64,000 nt of DNA, taken from the NCBI RefSeq assembly GCF_900115185.1, contig NZ_FOVN01000002.1, forward strand, positions 404,335 to 468,334, written 5' to 3'. The notes under the pieces were generated by a model. That model did no database searches. It worked only from the letters and a program-made list of their open reading frames with translations, and was not told the origin of the DNA. This stretch comes from Algorimicrobium echini (GTDB lineage Bacteria > Bacteroidota > Bacteroidia > Flavobacteriales > Flavobacteriaceae). Both the position numbers and the translations under genes were made by a program. The first letter of the stretch is position 1, and each line of letters starts with the position of its first letter. This document shows, one piece after another, positions 1 through 64,000 of the stretch.

Positions 1-747
1 GTTTTAAACAATCATAATCCATATACGAATTCTGCCTTTCCAAAAGCTATGATTGTTTTGGCATATAAATTAGTAGATTGTATTATTTGCCAATCTAAAG
101 ACATGCAAAAGGATATGATTGCTAATTACAAAGTACCAAAAACAAAAACTGTTTTAATAAATAATCCTATTACAAAAGTTTTTAACTTGAAAACAGCTTC
201 GTATGACACATCCAGACCGATGAAATTTATTACCATAGGCCGTTTAAGTAAAGAAAAAGGTCATGAACGTATTATTAAGGTGTTAGCACAATTAAATTTT
301 CCATTTCAATATACCATTATTGGTTCTGGTAATGAAAAAGATAGTATTTTTGAAATGCTTGATAATAAGAACTTAACCAAAAATATTAAATATATTAGCT
401 TTACAAAAAATGTTGAAACTTATTTGGCTGAAAGCGATTTATTCCTGCAAGGGTCTTATGTGGAAGGGTTTCCCAATGTATTGATTGAAAGCTGCGTAGT
501 TGGCACACCCATTTTAGCTTTTAATGCTCCAGGAGGATTGGATGAAATTATAGAACCTGGCAAAAACGGCTATGTGGCAGATACGGAAGCGGATTATTTA
601 AAGTATTTAAACCAATTATACAATTCATTTCCTTTTAATCCTGAAACAGTCAGTCAAGTTGTGAAAAATAAATTTAATAGCCATAAAATTATAAATGAAT
701 ACACCAATCTGTTTTTAAAATTATCACATAAGAATCAGCATGTCTGA
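1..747 (+). CDS. Glycosyltransferase family 4, 5'-truncated by window edge
   Basis: The reading frame is open from base 1 with no stop before the first ATG at 49, so the gene begins upstream of the window and 248 residues are visible. The part seen is the C-terminal GT-B Rossmann half: a TIGRLSKEKG segment that opens the second domain, then SYVEGFPNVLIES, the EX7E-type signature of GT4 retaining glycosyltransferases, which contacts the donor nucleotide sugar. It probably adds one sugar to a lipid-linked repeat unit at the cytoplasmic membrane face. Its last 8 bases overlap the next glycosyltransferase, so they are co-transcribed. The acceptor and donor cannot be told from sequence. Confidence 0.85.
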   Translation, partial: VLNNHNPYTNSAFPKAMIVLAYKLVDCIICQSKDMQKDMIANYKVPKTKTVLINNPITKVFNLKTASYDTSRPMKFITIGRLSKEKGHERIIKVLAQLNFPFQYTIIGSGNEKDSIFEMLDNKNLTKNIKYISFTKNVETYLAESDLFLQGSYVEGFPNVLIESCVVGTPILAFNAPGGLDEIIEPGKNGYVADTEADYLKYLNQLYNSFPFNPETVSQVVKNKFNSHKIINEYTNLFLKLSHKNQHV

Positions 748-1897
748 AAAAAGAAAAATTGCACTATTTGTATCTGCCATAGGTTATGGTGGCGCCGAAA
801 AGGTGGTTAGCTTATTATTGTATGAGTTAACCAACTATTATGATGTGACCTTAATTCTGCTATACAACGAAATTAAACTACCCATACCTGATAACGCTAA
901 AGTTATCATTCTATCCAATCCTGATGAAACATTTAAGAACTCCTTGTTTGGTCGTTTACGTGATAACATAAAATTCATTTTTAAATATCAAAACGTTTTA
1001 AAAGAATATAATATTGAAGTCGTTACTTCCTTCCTTGTACGCCAAAATATTATGACAGGAATAGCTAAAATGTTTAATGCAGATTTAAAGTCTATAATTA
1101 GTGAACGCTGCTTCCCTTCTATTATGTACAAAGACGAGAAACTCACATCCATATTAACCAAATTGCTAATTCCCTATTTCTACAATAAAAATGATAAGTT
1201 ATTTTCTAATTCAATATATATCAACAACGATTTAAAAAAGAATTATAAACTTAAAATAGATGCTTCGGTCATTTACAATCCCATTAGAACGGAAGCCATA
1301 AAACCTGAATTGACTCCTTACAAAAATTTTGATGATATATTTAATGTCGTTACTGTTGGCAGAATGATACCAGTAAAAAACCAGAAAAGCATTATTGAAG
1401 CAATAAGTATGCTATCTAGTAATTTTTATATGGAAATATATGGAGATGGCTATTTACATGAACAACTAGATCAATTATCTATAAAATTAAATCTATCTGG
1501 CCGCGTTCATTTCAATGGAAATGTTAACAACGTAAAGTCTCATATTGTAAAAGGGCATTGTTTTGTTTTATGCTCTTTAACCGAAGGATTCCCGAATGTG
1601 GTTTTAGAAGCTATGTCAGTTGGTTTACCTGTTATTTGTACAAACTGTATGTCTGGTCCCTTGGAATTACTTAACGATAACGAAGAGGTTACCATCCTAA
1701 AAGGCTCTTTTGTGAAAGCAAAATATGGTTTATTGGTAAATGTTGATGATGCGGTTGGACTATCGCAAGCAATGAAATTCTTACAGAAAAATCCAGATGC
1801 ACGACAAAAATATAGTGATTTGAGTTTTGAGCGTGCTAAAACGTACGATATTAAAAATATTGGCTTACAGGTTAAACATTTAATTGATAGTATTTAA
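740..1897 (+). CDS. Glycosyltransferase family 4
   Basis: A complete 385-residue GT-B protein. The N-terminus has the GYGGAEKVV loop typical of GT4 enzymes, and the C-terminal half has TVGRMIPVKNQ followed by SLTEGFPNVVLEAMSVGLPVI, with the two glutamates of the EX7E donor-binding motif. The ATG at 740 lies inside the previous gene and the next gene starts 3 bases after the stop, so it is part of one operon. The role is addition of a sugar to the capsule or O-antigen-like repeat. Linkage specificity is unknown. Confidence 0.87.
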   Translation: MSEKRKIALFVSAIGYGGAEKVVSLLLYELTNYYDVTLILLYNEIKLPIPDNAKVIILSNPDETFKNSLFGRLRDNIKFIFKYQNVLKEYNIEVVTSFLVRQNIMTGIAKMFNADLKSIISERCFPSIMYKDEKLTSILTKLLIPYFYNKNDKLFSNSIYINNDLKKNYKLKIDASVIYNPIRTEAIKPELTPYKNFDDIFNVVTVGRMIPVKNQKSIIEAISMLSSNFYMEIYGDGYLHEQLDQLSIKLNLSGRVHFNGNVNNVKSHIVKGHCFVLCSLTEGFPNVVLEAMSVGLPVICTNCMSGPLELLNDNEEVTILKGSFVKAKYGLLVNVDDAVGLSQAMKFLQKNPDARQKYSDLSFERAKTYDIKNIGLQVKHLIDSI

Positions 1898-1900
1898 TTT

Positions 1901-3787
1901 ATGTGTGGAATTAACGGATTTATTAAATCAACTCATACTACTCCAGAAGCAGCATTAAGTTTGCTTAAAAAAATGAACCATGTCATTATTCATCGTGGGC
2001 CAGATGATTCTGGTTTTTATCAGGATAGTAGCCCTTCTTTTTCTATAGGCATGGCTATGCAGCGCCTTTCAATTATAGATTTAAGTACAGGCAAGCAACC
2101 TATTTCAAATGAAAGCAATAGCGTAACTATAGTTTTTAATGGTGAAATATATAATTACAGAAAACTACGTGCAGGTTTAGAAACAAAAGGCTTCACATTT
2201 AAAACAAAAAGCGATACGGAAGTCATTCTAAAACTATACGAAACGGAAGGCGAAAAATCTTTTGAAAAATTGGATGGTATGTTTGCATTTAGCATCCATG
2301 ACAAAACGAAAAACAAACTTATTATTGCACGCGATTTCTTTGGTGAAAAACCATTATACTATACACAAGCTGATAGTGGTTTTTATTATGCTTCTGAACT
2401 GAAATCGATTATCAGCATACTTCCAAATAAACCTAAAATTTCAAAAGCAGGATTAAATTTATTTTTTAAACTCACATATATTCCAGCTCCTTTCTCAATT
2501 TATGAAGGCGTACAGAAACTTGAAGCCAACCATTATATTACGTATGATTTAACAAATCACACATATACTATTTCCGAAATCAATAAAATTTGTAAAAACA
2601 GAAGTAATTTATCTTTTAAAGATGCTAAATTAAAGCTGCACGACCTTATGATGTCCAGTATAGAAAGTCGCACAGTTAGTGATGTTCCAATTGGCACCTT
2701 CCTCTCTGGAGGTGTAGACTCTTCAATTGTTAGCCTTGGATTATCACAAATATCTAATAACAAAATAGATACGTTTTCAATTGGTTTCGATAAAGCATCA
2801 TTTGACGAAACTGATAAATCTAAATTGGTTGCAAAACAAATTAACAGTAACCATCATGAATTTATTATTTCAGAAAACGACATCAAAGCACATATTGATG
2901 CCATTTTATTGAATTTTGATGAACCTTTTGCTGATTCTTCAGCACTGCCAACCTATTTAGTGTCTCAAAAAACAAGCAATTATGTAAAAGTTGCCTTAAC
3001 TGGAGATGGTGGTGATGAAGTTTTTGGAGGTTACAACAAATATTATATGGGTAATTTAAATAGCCGTTATACCAATGTGGTTCCCAAATTTTTACATAAT
3101 AGTGCAAAACCATTACTAACTAGCTTACTTTCTACTAATGATGACAATCGTGGCAAACGTTTTAAACTTAAAAAATTAATCCAAGCAATTGATTATACTG
3201 GTGAAAACTATTGGAATATCATTTCATTAGGTTTTGAAAATGACACCCAACAATTACTAAATCCAGAACAGGCTTTAACTAATCCGTTCGCCTATTATAA
3301 AGGTCATATAAGCAAACCAAAATCACTCCATGACTATCGTGAGGTTGACCGTTTAGTAAGTCTTGAAGGCGATATGCTTGTTAAAGTGGATAGAACAAGT
3401 ATGATGAATTCATTGGAATGTCGAGCACCATTTTTAAATAAAACCCTATGGGATTTTTCAAATAGCTTACCAGAAAGTTATCTCGTTAAAGGGTGGAGTA
3501 AAAAACATATTTTAAAAGAGGCCTTTAAACATGAATTTCCTGTTGGATTTCTTGACAAATCCAAAAAAGGCTTTGCAGTACCTGTTGGAGATTGGCTTCG
3601 TTCAGGATTAAAAAATGAATTAGAAAGTTTTATAAATACTAAATTATTAGACAAACAAGACTTGTTTAACAACAACTACATCAGGTCGTTAGTGTTGAAT
3701 CATATTTCTGGAAAGGAAGATAACAGCTATAAAGTATGGACATTTTATACATTTCAAAAATGGTATTTTTCACTTTATAACCCGTAA
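1901..3787 (+). CDS. asnB: Asparagine synthase (glutamine-hydrolysing) family amidotransferase
   Basis: The 628-residue protein starts MCGINGF: Cys2 is the N-terminal nucleophile of a class II glutamine amidotransferase domain (about residues 1-200). The synthetase domain carries the PP-loop SGGVDSS at 269-275, which activates a carboxylate with ATP. Free asparagine synthesis is the family reaction. Its position inside a polysaccharide operon, between glycosyltransferases, suggests that it instead amidates a sugar carboxylate such as a uronic acid, as proposed for WbpS-like genes of O-antigen loci. That is inference from context. It starts 3 bases after the upstream gene. Confidence 0.88.
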   Translation: MCGINGFIKSTHTTPEAALSLLKKMNHVIIHRGPDDSGFYQDSSPSFSIGMAMQRLSIIDLSTGKQPISNESNSVTIVFNGEIYNYRKLRAGLETKGFTFKTKSDTEVILKLYETEGEKSFEKLDGMFAFSIHDKTKNKLIIARDFFGEKPLYYTQADSGFYYASELKSIISILPNKPKISKAGLNLFFKLTYIPAPFSIYEGVQKLEANHYITYDLTNHTYTISEINKICKNRSNLSFKDAKLKLHDLMMSSIESRTVSDVPIGTFLSGGVDSSIVSLGLSQISNNKIDTFSIGFDKASFDETDKSKLVAKQINSNHHEFIISENDIKAHIDAILLNFDEPFADSSALPTYLVSQKTSNYVKVALTGDGGDEVFGGYNKYYMGNLNSRYTNVVPKFLHNSAKPLLTSLLSTNDDNRGKRFKLKKLIQAIDYTGENYWNIISLGFENDTQQLLNPEQALTNPFAYYKGHISKPKSLHDYREVDRLVSLEGDMLVKVDRTSMMNSLECRAPFLNKTLWDFSNSLPESYLVKGWSKKHILKEAFKHEFPVGFLDKSKKGFAVPVGDWLRSGLKNELESFINTKLLDKQDLFNNNYIRSLVLNHISGKEDNSYKVWTFYTFQKWYFSLYNP

Positions 3788-3826
3788 AAACTCTAAAATA
3801 TCAACACTAAAAAATAGTAATAATTA

Positions 3827-4918
3827 ATGTCGAAAAAAATATGTTTAGTTGGTGGTGAAGATGTCCATAAGCGCATCAATCTTTCGCAGTATTTAATTGC
3901 GGCAGGTTTTGAGGTGACTATTATTGGAACAAGCAACTCTCATTTTCCTGAAAACATATCCTATTTTAATTACCCATTAAATAGAAGCTTATCCATTTCA
4001 TCAGATACTAAAACCATTAAATGGTATCGGTCATTTTTTACAGAAAACAAATTTGACATTATTCACACCTTTGATACAAAACCTGCTTTTTTATTACCAT
4101 TAGCATTACTTAAAACCAACACACCTATCACCCGAACAATTACTGGCTTAGGCACTATTTTCATGTCCAAATCCTTACGGAATACTATTTTACAAGTCGT
4201 CTATAAAACACTACACAAGCAAGTTAAAAACCGTGTATATAAAACGATTTTTCAAAATGCTGATGACAAAAACTTGTTTTTAAAACACAAACTTATCAAT
4301 CAAAGTAAATTTAAATTAATTTACAGTAGTGGTATTGAATTAAAACAATACAAATCATTAGCAAAAAGAACCAACAAAACATTTACATTCATATTTGTAG
4401 CACGTTTAGTCTATGAAAAAGGCATTACCTTCCTACTTGAAGCGGCGAAAATATGTTTTGAAAAAGGGTATAACTTTAAGTTTTTAATTGTGGGTCCTTT
4501 AGAGGAAAATTCCAAACGATTAAACGCTGACATTTTAAAAAAATACGAACCTTATGCGGAATTTTTAGGTCACCAAACAGACGTTAATCAATTATTGTTA
4601 AGCGCAGATGCTATGATATTGCCAACATTTCGTGAAGGCTTTGCTAGAGTTCTTTTGGAAGCAGCAGCCGTTGGCCTGCCAATTATCTCCACTGACGTAA
4701 CAGGTGTACGCGAATTTGCAAGAAACCAGCAAGAAGCTATTTTAGTACCTTCACAAAACACCGAAGCTTTAGTGAGTGCCATGATAGATTTAGCAACAAA
4801 TAAAGATTTAGCTAATAAATTAGCTGAAAACGCCTTAAAAAGAGTTGAAACGTTTAGTCTAGAAAACGTATCTAAACAATATATAACTATATTTGAAGAA
4901 GCTATTAATCAACATTAA
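3827..4918 (+). CDS. Glycosyltransferase family 4 (PglA/WbnH-like)
   Basis: This is a 363-residue GT-B glycosyltransferase. The first half contains the IIHTFDTKPAF and TRTITGLGTIF segments typical of GT4 enzymes that add a hexose or N-acetylhexosamine to an undecaprenyl-linked sugar. The second half has FVARLVYEKG and PTFREGFARVLLEAAAVGLPII, with the EX7E pair. It follows asnB after 39 bases and precedes an aminotransferase by 3 bases. Given the PglC-like transferase two genes downstream, it may add the second sugar of the repeat unit, but this is inferred from gene order. Confidence 0.86.
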   Translation: MSKKICLVGGEDVHKRINLSQYLIAAGFEVTIIGTSNSHFPENISYFNYPLNRSLSISSDTKTIKWYRSFFTENKFDIIHTFDTKPAFLLPLALLKTNTPITRTITGLGTIFMSKSLRNTILQVVYKTLHKQVKNRVYKTIFQNADDKNLFLKHKLINQSKFKLIYSSGIELKQYKSLAKRTNKTFTFIFVARLVYEKGITFLLEAAKICFEKGYNFKFLIVGPLEENSKRLNADILKKYEPYAEFLGHQTDVNQLLLSADAMILPTFREGFARVLLEAAAVGLPIISTDVTGVREFARNQQEAILVPSQNTEALVSAMIDLATNKDLANKLAENALKRVETFSLENVSKQYITIFEEAINQH

Positions 4919-4921
4919 CTT

Positions 4922-6133
4922 ATGAAAATTCCATTTTCACCACCATACATAAATCAAGCCGTAATTAGCGAAGTTACAGACTCATTAGAGTCTGGATGGA
5001 TTACAACTGGACCAAAAGTTAAAAAACTAGAAGATCTAGTTTGCGAGCATATTGGTGTTCCAAATACATTATGTGTCAATTCAGCAACATCTGGCTTAAT
5101 GCTAGCTTTAAAATGGTATGATATTGGCCCTGGAGATGAAGTAATTATACCAGCCTACACCTATGCTGCAACCGCTTTAGCCGTTATTCATGTAGGAGCA
5201 ACACCAGTAATGGTTGATGTAAATTCAGACTTTAACATATCAGTATCAGGTATAGAAAAAGCAATTACTAAAAAAACAAAAGCCATCATGCCTGTCGATA
5301 TTGCTGGCTGGCCATGTGATTATGATGAGATCCAAGCACTTGTTAAAAGCAAGAAATCACTATTCATAGCCAATTCAGACAAACAGCACCAATTAAACAG
5401 AATTATAACAATTGCCGATGCGGCGCATGCTATTGGAGCAAAATATAAAAATCAATATGTTGGAAAACGAACATCAGACATCACAGTGTTTTCTTTTCAT
5501 GCCGTTAAGAATATTACTACAGCCGAAGGTGGTGCCGTATCATTAAACCTACCAGAACCATTTAATAATCAAGATGAATATAATTTTTTAAGGTGTTTTT
5601 CTCTAAATGGACAGACTAAAGATGCTTTTACAAAATCAAAAGCAGGTGGCTGGAAATACGATATTATTTATCCTGGCATGAAAATAAACATGCCTGATGT
5701 ACTTGCTGCAATAGGGGTTGCTCAATTACCTGACTATTTTTCGCATATTCTAGAAAAACGAGAAAGTATTTACACCTATTATCAAGATTTTTTTAAAAAC
5801 AAAGGTTGGGCGCTTACACCTCTTTATAAAAATAATGACAAACAGTCCTCTTGCCATTTATATGCTTTGCGAATTAAAGATGCAACGGAAGAACAACGCG
5901 ATGCCATTATTGAAAACATTTCAAAAGATGGTGTTGCTGTAAATGTACATTTTAAACCATTACCATTATTATCTTTGTTTAAAAATATGGGTTATAATAT
6001 GGCAGATTATCCAATGGCGTACACCAACTTTAAATCGGAAATTTCTTTGCCAATTTATCCGCAATTAACTGAAGAAGAGCTTCAATATATTGTTAAAACT
6101 GTTGAAAAAGCCGTAGAATCCTGCTTATGCTAA
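4922..6133 (+). CDS. DegT/DnrJ/EryC1/StrS-family PLP sugar aminotransferase
   Basis: A 403-residue fold-type I aminotransferase. It has the NSATSGLMLAL phosphate-binding loop near residue 53, DAAHAIGAKY for the PLP-ring aspartate (about D166), and FSFHAVKNITTAEGG with the Schiff-base lysine at about K196. The family transfers an amino group from glutamate to a keto sugar nucleotide, giving aminosugars such as bacillosamine or viosamine precursors. The next gene overlaps it by 7 bases and encodes a PglC-like transferase, which fits a product used as the first sugar of the repeat. A second family member lies at 10547-11689, so the glycan may carry two different aminosugars. Confidence 0.88.
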   Translation: MKIPFSPPYINQAVISEVTDSLESGWITTGPKVKKLEDLVCEHIGVPNTLCVNSATSGLMLALKWYDIGPGDEVIIPAYTYAATALAVIHVGATPVMVDVNSDFNISVSGIEKAITKKTKAIMPVDIAGWPCDYDEIQALVKSKKSLFIANSDKQHQLNRIITIADAAHAIGAKYKNQYVGKRTSDITVFSFHAVKNITTAEGGAVSLNLPEPFNNQDEYNFLRCFSLNGQTKDAFTKSKAGGWKYDIIYPGMKINMPDVLAAIGVAQLPDYFSHILEKRESIYTYYQDFFKNKGWALTPLYKNNDKQSSCHLYALRIKDATEEQRDAIIENISKDGVAVNVHFKPLPLLSLFKNMGYNMADYPMAYTNFKSEISLPIYPQLTEEELQYIVKTVEKAVESCLC

Positions 6134-6717
6134 AACGCCTTTTTGATATCATTTTTTCTTCTTTAGGTTTAATATTATTATTACCTTTACTTTTGGTGAT
6201 AGCACTAATTTTAAAGCTTGAATCTGAAGGTGCTGTTTTCTACAAACAAGTCCGTGTGGGAAAAGGAAATTTAGATTTTAAAATCTTTAAATTTAGAACC
6301 ATGTTTATTGGCTCGGATAAAAAAGGCCTACTTACTGTTGGAGATAGAGATCCAAGAGTCACAAATACTGGTTTTTTTTTAAGAAAATATAAACTTGATG
6401 AACTCCCACAATTGATTAATGTTTTTTTGGGAAGCATGAGTTTTGTTGGACCACGACCTGAAGTGAGACATTATGTTAATTATTATTCGACTGATGATAT
6501 GCAAATATTATCTGTAAAACCAGGTATTACAGACTATGCCTCCATTATTTTTCGCGATGAAGCAGAATTATTAAAAACTGCAGAAAACCCTGAAGAATTG
6601 TATATAAACACCATTTTACCTCAAAAAATAGCACTGAATAAAAAGTATATTGAAAGCGCAAGCTTACTGGTAGACTTTAAAATTATTATTAAAACCATTC
6701 AAACTATTTTGGGTTAA
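6127..6717 (+). CDS. Undecaprenyl-phosphate sugar phosphotransferase (PglC-like)
   Basis: This 196-residue protein is of the short bacterial sugar-transferase type. One N-terminal hydrophobic re-entrant helix (about residues 8-30) precedes the conserved catalytic domain: FKFRTMF near residue 55, LRKYKLDELPQLINV, and GSMSFVGPRPEV. The family moves a phospho-sugar from UDP-sugar onto undecaprenyl phosphate at the inner membrane, the first committed step of repeat-unit assembly. Its length matches the monotopic PglC class rather than the longer WbaP class with five membrane segments. It overlaps both neighbours (7 and 1 bases), indicating translational coupling. Confidence 0.9.
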   Translation: MLKRLFDIIFSSLGLILLLPLLLVIALILKLESEGAVFYKQVRVGKGNLDFKIFKFRTMFIGSDKKGLLTVGDRDPRVTNTGFFLRKYKLDELPQLINVFLGSMSFVGPRPEVRHYVNYYSTDDMQILSVKPGITDYASIIFRDEAELLKTAENPEELYINTILPQKIALNKKYIESASLLVDFKIIIKTIQTILG

Positions 6718-7709
6718 TGAAAACACGCAACGGCTACTTATTAATTTCTTTAGATTTTGAACTCTTTTGGGGATTATTTGACGTAAAAACTACTTCAAAT
6801 TACGAAAAGAATTTACTAAACGTTCGCAAAGTAATACCTCGCCTTGTTGCATTAGCAGATCAGTACCAAATTACTTTAACTTTCGCTACTGTTGGCTTTT
6901 TATTTGCAAAAAACAAAACCGAACTATTTGCGGCTATACCAAAAGAAAAACCTACGTATTTAAACACGCGATTTAGTCCATATAATTTAATTGATGGCAT
7001 TGGCAATAATGAAAATGACGACCCTTTTCATTACGCAGAATCCTTAATTGAATTCATTAGAAATAACGGCAATCACGAAATTGCTAGCCATACTTTTAGC
7101 CATTTTTACGTAAATGAAGAAGGCCAAAAACCCGAACAATTTGAAGCTGATATTAAAGCTGCAATCTCCATTGCTAAACAAAAGAATATCACCTTAAAAA
7201 GCATGGTGTTTCCAAGAAATCAAATCAATGAAGCTTATTTGAAAATATGTGCTAAACACGGTATTATTTGTTATCGCGGTACTGAAAAGCATTGGATGTT
7301 TAATACGCATGACACAAAAAAATTAGATAACACACCGCACAAAGCATTTAGGCTATTAGATGCCTATTGTAATATTTCTGGCTACAACACAAATCAATTA
7401 AGCGATTTAAAAAGCTGCCATAATATTGTTAACATTCCATCTAGCAAGTTTTTTAGGCCTTATAATGATACCTTAAAAATACTAGAACCCATGCGTATTT
7501 CCAGAATTAAAAAAGGCCTTACTCAAGCAGCTAAAAATCATGAAATTTACCATCTTTGGTGGCACCCTCATAATTTTGGAGCTCATATGGATGAAAATTT
7601 TAAAAACCTAGAAAGTATTTTTAAACACTATCGCGATTTAAATAAAAGCCACCATTTTGAAAGTGTTTCTATGGCTGAATTGGCTGAATTATATCTTGCT
7701 AAAAAATAG
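6717..7709 (+). CDS. Polysaccharide deacetylase family protein
   Basis: A 330-residue NodB-fold protein. It shows the first-motif aspartate in SLDFELFWG (D13) and a metal-binding histidine motif in IASHTFSHFYV, followed by WWHPHNFG near the C-terminus. This arrangement is typical of CE4-like de-N-acetylases in exopolysaccharide loci. No signal peptide is visible, so a cytoplasmic action on a lipid-linked or nucleotide sugar is possible. It starts at the A of the previous stop codon (TAATG). Its end overlaps the convergent GNAT gene by 11 bases, and it is the last gene of the leftmost plus-strand operon. Confidence 0.83.
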   Translation: MKTRNGYLLISLDFELFWGLFDVKTTSNYEKNLLNVRKVIPRLVALADQYQITLTFATVGFLFAKNKTELFAAIPKEKPTYLNTRFSPYNLIDGIGNNENDDPFHYAESLIEFIRNNGNHEIASHTFSHFYVNEEGQKPEQFEADIKAAISIAKQKNITLKSMVFPRNQINEAYLKICAKHGIICYRGTEKHWMFNTHDTKKLDNTPHKAFRLLDAYCNISGYNTNQLSDLKSCHNIVNIPSSKFFRPYNDTLKILEPMRISRIKKGLTQAAKNHEIYHLWWHPHNFGAHMDENFKNLESIFKHYRDLNKSHHFESVSMAELAELYLAKK

Positions 7710-8946
7710 TTATAAGGTATTTACTTTTAGAGCCCATTACTACAAAACTAGGCTTACCTCCTATTGAATCTGTAGATTTAAACAATTTTATATTGGAATA
7801 ACTTTCTGGTTTTTGATACAACCCATCCATTACTATTCGTTTTAAAAACGGATAGTGTCGAACTTCTTCATCTAGAGAAGTTAGCTGATAGTCATTGTTA
7901 GTTATTTCGCCTTGTATGGATTGGATTTTAAATGGTAATTTTTGCTGTTTTGAAGTACCAATATTTTTTAGAGCAAAACGCGCTTTAGCAACCAATAAAT
8001 TGATTTTTTTATCACGTAAATATTGTTTTAATTCAAAATATTTAACCAGTAGAAACCCTATTATCTTTGAAGTAACACTTGAATTATTATATACTACATG
8101 ACAATTATACAGATATTTAGTATTTGTCCATTTAGTCTTGTATTCATATTCACCTTTAGAAAAATCTAAAATCCGTTTATTATGCGCAATACACCATTCT
8201 ATAAATTTGCTAATCTCTATATGACCAACATTAAACTTATAATAATTGGTATCAAATGCTTTAACAGCGCCAACAAGAGCCGTTTCACTTAAAAAACCGA
8301 GCGACATAGATATCGGTTTTCCAGCAATATTAATACTTATTATCATAGCCTTCTTTTCATGAAGCATTTTGTAAACCAATTCTTCATAAAAAGGCCATTC
8401 ACGTATTAAACTAGTATCAATTTTCAAATCACCATACCGATTTTCTACTAAATTTTTAAAATCAGTCATCATGATATGGTAATCCTCTTTATCTATAGCA
8501 CCATAATAGTATTTATAAGTAACATCGAAGCAATTTTCAAATTTTTTTAAAGTACTTCTGAATTTATTTCTAGATTTGGCATTTAACGTATTTTGTAAAT
8601 AATCTTCAAAAGAGTCAACTTGAGATAAATCTGCCAAAAACCCTTTATACTGTGCTACTTTATGAATTTTTAAAGATTCATTTTTAGAAGTACTTGAAGT
8701 ATCACAATAATCTGGAACATCATAAATTACGACTCCATGGTTTTTAAGGTCAGTTTTAGATGGATTTACAGAATATGTTATCCCATTTGTCATATTCTTA
8801 CCAGCATTTATATAATACGGTAAGAAACGATGTTTTATAAACGATAAGTTTTCAAGACACTGAAACCGCTTGTTAGTTTTTTGTTTCGCAAAATACTTTA
8901 ACCAAGTTTCTTGATATGTTTTTGAAGTAAAAGGATTATGCTTCAT
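7699..8946 (-). CDS. CelD/BcsL-like GNAT acyltransferase, copy 2
   Basis: A 415-residue protein with a FemAB/CelD-like double GNAT fold. The signature is DFSKGEYEYKTKW (265-273), the counterpart of the LRGDExYKxRW motif of Acetyltransf_6 proteins, preceded by a basic SRNKFRSTLKKFE helix. Such enzymes in polysaccharide loci are thought to acylate a sugar amine or hydroxyl. It is a clear paralog of the gene immediately upstream on the same strand: the same order of motifs, similar length, and matching ends (KHNPFTSKTYQETWLK versus KNPFSSNTFKSVWLK). The two overlap by 11 bases. Opposite orientation to the rest of the locus is notable. Confidence 0.72.
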   Translation of the reverse strand: MKHNPFTSKTYQETWLKYFAKQKTNKRFQCLENLSFIKHRFLPYYINAGKNMTNGITYSVNPSKTDLKNHGVVIYDVPDYCDTSSTSKNESLKIHKVAQYKGFLADLSQVDSFEDYLQNTLNAKSRNKFRSTLKKFENCFDVTYKYYYGAIDKEDYHIMMTDFKNLVENRYGDLKIDTSLIREWPFYEELVYKMLHEKKAMIISINIAGKPISMSLGFLSETALVGAVKAFDTNYYKFNVGHIEISKFIEWCIAHNKRILDFSKGEYEYKTKWTNTKYLYNCHVVYNNSSVTSKIIGFLLVKYFELKQYLRDKKINLLVAKARFALKNIGTSKQQKLPFKIQSIQGEITNNDYQLTSLDEEVRHYPFLKRIVMDGLYQKPESYSNIKLFKSTDSIGGKPSFVVMGSKSKYLITIF

Positions 8947-10180
8947 CTCTAATAATTTTTAAGATACCTTTTGCTCCTTTTACCAAAAGCGTGTCATTTT
9001 TGTAGTGATAAATTTCCAAATTCTTTACAGGTTCCGGATTCATATACAAATAATCATACAACGCTTTTCGTTGCGATATATACTTATCTTGCTCAATGTT
9101 AATTGGCATGCTTTGAATTTCTAAAGCCAGCGCTTCATCTGCATACTCAACTTTAAAGGCATCTAACAAAACGGTTTCATTTTTAGTTCCACCAACTAAC
9201 TGATACTTTAAATTATGAACTTTAGTACTATATTTTCTATCTCTAAACTCACGTTTAAAATTGAAATATTTTTCTAAAAAACTTGCTGTAAGTCTACTTT
9301 TAAGAGATTTTGAATCATACAATATGTGGTAGTAAGTTTGATACCTATCATCACTCCATCGCTTTTTATAATCAAAATCACCTTGGGTATAGTCGAAAAT
9401 TTCAATACCATTATCAAAACTCCATTCTAACATTTTCAAAATGGTGGTATGCCCAATATTATACCGGTAAAAATCAATATCAAACACAGTTAAAGCTTCA
9501 ACTAAAATGGTGTCAAAATGATAACTAAAAGTAATACCTATAGGCTTAGAATCACAGTATATAACAAACAAAGAAGCCGTACCTTCATTTATCATTTTAA
9601 AGGCTAATTCTGTATAAAAGGCCCACAAATCAGGTTCCAGTTCACCACAAGGTTCTCCTTTATTAGCGTAACGCTTTTCAAAAAGGTTGTAAAAACTATT
9701 GAAAACAGTATCAAAGTCTGATTTAGTAATATCACCATGATACATGGAGTAATTTACTGTAAAATTAGCTTCTAAACGACTAACATTACGCCGTAATTTA
9801 GAACGCGTATTAGACTTGTAAATAGTTTTCAAATAAGCGTCCAAAGACTCATAATTTGCAACGCGAGTAATATAACCTTCATACTGAAAAACCTTTTTCA
9901 GCTTTAATCGAGATGATTTTTCAGGCTCGCAAATTTCTTGGTAAGAAGGAATATCACGAATTAAATAAACGTTTCCTTTACAGTCTGTAGCTTTCGAATC
10001 TATTTTATAGGTCAATCCATTAGTTAACTTATTACCTATATTTATAAAACAAGGAATTACAGCATGCTTATAAAACGCAACTGGGTTTATGATATTGGTA
10101 ACTATTCCATGTTTGTTTTCATTAAAGTGCTTTAACCAAACAGATTTAAATGTATTAGACGAAAATGGATTTTTAATCAT
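8936..10180 (-). CDS. CelD/BcsL-like GNAT acyltransferase, copy 1
   Basis: This 414-residue protein is the paralog of the downstream gene. It carries DYTQGDFDYKKRW (core 267-275), the basic segment NTRSKLRRNVSRLE around residues 124-137 and a GH-containing helix NIGHTTILKMLEW. These are hallmarks of CelD-like GNAT proteins (PF13480). The tandem pair probably arose by duplication and may act on two positions of one glycan or on two aminosugars, which would match the two DegT aminotransferases of the locus; this is inference. Transcription starts in the 366-bp gap to its right and runs against the polysaccharide operon. Confidence 0.72.
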   Translation of the reverse strand: MIKNPFSSNTFKSVWLKHFNENKHGIVTNIINPVAFYKHAVIPCFINIGNKLTNGLTYKIDSKATDCKGNVYLIRDIPSYQEICEPEKSSRLKLKKVFQYEGYITRVANYESLDAYLKTIYKSNTRSKLRRNVSRLEANFTVNYSMYHGDITKSDFDTVFNSFYNLFEKRYANKGEPCGELEPDLWAFYTELAFKMINEGTASLFVIYCDSKPIGITFSYHFDTILVEALTVFDIDFYRYNIGHTTILKMLEWSFDNGIEIFDYTQGDFDYKKRWSDDRYQTYYHILYDSKSLKSRLTASFLEKYFNFKREFRDRKYSTKVHNLKYQLVGGTKNETVLLDAFKVEYADEALALEIQSMPINIEQDKYISQRKALYDYLYMNPEPVKNLEIYHYKNDTLLVKGAKGILKIIRDEA

Positions 10181-10546
10181 AAAAAAGTTTCGATATCAGG
10201 TTTAAAATTAGTTTTTTTAATGAATAAACTTGAGTCAAATACTATTTTTTAGATGTATTTAAAAAAAAACGATATAAACGGTATTTTTATAGCAAGATTT
10301 CGGTAATTATTGTAATATTTACCTTGTAGAACCAAATAGTTATTTAACAAAAATTCTATTCAAATAAGTACCTGAAAAATCTTAATAATTGAAATGCCAA
10401 ATACTGTTAACACGCAAGTTAATACGACAAAAGGCTAAAAAATAAGATTAAAACTACGGTTGCGTTTTATTGAAAATCAAAAAACGTAGAAATTAGTTAT
10501 TTATCGTATTTATTTGATGGAAACTATTTAAACATAGATATTTACG
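10181..10546. other. Divergent intergenic region with imperfect palindrome
   Basis: This 366-bp AT-rich gap separates the minus-strand GNAT pair from the plus-strand operon that starts at 10547, so it must hold two promoters. I found no exact TAnnTTTG box on either strand. The clearest structure is a 22-bp imperfect palindrome at 10302-10323: GGTAA, one mismatch, TATT, a two-base centre and the mirror arms. It could be an operator or simply AT-rich chance symmetry. No open frame longer than about 15 codons was noticed. Confidence 0.4.
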
Positions 10547-11689
10547 ATGACAAAAAATGCTTCGGGAGTGAAATCTAAAATATGGTTGTCAGCACCGCAC
10601 ATGAGTGGTTTTGAGGAACATTTTATAAATCAAGCTTTTAAAACCAACTGGATTGCACCTTTAGGACCCAATGTTGATGGCTTTGAAAATGATTTAGAAA
10701 CATATTTAGAGCATCAATCTCATGTTACAGCATTAAGCTCTGGAACAGCTGCGATACATTTAGCGTTAAAACTTTTAAATGTTTCAGTTGGCGACGAGGT
10801 GCTTTGTCAAACAAAAACATTTATTGCGTCGGTAAATCCAGTTATTTATGTAGGTGCAACACCTGTTTTTATTGATAGCGAGACACAAACATGGAACATG
10901 TGTCCCGAGTTATTAGAAAAAGCAATATTGGACAGAATTTCTAAAGGAAAAAAACCAAAAGCCATTATTGCCATAAATTTATATGGAATGCCATACAACG
11001 TAACACACATACATGCAATTACTAAAAAGTATCAGATACCTGTTATTGAGGACAGCGCTGAAGCTCTTGGCAGTCGTTATAAAGCGCAACCATGTGGTAC
11101 GTTTGGTGATTTTTCTATTTTATCATTTAATGGAAATAAAATAATAACAACGTCTGGAGGTGGCGCATTAGTTTCTAGAAATAGTGAATTAAAAAACCGC
11201 GCTATTTTTTTGGCAACTCAAGCCAAAGACTCTGGTATAAATTATAACCATTCAGAAGTCGGTTTTAACTATAGAATGTCCAATATTTTAGCTGGTATTG
11301 GTAGAGGTCAAATGCAAGTTTTAGAAAATAGAATCCAAATCAGGCGTGCACACCATGAGTATTACAAAAACGCTTTAAGCCATATAACAGAAATTGAATT
11401 TTTAAACGAGCCTGAAAACTATCATTCTAACCGTTGGTTAACAGCCGTTTTATTCAAAACAAAAGCAATAAGAGATGGTGTTTTAAATGCTCTATTAAAT
11501 GAAAATATAGAATCTAGACCATCATGGAAACCCATGCACCAACAACCCGTATTTGAAAATTACCCAAGTTATTTGAATGGTGTATCGGACAATTTGTTTG
11601 AAAGAGGTTTATGTTTGCCTAGTGGTTCCAGTTTAACACATGTAGAGTTAGATCGGGTTAATCAAGTAATTAAAAATTATTTTGGATAA
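10547..11689 (+). CDS. DegT/DnrJ/EryC1/StrS aminotransferase (PglE-like)
   Basis: A 380-residue PLP enzyme with ALSSGTAAIHLAL (phosphate loop, about 63-75), VIEDSAEALGSRY (D169 bonding the pyridine ring) and LSFNGNKIITTSGGG, with the catalytic lysine at about K198. The wording of these motifs is closest to PglE, which aminates UDP-4-keto-6-deoxy-GlcNAc. The next gene, overlapping by 8 bases, is a PglF-like dehydratase that would supply exactly that keto sugar, so the pair probably makes a UDP-4-amino-4,6-dideoxy sugar. A PglD-type acetyltransferase is not seen in the window. Confidence 0.88.
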   Translation: MTKNASGVKSKIWLSAPHMSGFEEHFINQAFKTNWIAPLGPNVDGFENDLETYLEHQSHVTALSSGTAAIHLALKLLNVSVGDEVLCQTKTFIASVNPVIYVGATPVFIDSETQTWNMCPELLEKAILDRISKGKKPKAIIAINLYGMPYNVTHIHAITKKYQIPVIEDSAEALGSRYKAQPCGTFGDFSILSFNGNKIITTSGGGALVSRNSELKNRAIFLATQAKDSGINYNHSEVGFNYRMSNILAGIGRGQMQVLENRIQIRRAHHEYYKNALSHITEIEFLNEPENYHSNRWLTAVLFKTKAIRDGVLNALLNENIESRPSWKPMHQQPVFENYPSYLNGVSDNLFERGLCLPSGSSLTHVELDRVNQVIKNYFG

Positions 11690-13580
11690 AATATATCACT
11701 TATTACGAAAATTATCAAATCGCTATGCGTCCAAATGGGTGGTACTCTTATTTGACTCATGTATCATTGCATTTACATTTTTTATTGCCTATCTAATCCG
11801 TTTTAATTTTCAAATTGATTTTGATTTTTCCATGTTCCTCAAGCAGATACCCTTTGTTGTTTTTGCAGGGGTAATCAGTTTTCTTTTAGTTAGCTCCCAC
11901 AAAGGTGTTGTCCGTTTTACTGGTTTTAAGGATGTTGTTAATATTATTATAGGTGTAAATATTTTAGCAACCATACTCATTATTTCTACTTTTATGAGTA
12001 GGAAATACAACTATAACAATGTTTTTGATATTCCAGGTTCTATAATATATATTCATTTATTACTCAATATCTTTTTTCTCATTGGTGCCAAATTCTTCAT
12101 TAAATCAATTTACAGAAGTTTAATAACAGAAAATGAAGATCAGAAAAAAAGTATCGTTTTAATTTATGGTGCCGGAGATTCTGGAATCATTACCTATAAC
12201 GCAATTGCAAATGATGCTAAAAGCGATATAGATGTTTTTGGTTTTATTGATGATAACGACCGTAAAGTTGGCAAAAAAATTAACTTATTAAACGTTTATC
12301 ATCCAACAAGTATTACAAAACATTTTATTGAAAAGCATCATATTGATTCGGTAATTATTTCTATTCAGAATATTAATTCAAACCGACTACTTCAAATTAC
12401 GAGTAAGTTATTTGCGTTAAACTTAAATGTTAAAATTGTTCCTGCTGTTCAAACGTGGATAGATGGCGATTTAAGCATTGGTCAAATTAAAGACATTAAA
12501 ATTGAAGATTTATTAGGCAGAGAACCTATAAATATTGACAATCCAGTTTTAAATGACGAATATAGCAATCGGGTTATTCTTGTTACAGGAGCTGCCGGCT
12601 CCATTGGTAGTGAACTAGTTCGAAAACTATCAGTTTTCAACTTTAAAAGCTTAATTCTTGTTGATAATGCCGAATCGCCTTTATATGATTTACAACAAGA
12701 ATTAATTCGGAATGGTATTAAAAATGTGACACCTATTATTGCGGACATTAGAAACAATGTGCGTTTAGATGCTATTTTCAACTTACATAAACCCGAAATA
12801 GTTTTTCACGCAGCTGCTTATAAACACGTCCCGTTAATGGAACAAAACCCTTATGAGGCTGTAAGTGTTAATGTTAGAGGCACTAAAAATGTGGTGTATT
12901 TGTCCAAAAAATACGGAGCTAAAAAATTCATATTAATTTCCACAGATAAGGCGGTAAATCCAACCAATGTGATGGGAGCTACTAAACGAATAGCAGAAAT
13001 GCTTATTTGCTGTCAACAAAACTCACAATCCACTACTAAATTCATCATCACACGATTTGGAAATGTATTAGGGTCCAACGGCTCTGTAATTCCTTTATTT
13101 AAGAAACAAATTGAATCTGGAGGCCCTATAACCGTTACTCATAAAGACATTATTAGGTACTTTATGACTATCCCAGAAGCTAGCCTTTTAGTTCTAGAAG
13201 CAGCAGCTATGGGATTAGGTCATGAAATTTTTGTTTTTGATATGGGTAAACCAATTAAGATTTATGATTTGGCCATGAATATGATTGCTTTATCAGGATT
13301 GAAATATCCTACAGATATTGATATTAAAATAACAGGGTTAAGACCTGGCGAAAAAATATTTGAAGAATTGCTTATTGAAGGTGAAAATACCAAACCCACG
13401 TATAATGAGAAAATTATGATTGCTAAATGCAAACCTGTTAGCATTGAAATGACTGAAAACCTAATAAAAGAACTCTGTTTATTAGGTTCTAATTCTCAAA
13501 ATATTGAAATTGTATCAAAAATAAAAGCTATAGTAGCAGAATACAACCCGAATAATTCAACATATGATGTTTTAAACTAA
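11682..13580 (+). CDS. PglF/CapD-like nucleotide-sugar 4,6-dehydratase, membrane-bound
   Basis: This 632-residue protein has four hydrophobic segments in residues 20-140, a first Rossmann domain (IYGAGDSG, about 162-169) and a second SDR domain starting VTGAAGSIGSE at 301. The SDR active site reads ISTDKAVNPTNVMGATK, the form in which the usual YxxxK tyrosine is replaced by methionine, as in PglF/WbpM/CapD inverting or retaining 4,6-dehydratases. The reaction is UDP-GlcNAc to the 4-keto-6-deoxy sugar. It overlaps the PglE-like gene and is followed after 11 bases by the Wza gene, so sugar synthesis and export are co-expressed. Confidence 0.9.
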   Translation: MDKIYHLLRKLSNRYASKWVVLLFDSCIIAFTFFIAYLIRFNFQIDFDFSMFLKQIPFVVFAGVISFLLVSSHKGVVRFTGFKDVVNIIIGVNILATILIISTFMSRKYNYNNVFDIPGSIIYIHLLLNIFFLIGAKFFIKSIYRSLITENEDQKKSIVLIYGAGDSGIITYNAIANDAKSDIDVFGFIDDNDRKVGKKINLLNVYHPTSITKHFIEKHHIDSVIISIQNINSNRLLQITSKLFALNLNVKIVPAVQTWIDGDLSIGQIKDIKIEDLLGREPINIDNPVLNDEYSNRVILVTGAAGSIGSELVRKLSVFNFKSLILVDNAESPLYDLQQELIRNGIKNVTPIIADIRNNVRLDAIFNLHKPEIVFHAAAYKHVPLMEQNPYEAVSVNVRGTKNVVYLSKKYGAKKFILISTDKAVNPTNVMGATKRIAEMLICCQQNSQSTTKFIITRFGNVLGSNGSVIPLFKKQIESGGPITVTHKDIIRYFMTIPEASLLVLEAAAMGLGHEIFVFDMGKPIKIYDLAMNMIALSGLKYPTDIDIKITGLRPGEKIFEELLIEGENTKPTYNEKIMIAKCKPVSIEMTENLIKELCLLGSNSQNIEIVSKIKAIVAEYNPNNSTYDVLN

Positions 13581-13591
13581 AAAAACCAACT

Positions 13592-14374
13592 ATGATTAAC
13601 CTTAAAAACATTATTAAAAAAACGAGCCTATTAGTAATAATAGCAGCCGTTTCATCTTGTGTTACAAGCAAAGAAATAATTTATTTTCAAGACGAACCTG
13701 TTAGCGAATATAATGATATTGCTATGAATTCTGATATTATTTACAAACCCAACGATTTAATATTTATTAGTATTGGTGGCGATGCTGATGCTGTAGCTCC
13801 ATTTAATCTACCAGCCGTATCATATAGTGTGTCCTCGGTAAATGCCAATGCCGACCTTAAAATGCCAACTTATTTAATTGATAAAAATGGTAATATTGAA
13901 TATCCCGTTTTGGGAACCATTAAATTGGGTGGATTAACCAGAGAAGATGCCACTTCTTATCTGAAAAAAGAAATTAGTAAATACGTTAAGGATCCAGTAA
14001 TTAATATTCGGTTAATTAATTTTACAATAACGGTTTTAGGTGAAGTGCGAAACCCTGGCACTTTTACAGTTGAGGATGAGCGCATATCATTAATTGAAGC
14101 TTTAGGGTTAGCAGGCGATTTGACCATTTATGGTAAAAGAGAAAATGTATTTTTAATTCGTGAACGTGATGGTAAAAAAGTTTTCACGAAATTCGATTTA
14201 ACTAAAATAAGCACTATTTCATCACCAAATTACTATTTAGAGCAAAATGATGTCTTGGTAATTGAGCCTAATAGTGCCAAAATCCGTTCAGCTTCTTATA
14301 ACCAAAATAATGGCGTAATCATTTCAGCTGTAGGGACTTTAGCAACAATTTTAGCGATTTTTTTAGTTAATTAA
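13592..14374 (+). CDS. wza: Polysaccharide export lipoprotein (Wza/OPX family)
   Basis: A 260-residue outer-membrane polysaccharide export protein. The N-terminal hydrophobic stretch ends in the lipobox VSSC with the lipidated cysteine at residue 23. A Poly_export domain (PNDLIFISIGGD onward) and SLBB-type beta-grasp segments (TVLGEVRNPGTFTVED) follow. A C-terminal hydrophobic helix VIISAVGTLATILAIFLV resembles the short transmembrane segment found in many Bacteroidota OPX proteins. It would form the periplasmic and outer-membrane channel with the co-polymerase encoded 22 bases downstream. It is shorter than E. coli Wza, typical for the phylum. Confidence 0.9.
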   Translation: MINLKNIIKKTSLLVIIAAVSSCVTSKEIIYFQDEPVSEYNDIAMNSDIIYKPNDLIFISIGGDADAVAPFNLPAVSYSVSSVNANADLKMPTYLIDKNGNIEYPVLGTIKLGGLTREDATSYLKKEISKYVKDPVINIRLINFTITVLGEVRNPGTFTVEDERISLIEALGLAGDLTIYGKRENVFLIRERDGKKVFTKFDLTKISTISSPNYYLEQNDVLVIEPNSAKIRSASYNQNNGVIISAVGTLATILAIFLVN

Positions 14375-14396
14375 AGCATTTACAAGATAGACCTAG

Positions 14397-16751
14397 ATGA
14401 AACAAAATGCACATTTTAGAGATTTAATTGAGCCTTATTTAAACAGATGGAAATTTATAATTCTATGTGTTTTTAGCGCATTAGCATTAGCGTTTGTGTA
14501 TTTACGCTACGCAAGTAATCAATATCAAGCAAAAGCAACTATCAAGATAAAGGACGACAAATCTCAAGGTAAATTACCTGAAATTTCTAGTCTACAAAAT
14601 TATGGCCTATTTAGTAATGACCAAAATAATGTTTTAGATGAAATTGAAATTATTAAATCGCGTAACCTTATTGAAAGTGTTATTAAGGATTTAAAATTTA
14701 ACATCCAATTCTTTGTTGAAGGCCGTATTCAAGCCCATGAGGTTTATACAAATCCACCTTTAAACATCAACTTTAGCACAACAGACTCCTTACTACATAA
14801 AATTGATACCACTTTCAATATCCGTATTAATTCATCAAAAGATTTCATATTTAAAGGTATTCCACAAGACACAAAAATTTTAAAAGGAAACACCGCCCAG
14901 TATGATGATATAGAGGGCATTCTTTATGATTTTGGGGAAAATGTAGAAACAGGTTTTGGAGATATTATTATAACACCCAACATTGGACAGTATGCCACAA
15001 AAATTGGTTCCGATATTACCATTAGAATCCAACCTGTAAATAATGTAACCAGTGATTACAAATCCAGACTTCAAATTCAAACCAATGAATTATCGAGTAT
15101 TATAAAGCTTACCATTAATGATAATGTACGAGAGAAAGGTGTGCTTTTTTTAAACAAACTAATTGAAAAATACAATGACGATGTTATAAACGACAAACAA
15201 AAAGTTGTTGAAGCCACATCTACATTTATTAACGACCGATTGGAAGGCGTATCGCGTGAATTGGGAATTGTAGATTTAACAGCAGAAGATATTCAGCAAG
15301 AAAACAAACTTACCAATCTAGCAACACAGTCTAATATTTTCCTTCAAACCGAAAAGGAAAACGAAGCAAAGATAACAGAAACAGGAAGAGAAATTCAGTT
15401 AATTGATTACATGAAAGATTATTTAGCCAATAATCAAGACCCAAATGATTTACTTCCGCTTAATATAGGTATTGAAGATGGCAATATTGGCCAAGTGGCT
15501 AAACGCCACAACAGCTTGGTTCAAGAACGCGATCGCATATTAAAAAACTCTAGTGAAATAAACCCTACAGTTGTTAATTTAACAAATCAAATAAATCAAT
15601 TAAAAGCAGACCTTTCGCAAAGTTTAAATAGTAAAAGGTCTACAAGCCAAATTACATATAACAGTTTAGTTGCTGAGAACTCTCGAATTAATTCACAAAT
15701 TTATTCAGCTCCTCAAAAAGAACGCCAGTTTAAAGACATAAAGCGACAACAAGATATTAAAGAATCTCTCTATTTATACTTGCTACAAAAACGCGAAGAA
15801 TCCGCCATAACGCATGGAGTTTCTTCACCCAATGCTAAAATTGTAGACAAAGCATATGCTTCAGGAAGACCTGTTGCTCCTAAACCAACTATTATTATTC
15901 TAGCTGCTATTATTTTAGGATTTAGTTTTCCAATAGGTATCATTTATCTGTTAACACTTTTAGATACCAAAGTACATTCGTCTCAAGATATCAAAAAAGC
16001 TGTAGACATCCCTTTTATTGGCGACATACCTAAATCAAGCAAACGTACACAGCTAATAAAACAAATTGATTATTCTCCTAAAGCTGAAGCTTTTAGAATG
16101 ATACGAACCAATGTTGAGTTTATGCTTAAAGGCATTGAAAAGCATTCAAAAGTAATTTTTGTTACCTCTACTACCAGCAAAGAAGGTAAATCTCATACAT
16201 CAATTAATTTAGCCTTATCACTCTCCTATTCTAATAAAAGAGTACTTCTTATAGAAACGGATATTCGTGTACCAAAAGCTACCAACTATCTCGATGTGAA
16301 AAATGAAGTTGGATTAACAAATTACATCAGCGACCCGAGTTTGCAACTGTCTGACGTAACGGTACCACTTAAAGACAACAGTTTTCTAGATGTAATTCCT
16401 TCTGGTGTTATTCCTCCAAACCCAGCAGAATTATTAATGAGTGCTCGTATGCAAGAATTATTTGATACAGTAGATAGTCAATATGACTACATTGTAGTAG
16501 ATACAGCAGCAGTAGGATTGGTAACAGATACATTATTGATTAGCAACCATGCCGATTTATTTATTTATGTAGTTCGTGCTAATTACCTAGACAAGAGACG
16601 CTTGCAGATAGCAAACAACATGTATCAGGAAAAACGGTTGCCAAACATGACCATTCTCTTGAATGGTGTCGATCATAAAAAGGCTAATGGCTATGGTTAC
16701 GGATACGGTAAAAACCCAAATAAAAAGAAATGGTGGCAACGCAGTAAGTAA
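14397..16751 (+). CDS. wzc: Polysaccharide co-polymerase with BY-kinase domain (Wzc-like)
   Basis: A 784-residue Wzc-type protein. TM1 lies at about 18-36, followed by a Wzz domain, a long coiled-coil stretch (about 260-460), the proline motif RPVAPKP and TM2 (about 498-521). The cytoplasmic kinase domain has Walker A TSTTSKEGKS (590-599) and Walker A' VLLIETDIRVP (616-626). The first acidic residue of Walker A' is Glu rather than the more usual Asp. The C-tail GYGYGYGK carries only three tyrosines before a basic end, a small autophosphorylation cluster. It controls chain length and export with the Wza-like protein upstream. Confidence 0.91.
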   Translation: MKQNAHFRDLIEPYLNRWKFIILCVFSALALAFVYLRYASNQYQAKATIKIKDDKSQGKLPEISSLQNYGLFSNDQNNVLDEIEIIKSRNLIESVIKDLKFNIQFFVEGRIQAHEVYTNPPLNINFSTTDSLLHKIDTTFNIRINSSKDFIFKGIPQDTKILKGNTAQYDDIEGILYDFGENVETGFGDIIITPNIGQYATKIGSDITIRIQPVNNVTSDYKSRLQIQTNELSSIIKLTINDNVREKGVLFLNKLIEKYNDDVINDKQKVVEATSTFINDRLEGVSRELGIVDLTAEDIQQENKLTNLATQSNIFLQTEKENEAKITETGREIQLIDYMKDYLANNQDPNDLLPLNIGIEDGNIGQVAKRHNSLVQERDRILKNSSEINPTVVNLTNQINQLKADLSQSLNSKRSTSQITYNSLVAENSRINSQIYSAPQKERQFKDIKRQQDIKESLYLYLLQKREESAITHGVSSPNAKIVDKAYASGRPVAPKPTIIILAAIILGFSFPIGIIYLLTLLDTKVHSSQDIKKAVDIPFIGDIPKSSKRTQLIKQIDYSPKAEAFRMIRTNVEFMLKGIEKHSKVIFVTSTTSKEGKSHTSINLALSLSYSNKRVLLIETDIRVPKATNYLDVKNEVGLTNYISDPSLQLSDVTVPLKDNSFLDVIPSGVIPPNPAELLMSARMQELFDTVDSQYDYIVVDTAAVGLVTDTLLISNHADLFIYVVRANYLDKRRLQIANNMYQEKRLPNMTILLNGVDHKKANGYGYGYGKNPNKKKWWQRSK

Positions 16752-16753
16752 TG

Positions 16754-17932
16754 TTATTTAGCCGCTTTTCGTCTAGCCTTTTCCTTTTTAATTAACATGA
16801 GTTCACGTCCAGTCTGGCCGGCTACCGATGTGTTTTCTTCTGCACGTCTAATAAGATAAGGCATCACATCTTTAACAGGTCCAAATGGCACATATTTAGC
16901 TACATTATACCCTTTATTTGCTAGATTAAAACTAATATTATCACTCATACCAAATAATTGACCAAACCAAACACGATTATCAGTAATTTCAATTCCTTTC
17001 TCTTTCATTAGCTGCATCACCTTATAACTACTCAATTCGTTATGTGTACCAACAAAAACAGATATGTCTGATATATGGTCTAGAATATACTGCGCAGCTG
17101 CGTTAAAATTTTCATCAGTTGCTAATTTACTTTCACAAATAGGTGTTGGATAATTATTTTCCATAGCGCGCTCATGCTCTTTTTCCATATATGCACCACG
17201 AACAATTTTATACCCTAGATAAAATCCTTCTTTTCTAGCTAATTCATGCTGTCTTTTTAAAAAATCCATTCGGTCATGACGGTACATTTGCAAGGTATTA
17301 TAAACAATTGTTACATCTTTATTATACTTACGCATCATATCTGTTACCAAATCATCAACAGCATCTTGAATCCAACTTTCTTCAGCATCAATTAATATTT
17401 CAACATCCTTTTCTTTTCCTAGTTTACACACAGCATCATAACGCGCCACAACCCGACTCCATTCATCTTGCTCGTTTTCGGTTAGCACTTTACCTTCACT
17501 TTTTTTCTGATATAACGCAAACCTTCCAAAACCAGAGGGTTTAAATACCGCTATTGGCATTGCTTTTCTATCATCAGAAAAACGAATAATTTTTAAGGTT
17601 TTTTCCATAGCACCATCAAAATGTGCCTCCGTTTCTTTACCTTCTACAGAATAATCCAGAACCGAACTCACACCTTTTGTAAACATGTCATCTATTACAG
17701 GTAAACAATCCTCTTCGTTTACACCTCCACAAAAATGATCAAAAACAGTTGCTCGAATAATACCTTCTACTGGTAAATGTGCTTTTATAGCAAAACGCGT
17801 TAACGCTGTACCCACTTTTACTAATGATTCATTAGAAATCATATTGAATAAAAAATGAGCGCGATTCAACTCTTTATTGCTCTTTAATTGAAAAGCAATT
17901 TCCGTATTATCAAAAATTTTTAAGTGCTCCAT
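16754..17932 (-). CDS. putA: Proline dehydrogenase, monofunctional
   Basis: A 392-residue PRODH barrel protein that oxidises proline to pyrroline-5-carboxylate with FAD. Diagnostic segments are KIVRGAYMEKEHERA and the C-terminal YLIRRAEENTSVAGQ, whose two arginines bind the proline carboxylate. There is no P5C dehydrogenase or DNA-binding domain, so it is the short type common in Bacteroidota. The stop lies 3 bases from the Wzc stop, making a convergent boundary with the polysaccharide locus. It is divergent from aroB across 94 bp. Confidence 0.92.
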   Translation of the reverse strand: MEHLKIFDNTEIAFQLKSNKELNRAHFLFNMISNESLVKVGTALTRFAIKAHLPVEGIIRATVFDHFCGGVNEEDCLPVIDDMFTKGVSSVLDYSVEGKETEAHFDGAMEKTLKIIRFSDDRKAMPIAVFKPSGFGRFALYQKKSEGKVLTENEQDEWSRVVARYDAVCKLGKEKDVEILIDAEESWIQDAVDDLVTDMMRKYNKDVTIVYNTLQMYRHDRMDFLKRQHELARKEGFYLGYKIVRGAYMEKEHERAMENNYPTPICESKLATDENFNAAAQYILDHISDISVFVGTHNELSSYKVMQLMKEKGIEITDNRVWFGQLFGMSDNISFNLANKGYNVAKYVPFGPVKDVMPYLIRRAEENTSVAGQTGRELMLIKKEKARRKAAK

Positions 17933-18026
17933 AACTGTTGAAAATTATGCAAAGATAATTATCATTCAGCTACTTTTTTATAAAAAAAACACCTTATTTT
18001 ACCTTTTATCTTTTGCAGTAATTATT

Positions 18027-19088
18027 ATGAAATCTATACAAACACCAAATTACCCAATACACTTTAATTCAAATTGTTACACAGCATTGAATAGCCATTT
18101 AAAAGAAGTTAATTATTCTATAATTTTCGTCTTAGTGGATGAAAACACGCACAATATGTGTTTGGCAAAATTTTTACAAGCTGTTGAAACTACCAATACA
18201 ATTGAAATTATTGAAATTGAATCAGGTGAGGAATATAAAACTATTGAAACCTGTGTTGGCGTTTGGAATGTTTTGTCTGAACTGGGTGCCGACCGAAAAA
18301 GCCTTATAATTAATTTGGGAGGTGGTGTTGTAACCGATTTAGGCGGTTTTGTAGCCTCAACTTTTAAACGCGGTATAAATTACATAAACGTACCTACATC
18401 CTTGTTAGCTATGGTTGATGCTAGTGTTGGTGGAAAAACAGGTGTCGATTTAGGACATTTAAAAAATCAGATTGGTGTTATCAATTCAGGCGAAATGGTA
18501 TTAATTGATACAAGTTTTTTAGAAACATTACCTAAAAATCAAATGCGTTCTGGATTAGCCGAAATGCTAAAACACGGTCTAATTTATAGTCGCGAGTACT
18601 GGAATAAATTCACCACAGAAGCACCATTAAATTACGACGCCTTAATCTATGAGTCTGTCATTATTAAAAATAGCATTGTTACTCAAGACCCATTAGAAGA
18701 AAATTTACGAAAAACTCTTAATTACGGACACACATTAGGCCATGCTATTGAATCTTATTTTTTAAGTCATCCAGAAAAAGAAGCCCTACTTCATGGTGAA
18801 GCCATTGCAATAGGTATGATATTAGCCAACTATATATCAACAGAACTAACCGGTTTCTCTAAATCAGAAAACGACCGTATTAAAAACACAATTAAATCAA
18901 TTTTTGGAGAAGTCACCATACTTCCCTCCGACTACAATGCAATAATTGACCTACTTAAATACGATAAGAAAAATGAACATGGCAATATTAATTTTGTACT
19001 TTTAGAAGATATGGGTAAAACAAAAATCAATTGTTTAGTAAGTAACGATATCATCATTAGAGCTTTTGAATACTACAAAGCATTATAA
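18027..19088 (+). CDS. aroB: 3-dehydroquinate synthase
   Basis: A 353-residue enzyme of the shikimate pathway that converts DAHP to 3-dehydroquinate using NAD and a divalent metal. NLGGGVVTDLGGFVAST is the NAD-binding region and PTSLLAMVDASVGGKTGVD the substrate loop. YGHTLGHAIE and HGEAIAIGM carry the metal-binding histidines. It stands alone, with a convergent DinB gene 1 base after its stop. Another shikimate gene, aroC, is at 50392-51450, so the pathway is dispersed. Confidence 0.95.
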   Translation: MKSIQTPNYPIHFNSNCYTALNSHLKEVNYSIIFVLVDENTHNMCLAKFLQAVETTNTIEIIEIESGEEYKTIETCVGVWNVLSELGADRKSLIINLGGGVVTDLGGFVASTFKRGINYINVPTSLLAMVDASVGGKTGVDLGHLKNQIGVINSGEMVLIDTSFLETLPKNQMRSGLAEMLKHGLIYSREYWNKFTTEAPLNYDALIYESVIIKNSIVTQDPLEENLRKTLNYGHTLGHAIESYFLSHPEKEALLHGEAIAIGMILANYISTELTGFSKSENDRIKNTIKSIFGEVTILPSDYNAIIDLLKYDKKNEHGNINFVLLEDMGKTKINCLVSNDIIIRAFEYYKAL

Positions 19089-19089
19089 T

Positions 19090-19605
19090 TTATAAATAGC
19101 GTTCTTTTATAATGTCTATATGATGCTTTTCATGACCAATTAATATAAAACCAATAGCTCTAACAGACATCTCGGCATGGCTTGCCACACCTATTTGTTC
19201 TAACATTTTTTTTGAAAAACTGCTAAATAAAGCTATGGTTGATTCACGTAAATCTAAATAATCATTTAGTAATTGATCTCGTGTTCGTCTGTTTGCTACA
19301 CTCGCCAAAACATAATCGTCTTGCTCAAAACCAGGTAAGGGTGTTTTATCTTGACGCGCAAAACGTAAAGCACGATATACAAATACATGTTCGGTATCTA
19401 TGAGGTGCTGTAAAATTTCTTTAATGGTCCACTTCCCTTCCGCATACCGATATTCCAACTTATCTTCAGGTATGGTTTCAAAAAAAGACTTCGTATTTAT
19501 CATACCTTGTTCCAAGCCACTCAATAAACTTAATACACCTCCTTTATTTATATAATTGGCATAAAAAGGAGCATATTCTGAATTTGGTATTTCGGTAACA
19601 AACAT
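19090..19605 (-). CDS. DinB family metal-dependent protein
   Basis: This 171-residue four-helix-bundle protein fits the DinB/YfiT superfamily. The expected three-histidine metal site can be read as H67 in LQHLIDTEH and H158 and H162 in GHEKHHID near the C-terminus. The motif GKWTIKEILQHLIDTEHVFVYRAL is the family hallmark. Members include thiol S-transferases dependent on bacillithiol or other low-molecular-weight thiols. Because this window also contains bshA, a thiol-transferase role is possible but not shown. It lies downstream of the lrp-type gene, separated by a strong terminator. Confidence 0.82.
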   Translation of the reverse strand: MFVTEIPNSEYAPFYANYINKGGVLSLLSGLEQGMINTKSFFETIPEDKLEYRYAEGKWTIKEILQHLIDTEHVFVYRALRFARQDKTPLPGFEQDDYVLASVANRRTRDQLLNDYLDLRESTIALFSSFSKKMLEQIGVASHAEMSVRAIGFILIGHEKHHIDIIKERYL

Positions 19606-19625
19606 AATTTTTTATTTAAAAGTAC

Positions 19626-19654
19626 TAAAAAAAGCGCTTTACTAGGAAGCGCTT
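19626..19654 (-). terminator. Rho-independent terminator after the Lrp gene
   Basis: Two copies of AAGCGCTT (19632-19639 and 19647-19654), each self-complementary, form an 8-bp stem with a 7-base loop. On the minus strand the second arm runs directly into a T tract (A run at 19627-19631 on the plus strand). It follows the stop of the Lrp gene by about 25 bases and lies upstream of the DinB start at 19605. Confidence 0.88.
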
Positions 19655-19678
19655 AACTATTCTTTTTTGATACTAAAT

Positions 19679-20158
19679 TTACATATTATTAAATATAGAA
19701 TGCATTAAACGTTTTTTGTCGTTTAAGCTTTCTTCAAGTGATATCATGGTTTCTGTTCTATAAACACCTTCAATATCATCAATCATAAAAATAACATCTT
19801 TTGCATGCTCTGTATTTTTTGCACGAATTTTACAAAATACATTAAATTTTCCTGTAGTAATATGTGCAACCGTTACATAAGGAATCTCGTTAATACGCTC
19901 TAAAACAAATTTTGTTTGCGATGTTTTCTGCAGAAAAACCCCAACATAGGCTATAAAGGCATAACCTAATTTTTTATAATCTAATGTTAATGAAGACCCT
20001 TTAATAATTCCAGCTTCTTCCATTTTTTTAACACGTACATGAACCGTACCTGCAGAAATAACTAATTTTTTCGCAATATCCGTGAAAGGAACTCGTGTGT
20101 TATCAATCAACATTTCAAGGATTTGATGATCAATATCGTCTAATTTAAATTTTGCCAT
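19679..20158 (-). CDS. Lrp/AsnC family transcriptional regulator
   Basis: This 159-residue regulator has an N-terminal winged helix-turn-helix (DDIDHQILEMLIDNTRVPFTD onward, about residues 6-55) and a C-terminal RAM ligand-binding domain with the pattern YVTVAHITTGKFNVFCKI. Feast/famine regulators of this family bind amino acids and control their metabolism. The target is unknown; proline dehydrogenase at 16754 is a nearby candidate. A TATTTTTG -7 box lies 27 bases upstream of the start. Confidence 0.92.
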   Translation of the reverse strand: MAKFKLDDIDHQILEMLIDNTRVPFTDIAKKLVISAGTVHVRVKKMEEAGIIKGSSLTLDYKKLGYAFIAYVGVFLQKTSQTKFVLERINEIPYVTVAHITTGKFNVFCKIRAKNTEHAKDVIFMIDDIEGVYRTETMISLEESLNDKKRLMHSIFNNM

Positions 20159-20184
20159 TATTTTTAATTTCTTTAAATAAAAAG

Positions 20185-20192
20185 CAAAAATA
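20185..20192 (-). promoter_or_regulatory. -7 promoter box of the Lrp gene
   Basis: On the minus strand this reads TATTTTTG, an exact match to TAnnTTTG, the Bacteroidota sigma-A -7 element. It lies 27 bases before the ATG at 20158. A CAAA (minus TTTG) at 20219 is 26 bases upstream, longer than the usual 19-21 spacer, so only the -7 box is confident. Confidence 0.6.
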
Positions 20193-20224
20193 AGACATTA
20201 ATTTTGAATTATATCTATCAAAAA

Positions 20225-21364
20225 TCAAGATTCAGCTAATAATAATGAATATTTTTCATTATTTATCCATACGAAATCGTTTTCGCTTCCAATTTGAATA
20301 TTCTCATGATTATTGGATAAAACCTTACCAAAACTAGCATTCAACTCTTTATGACCATAAAAACCCTGTAATTTTTCAATTTTTTCAATTTTAGGAACAA
20401 AATGAAGCTTATTTGCAACCAATTTTTCTTGATATTGAATACCAATATCTACAAGCTGATCATCCTGAATGGCATTTCTAATAATTATATCAAAAAAACA
20501 GGTGTTATTTTGTGGTATTTTCAAATATGCTTCAAAACCGCTACCTGTCAATGCCTTTTCAGAAATGGTATGCAAAGCAACCATAAGGGATTGGTATATT
20601 AAAGCACGCGTTACCTCTCTACTATAATCATTAGGGTAATGACCAGCTTCAAACAGTAGTGTTGGCACACCTAGGCTTTGAAAAGCGTCACCAACACAAT
20701 TGTGATTAAAACCATCATCATACAAAGCCACCTGATTAGGAATAAACCTTTGTAAGTTATTATTTATTTCAGCAATGACCTCCATGGCTATTTTTCGTGT
20801 TTTAGTAATACAACGATTAGGGTCTTCTGCTGGCGATAAAAAAGATACCGTTGCGGAATTAGAGGTGTTTCCAACATTGTAAATAGTACGTTGCCCATGG
20901 AGATTGAAGCAAAAATCTGGCTTAAAGCGTGTAAAACAAGTACGTAATATAACACTTTCTGGCTGTGATAAAGCTTGAGCATCGCGATTTAAATCAATGT
21001 TATTAGCATTAAAACGTATATACGCTTCAGCACCATCAGGATTTAAAATAGGAATTATTAACAAAGTACAAGATTCCAAAATTTCTGGTTGGTCTTTAAA
21101 GGTATTTAATACATCAAAAAGTGCTTTGGTGGTTGTAGATTCATTACCATGCATTTGAGACCATAGCAAAATTCGTTTTTTACCTGTCCCTAATGTAATT
21201 GAATAGATAGGCTGTTTTTTAACTGACAATCCTTCAACCAAAACCTGTGCCTGATCAGGCAGGTTTTTCAATAAAGGTTCTATCATAACATTGGTAATAT
21301 ACCGACCATATAACTTGGTTTCTTTATATGGATTTAATGCGGTTTCTATGGAGCTTTTATACAT
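20225..21364 (-). CDS. M14-family zinc carboxypeptidase-like protein
   Basis: A 379-residue peptidase. From the chosen start, zinc ligands appear as MHGNE (H72, E75) and NLHGQ (H156). ILNPDGAEAY and NNIDLNRD (R127) are substrate-binding motifs of the M14 family, and LLFEAGHYPND supplies the likely catalytic glutamate. Such proteins trim C-terminal amino acids or act on small amidated substrates. No signal peptide is visible, so it is probably cytoplasmic. An upstream in-frame extension to 21454 was rejected because a TACCTTTG promoter box (21384-21391) lies inside it. It is divergent from the XRE gene, and both share a palindrome. Confidence 0.82.
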   Translation of the reverse strand: MYKSSIETALNPYKETKLYGRYITNVMIEPLLKNLPDQAQVLVEGLSVKKQPIYSITLGTGKKRILLWSQMHGNESTTTKALFDVLNTFKDQPEILESCTLLIIPILNPDGAEAYIRFNANNIDLNRDAQALSQPESVILRTCFTRFKPDFCFNLHGQRTIYNVGNTSNSATVSFLSPAEDPNRCITKTRKIAMEVIAEINNNLQRFIPNQVALYDDGFNHNCVGDAFQSLGVPTLLFEAGHYPNDYSREVTRALIYQSLMVALHTISEKALTGSGFEAYLKIPQNNTCFFDIIIRNAIQDDQLVDIGIQYQEKLVANKLHFVPKIEKIEKLQGFYGHKELNASFGKVLSNNHENIQIGSENDFVWINNEKYSLLLAES

Positions 21365-21383
21365 GTGTAAATTTGATATGTTA

Positions 21384-21391
21384 CAAAGGTA
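21384..21391 (-). promoter_or_regulatory. -7 promoter box of the M14 peptidase gene
   Basis: The minus strand reads TACCTTTG, an exact TAnnTTTG match, 20 bases before the ATG at 21364. It decides the start codon, since the longer frame would begin upstream of the transcript. The palindrome at 21404-21417 lies just upstream, where a regulator could block the polymerase. Confidence 0.6.
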
Positions 21392-21403
21392 AACAATTAC
21401 TAT

Positions 21404-21417
21404 TTTACATTTGTAAA
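21404..21417. promoter_or_regulatory. Operator-like palindrome TTTACATTTGTAAA, copy 1
   Basis: A 14-bp palindrome made of the perfect half-sites TTTACA and TGTAAA separated by TT. It sits between the -7 box of the M14 gene and its upstream region. An identical copy lies 213 bp away, ahead of the XRE regulator. A degenerate copy (TTTACCTTTGTAAC on the minus strand) overlaps the -7 box itself. The arrangement suggests binding by the neighbouring XRE protein; this is inference. Confidence 0.55.
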
Positions 21418-21616
21418 CAAAAAAATTATCTAAAATGTTTAGCATTGTATACAAATCTTAAACAAAAACACTTCCTATAAACATTAAAAATTGAGCGTTT
21501 TAAAATTATTAGTTTAAATATTTTATTTTCAGATATTTAATGGATTCCAATTAAAGCTTTTGTTGATTACAATTTGTGATTTTTGTTGAAATTTTAATGG
21601 TTTATTATAAATAATA

Positions 21617-21630
21617 TTTACATTTGTAAA
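21617..21630. promoter_or_regulatory. Operator-like palindrome TTTACATTTGTAAA, copy 2, containing a -7 box
   Basis: The same 14-bp palindrome as at 21404. On the plus strand it contains TACATTTG (21619-21626), an exact TAnnTTTG -7 element, 31 bases before the ATG of the XRE gene at 21658. A repressor bound here would cover the promoter, the classic layout of an autoregulated gene. A third partial half-site TTTACA lies at 21652-21657, directly before the start codon. Confidence 0.55.
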
Positions 21631-21657
21631 ACCAATTCACTTAAGTAACGGTTTACA

Positions 21658-22086
21658 ATGATAAACAGCTCCGAATTTTCAAAACGCCTAGAAAAAGTCA
21701 TCAAATTCTATGATGAAACTGCCTCCTCTTTTGCTGAAAAAGTAGGCGTCCAACGTTCCAGTATTTCCCATATTTTGTCTGGCAGAAATAAACCTAGTTT
21801 GGATTTTGTTATGAAAGTTTTAGATACTTTTCCTGATGTGGAATTATATTGGTTATTAAATGGAAAAGGTACTTTTCCGAAAACTGAAATGAAACCGACA
21901 TCTGATTCTATAATAAAAACTCAAGAGCAAGAACATAACCCTTTAGTAAAAAGCCATAACCCAAAAGAAGTAGAGACAAATCAAACTTCTAAAAATATAG
22001 AATCGCTATCTATAAATAACAGTAAAGAAATTGATCGAATTGTAATTTTCTTTAAAGACGGTACATTTAAAAATTACACCCATTAA
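21658..22086 (+). CDS. XRE-family helix-turn-helix regulator
   Basis: A 142-residue protein with an HTH_3 domain in about residues 6-65. The recognition region SSFAEKVGVQRSSISHILSG (23-42) is typical for Cro/CI folds. A low-complexity Asn/Ser/Lys linker follows, and the end KEIDRIVIFFKDGTFKNY may be a small dimerisation or peptide-binding strand pair. Two copies of a TTTACATTTGTAAA palindrome flank its promoter and that of the divergent M14 gene, so it may regulate both. A terminator follows the stop. Confidence 0.85.
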   Translation: MINSSEFSKRLEKVIKFYDETASSFAEKVGVQRSSISHILSGRNKPSLDFVMKVLDTFPDVELYWLLNGKGTFPKTEMKPTSDSIIKTQEQEHNPLVKSHNPKEVETNQTSKNIESLSINNSKEIDRIVIFFKDGTFKNYTH

Positions 22087-22105
22087 AAAGCACTTGGCTT
22101 TTTTT
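22085..22105 (+). terminator. Rho-independent terminator after the XRE gene
   Basis: AAAAAGC, a five-base loop and GCTTTTT form a 7-bp stem that runs into a T tract (22099-22105). The hairpin begins at the stop codon of the XRE gene, leaving the next lipoprotein gene to its own promoter. Confidence 0.75.
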
Positions 22106-22149
22106 AAATAAATCATTATTAAGTGGTATGCCAATCACATAATGTTTCT

Positions 22150-22157
22150 TAATTTTG
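22150..22157 (+). promoter_or_regulatory. -7 promoter box for lipoprotein-terC
   Basis: TAATTTTG matches TAnnTTTG exactly and ends 15 bases before the ATG at 22173. It overlaps an in-frame TTG at 22155, which therefore cannot be the translation start. Confidence 0.6.
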
Positions 22158-22172
22158 TTGAAAATCCGAACT

Positions 22173-22541
22173 ATGAAACCCTTTTTATGCCTTTTATTAT
22201 TGCTTTTAATGAGCTGTTACCAAGTAGAGAGACAGTGTTCAGATTTTCAAACAGGCACTTTTACCAGTAGTATTACAATTAATGACTCTACATATCATTC
22301 AGTGTTTACGAGAACTAAAGATTTACAAATAGAAACCTATAAAGGCCACATAGACTCTACAACGGTTCGTTGGATTAACGACTGTGAAGTTGTATTTAGA
22401 ACAATTAATCCTAAAAACATGCAGGAGCGAAAGGATATTCATTTAAAAATATTAACTACAACAGATTCTACTTATAATTTTGAATATTCCTATGTAGGTG
22501 AAAAAATAAAACAAAAAGGCACAGCAAAACGCATTAATTAA
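22173..22541 (+). CDS. Small lipoprotein of unknown function
   Basis: From the ATG at 22173 this is a 122-residue protein. A leucine-rich signal ends in the lipobox LLMSC with the lipidated cysteine at residue 15. The rest is a compact beta-rich domain with FQTGTFTS and the end GEKIKQKGTAKRI. Homologous small flavobacterial proteins are sometimes labelled DNA topoisomerase IV in databases, which nothing in this sequence supports; the label probably came from nearby parC/parE. The terC gene starts 1 base after its stop, so they are probably co-transcribed. Function is unknown. Confidence 0.72.
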   Translation: MKPFLCLLLLLLMSCYQVERQCSDFQTGTFTSSITINDSTYHSVFTRTKDLQIETYKGHIDSTTVRWINDCEVVFRTINPKNMQERKDIHLKILTTTDSTYNFEYSYVGEKIKQKGTAKRIN

Positions 22542-22542
22542 T

Positions 22543-23337
22543 ATGCTCGATTTTCTACTAACAAGCGATGCCATCATGGCATTATTAACCTTAACTTTTC
22601 TAGAAATCATTCTAGGAATTGATAATATTGTTTTTATTTCTATTGCAGCTAATAAGTTACAAGAAAACCAGCGGAGCAAGGCAACAAATATTGGTTTGCT
22701 TTTGGCTATGGTACAGCGTATAATTCTTCTGTTTTTTGTGAGTTTTTTAGTAGGATTGTCAGAACCATTTTATACTATAGATACAAATTGGCTTCATGTT
22801 GGTATTAGCTGGCAGGCTATAATACTCTTTGGTGGTGGTTTATTTTTAATTTATAAAAGCACCTCTGAAATTCGTGAGAAGGTTGAAGACCCAGATCACG
22901 ATGAAGACGAAGTAAAAAACAAAAAAATTAAATCGTTAGGGCAAGCTGTTGTGCAAATAATGATAATTGATTTTATTTTTTCCATTGATTCCATTTTAAC
23001 AGCTGTAGGTATGACAAATGGTTTACATGAAAACCATAATTACACACTGGTATTAATGATAATAGCCGTGATGATTTCAATAGGTATAATGATTGGTTTT
23101 GCCAATCCTATCCGTAAATTTATTGACACACATCCAAGTGTGCAACTCCTTGGTTTGGCTTTTTTAATCTTAATTGGTTTTATGTTAATTACAGAAGCCG
23201 CACATTTATCAGACACTGAATTTTTTGGAAAAACGGTTGGTGCTATCCCAAAAGGGTATTTGTATTTTGCTATTGCCTTCTCTTTGTTTGTAGAATTTTT
23301 AAATTACAGAATTACCAAGAAGAAAAAGAAAAATTAA
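22543..23337 (+). CDS. terC: TerC family integral membrane protein
   Basis: A 264-residue protein with about seven hydrophobic helices. It has the family motifs LEIILGIDNIVFISI (first half) and MIIDFIFSIDSILTAVGM (second half), in which buried aspartates may bind a metal ion. TerC/Alx-type proteins export manganese or other metals, or supply metal to secreted enzymes. A charged cytoplasmic loop (EDPDHDEDEVKNKKIK) separates the halves. It follows the lipoprotein gene after 1 base. Confidence 0.9.
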   Translation: MLDFLLTSDAIMALLTLTFLEIILGIDNIVFISIAANKLQENQRSKATNIGLLLAMVQRIILLFFVSFLVGLSEPFYTIDTNWLHVGISWQAIILFGGGLFLIYKSTSEIREKVEDPDHDEDEVKNKKIKSLGQAVVQIMIIDFIFSIDSILTAVGMTNGLHENHNYTLVLMIIAVMISIGIMIGFANPIRKFIDTHPSVQLLGLAFLILIGFMLITEAAHLSDTEFFGKTVGAIPKGYLYFAIAFSLFVEFLNYRITKKKKKN

Positions 23338-23377
23338 AACCACTATACAAATAGCCAAAATAAAAAACCTCGAAACC

Positions 23378-23536
23378 ATGAAAAAAGTCAGTCCAAAAGT
23401 GCTATACCTACTATCTTCTGCGTTGATTGTAGCGTCCATATTTTTCAAAGAAAATACAGCTACACTCTACTATGCTTGTTTAATTGGCGGACTTGCCGCT
23501 TTCCTTTTAGGAGCTGTTTCGCATTTTAGAAATTAG
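23378..23536 (+). CDS. Small two-helix membrane protein, 52 residues
   Basis: The frame opens with ATGAAAAAAGTC at 23378 and ends with TAG at 23534-23536. The protein has two hydrophobic stretches (VLYLLSSALIVASIFF and YYACLIGGLAAFLLGAVS) joined by a short polar turn, with a positively charged N-terminus. It lies 40 bases after terC and converges on parC with only 6 bases between stops. Start, length and hydrophobic pattern look like a genuine small protein. I do not recognise a family. Confidence 0.6.
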   Translation: MKKVSPKVLYLLSSALIVASIFFKENTATLYYACLIGGLAAFLLGAVSHFRN

Positions 23537-23542
23537 CCTTTA

Positions 23543-26233
23543 TTAAAAAAGTGTTGCCTGACCTTTATCATCAACATTCCCTGAATTCGAATTATCCTCA
23601 TCATCTTTAGAGTCATTAGGAGATTTAGATGTGCTTGATATGTTTGGTTTAGTTTCGGTGTCCGTACTTTCCGAATTCACTTCAGTTTCATCAACAACAT
23701 CCAATTCTTCAGCAGGCACTTCTTCTGGAGCTTCATATGGTAAAGGTTCTAGCAAATCAATTTGTTTCACCTTATCTTTAGTAAGCTGATTTCCTAAAGC
23801 AGTTATTCCTTTTACGGCAATAAATTCATCTAAATTTACTTCCATATTATCTTTTCGGTCTTTACCGCGTTCTTTAACAAACTCCACTTCCGCCATAGGC
23901 TTCCAGTCCGTAGAAACGATTTCTAATTGCGAGTTCTCATGATCAGAAATAAACAATTCCTCACGACTTTCATTTTCAACTAGAAAACGCTTAACGTAAT
24001 ATCGTTCTTTTTCGCCATCATAATAAATAGCTGAAATGGGTTTTTTGGGAATCCATTTTTCCATAACAATCATATCATCATCAAAGCGTGTGGTAACTTC
24101 CGGAACAATGGTTTTTACTAAACCAGATTGCCTAATAATTAGAATTCGATCTTCACCTCTAAATTCTCCAACCAAATCGCCACGACCATCTACATTTAAA
24201 CGTCTAACCGTATCATCAAACCAAATTTTACGTGGTTTTAATGTGGAAACTCCTTTTTCTTTAAGTTCTACTTTCTTAATGGCGTGTTTGGTAACCAAAT
24301 TTCCTTTAGAGCTACGACCTTTGATTATAATATCGGCAAAGTCAACATCCCATTTCAGTTTTTTAATACTACCCACTTGCCGTAGATAAACCGTTACCAC
24401 CTCTGCCTCTCCGTTTGGATTGGCTGAAAAATACCACAAAACAGAATTTTTAGAGCCATTGGTCATATCATACTCCTTGTCTCGTGTCATGGAAGTAACT
24501 GCAAAACGCTTCACATAGGTCGGTCCGTTTTTACCATCACGATACATCATATTATAAATGGTACGTTTGTCTTTTTTCTTAAAGACAGCTACATGAATAA
24601 TATCCTTACCAATAAAGGTTTTGGAATCTACTTTAGTAACCATCATTTTACCATCTTTAGTAAATACAATTATATCATCAATATCACTACAATCGCAAAC
24701 ATACTCGTCTTTCTTAAGTGAAGTACCTATAAAACCTTCCGCTCTATTTACATATAGTTTGGTATTTCTTATAACTACTTTGGTGGCATCTACATCATCA
24801 AAAGCACGTATTTCTGTTTTACGCTCTTTCCCTTCACCATATTCCTTTTTAAGTCGTTCAAAATAACTAATAGCATAGGCAATTAAATTGGCCAAATGAT
24901 GTTTTATTTCAGCTATTTGCTCTTCTAAAGCTTCAATTTTTTGTTGTGCTTTATCAATATCAAATTTAGAAATACGCTTGATACGAATTTCTGTTAAACG
25001 CACTATGTCCTCTTCTGTGATGGCGCGTTTTAAATGTTTAATATGAGGTTGTAATCCTTTATCAATAGCCTGTATTACGCCTTCCCAAGTCTCTTCTTCT
25101 TCAATATCACGATATATTCTATTTTCAATAAAAATGCGTTCTAAAGATGCAAAGTGCCATTGTTCTTCAAACTCACCCAAACGAATTTCCAATTCGCGTT
25201 TTAATAGTTGAACTGTATTATCTGTTGAACGACGTAACATTTCGGAAACACCAATAAATAAAGGCTTATTATCCTCAATAACACAGCCTAAAGGAGAAAT
25301 GGAAGATTCGCAATTAGTAAATGCATAGAGCGCATCAATAGTTTTATCGGGTGAAATACCACCTGGTAAATGCACTAAAATCTCAACATTAGCTGCCGTA
25401 TTATCTTCAATTTTCTTGATTTTAATTTTGCCCTTTTCATTGGCTTTCAAAATAGAATCTATTAATGAGGACGTATTGGTGCCAAATGGAATTTCAGTTA
25501 TAACTAACGTATTCTTATCTAATTGTGAAATTTTAGCGCGTACACGAACTTTTCCGCCACGAAGCCCATCTTTATAATCTGAAAAATCAGCTATTCCTGC
25601 CGTTGGAAAATCTGGATACAAGGTAAAGCGCTTTCCATTTAAATGCTTAACAGACGCATCAATCAGTTCAATAAAATTATGTGGTAAAATTTTAGTTGAC
25701 AAACCTACAGCAATCCCTTCGCCTCCTTGAGCTAGAAGCAGCGGGAACATAACAGGTAAATTAACGGGTTCTTTACGGCGACCATCATAACTAGATTGCC
25801 ATTCGGTAATTTTTGGATTAAAGACTACATCCAAACCAAATTTAGAAATTCGCGCTTCAATATATCGCGAAGCAGCTGCACTATCACCTGTTAAGATATT
25901 TCCCCAGTTTCCTTGCGTGTCAATAAGCAAGTCTTTCTGACCTATTTGCACCATAGCATCGGCAATACTGGCATCACCATGTGGATGATACTGCATGGTA
26001 TGACCTACAATATTTGCTACTTTATTATAACGACCGTCATCCAAATCTTTCATGGAATGCATGATACGCCTTTGAACAGGCTTAAAACCGTCTTCAATAG
26101 CAGGCACCGCACGTTCTAGAATTACATATGATGCATAATCTAAAAACCAATCTTTATACATTCCCGTAATTCGGGTAATGGTTTCCTTATTTTCTTCTGG
26201 TTCAGGTAGGTTATCGTTGATGTCGTCGCTCAT
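23543..26233 (-). CDS. parC: DNA topoisomerase IV subunit A
   Basis: This 896-residue GyrA/ParC-type subunit has its catalytic tyrosine in DSAAASRYIEARIS at about Y124, within the winged-helix region that also holds VGHTMQYHPHGDASI. The breakage-reunion domain is followed by a C-terminal region and an acidic Ser/Asp/Glu-rich tail (from about residue 845) ending QATLF. It decatenates daughter chromosomes with ParE. It is called ParC rather than GyrA because of the nearby parE gene and the absence of a clear GyrA box. Its start overlaps the upstream small membrane gene by 1 base. Confidence 0.93.
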   Translation of the reverse strand: MSDDINDNLPEPEENKETITRITGMYKDWFLDYASYVILERAVPAIEDGFKPVQRRIMHSMKDLDDGRYNKVANIVGHTMQYHPHGDASIADAMVQIGQKDLLIDTQGNWGNILTGDSAAASRYIEARISKFGLDVVFNPKITEWQSSYDGRRKEPVNLPVMFPLLLAQGGEGIAVGLSTKILPHNFIELIDASVKHLNGKRFTLYPDFPTAGIADFSDYKDGLRGGKVRVRAKISQLDKNTLVITEIPFGTNTSSLIDSILKANEKGKIKIKKIEDNTAANVEILVHLPGGISPDKTIDALYAFTNCESSISPLGCVIEDNKPLFIGVSEMLRRSTDNTVQLLKRELEIRLGEFEEQWHFASLERIFIENRIYRDIEEEETWEGVIQAIDKGLQPHIKHLKRAITEEDIVRLTEIRIKRISKFDIDKAQQKIEALEEQIAEIKHHLANLIAYAISYFERLKKEYGEGKERKTEIRAFDDVDATKVVIRNTKLYVNRAEGFIGTSLKKDEYVCDCSDIDDIIVFTKDGKMMVTKVDSKTFIGKDIIHVAVFKKKDKRTIYNMMYRDGKNGPTYVKRFAVTSMTRDKEYDMTNGSKNSVLWYFSANPNGEAEVVTVYLRQVGSIKKLKWDVDFADIIIKGRSSKGNLVTKHAIKKVELKEKGVSTLKPRKIWFDDTVRRLNVDGRGDLVGEFRGEDRILIIRQSGLVKTIVPEVTTRFDDDMIVMEKWIPKKPISAIYYDGEKERYYVKRFLVENESREELFISDHENSQLEIVSTDWKPMAEVEFVKERGKDRKDNMEVNLDEFIAVKGITALGNQLTKDKVKQIDLLEPLPYEAPEEVPAEELDVVDETEVNSESTDTETKPNISSTSKSPNDSKDDEDNSNSGNVDDKGQATLF

Positions 26234-26718
26234 TAACTCTGTTCTTTTCTATTTTGTTTCACCATTTTTCTTAAAGATTGCTTCATATATTTTCGTTTCT
26301 TTTTGGCTACTAACGTAATATTGAAACGCTCTTTCTTTATATGATGGCCATTTTTACTAACTATAAACAATACGAGTTCTTTGTAAATGAAATAGTTATT
26401 AATTTTAAATCCGGATAGCCTCGTTTTTTCAAATTCTATTGTATGTTCACGATAATTTAAATAATCTGATAGCAACAGACCTTTGTTTGTTACCGTAACT
26501 TTTAAACCATCGCTATCATATTCAAAATATTTAGATATAAAATGTACAGCTATAAATAACAATATGAAAACGAGTGCTATAACAAAAAAGGCTACTACAG
26601 GGTTATTATCTATTTCATTAAAAGCTCTAAAAATAGTCAACCATAACACAGCAAGCACAATCAGTATAAAATATACCGATATAATAACGTTTTTCACTTT
26701 TTCATTACTCGTTCTCAT
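26233..26718 (-). CDS. Small membrane protein between parE and parC
   Basis: This 161-residue protein has two predicted membrane helices in the first 65 residues ([20 protein letters not shown] and [20 protein letters not shown]). A PH-like beta-rich soluble part follows ([22 protein letters not shown]), and then a very basic C-terminus ([21 protein letters not shown]). It overlaps parE by 4 bases and parC by 1, so translation of all three is coupled. The basic tail could bind DNA, RNA or lipid head groups. I know of no assigned function. Confidence 0.8.
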
Positions 26719-28574
26719 TTAAATTCTTCCACGATATCGAGTTCCACTTTCAGGTTATTAATAATAAATTCTTGACGATCTGGTGTATTTTTACCCATGT
26801 AGAAGCTCAATAAGTCTTCAATAGACATATTTTCATCTAACATAACAGGATCTAGACGAATATCATCACCTATAAAATGCTGAAATTCATCAGGAGAAAT
26901 TTCACCTAAACCTTTAAATCGGGTAATTTCTGGCTTGGGTTTTAACTCTTCTAAAGCATTTTGACGTTCTTCTTCTGAATAACAATAAATTGTTTTCTTC
27001 TTATTGCGAACGCGAAATAATGGTGTTTGCAAGATATACAGATGCCCATCTTTAATTAATTCAGGAAAAAATTGAAGAAAAAATGTAATTAAAAGTAAGC
27101 GAATATGCATACCGTCCACATCGGCATCTGTAGCAATTACAACATTGTTATACCGTAAATCTTCTAGCGACTCTTCAATATTTAATGCAGCTTGAAGTAA
27201 GTTAAATTCTTCATTTTCATAGACAATTTTCTTGGTTAAGCCATAACAATTAAGCGGCTTACCTTTTAAACTAAAAACAGCTTGGGTATTCACATCTCGA
27301 GACTTGGTGATACTTCCAGAAGCTGAATCTCCCTCGGTAATAAATAAGGTTGTTTCTAAATTTCGTTCATTTTTTGTATCGCCAAAATGCACACGACAAT
27401 CTCGTAATTTTTTATTGTGAAGACTGGCTTTTTTAGCACGATCTTTTGCTAGTTTACGAATACCTGATAACTCCTTACGCTCACGTTCAGCTTGAAGGAT
27501 TTTGCGCAGTATCTTGTCTGCTGTTTCTGGGTTTTTATGTAAAAAATTATCTAAATTAGTTTTTACAAAATCGTTAATATAGGTTCTTACTGTAGGCAAA
27601 TCGCCACCCATATCTGTAGATCCTAATTTTGTTTTTGTTTGGCTTTCAAAAACAGGTTCCATGACTTTAATAGAAATGGCAGACACAACCGATTTACGAA
27701 CATCAGAAGCATCAAAATTCTTATTGTAGAATTCCCGAATGGTTTTAACTAATGCTTCACGAAAAGCCGATAAGTGTGTTCCTCCTTGCGTGGTATTCTG
27801 ACCGTTAACAAAAGAGTAATATTCCTCACTATATTGTGTTTTACTATGTGTTAAAGCAACTTCAATATCATTCCCTTTTAAGTGAATAATTGGATAAAGC
27901 AGATCATTTGGGTTAGAATTTTCCATTAATAAATCCTTCAAACCATTTTCACTGTAATATTTTTCACCATTAAAAACAATGGTTAAACCAATATTTAAAT
28001 ACACATAGTTTCGAAGCATTTTAATGATATATTCATTACGATACTTGTAGTTTTTAAAAATAGTTTCATCTGGTATAAAGGATACTTTAGTTCCTTTCCT
28101 ACGAGACGTATCATCTAATAAATCTTTATTAATTAAATTTCCTTGTTCAAATTCTGCGGAAGCTGATTTGTTATCACGAGTTGATTCTACTCTAAAATAA
28201 CTTGAAAGTGCGTTAACAGCTTTAGTACCCACACCATTTAACCCTACCGATTTCTTGAAAGCTTTACTGTCATATTTTCCACCAGTATTCATTTTAGAAA
28301 CCACATCAACCACTTTTCCTAATGGAATTCCACGACCATAATCACGAACCGTAACTTTATTACCATGAATAGAAATTTCGATGGTTTTACCAGCTCCCAT
28401 TACGTACTCATCAATAGAATTGTCTAAAACTTCTTTTATTAGTATATAAATACCGTCATCTGCTGATGATCCATCACCCAGTTTACCTATATACATTCCA
28501 GGACGCATACGAATATGCTCTTTCCAGTCCAACGAACGGATATTATCTTCGGTATATTTGGTTTCTTGAGACAT
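26715..28574 (-). CDS. parE: DNA topoisomerase IV subunit B
   Basis: This 619-residue GHKL ATPase has the Bergerat motifs [20 protein letters not shown] and [14 protein letters not shown] in its N-terminal half. The TOPRIM domain opens [11 protein letters not shown] and holds [10 protein letters not shown], which coordinates magnesium for strand cleavage with Par[12 protein letters not shown]-like text (here [17 protein letters not shown]) near the C-terminus is the standard type II signature. It is the first gene of a coupled parE-membrane protein-parC operon. Confidence 0.95.
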
Positions 28575-28770
28575 AAAATGGTGTTTTGGATCTGCTGCTA
28601 ATATAAGGTTTCACACCAAAAAATGAAACCCCAAATTTGTAAAGTAATTAACAATAGTATTTAATAAGTAATTATTAAAACACCAAGCGTTTTATTGCCA
28701 TTTAAAAGCTATTTCAAGCAAGTAAAGCAGCCTGTATACCTAGACTATAAATTGTAAAACACTTAAATTA

Positions 28771-28803
28771 AAAAAGGGTTTTCTTGATGAAAACCCTTTT
28801 TTA
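28771..28803. terminator. Bidirectional terminator hairpin between parE and ychF
   Basis: AAAAAGGGTTTTC and GAAAACCCTTTTTT pair as a perfect 13-bp stem around a five-base loop. T runs follow on both strands. It lies 32 bases past the ychF stop on the minus strand, so it most likely ends the ychF transcript; a long 5' region of parE starts beyond it. Confidence 0.9.
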
Positions 28804-28834
28804 TTAATTATATAAAGCATGACTATAAAAGCAT

Positions 28835-29929
28835 TTAAACATTAAACAAGAAATGCATGACATCGCCATCTTTAACAATATAGTTTTTACCTTCAACACG
28901 CATTTTACCAGCTTCCTTTACTTTAGCTTCACTACCAAATTGCACATAATCATCGTAAGCAATCACTTCTGCACGAATAAAGCCTTTTTCAAAATCAGTA
29001 TGAATAACACCTGCAGCTTGAGGAGCTGTTGCGCCAACATCCACTGTCCAAGCACGAACCTCTTTCACGCCAGCCGTAAAATAGGTTTGTTGATTTAGCA
29101 ATTTATAAGCTGAACGAATTAATTTTGCAGAACCAGGTTCATCTAAACCAATATCCGCTAAAAACATTTGGCGCTCTTCGTAATCATCTAATTCATTAAT
29201 ATCAGCTTCTGTACCTACAGCAAGTACTAAAACTTCAGCATTTTCATCTTTTACGGCCTCTCGTACTTTTTCAACATACGCATTGCCTGTATTAGCTGAA
29301 CCTTCATCAACATTACAGACATACATAACAGGTTTATCCGTGATAAACTGACTAGGTTTTACAAAATCATTATCCTCTTCTTCAGAAAATTCCAACGCTC
29401 GAACAGAAATACCAGCTTCTAAACCGGCTTTTATTTTTAACAAAACCGCTTCTTCCTTTTGCGCTTCTTTATTCCCTGTTTTGGCAGCACGCTTGACTTT
29501 TTCAAGTTTTTTATCAACAGTCTCTAAATCTTTCAACTGCAATTCCATATCTATGGTTTCCTTATCGCGAATTGGATTTACATTTCCATCCACATGAACA
29601 ATATTATCGTTGTCAAAACAACGTAAAACATGCAAAATAGCATCTGTTTCACGAATATTGGCAAGAAATTGATTTCCAAGACCTTCTCCTTTACTAGCTC
29701 CTTTTACTAAACCTGCAATGTCTACAATCTCCACCGTAGCAGGTAAAACACGTTCAGGTTTTACCAAAGACTCCAATTTTTGTAGCCTAGGATCTGGTAC
29801 ATTTACCACACCAATATTAGGTTCTATAGTACAAAACGGAAAGTTAGCACTTTGCGCTTTTGCATTTGATAAACAATTAAATAATGTTGATTTTCCGACG
29901 TTTGGTAATCCTACGATGCCTGCTTTCAT
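28835..29929 (-). CDS. ychF: Redox-regulated ATPase YchF/OLA1
   Basis: This 364-residue Obg-family protein has the P-loop GLPNVGKST (7-15), the G3-like motif [20 protein letters not shown] and the C-terminal TGS domain ([25 protein letters not shown] onward). YchF prefers ATP over GTP and associates with ribosomes and the proteasome-like machinery under stress. It stands as a single gene with its own TACCTTTG promoter box and terminator. Confidence 0.95.
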
Positions 29930-30009
29930 ATCTCACATTCCTGCAAATGCAGAAATCTCTTTTTAAAGTTGTACTTAATTTTTAGCCATGCCTTTTCAGC
30001 ACGAAGGCG

Positions 30010-30017
30010 CAAAGGTA
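30010..30017 (-). promoter_or_regulatory. -7 promoter box of ychF
   Basis: The minus strand reads TACCTTTG, an exact TAnnTTTG element, 80 bases before the ychF ATG at 29929. The leader that results would contain the small palindrome CTGCAAATGCAG (29941-29952), just upstream of the start codon. Confidence 0.55.
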
Positions 30018-30110
30018 ACTAATTACTAGAATAGTTTTGATAGGGATTTAGAAATTGTTTAAGTCCTTACGTTAAACAAATTAAAAGTATCATATTCATC
30101 ATAAAACCAA

Positions 30111-30138
30111 AAAACCCCAAGCAAGCGCTCGAGGTTTT
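30111..30138 (-). terminator. Rho-independent terminator after the ferredoxin gene
   Basis: AAAACCCCAAGC, the loop AAGC and GCTCGAGGTTTT make a 12-bp stem with two mismatches. On the minus strand the last arm continues into a T tract. It lies 42 bases beyond the ferredoxin stop. Confidence 0.75.
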
Positions 30139-30180
30139 AATATAAAAGGTTTGACCCAATTCTTAATTTTTAATTCTTAA

Positions 30181-30534
30181 TTAAGAATCTGGATGCATAA
30201 AACGTTGTTTCCCATCTAATTCCGCGTCCGTTTCTACATGCGCATCATCAGGCACACAACAGTCTACAGGACATACAGCGGCACATTGCGGCTCTTCATG
30301 AAAACCGTGGCATTCCGTACATTTATCTGGAACTATATAGTAAATTTCATCACTTATAGGCTCTTGAGCTTCATCAGCATCAACCTCTTTGCCATTTGGC
30401 AACACTACTTTACCACTTAAACTGGTACCATCTTTATAGCGCCAATCGTCAGCTCCTTCATAAATTGCTGTGTTTGGACATTCTGGCTCACAGGCACCAC
30501 AATTAATACATTCGTCTGTTATTATAATTGCCAT
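30181..30534 (-). CDS. Ferredoxin with two [4Fe-4S] clusters
   Basis: A 117-residue electron carrier. The first cluster motif is C9-x2-C12-x2-C15-x3-C19, and the second is C72-x2-C75-x8-C84-x3-C88, followed by two further cysteines (92, 93). The eight-residue spacing in the second motif and the long insert between clusters (about residues 26-60) mark the Chromatium/Allochromatium-type 2[4Fe-4S] ferredoxins. Partner enzymes are unknown. It is divergent from the LuxC-like reductase gene, which overlaps no part of it once the correct start is used. Confidence 0.92.
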
Positions 30535-30617
30535 TCTATTGTATATTTATTTAATCTTTCGATTACTATTTGTAAAAATAGGCTTATTTCTAATTCTAAT
30601 AATGAGAATTAAAACCT

Positions 30618-30647
30618 TTTGTTGCTCGTTTGCTTTGTGTAAATTTG
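30618..30647 (+). promoter_or_regulatory. Promoter of the acyl-CoA reductase gene
   Basis: TTTG at 30618-30621, an 18-base spacer and TAAATTTG at 30640-30647 closely match the Bacteroidota consensus (TTTG, 19-21 bases, TAnnTTTG). The -7 box is also the left half of a perfect 14-bp palindrome TTTGCAATTGCAAA (30644-30657), a possible operator. The predicted transcript starts near 30654, so translation must start at ATG 30692. Confidence 0.7.
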
Positions 30648-30691
30648 CAATTGCAAAAATAAAGCCAAAACCATTCATAACCAAATCATAC

Positions 30692-31753
30692 ATGGATTTA
30701 CAAAAAAGAATTAACGCATTTGTTGAATTAGGGAAATTTCTTGAACAATTTTCGGTAAATCCCTTTGAAAAAAATACCACAATTTTACAAAACGATTTGT
30801 TTTTTGATGGTTTTAAACATCAAATAAAACTCGCCCAAGAACACAATGCCTGGTTCACGAAAGAAAATCTAATTTATGCTTTTAATGGTTGGTCTAAATT
30901 GCTTACTGACAGTAATATTAAAACATGGTTAAGTAACTATAACTTCAATAAAGAAAACGCTAAAAAAGTAGCAGTCATTATGGCTGGCAATATCCCTTTA
31001 GTGGGTTTTCACGATTTTTTATCGGTTTTAATTTCGGGTCATGATGTGGTTGTCAAACAATCTAGTAATGACAAATATTTATTGCCTTTTTTAGCAAAAT
31101 ATTTAGAAACTATTGAACCTGGATTTAAAGGTAAAATTACGTTTACAACAGATAAACTCGATAATTTTGATGCGGTAATCGCTACAGGTAGTGATAATAC
31201 GGCACGTTATTTTGAATACTACTTTAAAGATAAACCATCTATTATTCGTAAAAATAGGAACTCAATAGCTATACTTACGGGTAAAGAAACGGATGATGAA
31301 TTAGAAGCGCTTTCTGAAGATATTTTTAGATACTACGGTTTAGGGTGCCGGAATGTATCCAAATTATTAGTGCCTAAAGACTATGATTTTCAAAATTTCT
31401 TTCAAGCTATGTATAAATGGCACCCAATAATTCACCAGAATAAATACGCAAATAACTACGATTATAACAAAGCGGTATATTTAATGAGTGAGTTTAACAT
31501 TTTAGAAAATGGCTTCTTAATGATTAAAGAAGACAGTAGCTACGCCTCTCCTATTGCCACGGTTTTTTATGAATATTATCAAGATTCTCAAAACTTAAAA
31601 GATAAACTTCAAACCGATTCAGATAAAATTCAGTGTGTGGTTGCCAAAGGGTTATTGGATTCTGAAGTTCCTTTTGGGCACACCCAAAAACCACAGCTTT
31701 GGGATTATGCAGACAACGTGGATACTATTTCATTTTTGTTAAAAATTAGTTGA
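30692..31753 (+). CDS. Acyl-CoA reductase (LuxC family)
   Basis: From the ATG at 30692 this is a 353-residue protein of the LuxC family (PF05893), which has an aldehyde-dehydrogenase-like fold and reduces acyl-CoA or acyl groups with NADPH. Recognisable parts are the early MAGNIPLVGFHDFLSVLISGH and the active-site region YYGLGCRNVSKLLVP with the catalytic cysteine. A longer open frame back to 30470 overlaps the ferredoxin on the other strand and its own promoter, so it was rejected. The serC gene follows 132 bases downstream. Its physiological aldehyde product is unknown. Confidence 0.87.
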   Translation: MDLQKRINAFVELGKFLEQFSVNPFEKNTTILQNDLFFDGFKHQIKLAQEHNAWFTKENLIYAFNGWSKLLTDSNIKTWLSNYNFNKENAKKVAVIMAGNIPLVGFHDFLSVLISGHDVVVKQSSNDKYLLPFLAKYLETIEPGFKGKITFTTDKLDNFDAVIATGSDNTARYFEYYFKDKPSIIRKNRNSIAILTGKETDDELEALSEDIFRYYGLGCRNVSKLLVPKDYDFQNFFQAMYKWHPIIHQNKYANNYDYNKAVYLMSEFNILENGFLMIKEDSSYASPIATVFYEYYQDSQNLKDKLQTDSDKIQCVVAKGLLDSEVPFGHTQKPQLWDYADNVDTISFLLKIS

Positions 31754-31885
31754 TAAGTTATTGATTTATTACCTACTTTTTTATAAGAATTTAGCACCTT
31801 TGTAACGATTACAGATTTCAATAATTTTCGCTTTTCCTAGAAAACCCTTTAGGTTAGATGCGTAAATAACAAACTATATTTTTCC

Positions 31886-32947
31886 ATGAAAAGACATAAT
31901 TTTAGTGCAGGACCTTGCATACTACCAAAAGAAGTGATGCTAAAAGCATCGGAAGCAATTTTAGATTTTGATAATGGATTATCATTAATCGAAATTTCAC
32001 ACAGAAGTAAGCCTTTTGTAGATGTCATGGAAAAAGCGCGTGCTTTGGCTCTAGAATTACTCGGTTTAGAAGGTAAAGGATACAAAGCCCTTTTTCTTCA
32101 AGGAGGTGCTAGCACACAGTTTTTAATGGTTGCTTTAAATTTATTGGAAAAGCGTGCAGGTTATCTAAATACTGGAACTTGGAGTGATAAAGCCATTCAA
32201 GAAGCACGTATTTATGACGATATATATGAAGTAGCATCATCTAAAGATGCTAATTTTAATTTCATACCTAAAGGCTATGATATTCCTTCGGATTACGATT
32301 ATTTCCATTGCACATCCAACAACACCATTTTTGGAACACAAATGAAATCCTTCCCTGATTGCGATATTCCGATGGTATGCGACATGAGTAGTGACATATT
32401 TTCACGTGAATTAGACTTTTCTAAATTCGATTTAATTTATGCTGGTGCTCAGAAAAATATGGGTCCTGCAGGTACAACTTTGGTCGTAGTCCGTGAAGAC
32501 ATATTAGGAAAAGTTTCTCGTAAAATTCCGTCCATGATGGACTACAAAGTTCATATTAGCAAAAGCAGCATGTTTAATACACCGCCTGTTTTTGCCGTGT
32601 ATACCTCTATGCTAACAATGGAGTGGCTTAAAAATTTAGGTGGCATACCTGCGATTGAAAAAGAAAACAACAAAAAAGCACAATTAATTTATAGTGAAAT
32701 AGACTTAAACCCATTGTTTAAAGGCTATGCTATGAAAGAAGATCGTTCCAAAATGAACGCTACTTTCAATTTAACCAATGAAGATTTAAAAGAAACCTTT
32801 GAAACCATGCTTAAGGACGAAGGTATAAATGGTTTAAATGGACATAGAAGTGTTGGCGGTTATCGTGCCTCTATGTACAATGCATTGCCACTAGATAGTG
32901 TTGGTGTTTTAGTAGATATTATGAGTGAACTAGAACGCAAAGCATAA
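31886..32947 (+). CDS. serC: Phosphoserine aminotransferase
   Basis: A 353-residue class V aminotransferase that makes 3-phosphoserine from 3-phosphohydroxypyruvate and glutamate. It starts with the characteristic HNFSAGPCILP. The phosphate loop is LQGGASTQF and the PLP lysine is K190 in YAGAQKNMGPAG. NGHRSVGGYRASMYNALP closes the active site. With serA directly downstream it gives two of the three steps of serine synthesis. Confidence 0.95.
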   Translation: MKRHNFSAGPCILPKEVMLKASEAILDFDNGLSLIEISHRSKPFVDVMEKARALALELLGLEGKGYKALFLQGGASTQFLMVALNLLEKRAGYLNTGTWSDKAIQEARIYDDIYEVASSKDANFNFIPKGYDIPSDYDYFHCTSNNTIFGTQMKSFPDCDIPMVCDMSSDIFSRELDFSKFDLIYAGAQKNMGPAGTTLVVVREDILGKVSRKIPSMMDYKVHISKSSMFNTPPVFAVYTSMLTMEWLKNLGGIPAIEKENNKKAQLIYSEIDLNPLFKGYAMKEDRSKMNATFNLTNEDLKETFETMLKDEGINGLNGHRSVGGYRASMYNALPLDSVGVLVDIMSELERKA

Positions 32948-33069
32948 CCCAATCCTCAATCCTTTCCAAAAAGAAGGAAGGTTTAAAATTGAGAAAAATT
33001 GAAAATAATTATTAATTATAAACAACCCATAAAGCTCCCTTTTTAAAGTAAAGGGTTAGGGATAGGAAC
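32948..33069. other. serC-serA intergenic spacer with short inverted repeats
   Basis: This 122-bp spacer contains two short inverted repeats: CCTTTCC against AGGAAGG (about 32961-32981), and CCCTTT (33037-33042) against AAAGGG (33050-33055). The second is followed by GTTAGGGATAGG. They resemble the purine/pyrimidine-rich intergenic repeats seen in many flavobacterial genomes. I see no clear promoter; read-through from serC is likely. Confidence 0.35.
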
Positions 33070-34032
33070 ATGAAAGTATTAGCAAACGACGGAATTTCAA
33101 CAAGTGGTATTGACGCCTTAAAGCAAGCCGGTTTTGAAGTTTTAACAACAACAGTGGCTCAAGAGCAATTAGCAAATTATATTAATCAACATAAAATTGC
33201 CGTGTTATTAGTTCGTAGCGCTACAACTGTACGGAAAGAATTAATTGATAATTGTCCATCACTTAAAATTATTGGACGAGGTGGTGTTGGTATGGATAAT
33301 ATTGATGTGGAATATGCACGCAGTAAAGGTATTCACGTAATCAATACTCCTGCTGCTTCATCTCAATCGGTAGCAGAGCTTGTATTCGCACATTTATTCG
33401 GAGGTGTTCGTTTTTTACATGATTCCAACCGAAATATGCCTTTAGATGGGGACTCTCAATTCAAATCATTAAAGAAAAACTATGCAAAAGGAGTAGAACT
33501 TCGTGGGAAAACGTTAGGAATTATTGGCTTTGGTCGTATAGGTCGTGAAGTTGCAAAAATAGCACTAGGCGTTGGTATGAAAGTTATTGCTAGCGATAAA
33601 TATGTAGGAAAAGCTACTATAAAAGTTGAATTTTATAATGGTCAATATATAAATGTTGAAATAGAAACGGAGCCGACTAAAGAAATATTAAAACAAGCCG
33701 ACTTTATTTCACTTCATGTGCCAGCTCAAAAAGAGTATGTTATCAGCGAAAAAGAATTTAACATGATGAAAGACGGTGTTGGAATTATTAATGCTGCACG
33801 TGGAGGTGTTGTAGATGAGGTCGCGCTAGTTAAAGCTTTAGAGTCAGGCAAAGTGGCCTTTGCTGGATTAGATACATTTGAGGAAGAACCAACACCTGCA
33901 ATTCAAGTACTTATGAATGGTAGAATTTCATTAACGCCACATATTGGAGCCGCAACAAATGAAGCGCAAGACAGGATTGGTACTGAACTTGCCTCACAGA
34001 TTATCAGTATATTAAAAACAGAAAAAGAATAA
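33070..34032 (+). CDS. serA: D-3-phosphoglycerate dehydrogenase, short type
   Basis: A 320-residue D-2-hydroxyacid dehydrogenase. The NAD-binding glycine motif is IIGFGRIGREVA, and the catalytic residues lie in INAARGGVVDE (Arg), LDTFEEEP (Glu) and LTPHIGAAT (His). The protein ends after the catalytic domains, without an ACT domain, so feedback by serine through ACT is not expected. It oxidises 3-phosphoglycerate, the entry step of serine synthesis, in a serC-serA pair. Confidence 0.92.
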   Translation: MKVLANDGISTSGIDALKQAGFEVLTTTVAQEQLANYINQHKIAVLLVRSATTVRKELIDNCPSLKIIGRGGVGMDNIDVEYARSKGIHVINTPAASSQSVAELVFAHLFGGVRFLHDSNRNMPLDGDSQFKSLKKNYAKGVELRGKTLGIIGFGRIGREVAKIALGVGMKVIASDKYVGKATIKVEFYNGQYINVEIETEPTKEILKQADFISLHVPAQKEYVISEKEFNMMKDGVGIINAARGGVVDEVALVKALESGKVAFAGLDTFEEEPTPAIQVLMNGRISLTPHIGAATNEAQDRIGTELASQIISILKTEKE

Positions 34033-34084
34033 GTATCTAAAATTTTTATTACCTTGAGACACTAACATCAAATAAAACAAAAAC

Positions 34085-34723
34085 ATGGCTGGAATATTAG
34101 ATTTATTAAATAGTGACATGGGCAAAACCATAATAAGTGGTGTTGCAGGTCAATCCAAACAACCCGAAAGTAAAACACAAGACGTTTTAACCATGGCATT
34201 ACCAGTACTAATGCAAGCTATGAAACGTAATGCTGCCACACCTCAAGGTGCTGATGGGTTATTAGGCGCTTTAAATAACAGCAAACATGATGGTAGCATT
34301 TTAGACAACCTTGGTGGACTTTTCTCTGGTGGTGTTGATGAATCTGTTACCAATGAAGGCAGTAAAATTCTAAACCACGTTTTGGGAAGTAAACAAGCTC
34401 ATGTAGAAAATGCTATTAGCGCAAGAGCAGGAATCGATTCAGGTTCCGTAGCACAAATTTTAAAAGTTGCAGCCCCAATTCTTATGGGTGTTTTAGGGAA
34501 ACAATCACGCGAACAAAATGTAAACAGCTCATCGGGACTTGAAGGACTTCTAGGAGGCTTGTTAAGCGGTAACTCAAAACAACAAGAGCAAAGCTTTTTA
34601 GAGTCTATATTAGACGCTGATGGCGACGGAAGCATTATTGATGATGTTGCTGGTATGGTTTTAAACAGTGGTAAAAAGAAAGGCGGCCTTGGCGGACTGT
34701 TAGGTGGTCTTTTTGGAAAATAA
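34085..34723 (+). CDS. DUF937 domain protein
   Basis: This 212-residue protein matches the DUF937 pattern: MAGILDLLNSDMGKTIISGVAGQ, repeated helical segments, and glycine-rich ends (GLEGLLGGLLSG, GGLGGLLGGLFG). An EF-hand-like stretch LDADGDGSIIDDVAGMV near residue 180 is typical and may bind calcium. Function is unknown. A terminator follows it. Confidence 0.85.
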   Translation: MAGILDLLNSDMGKTIISGVAGQSKQPESKTQDVLTMALPVLMQAMKRNAATPQGADGLLGALNNSKHDGSILDNLGGLFSGGVDESVTNEGSKILNHVLGSKQAHVENAISARAGIDSGSVAQILKVAAPILMGVLGKQSREQNVNSSSGLEGLLGGLLSGNSKQQEQSFLESILDADGDGSIIDDVAGMVLNSGKKKGGLGGLLGGLFGK

Positions 34724-34745
34724 AAAACACAAATATTTTATCTTT

Positions 34746-34777
34746 AAAAAGTCAGATTCCAACAGTCTGGCTTTTTT
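34746..34777 (+). terminator. Rho-independent terminator after DUF937 gene
   Basis: AAAAAGTCAGA and TCTGGCTTTTT form an 11-bp stem with one G-T pair and a nine-base loop, followed by further T. It lies 22 bases beyond the stop. Confidence 0.85.
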
Positions 34778-34842
34778 GTTAAATACATTTATCCAACCTA
34801 TTAGTTCTTTAAAATTTTGTATTTTTAAGAAAAAGTAGATTT

Positions 34843-35271
34843 ATGAAATTGCCATGGAGTATCCTTATTACACTCTGTTTATTTGCCAGTTGTAAAACAC
34901 CCGAATCTGTTAGTCAGAATTCAGAAACTCAAGTAACAGAAAATCAAGACACTATTAAGCTTGTTAATGATGAATTAGAATATGAGGTCATTATTATTGA
35001 AGCTGGTTTTGACTCCTGGATGGCAAGACGTGCTAAACCCAAAAATTTTTACACTCAATCCTTTTTGGAAGCCAGAAACATCCAGTACGTTACAGAATGG
35101 AACAACCGAGTAGTATCTTCTAGATACAACAACAACTTGTATGAAATGAGTATTAATTACCAACAAGGCATAGATTATGGTTTTGAGGTTAATTATTTAC
35201 TTTATCATTATTTTGTGTTTTTTGAGGAGAAGTATAAACAAAAATTAACCTCGCATATTCCTAGATTTTAA
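34843..35271 (+). CDS. DUF6146 family lipoprotein
   Basis: A 142-residue protein with a signal ending in LFASC (Cys17), a lipobox. The mature domain includes FDSWMARRAKPKNFYTQ and EMSINYQQGIDYGFEVNY, the conserved core of a small flavobacterial family I associate with DUF6146. It is periplasm-facing and membrane-anchored. Function is unknown. The next gene has its own -7 box immediately after this stop codon. Confidence 0.75.
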   Translation: MKLPWSILITLCLFASCKTPESVSQNSETQVTENQDTIKLVNDELEYEVIIIEAGFDSWMARRAKPKNFYTQSFLEARNIQYVTEWNNRVVSSRYNNNLYEMSINYQQGIDYGFEVNYLLYHYFVFFEEKYKQKLTSHIPRF

Positions 35272-35273
35272 AG

Positions 35274-35281
35274 TATCTTTG
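35274..35281 (+). promoter_or_regulatory. -7 promoter box upstream of the 35298 gene
   Basis: TATCTTTG matches TAnnTTTG exactly and begins 2 bases after the preceding stop codon. The first in-frame ATG at 35283 is only 1 base beyond the box and cannot be in the transcript with a leader, so the second ATG (35298) is preferred. Confidence 0.6.
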
Positions 35282-35297
35282 CATGCAAATTTACAGT

Positions 35298-35792
35298 ATG
35301 GAAAAATTCAAAAAATCCTGGGAAATTCAACATAACTGGCAATTACTTTTTCCTATAATTGGAATATTAGGTTTACTATATTCCTGTTATAAACTCGCTA
35401 AACTGTTACCTTTTTCAGAAAATTGGATTACGCTATTTATCTACACCGTTATTTTATTTAGTATCTTATTGAAAATAACATTATGGCTTTTTAAAAAATT
35501 GGAAAATCGTTGGGAAGTTACTTACAGATGGGAAATTATTCGCATTTTTATTGTATTTGCTGTAACAGGAAGCTCATCATTATTCATAGGTCGACCAATA
35601 ATTGCTTTTTTAGGAATTACTAAAGAAAACTTAAATCCACTACTCTATTGGGTTTTATTTATTATTATTGGCCTAATTTTTTATCAAATTCTACTTATTT
35701 CATTTGGCTGGTTATTTGGACAGTTTCATTTTTTCTGGGAATTTGAAAAGAAAATGCTAAAACGATTCGGGTTAAAACGATTTTTAGATTAG
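35298..35792 (+). CDS. Membrane protein of unknown function (DUF6787-like)
   Basis: From ATG 35298 the product has 164 residues, beginning MEKFKKSWEIQHNWQLLFP. Four hydrophobic helices are visible: LLFPIIGILGLLYSC, WITLFIYTVILFSILL, IIRIFIVFAVTGSSSLF and LLYWVLFIIIGLIFYQILL. An aromatic, basic C-terminus FHFFWEFEKKMLKRFG follows. The WEIQHNW/RWEVTYRWE repeat suggests internal duplication. I recall related flavobacterial proteins under DUF6787 but am not certain. The GTG start of the next gene overlaps its stop. Confidence 0.7.
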   Translation: MEKFKKSWEIQHNWQLLFPIIGILGLLYSCYKLAKLLPFSENWITLFIYTVILFSILLKITLWLFKKLENRWEVTYRWEIIRIFIVFAVTGSSSLFIGRPIIAFLGITKENLNPLLYWVLFIIIGLIFYQILLISFGWLFGQFHFFWEFEKKMLKRFGLKRFLD

Positions 35793-36124
35793 TGAAAGAA
35801 CTTAAGCAACATATTATTTTTAAAGGATTTACCGTACTTTTAGTATTGGTAATCTTACTTCCTGCTGCTGTAAAAATGGGTCACGTTTTTGAGAATCACA
35901 AGCATGAAGTCTGCTTAAATAAATCAACTACTCATTTTCATGCTTTAGATTTAGAGTGTGAATTTTACAAGTTTAAAGTTTCAAATCATTTTTTTCATAT
36001 TCCTGAAAACTTCCATATTCTAGAAGTTGAGGAAAATCATGAAATAGCATCATCACAATACGTTTATTTAAGTCCTTTTCAACAACTTCATTTTTCCCTT
36101 CGTGGTCCACCTGTATTTAGTTAA
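35792..36124 (+). CDS. Small His-rich membrane-anchored protein
   Basis: A 110-residue protein starting with GTG that overlaps the previous stop by 1 base. One N-terminal membrane helix (GFTVLLVLVILLPAAVKMGHVF) precedes an extracytoplasmic part rich in His and Cys: FENHKHEVC, THFHALDLEC and NHFFHIPENFHILEVEENHE. Such residues could bind zinc or copper. The TonB receptor gene follows after 37 bases. The pairing suggests a role in metal binding or sensing at the envelope, inferred only from context and composition. Confidence 0.72.
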   Translation: MKELKQHIIFKGFTVLLVLVILLPAAVKMGHVFENHKHEVCLNKSTTHFHALDLECEFYKFKVSNHFFHIPENFHILEVEENHEIASSQYVYLSPFQQLHFSLRGPPVFS

Positions 36125-36161
36125 TACCTCATTTTACATTATTAACTAAAATACATTATAC

Positions 36162-38423
36162 ATGAAAACAATTTTAAATTTGTTGTTTTTATCCATGGCT
36201 ATATGTGCTGTGGGTCAGAACAATGTTAATGGTATTGTTACCGATACCGAAACAGGCGAAGGTTTACCCTTTGTAAACATTTATTTTCCACAATTAGAAA
36301 AAGGAACCACTACCAGCGATACTGGTAAATTTAGCATAAACAATTTGCCATCAGGCACCTACGCTTTAGTCTGCTCTTATGTAGGGTATGAAACCAAATC
36401 TATGAATTTGGTTATTCCTATAACTGAACCGATTTCTATAAATTTAACGAGTTCTGCCATAGAAATGGAAGCCGTAATCATTTCTACACCCTTTCATAAG
36501 TTACAGAGTGATAATGTCATGAAAGTGGAACGACAAACTATTAAAGAACTAAAAGCCTCTGGTGCTGTAACTCTGGGCGAAGGCATTTCTAACATTGCAG
36601 GTGTTGAAGGTGTAAGTACAGGGTTAGGGATAACAAAACCCGTAATTCGTGGTTTAAGCTCTAATCGTGTATTAGTTTACACACAAGGTGTACGTTTGGA
36701 AAATCAACAATTTGGCGATGAGCATGGGCTTGGTTTAAGTGATGCTGGAGTTGAAAGTGTTGAAGTTATAAAAGGACCTGCTTCTTTGCTTTATGGTAGT
36801 GATGCACTTGGTGGTGTTTTATATATAAATCCAGAAAAATTTGCTCTTGAAAATTCGGCTAACGCTGATTTTGGAGGCACTTATTTTACCAATACCCAAG
36901 GGTATAACACAAATGCTGGTTATAAGGCATCTGGTGAGGCATTTAAAGTTTTATTCAGAGGAAGTGTAACTGAACATGCCGATTATAATACAGCCGATTA
37001 TCGTGTGACAAATACACGTTTTAAAGAACAGGATTTCAAAGCCGGAGTTGGTTATCAATCAACAAACTTCAAAACAGATTTCCGCTATAACATCAATCAT
37101 TCTAAAATTGGAATTCCAGAAGAAATTGGCGAGCAATCTACTAACAAAACTCCCTTATTACCTTATCAAGAATTAACAAATCATATTTTTAGCTCTCGAT
37201 CAACCGTGTTTTTTAATAATTCGAAATTAGAATTTAATTTGGGATATATTTATAATGACCGAAGAGAGTTTGAGGATGAACACGAGCACGAGCACGACCA
37301 TGACCATGAGAACGATCATGAAGAGGAAGGTGGTTTACATGAGGACGAAGAACATCACGATGATGACCATGACGCTTTACATCCTGCGCTTCAAATGAAA
37401 CTAAAAACAGCTAATTATGACGTAAAGTACCACTTACCTATCATGGGTAAATTTGAAACCATTGTTGGTATTCAAGGTATGAACCAAATAAATACAAATT
37501 ATGGTGAAGAAGAACTCATTCCGAATGCTACTACTAATGATTTGGGTATTTTAGCTATGTCTCATATACATTTCGAAAAATTTGATCTACAATTGGGAGC
37601 ACGATATGACAACCGTTGGATTCAAATTGAAAATAATATAAACAAATCCTTTAACAGCTTTAACGGTGCCTTTGGTGTAAAAACAAATCTTTCTAAAAAT
37701 ATTACAGCGCGTTTAAATTTAGCCACAGGTTTTAGAGCACCTAATTTAGCGGAATTAACCTCGGATGGCGTACACCACGGAACCAATAGATATGAAGTTG
37801 GAAATATTGACCTAAAAAACGAACAAAACTTCCAAACTGATTTAGCTTTAGAGTTTAAAAGTGAGCATATTGAGTTTTTTGTTAATGGTTTTTATAACCA
37901 TATTAATGATTACATCTATTTATCGCCAGATGGAACTTTTATTGACAGCGAGCCTGTATACAACTATGTTCAAGATAATGCAGCACTTTACGGTGGTGAA
38001 ATTGGATTACATTTTCATCCACACCCTCTAGACTGGCTGCATTATGAGAGTAGTTTTGAAACAGTTACAGGAAAGCTAGATTCTGGAGATTATTTACCAT
38101 TAATACCAGCAAATAGCTTAAATAACACCATTCGTGTAGAATTTGATGTAAAAGATTCAGCTAGCACCTATGCTTTTGTTAAACTACAATCTGTTTTTAA
38201 CCAAGGAAATATAAGTGCTTTTGAAACACCAACTGATGGTTACAACTTATTAAGTGTTGGATTTGGTGGAAATTTAAAAGTTTTTAATAATGATTTATCC
38301 ATTACAATATCAGGAACTAATTTAACGAATAAAACCTACATAAATCATCTGTCACGTTTAAAACCAGACGGTATTTTCAATATGGGACGAAATTTTAGTT
38401 TAGGTCTTACTTACTCCTTATAA
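36162..38423 (+). CDS. TonB-dependent receptor, probable metal uptake
   Basis: This 753-residue outer-membrane receptor begins with a signal peptide, then a carboxypeptidase-regulatory-like domain (NVNGIVTDTETGEGLPFVNIYF, about 21-95). The plug domain contains KPVIRGLSSNRVLVY and VIKGPASLLYGSDALGGVLYI, and a 22-strand-type barrel ends in NMGRNFSLGLTYSL. Residues 371-407 form a loop made almost entirely of His, Asp and Glu. Such loops occur in ZnuD-like zinc receptors. Zinc or another divalent metal is the best guess for the substrate. It is preceded by a His-rich membrane protein. Confidence 0.88.
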   Translation: MKTILNLLFLSMAICAVGQNNVNGIVTDTETGEGLPFVNIYFPQLEKGTTTSDTGKFSINNLPSGTYALVCSYVGYETKSMNLVIPITEPISINLTSSAIEMEAVIISTPFHKLQSDNVMKVERQTIKELKASGAVTLGEGISNIAGVEGVSTGLGITKPVIRGLSSNRVLVYTQGVRLENQQFGDEHGLGLSDAGVESVEVIKGPASLLYGSDALGGVLYINPEKFALENSANADFGGTYFTNTQGYNTNAGYKASGEAFKVLFRGSVTEHADYNTADYRVTNTRFKEQDFKAGVGYQSTNFKTDFRYNINHSKIGIPEEIGEQSTNKTPLLPYQELTNHIFSSRSTVFFNNSKLEFNLGYIYNDRREFEDEHEHEHDHDHENDHEEEGGLHEDEEHHDDDHDALHPALQMKLKTANYDVKYHLPIMGKFETIVGIQGMNQINTNYGEEELIPNATTNDLGILAMSHIHFEKFDLQLGARYDNRWIQIENNINKSFNSFNGAFGVKTNLSKNITARLNLATGFRAPNLAELTSDGVHHGTNRYEVGNIDLKNEQNFQTDLALEFKSEHIEFFVNGFYNHINDYIYLSPDGTFIDSEPVYNYVQDNAALYGGEIGLHFHPHPLDWLHYESSFETVTGKLDSGDYLPLIPANSLNNTIRVEFDVKDSASTYAFVKLQSVFNQGNISAFETPTDGYNLLSVGFGGNLKVFNNDLSITISGTNLTNKTYINHLSRLKPDGIFNMGRNFSLGLTYSL
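37272..37382 (+). repeat. Low-complexity His/Asp/Glu codon tract inside the TonB receptor
   Basis: A run of GAx and CAx codons (repeats such as GAGCACGAGCACGACCAT) encodes residues 371-407. In the barrel it should be an extracellular loop. Its repeat structure makes it prone to length variation between strains. Confidence 0.75.
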
Positions 38424-38436
38424 GAGTTAAGAAAGC

Positions 38437-38571
38437 GACTGGTTAAAAAGTATTTAACTAATGTCCTGATGGGCAAACCTTGAAATTGACGAAAATATGC
38501 TTTAATATTTAAAATATTAAAACTACTATCAAGATAATATTTCAAGTTTAAGTTAACTTTTTAGCCAGTCT
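38437..38571. repeat. Nested inverted-repeat element (135 bp)
   Basis: The outer arms GACTGGTTAAAAAGT (38437-38451) and ACTTTTTAGCCAGTC (38557-38571) pair over 15 bp with one G-T. Inside, TAACT pairs with AGTTA, AAAC-CTTGAAA (38475-38485) pairs with TTTCAAGTTT (38541-38550), and a central palindrome TTTAATATTT/AAATATTAAA lies at 38501-38521. The right arm is followed by TTTTTT. It lies between the convergent TonB receptor and 38582 genes. It may be a complex terminator, a structured RNA or a MITE-like remnant. Confidence 0.6.
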
Positions 38572-38581
38572 TTTTTATTCC

Positions 38582-38869
38582 TCAATTTGTTTTTTTTTTT
38601 TGCTTTTCAGCTTTAGATATGTAAAAGCTATAAAACCACATCACAGAAAAAGAAGGTATAAAATCTACTAACGGAAGTGCTTCTTCAACAAACGAGAATG
38701 CGGCCGCTATTTTACCTTTAGTTCCAGCATACATTTTACTCATTAAATAGGCTGATAAGGGAGCCCAGATAAAATCGAACGGAGGAAATATGTACGATAC
38801 ATATCCAAGGGCATCAAATAACAAACCAATCAGAAGTTTTTTTGATTTACTTAATTTCTCTAAATTCAT
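38582..38869 (-). CDS. Small membrane protein, 95 residues
   Basis: This 95-residue protein has two or three hydrophobic segments (KLLIGLLFDALGYVSYIFPPFDFIW region, LPLVDFIPSFSVMWFYSFYI), a glycine/alanine loop KMYAGTKGKIAAAF and a lysine-rich C-terminus. It resembles uncharacterised flavobacterial proteins. It converges on the TonB receptor, with the inverted-repeat element between. No function can be assigned. Confidence 0.68.
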   Translation of the reverse strand: MNLEKLSKSKKLLIGLLFDALGYVSYIFPPFDFIWAPLSAYLMSKMYAGTKGKIAAAFSFVEEALPLVDFIPSFSVMWFYSFYISKAEKQKKKTN

Positions 38870-39066
38870 ATAGTATTAACTTATTCAACTTACAACACAA
38901 ATAGTATTCCAAAAAAGAACAACCTCCATATGGAACTGTGTTCAAAATAAATACTATTTATAATTTGACACATGAAACCATGAACTGTTTGAAACAAAAG
39001 CGTTTTAATGCTATTAAAAATAGTGTTTTTAACGTTTAATTATGATTATTTTTTGATTGAGCCATT

Positions 39067-39074
39067 TAGATTTG
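39067..39074 (+). promoter_or_regulatory. -7 promoter box of the DUF5916 gene
   Basis: TAGATTTG matches TAnnTTTG exactly, 70 bases upstream of the ATG at 39145. The flanking 275-bp gap is AT-rich and shows no other feature I can support. The -33 element is unclear. Confidence 0.5.
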
Positions 39075-39144
39075 CACCAAAAGTGTAACAACTTCATTTA
39101 TTAATAGTCTTTTAAAAGCTATCAATACAATCAAAAAAAACCAC

Positions 39145-41580
39145 ATGAAATTCAGGCTATTTCCTCTCGTTTTCTCACTTTGTTATTTTTTTACTTTAGC
39201 TCAAGAGAAGAAAACCCTTAACATTACACGTACGGCAACGGCACCTAAAATAGATGGTGTTCTAGATGATGAATCATGGAATGATGTTGAAGAAGCTAAA
39301 GATTTTATACAATTCAGGCCAGAAATGGGTATAAAAGAAACGCCTGAAACACGAACGGTTGTTAAAATAACCTATGATGATGATGCTATTTATGTTGGAG
39401 CTTATCTGTATGACAACCCAAAGGATATCATGAGTCAATTAACCCGACGTGACGATTTTGGCCAATCAGATTTCTTTGGGTTTATTTTAAATCCTAATAA
39501 CGACGGTCAAAACAATACAGAATTTTTTGTTTTTAGTTCTGGTGTTCAAGCTGATGCTATTGAATCGCCAGGAATTGGGGAAGACTTTGGGTGGAATGCC
39601 GTTTGGGACAGTGCTGTAAAGATAGTAGATGATGGTTGGATTGTAGAAATGAAAATACCTTACCGTACATTGCGGTTTTCAAACCAAGAAGTCCCTACTT
39701 GGGGTTTACAAATTCATCGGCATTACCGAAGAAATCGTTCACAATTTACTTGGAATCCAATAGATGTCACTAAAGGAAATGTAGGCATCTATAATGGAAA
39801 CCTAAAGGGTTTAACCAATTTAGATCCTCCCACACGTTTAACATTCTATCCTTTTGTTTCTGGTATTGTAAATACCTTTGAAGGTGAAACAGAAACACAA
39901 TTTAATGCTGGAATGGATTTAAAATATGGTATTACTGAAAATTTCACATTAGATGCCACGTTAATACCCGATTTTAGTCAAGCTGGATTTGATCGTGTGG
40001 TGTTAAATCTAGGACCATTTGAACAAACTTTTTCTGAACAACGCCAGTTTTTTACCGAAGGCGTTGATTTATTTACCAAAGGCGATTTGTTTTTCTCGCG
40101 ACGGGTTGGAAATGAACCAACAGGCTCCGTTACATTAGGCCCAAATGAAGAAATTCAAGAGTATCCAAATCAGACTAAAGTTTTAAATGCTCTAAAAGTA
40201 TCAGGAAGAACAAAAAACGGTTTGGGTGTAGGTATTTTTAATGCTATTACAGAAAAAACATATGCTAAAATTAATAATGTAGAAACCAATACAAGTCGTA
40301 AAGAATTGGTAGAACCGCTTGCAAATTATAATATTTTAGTAATAGATCAGCAATTTAATCAAAATTCATCGGTTAGTTTAATAAACACTAATGTAACAAG
40401 GAATGGTCATTTTCGAGATGCTAATGTTACTGGATTATTAGCTGATTTAACCACTAAAAAAAACACCTACAATTTAGAAGCCGAATTAAAAATGAGTAAC
40501 GTAAATTTGGAATCCGGTACTGAAACGGGCTATAGTTACAAGTTAGAGTTCGCTAAAGTTTATGGAAACTGGCAATATTGGTTAGGTCATGAGTTTGCAG
40601 ACGACACATATGACATTAATGATTTAGGTCTTCAGTTTAGAAACAATTTTAGCAATTTTGGCGTTGAAGGCTCCTACAGAACTTTCGAGCCAACTGGTAT
40701 TTTTAACAGTTATAACTACAATGCATGGATAGATTATAACCGTTTATCAAACCCTAGTACCTATACAGGTAGTACTGTTGGTATTTCATTTTCTGGACAA
40801 TTAAAAAGTTTAGATGGTTTAGGAGGAAATATTAGTTTACAACCTGGCAAACAATACGATTATTTTGAGCCGCGTGAAGAAGGACGCTACTTTATTTACG
40901 AAAACCGCCTAAATGGAAATATCTGGATTTCTTCCAATTATAATAGAAAGTTTGCCATTGATGCCAATATTGGAGGTGCTACTTTCTTTGAAGAAGGTAG
41001 AGAAACAAAGAATATTTGGTTTGGTATTAGTCCGAGAGTTCGTTTAAACGATAAAGTATTATTAATTTACTCATTAGACTATGATAAGGTGAATGACGAT
41101 CGTGGATATGCTGATAGAACTGAAAATACTATTATATTCGGTAATCGCGATCAAAAAACACTTATAAATAGTATTACTGGCACTTATAGTTTTAACCCTT
41201 TTCATTCGTTAAACCTAACATTTAGAAATTATTGGAGCACTGTACTTTATGATGATAATATATATATATTACAAGAAAATGGGCGGTTATTTGAAACCAA
41301 TATTTCATTTGAAGATGCTGGCTTGGAAAATCCAAATATTAACTTTAGTACCTGGAATTTGGATTTAAGCTATTCGTGGCAATTTGCACCTGGAAGCTTT
41401 TTAACAGCTTTATATAGAAATCAATTATTTAATTACGATTCGGAGGCGGAACTCAATTTCACTAATAATTTTGATAGACTACTTAACCAGCCTATCCAAA
41501 ACTCATTTTCATTAAAGATTCAATACTTTATTGATTACAATAATGTCAAGAAAATTTTCAATAAGAAATCAAATTCATAA
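39145..41580 (+). CDS. DUF5916 protein with CBM9-like N-domain
   Basis: An 811-residue secreted or outer-membrane protein. A signal peptide (FPLVFSLCYFFTLAQE) is followed by a carbohydrate-binding-like domain (TAPKIDGVLDDESWNDVEEAKDF, about residues 30-210) with the typical DGxLxDxxW motif. A long region rich in beta strands, rated DUF5916 by its hallmarks TEGVDLF and DLFFSRRVG, ends in barrel-like alternating strands. The family is widespread in Bacteroidota and its function is unknown; a porin-like or surface role is suspected. It is transcribed from its own promoter. Confidence 0.85.
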   Translation: MKFRLFPLVFSLCYFFTLAQEKKTLNITRTATAPKIDGVLDDESWNDVEEAKDFIQFRPEMGIKETPETRTVVKITYDDDAIYVGAYLYDNPKDIMSQLTRRDDFGQSDFFGFILNPNNDGQNNTEFFVFSSGVQADAIESPGIGEDFGWNAVWDSAVKIVDDGWIVEMKIPYRTLRFSNQEVPTWGLQIHRHYRRNRSQFTWNPIDVTKGNVGIYNGNLKGLTNLDPPTRLTFYPFVSGIVNTFEGETETQFNAGMDLKYGITENFTLDATLIPDFSQAGFDRVVLNLGPFEQTFSEQRQFFTEGVDLFTKGDLFFSRRVGNEPTGSVTLGPNEEIQEYPNQTKVLNALKVSGRTKNGLGVGIFNAITEKTYAKINNVETNTSRKELVEPLANYNILVIDQQFNQNSSVSLINTNVTRNGHFRDANVTGLLADLTTKKNTYNLEAELKMSNVNLESGTETGYSYKLEFAKVYGNWQYWLGHEFADDTYDINDLGLQFRNNFSNFGVEGSYRTFEPTGIFNSYNYNAWIDYNRLSNPSTYTGSTVGISFSGQLKSLDGLGGNISLQPGKQYDYFEPREEGRYFIYENRLNGNIWISSNYNRKFAIDANIGGATFFEEGRETKNIWFGISPRVRLNDKVLLIYSLDYDKVNDDRGYADRTENTIIFGNRDQKTLINSITGTYSFNPFHSLNLTFRNYWSTVLYDDNIYILQENGRLFETNISFEDAGLENPNINFSTWNLDLSYSWQFAPGSFLTALYRNQLFNYDSEAELNFTNNFDRLLNQPIQNSFSLKIQYFIDYNNVKKIFNKKSNS

Positions 41581-41610
41581 TTGTAAAGCGTTGTTTAAAG
41601 TCTTACCTTG
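41581..41610 (+). promoter_or_regulatory. Probable promoter of the LolD-like gene
   Basis: TTG at 41581-41583, a 20-base spacer and TACCTTG at 41604-41610 resemble the -33/-7 consensus, one T short in the -7 box. A TTG start at 41608 would lie inside the box, supporting the ATG at 41629. Confidence 0.5.
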
Positions 41611-41628
41611 CTTACTCATTCTATTACA

Positions 41629-42297
41629 ATGATTTTAGCAAAAAATATTCATAAATACTACGAAGATTTACACGTTTTAAAAGGTGTAGATCTTCATATA
41701 AAAGCAGGCGAAATTGTTTCAATTGTTGGTGCTTCAGGAGCTGGTAAAACAACACTTCTCCAAATTTTAGGCACATTAGATAAACCGTCTAAAAAAGAAG
41801 ATTTTACTTTTGCAATAAACGAAACTGATATTCGTAATTTATCAGAAAAATCTCTAGCCAAATTTAGAAATGAAGAGATTGGGTTCATCTTTCAATTCCA
41901 CCAATTATTGCCAGAATTTACGGCTATTGAAAATGTCTGCATTCCTGCTTATATCAAAAAAACTAACAAAACAGCTGCAGAAAAGCGTGCCACAGAATTA
42001 TTGGATTTTTTAGGCCTGAAAGATCGCGCACAGCACAAACCCAACGAACTATCTGGTGGTGAACAACAACGTGTAGCTGTAGCTCGTGCTTTAATTAATA
42101 ATCCGAAAATTATTTTTGCCGATGAACCTTCTGGGAATTTAGATAGCGAATCTGCTGAAAACTTACATAATCTGTTTTTTAAATTACGAGATGAATTTGG
42201 GCAAACCTTTGTTATTGTTACTCATAATGAAGATTTAGCAAATATGGCAGACCGTAAATTAACCATGATTGACGGACGGATTGTGAATGGTAATTAA
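41629..42297 (+). CDS. ABC transporter ATP-binding protein, LolD-like
   Basis: From ATG 41629 this is a 222-residue ABC ATPase. Walker A is GASGAGKTT, the signature is [16 protein letters not shown], Walker B is [12 protein letters not shown] and the switch histidine is in [23 protein letters not shown] is characteristic of the LolD/MacB/FtsE branch. In flavobacteria this stand-alone gene is often labelled LolD, the lipoprotein-release ATPase. The permease partner is not adjacent, so the assignment is by branch only. Confidence 0.88.
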
Positions 42298-42386
42298 AGC
42301 CTAAAACATAATTAGGTAGATTTTTTCTGTTTGTTTAAAGCCTTTTTTTATCATAAGTTTATAATGCACTTATCTGTACATCTAAT

Positions 42387-44090
42387 ATGCTTTTAATACT
42401 CTTTTCATGGATTTATATCATATTTACGAGTATGGTTTTTGGAATAAGTATAAATGGGGTTTTAAAAACAGATCCGTATCATTTAATAATTAGTGTTTTA
42501 CATGGTTTGTTTGGCATCATGCTCTTCACAGGTTTTTGGGCTGTTGTACTTCCCGTCAGTGTTTTTTTTCATGTGGCTTTATTAATAACAACCTGTACAT
42601 TACTGCATTTTAACTGGGATAATATAAAGTCCTCTTTACAGAATTTCTTTCAGGAGGTAAAAAGTTTATCTGTATTTTTTAAAAGTTTATTAGTTATAAT
42701 TACTCTCCTCATAATAGCACAATGTGCTTCTGCTCCTTTTCTAGTTGATAATGAAACGTATTACATTCAAACCATAGCTTGGCTAAATGAATATGGATTT
42801 GTTAAAGGTTTGGTGAATTTACACTTATTTTTAGGACAAACTTCCGGTTGGCACATACTACAAAGTGCGTTTAGCTTTAGCTTTTTAACAGATGCTCTTA
42901 ACGATTTAAGTGGATTGGCCTTACTTTTAGGAAATATTTACGCCTTAACCAAAATAAACAGCTATTTAAAATCGGAAAACACTAACAAATGGTATTTATT
43001 TATTGGTTTGTTACCTATTGTTAATTTCTTACTCTTTCAATTTATAAGTGCGCCTTCACCAGATTTGGCAATTTATGTACTTTCAATAATTGTATTTTAT
43101 CTATTTATAATCTTATATGACTTCTATCAGAAGAATATATTTATTTCATTAATTTTACTAACAAGCTTTATGGTGTGTATCAAACTCACCGCTTTACCAT
43201 TTCTCATTTTTCCACTTGCTACTTATGTTAAATATTATAAACAAACCCGTTTTTTAAACATCAAAATATTTTCGATTTTAGGAGTTTCAGCGTGCTTATT
43301 AGTTACGAAAAATGTAATAATTACTGGAAATCCGCTGTACCCTTTCTTGGGTATGGATAGTTTTAAAACAAGTTGGCATCTTCCAAAACCAATTGTAATC
43401 TATTTTAAAGAGTATGGCTTGGCTTATGGTTATCACATGGAGCCTGATTTTTTTGCAGAAACATCTTTTTTAGTACACATGAAGCATTGGTTATTTGCAT
43501 CTGGAATCCATGGTGTAACTAATAAAACAATAATGATTCTTTTAGTGATTTTACCCTTTATCATTAAAAAATGGTTTCACCAAAAAGCCTATTGGGTTTT
43601 CTATATAACACTTGTTTTAACAATGGTAGTTTTATGGAACACATCGCCACAATACCGGTTCTTTTTACCATTCATTTTGATTTCTGGTTTAATGATTTTA
43701 AGTATTATTAACTTGAAAAAGAGTGCTATTAAAACCATTTATATTGTCAGCACTATTTTAGTCTTTATAACTGTATTTCTGCCGATAAACAAACAAGCTT
43801 TTACAGAGAACACACAACACCAACAAACTTCTATATTTAAAATAGATTATATTTTAACACCACATAATAACAGTAAATTCCCTGTTGAATATGATGCTAA
43901 AATAATTGGGAACACACCTATTAATACGCCAAAAAACACCGATTTTTTCTGGGAAACGGGTAACACGCCAATTCCAGCTGTTAGCAATGCACAGTTAAAT
44001 TATTTTAAGGAATATTTTTTTGTAGTACCACAACTGCGAACCGAACGACTTCAAGACGGATTCTACAGTAAAAAAAATTTAACCAAATAA
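42387..44090 (+). CDS. Multi-span membrane protein, LIC_10190-like
   Basis: A 567-residue protein with about 11-13 hydrophobic helices and short polar loops; a last soluble part of about 80 residues follows. Conserved-looking positions include DNETYYIQTIAWLNEYGFVKGL and a loop NTSPQYRFFLP, patterns shared with GT-C-type membrane glycosyltransferases and the LIC_10190 family. The acidic DNE following the first helices could be a catalytic acid in such a fold. A glycosyltransferase role is possible but unproven. Confidence 0.72.
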   Translation: MLLILFSWIYIIFTSMVFGISINGVLKTDPYHLIISVLHGLFGIMLFTGFWAVVLPVSVFFHVALLITTCTLLHFNWDNIKSSLQNFFQEVKSLSVFFKSLLVIITLLIIAQCASAPFLVDNETYYIQTIAWLNEYGFVKGLVNLHLFLGQTSGWHILQSAFSFSFLTDALNDLSGLALLLGNIYALTKINSYLKSENTNKWYLFIGLLPIVNFLLFQFISAPSPDLAIYVLSIIVFYLFIILYDFYQKNIFISLILLTSFMVCIKLTALPFLIFPLATYVKYYKQTRFLNIKIFSILGVSACLLVTKNVIITGNPLYPFLGMDSFKTSWHLPKPIVIYFKEYGLAYGYHMEPDFFAETSFLVHMKHWLFASGIHGVTNKTIMILLVILPFIIKKWFHQKAYWVFYITLVLTMVVLWNTSPQYRFFLPFILISGLMILSIINLKKSAIKTIYIVSTILVFITVFLPINKQAFTENTQHQQTSIFKIDYILTPHNNSKFPVEYDAKIIGNTPINTPKNTDFFWETGNTPIPAVSNAQLNYFKEYFFVVPQLRTERLQDGFYSKKNLTK

Positions 44091-44100
44091 AAGGTTACCA

Positions 44101-44835
44101 TTAGCGATATTCTGGGTTTTCAAAATCCCATCGTGTACCATCATCCCAGTCTTCTCGAGAATTCCCATATTTAGGATAGCCGTTTTGCGCTTTCAACATC
44201 TGCGCTAAATGCAACATATTATAAGTCATAAATGTGGTATTTCTATTGGTAAAATCGCTATCAAAGCCCACTGGTGGGTTAATTTTTTCATCTTGCCATT
44301 CTGTATCGCCATAACTTGGCCCAGGACCAACTTCGCCAATCCAACCACAGTCTGCTTGAGGTGGTATAGAATAGCCTACATGTTGCAAAGCATATAAAAT
44401 ACCCATGGCACAATGTTTAACGCCATCTTCGTTACCAGTAACCAAACATCCACCTACTTTTCCATAAAAAATATACTGTCCTTTTTCATTAGTTTTCCCA
44501 CTCATAGCATATAACCGTTCTATAAGTTTTTGAGCTTCTGATGATTTTTCTCCTAGCCAAATAGGCGTGCCAACAATTAAAATATCAGCATCCATTACTT
44601 TTTTAAACAATTCTGGCCAATTATCCGTTTGCCATCCATGTTCAGTCATGTCTGGATAAATGCCTACAGCAACGTCTTGATCTATAAAACGAATAACCTC
44701 TGTAGTTACCCCTTCTCTGTCCATAATATTTCTAGAGACATTTATAAGTGTTTCTGTATGACTTTTTTGCGGTGACTTTTTTAAAGTACAATTAATAAAT
44801 AAGGCTTTTAAACCTTTAAAATCTGGTTTTTTCAT
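44101..44835 (-). CDS. NAD(P)H-dependent FMN reductase-like flavodoxin-fold protein
   Basis: From the ATG at 44835 this is a 244-residue protein. A flavodoxin fold is indicated by ALFINCTLKKSPQKSHT (phosphate loop), ILIVGTPIWLGEKSS (ring-binding loop) and KVGGCLVTGNEDGVKHC. An upstream in-frame TTG at 44853 was rejected because ATG is preferred and a -7-like TATCTTTTTG sits there. Members reduce quinones, azo dyes or other small molecules with NAD(P)H. It stands downstream of the QEGLA operon, separated by the structured element at 44972-45105. Confidence 0.82.
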   Translation of the reverse strand: MKKPDFKGLKALFINCTLKKSPQKSHTETLINVSRNIMDREGVTTEVIRFIDQDVAVGIYPDMTEHGWQTDNWPELFKKVMDADILIVGTPIWLGEKSSEAQKLIERLYAMSGKTNEKGQYIFYGKVGGCLVTGNEDGVKHCAMGILYALQHVGYSIPPQADCGWIGEVGPGPSYGDTEWQDEKINPPVGFDSDFTNRNTTFMTYNMLHLAQMLKAQNGYPKYGNSREDWDDGTRWDFENPEYR

Positions 44836-44971
44836 ATTGAATAGCTTTTTCAAAAAGATACAAAATGTTTTTGAATTCTAACCGAAAGCAACCTTTTACG
44901 AAATGAAACAGACCAAACACGTATTCTAATTAGCATACTTCTGCAATAAACAATAATTTGGTTGTATCAAG

Positions 44972-45105
44972 AAACCTTAAAGAGTTGGGTTAATTTGACC
45001 CTAATTTCCGTTAATTAGGAACGAATCAAATTCTTAAAAATGTGAGAGTCTACGCTTTTTTAAGTGTTGACAAAAAGTCAATAGACTAAAAATTCTTTAA
45101 GGTTT
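44972..45105. repeat. Structured intergenic element with 12-bp outer stem (134 bp)
   Basis: Perfect arms AAACCTTAAAGA (44972-44983) and TCTTTAAGGTTT (45094-45105) enclose three hairpins: GGGT/ACCC (44987-45001), CCTAATT/AATTAGG (45000-45019) and AGTCTA..TTGAC/GTCAA..TAGACT (45047-45087). The first two share two bases and so could be alternative pairings. The right arm runs into TTTTATTTT on the plus strand. It lies exactly after the stop of the QEGLA gene and 136 bases before the flavodoxin-like start. It could be a terminator, a leader RNA or a small mobile remnant. Confidence 0.6.
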
Positions 45106-46251
45106 TTATTTTAAGCTATTTAGAATAAAGTCGATAGTTGTATTTGTATTTTTATTAGTCTGATAAGAATCCGTAAAATGTTTGGATGTAACTGCCAATC
45201 CTAATTCTTGCAATCTGTAAATTACAGCTGCATACTCTAATGTTACTTTTCCTGTTAATAACACATCTAAATCGCCATCATTTTGAGCGTATTGATAAAC
45301 CTTTTTCAATCCCGATAAATACAAGTGGTCTTTGGTAAAACCTCCACCTCTATGCACACGCAAAGTAATGGTAAATGCACCATCCCGTTTCACCTTATAT
45401 TGGCTATGAAGTAAATCGAACGTATCTGAAAAACTATAACCTTTTGCTAATGAGTCTGCTGCAATTACCCGATAAGCCAATTCTTTCAGACGTTTCATGG
45501 TTAAACAACCAGACATATATTCTGAATAAACGGCTAAACCTTCTTGTGTTTCTACATTATTTGGAAAACCACTGGAAAATATTTTTAAGGGCTGACTTAA
45601 TCCATTAAACGTCGTTACCATGTGCACGCCAACTTCGTGATTTGCAAGTACTTCTAACTGATTTTTACTAAATTTATGATTCTTTTTAAGCAGTAAAGTT
45701 TGCGTATTATTTTGAACCATGGCTGCTGCTGAAATATTTGTCGAAAATTTTAGATTATAAGAAAAATCATAACGCTTGGAAAAATCTTCAAAATATGTTT
45801 GAGCCTCGTGAACACTGTATTTAGATATTAAATCTTCCGAAGGTTCATCATCATCAAAACGTAAAATAAATTTAGCATTTTCAATATCTTTTTCGGTTGG
45901 TGTCCCAAAACTCTTCAAACTATTAAAGTAAAATTTTCGCCCTTGATTTATAGTATCTATACATTCTATTTTTCCCGAATACTCATAAATTATATCTTCA
46001 TATAATTGTCTAATATCATTATCTTCAATGCGTTCCAAACGTTGTGAGAAAAACAATCTGTGTAATTTATAACCATTAAATTTTACTTTTGGGTATTTAA
46101 AATTAGGCTCATAAGTATATTTTGAAGCGAAAAATTGCTTTTTTTCACTCTCTATATTTAAAGGATTTATATAGTTTAATAGTTCAATTTTTTTTACCAA
46201 TCGGTTCAAATTGGTATCAATTTCAAATAAATCTTGATAATTGTTAGTCAT
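45106..46251 (-). CDS. QEGLA-motif (DUF1704) metallopeptidase-like protein
   Basis: This 381-residue protein has HEVGVH at 205-210 (HExxxH zinc-binding form) and the family-name motif TQEGLAVYSEY with E237 as likely third ligand. The family (DUF1704, the flavohemoglobin expression-modulating QEGLA proteins) is related to eukaryotic tubulin-detyrosinating carboxypeptidases (MATCAP/TMCP). Bacterial substrates are unknown. It is the last gene of a four-gene operon with spacers of 24, 8 and 14 bases. A peptidase acting on a small peptide made by the upstream ligase is a reasonable hypothesis. Confidence 0.82.
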   Translation of the reverse strand: MTNNYQDLFEIDTNLNRLVKKIELLNYINPLNIESEKKQFFASKYTYEPNFKYPKVKFNGYKLHRLFFSQRLERIEDNDIRQLYEDIIYEYSGKIECIDTINQGRKFYFNSLKSFGTPTEKDIENAKFILRFDDDEPSEDLISKYSVHEAQTYFEDFSKRYDFSYNLKFSTNISAAAMVQNNTQTLLLKKNHKFSKNQLEVLANHEVGVHMVTTFNGLSQPLKIFSSGFPNNVETQEGLAVYSEYMSGCLTMKRLKELAYRVIAADSLAKGYSFSDTFDLLHSQYKVKRDGAFTITLRVHRGGGFTKDHLYLSGLKKVYQYAQNDGDLDVLLTGKVTLEYAAVIYRLQELGLAVTSKHFTDSYQTNKNTNTTIDFILNSLK

Positions 46252-46265
46252 AATTGCTGTTTCGT

Positions 46266-47096
46266 TTATTTTGAAATGTGCTTTAAAAATTCAGTGGCTT
46301 GCTCTGGAATAGACACTTTTAATTGATTTGCAATTGCATCTACTACTTCAGGATAAATAATTTGTTGGTACTCATCGCCATAAACTTTAGCAATTTCTGT
46401 AGCAAGCACCAAGGTGTTTTTAAAATTTTGAGTAATATATTTTAAAAAGTAGCCATTACCTTGAAAGGTATCATTAATGTTAGCTGTTTGCAAAGTCTTG
46501 TTTGGAAACTGAATTTGCGACAAACGTTTTCGCCATGATTCAACCAAAAAGCCAAAACGTTTATTATCAATATTACTGGTTCCTAAATTCCATGTTGGAA
46601 CCTCTCTATTCCAGCGTTTCCAGTTATAACTGTGCATATCGAAAACAATACAGCAGTTATGTTTTTCTTCTATTTTCTGAATTAATGCTGAAACCACTCT
46701 ATAAAAATTAGCATGTTTTTTTAAACTTTTAGCTTTCATAGGAATTGGAAGTGGTTGTTTCCATAACTGTTTTCCCCAAGCCGTTTCAAAAACAGCTTCT
46801 TCAGGTGGCCGATTTAAATCGTACTCAAAACGCGAATCACAACCTGCAACAACAATAGGATGCGATTCAATCATGGCTTTAGTAGCAGGATCTTCCTCAT
46901 ACCAACGTTCATAAGCTGAATGGAGACAATTATCCCAAAGTTCGGTTCTAAATTGATGACCATCATGAATAGCTGAACATACATAATGTACATAGGAATC
47001 AATTTTTAAAGTCAATGCATAATCATCAGAAACCGCGTGAAAACAGTCTTCATTTTTAATTTTTTTAATGATGGCTTCAATAGATAATTTTTCCAT
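46266..47096 (-). CDS. N-formylglutamate amidohydrolase family protein
   Basis: From ATG 47096 the product has 276 residues. GCDSRFEYDLNRPPE (around residue 85-99) and VFDMHSYNWKR (around 151-161) match the FGase family (PF05013), which hydrolyses N-acyl amino acids such as N-formylglutamate with zinc. A longer in-frame start at 47138 would overlap the upstream sulfurtransferase by 34 bases and was rejected. No histidine-degradation gene is nearby, so the true substrate may be different. It lies 14 bases before the QEGLA gene. Confidence 0.85.
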   Translation of the reverse strand: MEKLSIEAIIKKIKNEDCFHAVSDDYALTLKIDSYVHYVCSAIHDGHQFRTELWDNCLHSAYERWYEEDPATKAMIESHPIVVAGCDSRFEYDLNRPPEEAVFETAWGKQLWKQPLPIPMKAKSLKKHANFYRVVSALIQKIEEKHNCCIVFDMHSYNWKRWNREVPTWNLGTSNIDNKRFGFLVESWRKRLSQIQFPNKTLQTANINDTFQGNGYFLKYITQNFKNTLVLATEIAKVYGDEYQQIIYPEVVDAIANQLKVSIPEQATEFLKHISK

Positions 47097-47104
47097 ATTA
47101 CATT

Positions 47105-47935
47105 TTATTCTGGTATTAAACTTCCCCATTCTGTCCATGAACCATCATAAACAGTCAAATTTTGATAGCCTAACAAGGTAGCCGCCAATGCTAAAACACA
47201 AGCGGTTATTCCTGAACCACAGGAAAATGTGAGTGCATCATTTGGTTTTGCTATTTTAGAAAAAATAGTCTGTAATTCAGCTTCAGATTTCATAACACCA
47301 GAGTTTAACAAATTTTCAAAAGGAATATTAACGGAATTGGGAATGGTACCGCGACGCAAACCCACACGTGGCTCATCAACCATACAACGAAATCGAGCTT
47401 CTGAACGTGCATCAACCACTAATCGCTGATTTGTTTTCACATGCTGCTGCATATCTTTGAAAAAGACCATTTGTTCTTGGGGTTTTTTCGCTTTAAAATT
47501 ACCAGCTGTTTTTAAAGTTTCATAGTTGTTTGAAACCTGAAATCCTGCTTTTTTCCAAGCTGGTAAACCACCATCTAAAACAGCTACATTATCAAATCCA
47601 AAAGCTTTAAATAACCACCAAACACGAGGACTTGAATAAACTCCTTTATCATCATAAACAACAATTAAGCTATCTTGATTAATGCCTAATTTTTGAGCTT
47701 CATGTTGAAATTGTTTAAGTTCTGGAAACGTAGTTGGAAAAGGAGCAGACACATTACTAAACTTTTGTTTCAAATTGAAAAACAGGGCTGTTGGAATAAT
47801 TTCTTTATAAGCTATAACATCTAATTCTGTCGCTTTTGGAATAGTTGCATCTAAAACTATCAGATTTTTAGCATCTAAATTTTGGCATAACCAGTTTACA
47901 GAAACTAATGGTTTTTCAAGTTTTGAAAGCAGCAT
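47105..47935 (-). CDS. sseA: 3-mercaptopyruvate/thiosulfate sulfurtransferase
   Basis: A 276-residue protein of two rhodanese domains. The catalytic cysteine is C239 in the loop CGSGITA, the form typical of 3-mercaptopyruvate sulfurtransferases. VVDARSEARFRCMVDEPRVGLRRGTIPNSVN is the conserved segment of the second domain. It transfers sulfane sulfur to thiols or cyanide. In this operon it sits between the ATP-grasp ligase and the amidohydrolase, hinting at sulfur transfer onto a peptide or thiol product, which is inference. Confidence 0.9.
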   Translation of the reverse strand: MLLSKLEKPLVSVNWLCQNLDAKNLIVLDATIPKATELDVIAYKEIIPTALFFNLKQKFSNVSAPFPTTFPELKQFQHEAQKLGINQDSLIVVYDDKGVYSSPRVWWLFKAFGFDNVAVLDGGLPAWKKAGFQVSNNYETLKTAGNFKAKKPQEQMVFFKDMQQHVKTNQRLVVDARSEARFRCMVDEPRVGLRRGTIPNSVNIPFENLLNSGVMKSEAELQTIFSKIAKPNDALTFSCGSGITACVLALAATLLGYQNLTVYDGSWTEWGSLIPE

Positions 47936-47959
47936 AGTGATAATTTTAACTAAAAACCA

Positions 47960-48997
47960 TTAAGCTTCTTCAACCGTTTTTCGCAAGCGCGATCTTCTAT
48001 TGAAAGCTTCTACATTATCAAGAACCTTACTCTCTAGAAAGTCAATAACCTTCTCTTCTACCCGATATTTATTCTTATAAACTTTGTTTATATAAGTAAT
48101 TCCACCTGGCGACATGACATTTACTTCCACCAACTTTCCGCCTATAACGTCAATGCCAACAAAATACAATCCATCTTTTACCAATTTGGGTCCAATTTGT
48201 TTACATAGTGCTTTTTCAGCTTTTGTTAAAGTGTGTTTTTGAACCGAACCACCAGCCGACACATTAGAACGATGATCGTCCTTCCCTGGAACACGTTTCA
48301 TAGCGCCAATAGGCTCGCCATTAAGCATTAAAATGCGCACATCACCTTCATCTGCACCTTCAATATAATCTTGAAGAATGACATAGTTGGAAGTTCCATC
48401 GCTACTATTTATATAAAAATCTAAAAGCGAATTGATATTACTCATGGCCGATTTTTCTATAAGAATTACACCAGACCCTCCAAAACCATTTAATGGCTTG
48501 ATTATCATTTTATCAGCTTTTGACTCCTTGATTTGTCGCACTAAATAGTTCTTATTTTTAGATACGTGTGTATTTGGTATAATATTACTATGAGCATCAC
48601 CAAAAGCGGCCGTATACAATTTATTATTGGCCTCACGCATACCTTCTAATGAATTTATAATAAACACATCGTCTTTAACTGAATCTAAAAAATTAAGCAT
48701 TATTGGATCCAAAGGCGGATTTGCACGAAAGAAAATAGCATCAAAACCTGCTAGTGGCAACATTTCTTCCCGTCTTTCTGCTTTTTTATAAAACGCCTTT
48801 AAAGATGCTGGAACTTTATCCATGCGACTAATAACCGTACAAAACGCATTAGTTACACTATTGCGGATAGTTAAATTTGCAGGCGAACACAGAGCAACAC
48901 CATGACCACGTTTAACACATTCTTTTATCAAAGCGAGGCTAGTATCATTTTCCGGGTCGATATTTTCCCAAGGATACATTAAAAAACAAACATTCAT
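47960..48997 (-). CDS. GshB-like ATP-grasp ligase (glutathione synthase family)
   Basis: A 345-residue ATP-grasp protein. The N-domain is GshB-like (MYPWENIDPENDTSLALIKE, then FFRANPPLDPIMLNFLD and NSLEGMREANNKLY). The ATP-binding loop reads KPLNGFGGSGVILIEK, and DVIGGKLVEVNVMSPGG holds the magnesium-binding Glu/Asn. In true glutathione synthesis it joins glycine to gamma-glutamylcysteine. No gshA is visible in the window, and bshA at 59529 suggests that bacillithiol may be the main thiol. The substrate may therefore be a different gamma-glutamyl or peptide acceptor. It is the first gene of the four-gene operon. Confidence 0.85.
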   Translation of the reverse strand: MNVCFLMYPWENIDPENDTSLALIKECVKRGHGVALCSPANLTIRNSVTNAFCTVISRMDKVPASLKAFYKKAERREEMLPLAGFDAIFFRANPPLDPIMLNFLDSVKDDVFIINSLEGMREANNKLYTAAFGDAHSNIIPNTHVSKNKNYLVRQIKESKADKMIIKPLNGFGGSGVILIEKSAMSNINSLLDFYINSSDGTSNYVILQDYIEGADEGDVRILMLNGEPIGAMKRVPGKDDHRSNVSAGGSVQKHTLTKAEKALCKQIGPKLVKDGLYFVGIDVIGGKLVEVNVMSPGGITYINKVYKNKYRVEEKVIDFLESKVLDNVEAFNRRSRLRKTVEEA

Positions 48998-49026
48998 AAT
49001 ATTGACTCTGAATTAATTACTGACTA

Positions 49027-49050
49027 AAAATAAGTAAGAAAACTTATTTT
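49027..49050 (-). terminator. AT-rich hairpin at the gltP stop codon
   Basis: AAAATAAGT (49027-49035) and ACTTATTTT (49042-49050) form a 9-bp stem with a six-base loop, overlapping the gltP stop codon. On the minus strand it is followed by a T-rich TTTTTA run. It may terminate or attenuate transcription between gltP and the gshB-like gene, which begins 29 bases later. Confidence 0.55.
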
Positions 49051-50359
49051 ACTCATTTTTTTTAGTATAATTATCATCCCAATTTTTAACTTCAGGCTCA
49101 CCTAGTTTATCTACAGATTTTGCAACCATCATGGAAACTGCAGCATCACCTGTTATGTTTACCGTAGTTCTACACATATCTAACGGTCTATCTACCGCAA
49201 AAATTAACGCTAATCCAGCTTCAGGAATTCCTGCTTGTGCCAAAACAATTACAAGCATGACCATACCGGCTCCTGGAACAGCAGCACTACCAATGGACGC
49301 TAATGTTGCGGTGGCAATAATACCTAATTGCACTCCAAAACTTAAATCCATACCAAAGGCTTGGGCTATAAAAACAGCTGCAACAGCTTGATACAAACTA
49401 GTTCCATCCATATTAATGGTTGCACCAATAGGCAACACAAAACTGGTAACCTCTTCATCGACACCTAAATGTTCCTCTACGCGCTCCATAGTTACTGGCA
49501 AGGTTGCTGCACTACTACTGGTTGAAAAACCTAATAATTGAGCTGGAGCAATTCCGTTGAAGAAAAATTTTGGAGTTCTTTTGGTAACAATAAATACTAA
49601 AAGTGCATAAACAGCCATCATAAGTGCCAAGCCTAAAACCACACAAAATGCATACCACCCAAGGGCTTTAAATAAATCAGCACTCGGTGCTTCCACAACC
49701 AAAGCGGCTAATAATGCAAATACGCCATATGGTGCAGCAAGCATAATTAAATCAATGAGTTTGAGAATCACTTCATTGAAACTATCAAAAAACTGTTTTA
49801 CAGGCTCTGACTTTTCTTCAGGAATTAAAATCAGTCCTAAACCAAATAAAATAGCAAAGAATATTACCTGCAACATATTACCATTGTCACTAGCTGCTTT
49901 AAAAATATTGCTTGGAACAAGATCTTCTAAAGCTTGTAATGGTCCAGCATTTTTTTGCTTTTCGGCATCGGCTATTTTACCATCGGCATCAGCTTTATAG
50001 CTTTCTACTAGTTCCGTTCGTGTTTCTGGTGAAATAGATTTTCCAGGCTTTACTATATTTACAACAGCCAAACCTATAGATACAGCAATTAGTGTTGTAA
50101 AGATGTAAATTCCAATGGTTCGACCTCCCATTTTTGACAATTTAGAAATATCTTTTAAGTCAGAAACGCCCTTTATTAAAGAAGCTAATATTAGAGGTAC
50201 TGCTATAAGTTTCAATAAATTAATAAAAATGGTGCCAAAGGGTTTTACCCAATCTGTAATTATTTGACTTCCAAATTCGAATTTGGACATCAGTAAGGCA
50301 AAAGCAACACCTAAAACCATTCCAAGAATAATTTGCCAATGTAATGCGAGTTTCTTCAT
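49049..50359 (-). CDS. gltP: Dicarboxylate/amino acid:cation symporter (DAACS family)
   Basis: A 436-residue transporter with about eight helices and two re-entrant hairpins. The serine-rich hairpin TSSSAATLPVTME and the GATINMDGTSLYQ motif mark the glutamate/aspartate:cation symporters, and DRPLDMCRTTVNITGD carries the aspartate and arginine that bind the substrate side chain. It takes up glutamate, aspartate or C4-dicarboxylates. It lies 32 bases after aroC and 51 bases before the gshB-like gene, with a hairpin in the second gap. Confidence 0.92.
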   Translation of the reverse strand: MKKLALHWQIILGMVLGVAFALLMSKFEFGSQIITDWVKPFGTIFINLLKLIAVPLILASLIKGVSDLKDISKLSKMGGRTIGIYIFTTLIAVSIGLAVVNIVKPGKSISPETRTELVESYKADADGKIADAEKQKNAGPLQALEDLVPSNIFKAASDNGNMLQVIFFAILFGLGLILIPEEKSEPVKQFFDSFNEVILKLIDLIMLAAPYGVFALLAALVVEAPSADLFKALGWYAFCVVLGLALMMAVYALLVFIVTKRTPKFFFNGIAPAQLLGFSTSSSAATLPVTMERVEEHLGVDEEVTSFVLPIGATINMDGTSLYQAVAAVFIAQAFGMDLSFGVQLGIIATATLASIGSAAVPGAGMVMLVIVLAQAGIPEAGLALIFAVDRPLDMCRTTVNITGDAAVSMMVAKSVDKLGEPEVKNWDDNYTKKNE

Positions 50360-50391
50360 ATATTCTTATTCTAAATCGTTAAATTACTGTA

Positions 50392-51450
50392 TTAATATAC
50401 TTTATTCAATAAAAAATAATCGGCTAACACCAGCGCTGCCATTGCTTCTACAATGGGCACTGCTCTTGGAACAACACATGGATCATGACGTCCTTTGCCT
50501 TGCATTTCAACTAATTCGCCACTAGAATTAAGAGCTTCTTGTTTTTGAATTACTGTTGCCACTGGTTTAAAAGCTACACGGAAATAAATATCCATACCAT
50601 TGCTTATACCACCTTGAATACCTCCAGACAAGTTTGTTTTGGTTGAACCATCATCATGAAATAAATCGTTATGTTCAGTCCCTGTCATTTTAGCGCCACA
50701 GAAACCACTACCATATTCAAAACCTTTTACGGCATTTATAGATAGCATGGCTTTTCCTAATTCAGCATGAAGTTTATCAAAAACAGGTTCGCCTAAACCA
50801 ACAGGCACATTTTGCAAAACACAGGTTATAGTTCCACCTATGGTATTGCCTTCTTTTCGAATGGCTTTAATTTTATCTATCATACGGTTTGCTGTTTCTG
50901 CATCAGGACAGCGTATAACATTTGATTCAATTTTTGAAAAATCCAGATCTTGATAAGGTTTTTCCAAAAAAATATCACCAACAGAAGACGTGTAGGCCTG
51001 AATTTTAACTGACTTTAAAACCTGTTTTGCTAGTGCACCAGCTACTACACGAGAAGCCGTTTCTCGTGCAGAACTTCGACCTCCACCACGATAATCGCGA
51101 ATGCCATATTTTTGGTCGTAGGTATAATCTGCATGGCTTGGACGGTACACATCTTTAATGTGTGAATAGTCCTTGGATTTCTGATTGGCATTTTTAATCG
51201 TAAAACCAATTGGTGTCCCTGTCGTTTTTCCTTCAAAAATTCCTGATAAAAATTCAACCGTATCAGGTTCTTTACGTTGTGTAACGATTTCAGACTGTCC
51301 AGGTTTTCGCCTGTTTAATTCCTGTTGGATAGCTTCAAAATCAACTTCCAACCCAGGAGGACAACCATCAATAATTCCACCAATGGCTAAACCATGCGAT
51401 TCGCCAAAGGTTGTTAATTTAAATAAATTTCCAAAGGAATTTCCTGCCAT
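50392..51450 (-). CDS. aroC: Chorismate synthase
   Basis: A 352-residue enzyme that converts EPSP to chorismate using reduced FMN, the last step of the shikimate pathway. It starts [17 protein letters not shown] and holds the conserved blocks [20 protein letters not shown] and [10 protein letters not shown], then ends in a typical [17 protein letters not shown] segment. It leads a minus-strand run with gltP and the four-gene operon, divergent from the LpxH-like gene. Confidence 0.96.
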
Positions 51451-51634
51451 ACAATTAATTTTTGTAGCTAATGTAATTGTATTATCACAGAAACAAAAAT
51501 TGAATTTTAATTAACATGAAATTAAAAAGACCTAACACCTAACAATTACTTAACAAATTCCTCACAATTAAATAATTACAACGTGACTTTAAATTAATTT
51601 TCGCACCTGATATTTGCATCATAATATTATAACT

Positions 51635-52483
51635 TTGAAACTCAAACGAAAAGTAGAAATTGCCGTTATTTCAGATGTCCATTTAGGAACTTATGGATGT
51701 CATGCTAAACAGTTATTAACCTATTTGAATAGTATAAACCCAAAAAAACTTATTCTAAATGGTGATATCATTGATATTTGGCAATTTAATAAACGATACT
51801 TTCCAAAATCGCATTTAAAAGTCATAAAAAAAATAATGACCATGGCTGCAGAGGGTATTCAAGTTATTTATATAACTGGAAACCATGATGATATGCTACG
51901 CAAGTTTAGTAATACAACAATTGGAAACATATCTATTGTTGATAAAATAGTTTTGGAACTAGATGGCAAAAAAGCATGGTTTTTTCATGGTGATGTATTT
52001 GATGCTTCAATACAGAATGCACGTTGGTTAGCAAAATTAGGCGGTTATGGTTACGATTTTTTAATTATTATAAACAGATTAATAAATTGGTTTTTAGTTA
52101 AACTAGGAAAAGAAAAGTATTCACTTTCTAAAAAAATTAAAAACAGTGTAAAAGGTGCTTTAAAATATATTAGTGATTTTGAGCATATAGCCATGGATTT
52201 AGCCATTGAAAACGATTATGACTATGTAATATGCGGACACATTCATCAACCAAAAATGCAACAAAAAGAAACAAAAAAAGGCAAAACAACCTACTTAAAC
52301 TCGGGTGATTGGGTTGAAAACTTTACCGCTTTAGAATACCAATTTAAACGTTGGAAAATATACAATTATAACCATGATAAGCTCATTCCTTTTTTTGCCG
52401 ATAGTGATGTTAAAGAGATGGAAGTAACCGATTTAATTGCCGCTATTACAATTTTTAATACGAAACAAAAAAAATCAAATTAG
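51635..52483 (+). CDS. Metallophosphoesterase, UDP-2,3-diacylglucosamine diphosphatase-like (LpxH-type)
   Basis: The protein has metallophosphoesterase motifs ISDVHLG, NGDIIDIW, TGNHDDM, FFHGDVFD and CGHIHQP in the right order. These supply the two-metal centre. The match of the whole pattern is to the flavobacterial LpxH-like enzymes of lipid A synthesis. No ATG is available; from homology I recall the start KLKRKVE, so the TTG at 51635 (282 residues) is preferred over the TTG at 51614, which is also possible. Its stop overlaps the convergent dehydrogenase gene. Confidence 0.83.
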   Translation: MKLKRKVEIAVISDVHLGTYGCHAKQLLTYLNSINPKKLILNGDIIDIWQFNKRYFPKSHLKVIKKIMTMAAEGIQVIYITGNHDDMLRKFSNTTIGNISIVDKIVLELDGKKAWFFHGDVFDASIQNARWLAKLGGYGYDFLIIINRLINWFLVKLGKEKYSLSKKIKNSVKGALKYISDFEHIAMDLAIENDYDYVICGHIHQPKMQQKETKKGKTTYLNSGDWVENFTALEYQFKRWKIYNYNHDKLIPFFADSDVKEMEVTDLIAAITIFNTKQKKSN

Positions 52484-55390
52484 TGCTTGTTTTAAAATAC
52501 TGATGGGATGACTCACTATGCGTCCAGTTCCATCCATTATTTGGTGTCGGCAACTTGTACCATTTGCCGAAATAATAGTATCCTTACAAGCGTTTCTAAT
52601 AGCTGGAAAAAGGGTTTGCTCTCCTATTTGCATACTCACTTCGTAATGTTCTTTTTCGTAACCAAAACTACCTGCCATTCCACAACAACCACTAGGAATA
52701 ATTGTCACGCTATAATTTTTAGGTAAATTCAATATATCAAAACTTGTTTTTTGGTTGCTTAATGCTTTTTGATGGCAATGACCATGAAACTTAATGGTTT
52801 TTTTATCTGTTGTAAATTGTTCTGACTTAATATTTCCTAAAATAATTTCGTTTTGAAGGAATTCCTCAATTAAAAAGCAATTTTTAGCAAGTTTTTTAGC
52901 TGACTCTTTATTGTTTGCTAATTTGATATATTCATCTCGAAACGTTAAAATAGCGGATGGCTCAATACCAATCAAAGGTGTTGTTTCTGATATGACTTTA
53001 GAAAAAATAGACAGGTTCTTATTGGCAATTTTTTGAGCTTGTTCAAGAAACCCTTTCGATAAAAAAGCACGCCCAGATTCTTTATGTTTAATATGCTTTA
53101 CCTCATAATTTAAAGCGTGTAAAAGCTGCAACGCATCTTGACCTATTTCGGAGTCCAAATGATTTGTAAATTCATCATTGAAAAAATAAACTGTTTTTAT
53201 TTTATTGCTTCTATTAGATTGTTTTAGTGTATTTTGAATATGATTATTTAAACTAACACTTGAAACAAGTGGCAAATTTCGTTTTGTTGCTATTCCTAAT
53301 AATTTTTTAATACTGGAACTTGTATATTCATTTGAAAACATAAAATTAGTTATACTTGAAAAACGACTTCCATAGGAATTCAATAGGTTATTATAAGCAA
53401 ACATTTTAGTTCGTAAACTGCTTCCGTTTTCTTTTTGGTATTGATATTCAAATTCCGCTTTCAAACTTGCCACATCCACACTGCTCGGACATTCACTTGC
53501 ACATGCTTTACAACTCACACACAAATCGAAGACCTCCTTTAGTTCCTCATGATTAAACCTATTAGCTTTGTTAGAAGTGGTTAAAAATTCACGCAAGGCG
53601 TTAGCTCGAGCTCGTGTGGTATCTTTTTCATTTCTGGTAGCGCGATAACTAGGACACATGGTTCCTCCAAATTCAGGCAGTTTTCTGCAATCACCAGAAC
53701 CATTGCACTTTTCAGCTTCCCGTAAGATTCCTAATGACGCCGAAAAATCTAAAACTGTTTTAATTTCAGGTTCTTCGCGCCCAGTTTTATAACGCAAATT
53801 TTCATCCATTGGAAAAGCATCGACTATTTTTCCAGGATTAAAAATAGTATTTGGGTCGAACGTATTTTTGATGCGTTTAATAATAGCATAATTTGCCTCA
53901 CCTATCATTAATGGAATAAATTCTGCCCTTACAATACCATCACCATGTTCTCCACTCATGGAACCTTGATAGGATTTCACAAGTTTGGCCACATCGGTAG
54001 TAATTTTACGGAATAAAACGACATCCTCCTTTTGTTTCAAGTTTAAAATTGGTCGTAAATGCAACTCACCCGCACCTGCATGAGCATAATATACTGCCTT
54101 TTGATTATAGCTAGTCATGAGTTTGGTAAAATCTGAAATATAATCAGCTAAATCAGATAATGCTACTGCTGTATCTTCAATACAGGCGGCCGATTTCTTA
54201 TCGCCAATGATATTTCCTAATAATCCCAATCCGGCTTTTCGTAATTCCATAGCCTGATTAATATGTTCGCCCTTAAGGACAACTTGCGCATAGCATAAAC
54301 CCAGTTTGGTAACTGTTTCCTGTAATTTTTGGACTTGTTCTAATAAATCTGATACCGAGTTTGCACGCACTTCACACATTAAAATAGCTTCTGGGTCTCC
54401 TGCTACAAACTGTCTGTTTTCTTGCTGGTTTTTATTGTGTTTTGTTAAATCTAGAATGGTTTTATCCATCATTTCGCAAGTGTGCAAATCATGCTGCATA
54501 ACGGTTTCAACAGTTTGCAGGCAAGATTCGATAGACTCAAAATGCAAGCATACTAATGCTGAATTTATCGGAGGCAATTCGTCTAATTGCAAGGTTATTT
54601 CTGTAGTAAATGCTAAAGTTCCTTCGCTTCCAGATAATAATTGACACATGTTAAAGCGTTTATCTGAAATGGTAAACACATCTGAATCAATTAACTTATC
54701 AAGAGCATATCCCGTGTTTCTTCTATGAATTTCTGGTTTTGGAAATTCTTTTAATATTTCTGATTGAACTGATTTCGATATAAGTTCCTCAAAAATAGAT
54801 TTATAAATGCGCCCTTCTAATGTAGGCAAAAGTGTTTTTTTATGAAATTCTTCTTTTGAAATTGCTGAAAATACAGCTTCACTACCATCACTTAAAATGG
54901 TGCGAAGTGTTTTCACTTTATCTCGCGTTACACCAAATTGAATGGAGGTTGTTCCTGATGAATTATTACCAACCATACCGCCAATCATACACCTGTTTGA
55001 TGTGGAAGTATTTGGCCCAAAAAACAAGCCATGAGGCTCCAAATAGTTGTTCAATGCATCCCGAACAACGCCAGGTTGCACCGTTATGGTTTTTGCTGCT
55101 TTGTTGAAACTTACAATCTGATTAAAATATTTGGACACATCAACAACAATTCCTGTTCCTACACATTGTCCTGCTAAAGACGTTCCTGCAGTTCTAGGTA
55201 TTAAAGATGTTTTATGCTTTTCAGCAAATTGAATAAGTATTTTAAGGTCTTCATTATCTTTTGGATACGCTATAGCCAACGGTAGCAAACGATAAACAGA
55301 GGCATCGGTTGCATATAGTGATTTCATTAAATTATCAAAAAACAATTCGCCTTTTAAACGTTCTTTTAATGCTAATAAATACGGCTTCAA
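52475..55390 (-). CDS. FAD- and Fe-S-containing 2-hydroxyacid dehydrogenase (GlcD/Dld-GlpC fusion type)
   Basis: A 971-residue protein. An N-terminal PCMH-type FAD domain (PRTAGTSLAGQCVG, GMVGNNSSGTTSIQFG) is followed by an FAD-oxidase C domain with HAGAGELHLRP and SGEHGDGIVRAEF. An Fe-S part then has CNGSGDC and the cluster CVSCKACASECPSS. Two CCG-type domains end it (FHGHCHQKALSN and SGCCGMAGSFGYEKEHYE). This matches the YdiJ-like D-2-hydroxyglutarate or D-lactate dehydrogenases, which pass electrons to the respiratory chain. The exact substrate is not shown. Confidence 0.9.
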   Translation of the reverse strand: MKPYLLALKERLKGELFFDNLMKSLYATDASVYRLLPLAIAYPKDNEDLKILIQFAEKHKTSLIPRTAGTSLAGQCVGTGIVVDVSKYFNQIVSFNKAAKTITVQPGVVRDALNNYLEPHGLFFGPNTSTSNRCMIGGMVGNNSSGTTSIQFGVTRDKVKTLRTILSDGSEAVFSAISKEEFHKKTLLPTLEGRIYKSIFEELISKSVQSEILKEFPKPEIHRRNTGYALDKLIDSDVFTISDKRFNMCQLLSGSEGTLAFTTEITLQLDELPPINSALVCLHFESIESCLQTVETVMQHDLHTCEMMDKTILDLTKHNKNQQENRQFVAGDPEAILMCEVRANSVSDLLEQVQKLQETVTKLGLCYAQVVLKGEHINQAMELRKAGLGLLGNIIGDKKSAACIEDTAVALSDLADYISDFTKLMTSYNQKAVYYAHAGAGELHLRPILNLKQKEDVVLFRKITTDVAKLVKSYQGSMSGEHGDGIVRAEFIPLMIGEANYAIIKRIKNTFDPNTIFNPGKIVDAFPMDENLRYKTGREEPEIKTVLDFSASLGILREAEKCNGSGDCRKLPEFGGTMCPSYRATRNEKDTTRARANALREFLTTSNKANRFNHEELKEVFDLCVSCKACASECPSSVDVASLKAEFEYQYQKENGSSLRTKMFAYNNLLNSYGSRFSSITNFMFSNEYTSSSIKKLLGIATKRNLPLVSSVSLNNHIQNTLKQSNRSNKIKTVYFFNDEFTNHLDSEIGQDALQLLHALNYEVKHIKHKESGRAFLSKGFLEQAQKIANKNLSIFSKVISETTPLIGIEPSAILTFRDEYIKLANNKESAKKLAKNCFLIEEFLQNEIILGNIKSEQFTTDKKTIKFHGHCHQKALSNQKTSFDILNLPKNYSVTIIPSGCCGMAGSFGYEKEHYEVSMQIGEQTLFPAIRNACKDTIISANGTSCRHQIMDGTGRIVSHPISILKQALI

Positions 55391-55454
55391 TATGTTAAGA
55401 ATTTAGATCACATTAAAGCTAATAAGAATTTCAATATATTAGGAGTTTTAACGT

Positions 55455-55462
55455 TATTTTTG
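55455..55462 (+). promoter_or_regulatory. -7 promoter box of the outer membrane protein gene
   Basis: TATTTTTG matches TAnnTTTG exactly and ends 55 bases before the ATG at 55518. No convincing -33 element was found at the usual distance. Confidence 0.5.
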
Positions 55463-55517
55463 CATTTAATATAGGCTAATATTTTATATTAAACGTAGAT
55501 ATAACAATTAAACAAAT

Positions 55518-56018
55518 ATGAAAATTATGAAAAATACATGCATGGCTATTTTAGTCGGATTAGGTTTAACTGCAACAGGATTTGCACAAGAAATTTCGAA
55601 AAATGCTATTGGTTTACGTTTAGGAGATAGCGATGGGTTTGGAGCAGAAGTGTCTTATCAACGTGCAATTGGCGATAATAATCGTTTGGAATTTGATTTT
55701 GGTTGGCGAGATGGCAATAATTATGACGGCTTTAAATTGGCAGGTTTGTACCATTGGGTTTGGAATATTGAAGGCGGTTTTAATTGGTATGCAGGTCCTG
55801 GTTTAGGCTTTGGTGCTTATAGTTTTGAAAACCCAGGACGCAAAGATGAGAATGATGCGTTTGTATTTTTAGCAGGTAATATTGGTATTGAATATAGTTT
55901 TGACTTTCCGTTATTACTGTCTTTAGATTTCAGACCTGAATTAGGATTTGGTGATGACGTTTATGATAATAACGATTTAGATTTTGACATTGGACTTGGT
56001 GTTAGATATCAATTTTAA
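55518..56018 (+). CDS. Outer membrane beta-barrel protein, porin-like
   Basis: A 166-residue protein with a signal peptide (MAILVGLGLTATGFAQE) and a mature part of alternating beta strands (AIGLRLGDSDGFGAEVSYQ, RLEFDFGWRDGNN) ending DIGLGVRYQF. The terminal aromatic residue is what the BAM machinery recognises. It belongs to the general eight-stranded barrel proteins of Bacteroidota; the function is unknown. A strong terminator follows. An alternative ATG exists three codons in (55527). Confidence 0.78.
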   Translation: MKIMKNTCMAILVGLGLTATGFAQEISKNAIGLRLGDSDGFGAEVSYQRAIGDNNRLEFDFGWRDGNNYDGFKLAGLYHWVWNIEGGFNWYAGPGLGFGAYSFENPGRKDENDAFVFLAGNIGIEYSFDFPLLLSLDFRPELGFGDDVYDNNDLDFDIGLGVRYQF

Positions 56019-56044
56019 AAGTTCAGAACGAAACAATAAAACTC

Positions 56045-56075
56045 AAGCACGTCTCTAATTGACGTGCTTTTTTTT
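56045..56075 (+). terminator. Rho-independent terminator after the outer membrane protein gene
   Basis: AAGCACGTC and GACGTGCTT form a perfect 9-bp stem with a seven-base loop, followed by a run of at least eight T. This is the strongest single terminator in the window. Confidence 0.93.
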
Positions 56076-56082
56076 ACATTTG
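56075..56082 (+). promoter_or_regulatory. -7 box directly before the nucleotidyltransferase start
   Basis: TACATTTG matches TAnnTTTG exactly and ends 4 bases before the ATG at 56087. The preceding terminator ends in the same T tract. If used, transcription would begin at or next to the start codon, giving a leaderless message. Confidence 0.5.
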
Positions 56083-56086
56083 TTTT

Positions 56087-56968
56087 ATGGGTAAAAAAAC
56101 ATTGGCAATTATGGCTGCTGGCATGGGTTCTCGCTTTGGTAGTCTTAAACAATTACATCCAATTTATGATACATTTGCTATTATAGATTACAGCATTTAT
56201 GATGCCATTATTGTGGGCTACAATCACATAGTCTTTATTGTGCGTGATGAAATTTTAATGCCGTATAAAACCAGATATACCAATAAATTACCAAATCATA
56301 TTTCAGTAGATTTTGTCGTACAAAACACGCAAATACCAAACACCCACAAACGGGCTAAACCTTGGGGAACAGGACATGCTCTACTAGCTTTAAAGCAGGC
56401 TGTTACAACTGATTTCACCTTAATAAATGCCGATGATTTCTATGGAAGAAAAGCCTTTCAACTCATGCATGATGCTTTATTTAAAGAGACTAATTTAAAT
56501 CATTATTTAGTTGCTTATACATTAAAAAACACCTTATCCGACAATGGATCGGTTTCTCGTGGCATTTGTTATATCGATAAAAACCAAAATTTAATTAGCA
56601 TTGAAGAACTTACCACTATTAAGAGGAATGATGATGGCGAAATAACTTCACAAACAAATCTAATTTCTGAAGCCCTAAACCCAACCGTTCTAGTGTCCAT
56701 GAATTTCTGGGGTTTTAAACATTCCGTTTTCGATGTTGCTAACGATCTATTCTTGAAATTCTTAAATACTATAACTGATTTTGAGAAAGACGAGTTTTAC
56801 GTTACCTATATTATAAATCATCTTATAGAAAACAATTTAGGAGATATTCAGGTTTTGATAACAGATGATATCTGGTTTGGCATGACTTATTCCGCAGATG
56901 AAGCTTTAGTTCGAGAAAATATTCAATCATGTATTTACGCTAATTTCTATCCTAAAAAGCTTTGGTAA
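56087..56968 (+). CDS. Sugar-1-phosphate nucleotidyltransferase
   Basis: A 293-residue enzyme of the NTP_transferase fold. IMAAGMGSRFGSLKQL holds the GxGxR nucleotide-binding signature at residues 9-24, and NADDFYGRK contains the metal-binding aspartates. It would join a sugar phosphate to a nucleotide. The next gene begins at the very next base and encodes a NahK-like kinase that makes hexosamine-1-phosphate. The pair therefore probably converts salvaged N-acetylhexosamine to UDP-sugar. A MurU-like role is an alternative. Confidence 0.85.
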   Translation: MGKKTLAIMAAGMGSRFGSLKQLHPIYDTFAIIDYSIYDAIIVGYNHIVFIVRDEILMPYKTRYTNKLPNHISVDFVVQNTQIPNTHKRAKPWGTGHALLALKQAVTTDFTLINADDFYGRKAFQLMHDALFKETNLNHYLVAYTLKNTLSDNGSVSRGICYIDKNQNLISIEELTTIKRNDDGEITSQTNLISEALNPTVLVSMNFWGFKHSVFDVANDLFLKFLNTITDFEKDEFYVTYIINHLIENNLGDIQVLITDDIWFGMTYSADEALVRENIQSCIYANFYPKKLW

Positions 56969-58048
56969 ATGACTCAAAAATTGAAACACATCTGTAAAGT
57001 TTTTGGTATTGAGAGCCCAATAATAAGCATTGAAACATTGCATTCTGGACATATTAACGATACTTTTTTAGTAACCCATAAAAATGATGAAAGTTTCATA
57101 TTACAAAAATTAAACAGCAAGGTTTTTAAAAATATCGAATCTGTTATTTTTAATAAAATTCTAGTTACGAATGTTTTACGAGATAATTATAAAAAAAAGA
57201 ATTTGCCGTATCAAGCTATAACCTATTTAAAAACAACTCAAAACAAATACTTACATCAGGAAGCAGACTCTTATTGGAATGTCATGGAGTTTATACCAAA
57301 CACCAAAACCCTTGAAAAAACCGAAATACCTGAAATAGCTTTTGAAGCCGGAAAGCTATATGGCGACTTTATTGTAAATACTGAATCCATTTTACCAGAG
57401 TCTGTTACTGAAACATTAAAGAATTTTCATGATGTTCCTTTTAGGTTCACACAGTTTGAAGATGCCTTAAAAGTTGCTAAACCATACCGATTAGAATTAG
57501 CAAATGATTTAATAGCTTTTGCACAAAAACATAAACAAACAATGTGTACATTGGCTTATTTACGAGCAGAAAACCGCTTCCCTATTCGGGTTACACATAA
57601 CGATGCTAAATTATCCAATATATTATTTGACAACAATAATAAAGGTAAAGCGGTTATTGATTTAGATACCATAATGCCTGGATTAATTCACTATGATTTT
57701 GGAGATTCTGTGCGTTCCATCTGCACAAAATCAACTGAAGATGAAACAGATTTATCTAAAATTTATATTGATTTAGAACTGTATGAAGCCTATTGTTCTG
57801 GATTTGCTTTAAAAACAAAGTCTATTTTAAAACCAGAAGAAATTGAATATTTGCCATTAGGTATTCAAACAATCATTTTTATAATGGGTTTACGTTTTTT
57901 AACTGATTTCTTAAATAACGATACTTATTATAAAACCACTCATGCAAATCACAACTTGGACCGTGCAATAAATCAGTTTACTTTATTAGCATCTGTTTTT
58001 GATAATTTGAAAGCTATAGAGCAAATTACAAAACAACATTTTACATAA
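56969..58048 (+). CDS. N-acetylhexosamine 1-kinase-like (NahK/APH family)
   Basis: A 359-residue APH-fold kinase, the same length as bifidobacterial NahK. It shares its diagnostic motifs: SGHINDTFLV (glycine-rich loop), RVTHNDAKLSNILF (catalytic Asp and Asn), AVIDLDTIMPG (metal-binding Asp) and YDFGDSVRSICT. NahK phosphorylates GlcNAc and GalNAc at C1. The adjacent nucleotidyltransferase and the convergent GH109-like gene fit an N-acetylhexosamine salvage route. AmgK, which acts on MurNAc, is a related alternative. Its end overlaps the GH109-like gene by 8 bases. Confidence 0.85.
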   Translation: MTQKLKHICKVFGIESPIISIETLHSGHINDTFLVTHKNDESFILQKLNSKVFKNIESVIFNKILVTNVLRDNYKKKNLPYQAITYLKTTQNKYLHQEADSYWNVMEFIPNTKTLEKTEIPEIAFEAGKLYGDFIVNTESILPESVTETLKNFHDVPFRFTQFEDALKVAKPYRLELANDLIAFAQKHKQTMCTLAYLRAENRFPIRVTHNDAKLSNILFDNNNKGKAVIDLDTIMPGLIHYDFGDSVRSICTKSTEDETDLSKIYIDLELYEAYCSGFALKTKSILKPEEIEYLPLGIQTIIFIMGLRFLTDFLNNDTYYKTTHANHNLDRAINQFTLLASVFDNLKAIEQITKQHFT

Positions 58049-59447
58049 TATCACGTAATAATTCGTTTTTCCGTTTAGCTTCCCATGTTCCACCAGTAAA
58101 ATCTGGAATTTTAGTACTTGCACTATTATTAGCAACCGATAATTCAGATAGTGGTGTAATAGCACTCCACAAAACACTATCATATAAATTGATATCCAAA
58201 GGCAAGCCTTTATTCAGACAACGTATCATTCTATATATCATAACGAAATCCATACCACCATGACCTACTGCATTAGCATCAATTTGTGTTCGTAGTTTTT
58301 TCCAAAGTGGGTGGTCATAGCGCTCCCGATACTCTTTGTATTCTTCATCTTTTAACCAGGAATGTCCCCATTGTAATTCTTCATGGCCAACATATAATCT
58401 AGATGGGTAGCCTTCATGTACCGCTTTTGTTCCTGTAACGGTATTTAATCTGGAGTACGGTCTTCCTGTATGTGTATCAAATTGAAGCATGATAGTTTTA
58501 CCTTTTTTCGTTTTAATTAAAGAAGTGTTCATATCACCACATGCAAAATTTTGAGTTCTAAAGTTTTCTTTTTTAGCAGCTTCACTCAAACTTTGTTCTT
58601 TTGAGCTCATGCTCACTAAATGGTCATAACTATCACCACGACCTATATCCATATAGAAACTAACAGGTCCTAAACCATGACCAGTATAAAAATTTCCGTT
58701 ATTGGTTTCATGGTGTTTTATGCGCCATTGATTTTCATAATATGTGGCGTCAAGCATATGCTTACGTAAATCGTGAATATAAGCGCCTTCTGCATGATTA
58801 ATATCACCAAAAACACCTTCATTAATCATATTCAATATCCAGAGTTCTTCACCATTAAAACAGCAATTCTCCATATACATGCAATGCTTTTTAGTGCGCT
58901 CTGCGACTTCAATTAATTTCCAACAATCTTTTAAGGTTAGCGCTAATGGCTGCTCACAAGCCACATGCTTATTATGTTCCATACCATAAACACACATTTC
59001 CGTATGAAAATTCCAAGGTGTTGCAATGATTAGAATGTCAATATCGTCCCGCTTGGCCATTTTTTTCCAAGCGTTTTCATCACCAAAATACAGATTGGCA
59101 CCTTCGGGTTGAATTGTTTTTAAATAGTCGTTGTTTTTTGTGACTTTATCTTCTTTTAAATCAGAAAGTGCTACAATTTCAGCGTGATTATGCGCAATTA
59201 AATACTCAAACATTTGAATCAATACAGATCCTCTATTCCCCATACCAATCATACCAACTCGCACTTTATCAATAGGTTTATCGGCATAACTCACCATATT
59301 TCCTAGCGCTTTATTAGTACCTAGCAAGGCATTTACAGCATCGACTTCTTGAATGTTTTCACGATTATTTCCAGCAATTAAACTAGGTGTCAGACCTAAA
59401 AATAATCCTGCTCTGGCAGTAAGGTTTAGAAACGATTTTCTATTCAT
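58041..59447 (-). CDS. GH109-like Gfo/Idh/MocA protein (alpha-N-acetylgalactosaminidase family)
   Basis: A 468-residue protein. An N-terminal stretch RKSFLNLTARAGLFLGLTPSLIAG looks like a Tat-type export signal. The Rossmann NAD site is IGMGNRGSVLIQMF, followed by CEQPLALTLKDCW. YTGHGLGPVSFYMDIGRGD, the RYDHPLWKK block and NAVGHGGMDF closely match the NAD-dependent alpha-N-acetylgalactosaminidase of GH109. It would release GalNAc from glycans in the periplasm. It is convergent with the kinase gene, so co-regulation is not guaranteed. Confidence 0.85.
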   Translation of the reverse strand: MNRKSFLNLTARAGLFLGLTPSLIAGNNRENIQEVDAVNALLGTNKALGNMVSYADKPIDKVRVGMIGMGNRGSVLIQMFEYLIAHNHAEIVALSDLKEDKVTKNNDYLKTIQPEGANLYFGDENAWKKMAKRDDIDILIIATPWNFHTEMCVYGMEHNKHVACEQPLALTLKDCWKLIEVAERTKKHCMYMENCCFNGEELWILNMINEGVFGDINHAEGAYIHDLRKHMLDATYYENQWRIKHHETNNGNFYTGHGLGPVSFYMDIGRGDSYDHLVSMSSKEQSLSEAAKKENFRTQNFACGDMNTSLIKTKKGKTIMLQFDTHTGRPYSRLNTVTGTKAVHEGYPSRLYVGHEELQWGHSWLKDEEYKEYRERYDHPLWKKLRTQIDANAVGHGGMDFVMIYRMIRCLNKGLPLDINLYDSVLWSAITPLSELSVANNSASTKIPDFTGGTWEAKRKNELLRDIM

Positions 59448-59528
59448 TATATGGAGGTTTTAAAATAAACCCCAAGTTATAAAATATAAGTAAATAAAAA
59501 ATAGTGTAAAAAAAGGAAATTGAATTAG

Positions 59529-60662
59529 TTAATTTTTACTTGAAGCTAACGTTTTTTGATAAATAGCCTCATATTGAGGCACTATTTTATGAATATCAAA
59601 TTTACTAGCTTGTTTTGTAGCTTGTAGTTTAAATGTACCTAATATATTGGTATCTTTTAATATAGATAGGGCATTTTTACTCATGTCTTCTACATCGCCT
59701 ACAGAGCTTAAAAACCCAGAAAGACCATGCACATTTACTTCTGGTATACCACCCGAATTACTTGAAATTACAGGTACACCAGACGCCATAGCTTCCAAAG
59801 CAGCTAAACCAAAACTTTCGGTTTCAGAAGGCAGTATAAACAAATCTGAAAAACACAAAATACGGTCAACCTCATTGCTATTACCAAGGAATACCACTTT
59901 ATTTTCTATTCCTAAATCTATTGCTAATTGCTCTGCTCCTTCTTTTTCAGGCCCTTCGCCTACCATCATTAGTTTAGCAGGTATTTCTTTTTGAATATTG
60001 TAAAAAACTCTAATGACATCCGCAATACGTTTAACTGGTCTAAAATTACTAACATGTGTAATAATACGCTCATTTTCTTGTGCCATCATAGCACGTTGGC
60101 AATCGGTAAAAGTATTAATATGCTTTCCAATATCTATAAAATTGGTTACCACTTCAATGTCATTCTTTATATCAAATAACCTTAAAGTATCTCGTTTTAA
60201 GCTTTCAGAAACGGATGTTACTGCATCAGATTGATTAATACTGAAGGTAACCGCTGTTTTATAAAATGGATGGCTTCCTACCAAGGTTATATCTGTTCCG
60301 TGAAGCGTTGTTACTATAGGTACATAAATTCCTTCTTCTTGAAGCATTTTTTTAGCCATATACGCAGCGTAAGCATGCGGAATGGCATAATGAACATGAA
60401 GCACTTCAATTTTGTGAAGTTTAACCATGTCCACCAATTTACTGGAAAGCGCTAGCTCATATGGTTGGTAATGAAATAGTGGATATTCTGGAACTGTTAC
60501 TTCATGAAAATGAACGTTACTTCCTAAAAGTTCCAACCTAACTGGTTGTTTATAGGTTATAAAGTGAACTTCATGACCACGTTTTGAAAGCTCTATTCCT
60601 AACTCTGTAGCTACTACTCCACTTCCACCAAACGTTGGGTAACAAACAATTCCTATTTTCAT
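59529..60662 (-). CDS. bshA: N-acetyl-alpha-D-glucosaminyl L-malate synthase (bacillithiol biosynthesis)
   Basis: A 377-residue GT4 enzyme with the BshA-specific start CYPTFGGSGVVATELGIEL, HVHYAIPHAYAAYMAK and THVSNFRPVKR, and the EX7E region PSETESFGLAALEAMASGVPVI. It condenses UDP-GlcNAc with L-malate, the first step of bacillithiol synthesis in the cytoplasm. Later steps (BshB, BshC) are not in the window. It is followed by a GH109-like gene and preceded by a GH3 fusion gene on the same strand, with gaps of about 80 and 110 bases. Confidence 0.93.
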   Translation of the reverse strand: MKIGIVCYPTFGGSGVVATELGIELSKRGHEVHFITYKQPVRLELLGSNVHFHEVTVPEYPLFHYQPYELALSSKLVDMVKLHKIEVLHVHYAIPHAYAAYMAKKMLQEEGIYVPIVTTLHGTDITLVGSHPFYKTAVTFSINQSDAVTSVSESLKRDTLRLFDIKNDIEVVTNFIDIGKHINTFTDCQRAMMAQENERIITHVSNFRPVKRIADVIRVFYNIQKEIPAKLMMVGEGPEKEGAEQLAIDLGIENKVVFLGNSNEVDRILCFSDLFILPSETESFGLAALEAMASGVPVISSNSGGIPEVNVHGLSGFLSSVGDVEDMSKNALSILKDTNILGTFKLQATKQASKFDIHKIVPQYEAIYQKTLASSKN

Positions 60663-60772
60663 TAATTTAACTTTTTAAATTTTTAATAAAATTTCAGTAA
60701 AAAGTGAAACTCTAATAATTAATAATCCATGCTTGGTCGGAAAAAAAGTACTTTCTATACAGGTAATTTAAA

Positions 60773-63688
60773 TTAATCAATAATAGCTTCATAAATTAAC
60801 GCCTGAATATCTGTTCTAATATTTTCTTTAAGTAAGGTATTGGCACCTGCATTAGGATACGTTCTATTAGCTAAAAAAACATATACTATTTCTTCTTCAG
60901 GATCCGCCCAAGCATATGTACCTGTAAAACCTGAATGCCCGAAACTAGTCATGGAAACACATCCGCAGGTTGGTCCAGATTCTCCCAATTGTGGCTTATC
61001 AAAACCTATTCCACGGCGATTATCTTTATCGCAGTAAAAACAGGTATTAAACTTATCTAAAGTAACGCTCTTAAAATACCGTTTTCCACCATAAAACCCT
61101 TTTTGTAAATAGGTTTGCATAATTTTAGCGACATCGTTAGCATTACTGAAAATTCCAGCATGTCCACCTACACCGCCTTGCATGGCTGCTCCCATATCAT
61201 GGACATAGCCTTGCACTTTTTGATATCGGTAATAATCGTCCATTTCAGAAGGCACAATATTTATATCACTAAATTTAGTATTTGGATTATAAGTGGTATG
61301 ATTAGCTCCTAAAGATTGATAAAAATGGTCTTGTACCAATTCATCTAAGCCTTTCTCATAATATTTCTCCAAATACTTTTTAAGTATATAATATGGTAAA
61401 TCACTATAACGGTAGCGTAATGTTTTTAATAAATCACTTTCTCTAATTATTTTCTGCATACTATCTTGGTAGTCGGCACGCATATATAGTTCATTAGCCA
61501 CTTTTACTGTAAATTTCCCACCATACTCCTTGCGGTAATATTTAGGGTCTGGCAGTTTATTACTGTCTAAAGTGGCAAAATAAAATGGAATCCATGGACT
61601 TAACCGTGCATAATGGGATAGCATTTGCTTTAAAGTAATGTCTTTTTTATTAGAGTTGGTATATTCGGGAAGTATTTTAGATAACTTGGTATCTAATGAA
61701 ACAATTCCTTTTTCTTCCAATTCCATTAACAATGGTAATGTTGCCAAAATTTTTGTTAAGGATGCAACATCATATATATCGTTGAATTTAACGGGTTCTG
61801 AATCTGTATCATAGGTGTGTTTACCAAAGTTCTTATTATAAATAACTTTACCTTTTCTAGCAACTAGCAGTTGAATACCAGGCGTCATTTTTTCATCAAC
61901 TGCACGTTGAGCTACGGCATCAATTTTATGAAGTTTTTCACTACTCATCCCAACACGTTCTGGAGTGGTGTAACCTAACCTTGACAAACTTGAAAGCGTT
62001 ATACCGTTTCCAACAACAAATCCATTACCTATGGAAACAGGCAAATTTCCTTGCGCTTGAACCGCTCCAAAAATGACTTGAGCTGATGCGTCTTGAGCTT
62101 TCGGGCTATTTTGATAACTCACTACAAGACTTTCAACATTTTCTAGAGTTTTAACATCTAACAACGCATATGGTCTTACAAAAACATCCAGAATAACGGT
62201 ATTAGTTCGTGCTATCTCATATAACCAAACTAGTTCTTTATCTGAAAACTCAAAACTTTTCCAAGGGGTATCATTGGAACGGTGAAAACCGATTATAACC
62301 GTATTATACGCTTTTAGTTTTTCAATAACTTCATCTAAATTATCACCTATAACCTCATGAACTTTTCCGTATTTTTGAAGGCCTTTAAGAAAGTCTGTCC
62401 CATCATCATCACCAAGTTTAACATAGGCTATTTTTTTAGTTTCTAAATTCCGTATCGGTAAAACATCCCCTTTGTTTTTCACAACAGTTATGGCATTCTC
62501 CATGAGTTTCTCATAGAGCACATCATCTTCAGGTCTGTTTAAATCGGATATTAAATTATCTAAATCAACAGGTATATACTTATTAAGTTCTACTTTGTAT
62601 TTAGCCTTCAATATTTTTTTAACTGAATGCGCTAAACGCTCTTCAGTAATGTCACCAGCATTATAAGCTTCTCTTATTTTATCAATAGCTTTGGGTACAT
62701 CTTCCGAAATTAACAGAATATCATTTCCTGCTTGAAAAGCGGCTAAATCAATTGCTCCAGGACTGTCAAAATCAGCAACACCTTTCATATTTAAAGCATC
62801 TGTAAAAATAAGCCCTTTAAAGCCGAGTTGGTCTTTAAGGATATCTGTAATAACATGTTTAGACAAAGATGTTGGTAACCCATTTTCAGGTTCTAAAGCT
62901 GGCACATTTAAATGCGCAACCATAACACTAGAAACACCTTCTTTTATTAGTCGCTTATAAGGATACATTTCTATAGAATCTATTCGCTTTAAATCGAAAT
63001 CTATAGTTGGCAATGCTTTATGGGAATCGGTATCAGTATCTCCATGACCTGGAAAATGCTTGGCACTAGATAAAATTCCAGCATCATGCATACCTTGCAT
63101 AAACACGGCTGCCTTTTCGGTGACATTTTCTCTATCTTCACCAAATGATCGGTTTCCAATAATTGGATTTTTTGGATTAGTGTTAATATCAATATCTGGT
63201 GCAAAATTAAAATGTACCCCTAAACGCTTACAGTGTTCACCAATATGGTAACCAGCTTTTGCTACTAATTGGTTATCTTTTATGGCACCAAGCGTCATAT
63301 TCCATGGAAAAGCATAGGTTGAATCTAAACGCATACTCAAACCCCATTCTGCATCCATTCCAACTAACAGTGGAACTTTTGCAACATCTTGCAATTCATT
63401 ATTAAATCTTGCTTGATTTACAGGATCTCCTTTGGAAAAAATAATACCTCCAATATGGTTATTAGTTACCATTTGGCTGATAATATTTTCATGCCTTAAG
63501 CCTTTGTTAGAAAATGCTTGAACCATAAAAAGCTGGCCAATTTTTTCATCTAAAGTCATGCTGGCATAAATACTATCCACCCATTTTAATTGCTCATTAG
63601 CATCAGGAGTTAACAGAGGGTCTGTAGTTTGTGCAAACAAAACCGGTTTTAAAGCAATAAATAAAACTGCAAAAAATAATAAGCGCAT
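60773..63688 (-). CDS. GH3 (NagZ-like) beta-N-acetylglucosaminidase fused to serine beta-lactamase-like domain
   Basis: A 971-residue exported protein with a signal peptide. The GH3 domain (about 35-370) has the NagZ hallmark KHFPGHGDT (210-218) and the nucleophile region FTDALNMKG (D297). A GH3 C-domain follows (to about 560). From about 575, a class-C beta-lactamase/DD-peptidase-like domain carries SLTK (S643, K646) and a YSD triad. Such fusions occur in many Bacteroidota and suggest cell-wall muropeptide processing in the periplasm, combining glycan and peptide cleavage. Both catalytic sets look intact. Confidence 0.9.
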   Translation of the reverse strand: MRLLFFAVLFIALKPVLFAQTTDPLLTPDANEQLKWVDSIYASMTLDEKIGQLFMVQAFSNKGLRHENIISQMVTNNHIGGIIFSKGDPVNQARFNNELQDVAKVPLLVGMDAEWGLSMRLDSTYAFPWNMTLGAIKDNQLVAKAGYHIGEHCKRLGVHFNFAPDIDINTNPKNPIIGNRSFGEDRENVTEKAAVFMQGMHDAGILSSAKHFPGHGDTDTDSHKALPTIDFDLKRIDSIEMYPYKRLIKEGVSSVMVAHLNVPALEPENGLPTSLSKHVITDILKDQLGFKGLIFTDALNMKGVADFDSPGAIDLAAFQAGNDILLISEDVPKAIDKIREAYNAGDITEERLAHSVKKILKAKYKVELNKYIPVDLDNLISDLNRPEDDVLYEKLMENAITVVKNKGDVLPIRNLETKKIAYVKLGDDDGTDFLKGLQKYGKVHEVIGDNLDEVIEKLKAYNTVIIGFHRSNDTPWKSFEFSDKELVWLYEIARTNTVILDVFVRPYALLDVKTLENVESLVVSYQNSPKAQDASAQVIFGAVQAQGNLPVSIGNGFVVGNGITLSSLSRLGYTTPERVGMSSEKLHKIDAVAQRAVDEKMTPGIQLLVARKGKVIYNKNFGKHTYDTDSEPVKFNDIYDVASLTKILATLPLLMELEEKGIVSLDTKLSKILPEYTNSNKKDITLKQMLSHYARLSPWIPFYFATLDSNKLPDPKYYRKEYGGKFTVKVANELYMRADYQDSMQKIIRESDLLKTLRYRYSDLPYYILKKYLEKYYEKGLDELVQDHFYQSLGANHTTYNPNTKFSDINIVPSEMDDYYRYQKVQGYVHDMGAAMQGGVGGHAGIFSNANDVAKIMQTYLQKGFYGGKRYFKSVTLDKFNTCFYCDKDNRRGIGFDKPQLGESGPTCGCVSMTSFGHSGFTGTYAWADPEEEIVYVFLANRTYPNAGANTLLKENIRTDIQALIYEAIID

Positions 63689-63799
63689 AAAATGAAATGA
63701 TTATTTATAGTTTGATATTAAAAAACTATGCCAAATTACCAATTTTGACAAAAAGAAGCACAGACTTTAAGATAGATTTATAACGGGAATAGTTTTAAA

Positions 63800-64000
63800 T
63801 TATTGACATTGATTTTCATATTCTTCAAGAAATTCATAGTAACGCTTGAGAGCATATTTTGTATCTAAATCCCAAACAAATCTTTTTCGTTTGGATTTAT
63901 CTAGTTTTTTAGCTTCCGCTTTTTTAAACTTGTTGTGTTCTTTTAAGTCTTGTCGTGTTTTTTTTCTGTTTTCACTGGATTCCAAAATAACAGATTGTTC
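63800..64000 (-). CDS. C-terminal end of a basic protein, cut by window edge
   Basis: The minus-strand frame is open to the window end with no stop, so the gene starts beyond 64000; 66 residues are visible. The first in-window start would be a TTG at 63985, but it may be internal. The product is very rich in Lys, Arg and Glu (KKTRQDLKEHNKFKKAEAKKLDKSKRKR) and ends YEFLEEYENQCQ. It reads like the charged tail of a larger protein. No family was recognised. Confidence 0.45.
   Translation of the reverse strand, partial: EQSVILESSENRKKTRQDLKEHNKFKKAEAKKLDKSKRKRFVWDLDTKYALKRYYEFLEEYENQCQ

Follow-up and report, generated by a model that had tools for sequence, protein, structure and literature searches.

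A conserved unit of ATP-grasp ligase, FGase-fold hydrolase and MATCAP-like metallopeptidase genes in Flavobacteriaceae and its possible role in ligating and trimming peptides

Layout of the locus and its hydrolases

In Algorimicrobium echini, four genes of known families follow one another closely on the minus strand of the window, the 64,000-nucleotide stretch of contig NZ_FOVN01000002.1 that was analysed. The question is what a ligase, a rhodanese, an amidohydrolase and a relative of tubulin carboxypeptidases could do together. The original prediction was that they form one transcript and could ligate, sulfur-modify, deacylate and trim a small gamma-glutamyl peptide or thiol. The ORF coordinates confirm the spacers of 24, 8 and 14 bp. 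The row begins with a GshB-like ATP-grasp ligase of the PRK12458/NF009110 subfamily (system A; 47960..48997, 345 aa), followed by a two-domain, 3-mercaptopyruvate-sulfurtransferase-like rhodanese (47105..47935, 276 aa), an FGase-fold amidohydrolase (46266..47096) and a MATCAP/QEGLA metallopeptidase (45106..46251, 381 aa). A start at 47138 would give the FGase gene its longest ORF but would run into the rhodanese gene; we used an internal ATG instead, from which its 276 aa are counted. Profiles support all four family calls (PF02955/PF02951, PF00581, PF05013 and PF08014), and the CGSGITA, HEVGVH and QEGLA motifs are present.

The gene layout suggests a single transcript for the four genes. On the same strand upstream lie gltP, encoding a GltP-type dicarboxylate symporter (49049..50359, PF00375), at a gap of 51 bp, and the chorismate synthase gene aroC (50392..51450; PF01264, 470 bits; a conserved flank of the site), our species control, at a gap of 32 bp. 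Thus, the transcript may extend beyond the four genes. An AT-rich hairpin with a U-run, a possible weak terminator, lies 3' of gltP in the interval before the ligase (49000..49060, minus strand, -8.8 kcal/mol, z -2.1), so a separate four-gene transcript is possible too. The scan for G+C-rich terminators did not recover this hairpin. Promoter scans gave fewer matches than expected by chance, and we drew no conclusion from them.

The original prediction of a kinship between the metallopeptidase and tubulin carboxypeptidases proved real. The protein scores 337 bits against PF08014 MATCAP (cut-off 27) and falls below the TIGR02421 QEGLA equivalog (306.3 bits, cut-off 338.65). Its structural model (pLDDT 92.4) matches human MATCAP 7z6s with Z 25.0 and rmsd 2.9 over 291 residues; DUF885 and M32 carboxypeptidases come next (Z 10-15). 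The HExxxH...E zinc ligands are intact in 171 of 174 aligned rows, its own among them, some genomes being entered twice (under a G handle and as a named record). The fold, the metal site and, in the alignment, an F[ST]KDxxYLxG motif are common to this protein and the MATCAP/TMCP tubulin carboxypeptidases (KIAA0895L, PF08014), whereas the bacterial form, known here from genes and a model, shares an operon with ligase and FGase genes. Profile and model place this predicted metallocarboxypeptidase among the bacterial relatives of human MATCAP, the enzyme that clips tubulin tails.

The FGase matches PF05013 (50.6 bits, cut-off 28.9). A PDB sequence search with its relative from locus L035 matched nothing at E 1, and therefore a fold model was used. 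The AlphaFold model (pLDDT 87.7) is closest to N-formylglutamate amidohydrolase 2q7s (Z 22), next to M14 carboxypeptidases (Z about 12), and likewise resembles the murein-peptide amidase MpaA and Csd4 (Z about 10-11). The fold and the conserved HxG, DLNR, DxHS and E motifs are those of HutG (PF05013). However, the protein is far under the HutG equivalog TIGR02017 (12.2 bits, cut-off 278.75), and no histidine-degradation gene was recognised adjoining it.

Conservation of three genes and optional neighbours

We surveyed 149 Flavobacteriaceae genomes. Among the matches listed, a ligase and an FGase gene lie within 6 kb of 59 of the 65 short QEGLA genes, all 23 long QEGLA genes adjoin a ligase of another subtype, and 83 of 84 ligases above 200 bits have a QEGLA gene within 6 kb; these triad counts omit NF009110 matches below 200 bits and four weak FGase rows (three in G413, one in G019). 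The ligase subtype tracks the QEGLA subtype: among the same matches, ligases score 442-472 bits beside the short form and 374-437 beside the long one, apart from a ligase truncated at a contig end beside a short QEGLA (201 bits). The long form carries a degenerate FGase at its N terminus (hhalign 95.4%, E 1.7e-8). With ORFs taken from the first start codon and some genomes counted twice, the median gap is -1 bp between FGase and QEGLA (137 pairs) and -8 bp between GshB and FGase (79 pairs). The arrangement is conserved far beyond chance.

The trio is also present in other Bacteroidota, in Rhizobiales and in Photobacterium, in part with FGase and MATCAP fused. All four rhizobial loci read hold an FGase, a long QEGLA and a ligase. 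In the 12 long-form Flavobacteriaceae loci read, the QEGLA and ligase genes are accompanied by an AstE-like gene (7/12) or an FGase (3/12); in two (L043 and L116) no FGase or AstE gene adjoins them, the neighbours are DnaJ-like and/or bshC, and each of these genomes holds a complete short triad elsewhere. FGase and MATCAP are fused in loci L036, L045, L203, L218 (Photobacterium) and L214 (Vibrio). An apparent fusion of MATCAP with the ligase in L209 (914 aa) was rejected, since MATCAP sits in another frame. Using a partial Mantel test given AroC on 47 loci (of 91 considered, those with all five genes as separate ORFs shorter than 550 aa), we obtained correlations of 0.65 for FGase-QEGLA, 0.48 for GshB-QEGLA and 0.43 for GshB-FGase, each with p 0.001. 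The ligase, FGase and QEGLA genes are a conserved, co-evolving three-gene unit across phyla, and the condition that would have refuted the original prediction, no conserved co-occurrence beyond close relatives, does not apply to these three.

The rhodanese is no fixed member of this unit. Its profile PF00581 matches in two stretches, the CGSGITA loop is in place, and the score against the 3-mercaptopyruvate sulfurtransferase equivalog NF008557 is below cut-off (223.8 bits against 250). In all, 23 of 80 named loci carry the gene, these being the best 80 of at least 576 confirmed relatives, with ten loci shorter than 16 kb. The rhodanese as a core part was therefore rejected, and the predicted sulfur step is not supported as a core one; this protein and one of about 110 aa are optional accessories. 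No extra shared gene of at least 80 aa travels with the module in the tabulated neighbourhoods, which comprise ORFs of at least 80 or at least 90 aa. A defence system was rejected because PADLOC gave no match for seven proteins at E 0.01, and phage carriage because a single scan of viral_contigs gave one 56-residue match.

A case apart is gltP, found in 65 of the best 80 of the at least 576 relatives. This frequency, together with the resemblance of the FGase to MpaA and Csd4, would suit catabolic scavenging, in which the hydrolases would degrade an N-acylated or cell-wall peptide, taken up or recycled, to glutamate or aspartate, with the ligase using a product again. However, gltP is also present in 20 of 20 genomes lacking an intact cassette (one by a weak match), and the same Mantel test shows no co-evolution of GltP with either FGase or QEGLA; GshB and GltP do correlate (0.29, p 0.001). 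An ATP-using ligase would also be an odd partner in pure catabolism. We regard scavenging as rather unlikely. On the grounds of its presence in genomes lacking the cassette and of the missing co-evolution, gltP was rejected as part of the module and is probably a chromosomal neighbour outside the unit.

The metallopeptidase also occurs apart from its partners. Ten loci have gltP next to QEGLA with no adjoining ligase and FGase: five among the 65 short QEGLA genes (with ligases among the matches listed) and five among the best 80 of at least 576 relatives, two sets that may overlap. Zinc ligands are kept in nine of the ten; thus, MATCAP may work alone. L202 is an additional lone QEGLA gene.

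The ligase and the glutathione question

The ligase has both GSH-S domains and scores 461.9 bits against NF009110 (cut-off 408). It is barely above the cut-off of the glutathione synthase model NF003573 (280 bits against 272) and under that of TIGR01380 (236.3 bits against 299.05). Identity to E. coli GshB is about 30%, and K125, K160, D208, R210, R225, R233, N235, D273, E281 and N283 of that enzyme are kept (residues also common to RimK). In contrast to GshB, T288 is replaced by glycine in all 14 cassette ligases aligned, and the TSPT(C/G)I segment beside the Mg ligand, which we take to define GshB, is altered; L045 alone of the 14 keeps the following IRE. The linkage to FGase and MATCAP is a further difference from prokaryotic GshB. 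A profile search also relates the ligase to RimK; against LysX it reaches 37 bits, far under that model's cut-off.

We assessed the glutathione pathway using PF04262, PF04107 and PF10079. PF04262 GshA was found in none of the 149 Flavobacteriaceae genomes, with E. coli and Bacteroides ihuae as positive controls. GCS2 occurs in 26 of the 149; with triads taken among the matches listed, it is present in 8 of 59 short-triad genomes and 7 of 21 long-form genomes and absent from the other 51 short-triad genomes. The bacillithiol gene BshC is present in 144 of 149. A. echini itself has one GCS2 of putative function (93 bits), within a separate RLAN ATP-grasp/GCS2/FGase operon (L220). This operon likewise pairs amidoligases with an FGase but has other ligases and no MATCAP.

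Ordinary glutathione synthesis beside unrelated neighbours could call on the NF003573 score, the intact ATP- and Mg-binding residues and the GCS2 genes, including the one in A. echini. Against it stand the missing GshA, the scarcity of GCS2 in triad genomes, the placement of the A. echini copy in another operon, the nearly universal BshC, the T288 exchange and the conserved linkage with FGase and QEGLA. We consider it most improbable. The predicted glutathione-type thiol product is itself unlikely, since gamma-glutamylcysteine ligases are scarce, bacillithiol genes are there instead and the ligase segment is altered.

Possible function of the module

What stands of the ligate, deacylate and trim scheme is a conserved unit of ligase, FGase and metallopeptidase; a core sulfur step is not supported. 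That the three enzymes of the cluster form a ligate-and-trim module seems to us an evenly balanced proposition. The best reading, which we infer from the families, is probably synthesis of a peptide or peptide tail with C-terminal trimming. The ATP-grasp ligase would activate a carboxylate with ATP and attach an amino acid or amine, so that an amide forms C-terminally on a small peptide or peptide tail; glutathione is an unlikely product. Two enzymes of unlike folds, the FGase/AstE-type hydrolase and the MATCAP metallocarboxypeptidase, would then cleave off terminal residues or an acyl group, by which the product may be matured or recycled. Enzymes of both the FGase and the AstE family have N-acyl acidic amino acids as substrates, which suggests glutamate or aspartate among the joined parts. 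The ligase and the two hydrolases of one operon could also serve different substrates.

A scheme modelled on the LysW/LysX/LysK pathways was also considered, in which the ligase loads an amino acid onto the C terminus of an amino-group carrier and a hydrolase frees the finished product. The distant relation to LysX and the carboxypeptidase-like release enzymes beside the ligase point this way. However, no further gene is common to most loci in the tables of ORFs of at least 80 aa, which leaves no evident candidate for a conserved kinase or reductase partner; the unnamed ORFs are mostly unassigned, and a LysW-sized carrier would escape tables that leave out shorter ORFs. The carrier scheme appears very unlikely.

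Peptide or tail synthesis with trimming may also take a cellular protein as its substrate: the ligase would extend the C terminus and the hydrolases would remove the addition. A functional parallel is the tubulin-code set of TTLL, an ATP-grasp-type ligase, CCP, an M14-fold hydrolase, and MATCAP; however, this set acts on eukaryotic tubulin tails, and homology is shown here for MATCAP only. The close MATCAP fold match, the M14-like FGase model and the kinship of the ligase with RimK favour such editing, as do the activities reported for TMCP/MATCAP enzymes, which take Tyr and Glu off the C terminus and deglutamylate (PMC10499314). On the other side, the substrates of FGase and AstE enzymes are usually small molecules, and no shared extra gene of at least 80 aa accompanies the module in the tabulated neighbourhoods. 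RimK-type modification of ribosomal S6 requires an acidic C-terminal tail; the S6 of this one genome ends in RRRVKLKEKA, which is basic and makes the classic RimK target unlikely, and S6 was rejected. Overall, we find protein-tail editing unlikely. The fuller version is decidedly unlikely: a bacterial cycle related to the tubulin code and under osmotic control, in which the M14-fold hydrolase and MATCAP undo what the ligase adds to a peptide or protein.

Genomes gain, lose and exchange the module, which indicates that its function is conditional and perhaps linked to osmolarity. In the public records read, the module ligases are labelled glutathione synthetase or synthase and the metallopeptidase is labelled after flavohemoglobin. 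Two genes so named in Photobacterium damselae, with consecutive tags, were up 38- and 28-fold at low salt (PMC10308900); these genes of strain RM-71 were matched by name and tags, and their orthology with the module is presumed. RS17020/RS17025 of P. damselae RM-71 and VV2_1203/VV2_1204 of V. vulnificus are candidate members of the module. A published salinity study treats a gene so named as an ordinary GshB. Recognition of the trio would help to correct such annotations.

No description of the trio was found in the literature searched (titles, abstract starts and passages); the likeliest earlier one would be a 2009 paper of Iyer and colleagues on amidoligases. Within this literature, ours is the first concrete pathway context that we found for bacterial MATCAP homologues. 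With the module, a set of enzymes is at hand with which the substrate could be sought. Should a protein tail prove to be that substrate, this would bear on the origin of the tubulin-tail enzymes; were the editing cycle true, eukaryotic MATCAP would have been recruited to microtubules out of a bacterial family already opposing a ligase.

The ligase, FGase and QEGLA genes in Flavobacteriaceae

In the window, four minus-strand genes encode a GshB-like ATP-grasp ligase (47960-48997), a rhodanese (47105-47935), an FGase-like protein (46266-47096) and a QEGLA protein of the MATCAP family (45106-46251). The families, motifs and spacers given in the original prediction were borne out by the open reading frames and family searches. 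The 8-bp spacer corresponds to an FGase start at 47096; the longest ORF begins further upstream, at 47138. Because gltP (dicarboxylate symporter, gap 51 bp) and aroC (chorismate synthase, gap 32 bp; PF01264, 470 bits) lie upstream on the same strand, the transcript may extend beyond the four genes, but given an AT-rich hairpin with a U-run 3' of gltP, the four genes may also form a separate transcript. Downstream of the cluster, a LIC_10190 family membrane protein gene (42387-44090; NF047510, 423 bits) is convergent with an FMN-reductase-like gene (44101-44853).

A survey of 149 Flavobacteriaceae genomes from 148 genera found PF08014 (QEGLA) at 88 places in 77 genomes. With an open frame of 500 aa as the dividing line, 65 are short (mostly ~390 aa) and 23 long (~615 aa). 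Linkage meant that, within 6 kb of QEGLA, there was a PF05013 (FGase) gene and a ligase with an NF009110 score >200 bits. Both partners accompany 59 of the 65 short genes, so the proposed conserved co-occurrence in flavobacterial genomes holds for this triad. Neither partner adjoins five short genes, and FGase alone adjoins one (G385), on a contig that starts at the rhodanese. A ligase is present beside all 23 long genes, and among the matches listed for the 149 genomes, 83 of 84 ligases above 200 bits have a PF08014 gene nearby. The ligase subtype matches the QEGLA subtype: NF009110 scores are 442-472 bits beside short QEGLA, except for one of 201 truncated at a contig end, and 374-437 bits beside long QEGLA.

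We also read the named loci, the best 80 of at least 576 relatives (Winogradskyella, Aquimarina, Dokdonia, Allomuricauda and others). They contain ligase (73), FGase (75), gltP (65), aroC (63), rhodanese (23) and a ~110-aa protein (21); five have aroC-gltP-QEGLA alone, and gltP is present twice in one of the five. The FGase and QEGLA genes abut or overlap (median gap -1 bp, 137 pairs), and the median gap from ligase to FGase is -8 bp (79 pairs), overlap being exaggerated by measuring ORFs from the first start codon. The optional ~110-aa protein, of unassigned family (10357-10692 in locus L035, and six relatives), lies between ligase or rhodanese and FGase; the one copy checked had no Pfam match above cut-off.

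Across 47 loci with all five genes, after removal of the AroC effect, ligase, FGase and QEGLA distances correlate mutually (0.43-0.65, p 0.001). For GltP there is a weak correlation with the ligase (0.29, p 0.001) and none with QEGLA (0.08, p 0.14) or FGase (0.04, p 0.24). The gltP gene was found in 20 of 20 genomes without an intact cassette, once as a weak match. The site 3' of gltP was read in seven of them: it holds a frameshifted remnant of the second ligase type in G002, FGase only in G015 (contig end close by) and rhodanese only in G359, and module genes were not found there in G004, G033, G026 and G025. Ligase and QEGLA pieces remain in G003. The remnants and empty sites therefore reveal repeated gain, loss and swap 3' of gltP.

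Glutathione and the module ligase

The window ligase narrowly passes the glutathione synthase equivalog model NF003573 (280 vs 272). Ordinary glutathione synthesis by the module is nevertheless unlikely, as GshA (PF04262) was found in none of the 149 genomes, with positive controls matched, and GCS2 in 26, including 8 of the 59 genomes that have a short triad and 7 of the 21 that have long QEGLA. A. echini is one of the eight, but its GCS2 gene sits in a separate RLAN ATP-grasp/GCS2/FGase operon. BshC of bacillithiol, in turn, is present in 144 genomes, A. echini among them. The ligase keeps the E. coli GshB residues that presumably bind ATP and Mg, but RimK keeps the same residues, and T288 of E. 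coli GshB is replaced by G in all 14 cassette ligases aligned ([ST]PG[GA][ILM] vs SPTCI). The product is thus most likely other than glutathione.

The separate operon (locus L220 of contig G000:C7, 5084-8432), in which genes for an RLAN-type ATP-grasp protein and GCS2 are joined by a second FGase gene, is a further ligase-FGase pairing in this genome. ORFs similar to it in size and sequence are grouped together in G382, G019 and G412.

Long QEGLA and distribution outside the family

In long QEGLA, the first ~250 aa share ancestry with FGase (hhalign probability 95.4%, E 1.7e-8) but lack its catalytic motifs. Among 12 long Flavobacteriaceae loci read, an AstE/aspartoacylase-like gene follows the ligase in seven (L046, L117-L121, L210; PF24827 67 and 70 bits in two tested), FGase precedes QEGLA in three (L044, L113, L213), and neither was found at two (L043, L116), whose genomes (G017, G392) have a complete short triad elsewhere. 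In our reading, one acyl-amino-acid hydrolase has been swapped for another beside long QEGLA, which points to shared chemistry. At 5 of 23 long loci (G017, G420, G392, G397, G358), bshC lies within ~4 kb on the opposite strand, and all five genomes also have the short triad; this is possibly one clade's insertion site or a link to thiol metabolism.

At the phylum level, PF08014 was found in 16 of 296 genomes, eight of them outside Flavobacteriaceae. All eight of these loci were read: five carry FGase together with long QEGLA and a ligase (L204-L207, L209), L203 has a ligase and an FGase::MATCAP fusion, in L208 long QEGLA and the ligase are accompanied by an AstE-like gene on the other strand, and L202 has QEGLA alone. 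A tblastn search of plasmid records gave 127 with a match, mostly rhizobial. FGase, long QEGLA and ligase occur in four of four rhizobial loci read (Mesorhizobium, S. meliloti R14 pSymB, Shinella, Aminobacter); the pSymB ligase is an ORF that the plasmid's gene table lacks. In Photobacterium sp. DA100, the ligase precedes an FGase::MATCAP fusion. In Vibrio sp. HDW18, the FGase DxHS motif of the fusion is replaced by DMYAYN, and no ligase was found in the 15 kb read.

In P. damselae RM-71, A0J47_RS17020 (glutathione synthase GshB) and A0J47_RS17025 (QEGLA motif protein) are reported to be 38.42-fold and 27.51-fold up in 1% vs 3% NaCl (PMC10308900). The response is broad, since 1,808 genes changed, and the authors treat A0J47_RS17020 as an ordinary GshB (PMC10308900). 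A RimK-annotated ligase is also up 52-fold at low salt in their Table 2 (PMC10308900), so the joint rise includes two genes with ATP-grasp-type ligase annotations. Genes described as clade 2-specific in V. vulnificus include VV2_1203 (COG3930) and VV2_1204 (glutathione synthetase) (PMC3091676). From the names, consecutive tags and DA100 arrangement, we infer that both gene pairs represent the module.

Active sites and possible role

Of 174 aligned rows, 171 retain the MATCAP zinc ligands; the exceptions are both halves of the split L094 gene and L039, an orphan QEGLA gene adjoined by neither ligase nor FGase. Two metal ligands are missing from L039 (genome G012; HEIGVN, QAGLA), which hints at decay after partner loss; in nine other orphans the ligands are retained. 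Modelled with AlphaFold, the window QEGLA (pLDDT 92.4) matches human MATCAP with Z 25.0 (rmsd 2.9, 291 residues), followed by DUF885 and M32 carboxypeptidases (Z 10-15). For the FGase model (pLDDT 87.7), the best structural matches are FGases (Z 22 and 19.7); M14 carboxypeptidases (Z ~12) and AstE (Z 10) come next. Sequence and fold establish the enzyme classes.

MATCAP/TMCP enzymes are described as carboxypeptidases that take off Tyr and Glu and are deglutamylating (PMC10499314). Because of this activity, the boldest remaining reading is that the module might run a tail-editing cycle, which we regard as improbable. The evidence best supports a ligate-and-trim module, with substrates, direction and physiology that we infer: the ligase would join and the hydrolases would trim a small peptide or peptide tail, and the substrate probably includes an acidic residue.
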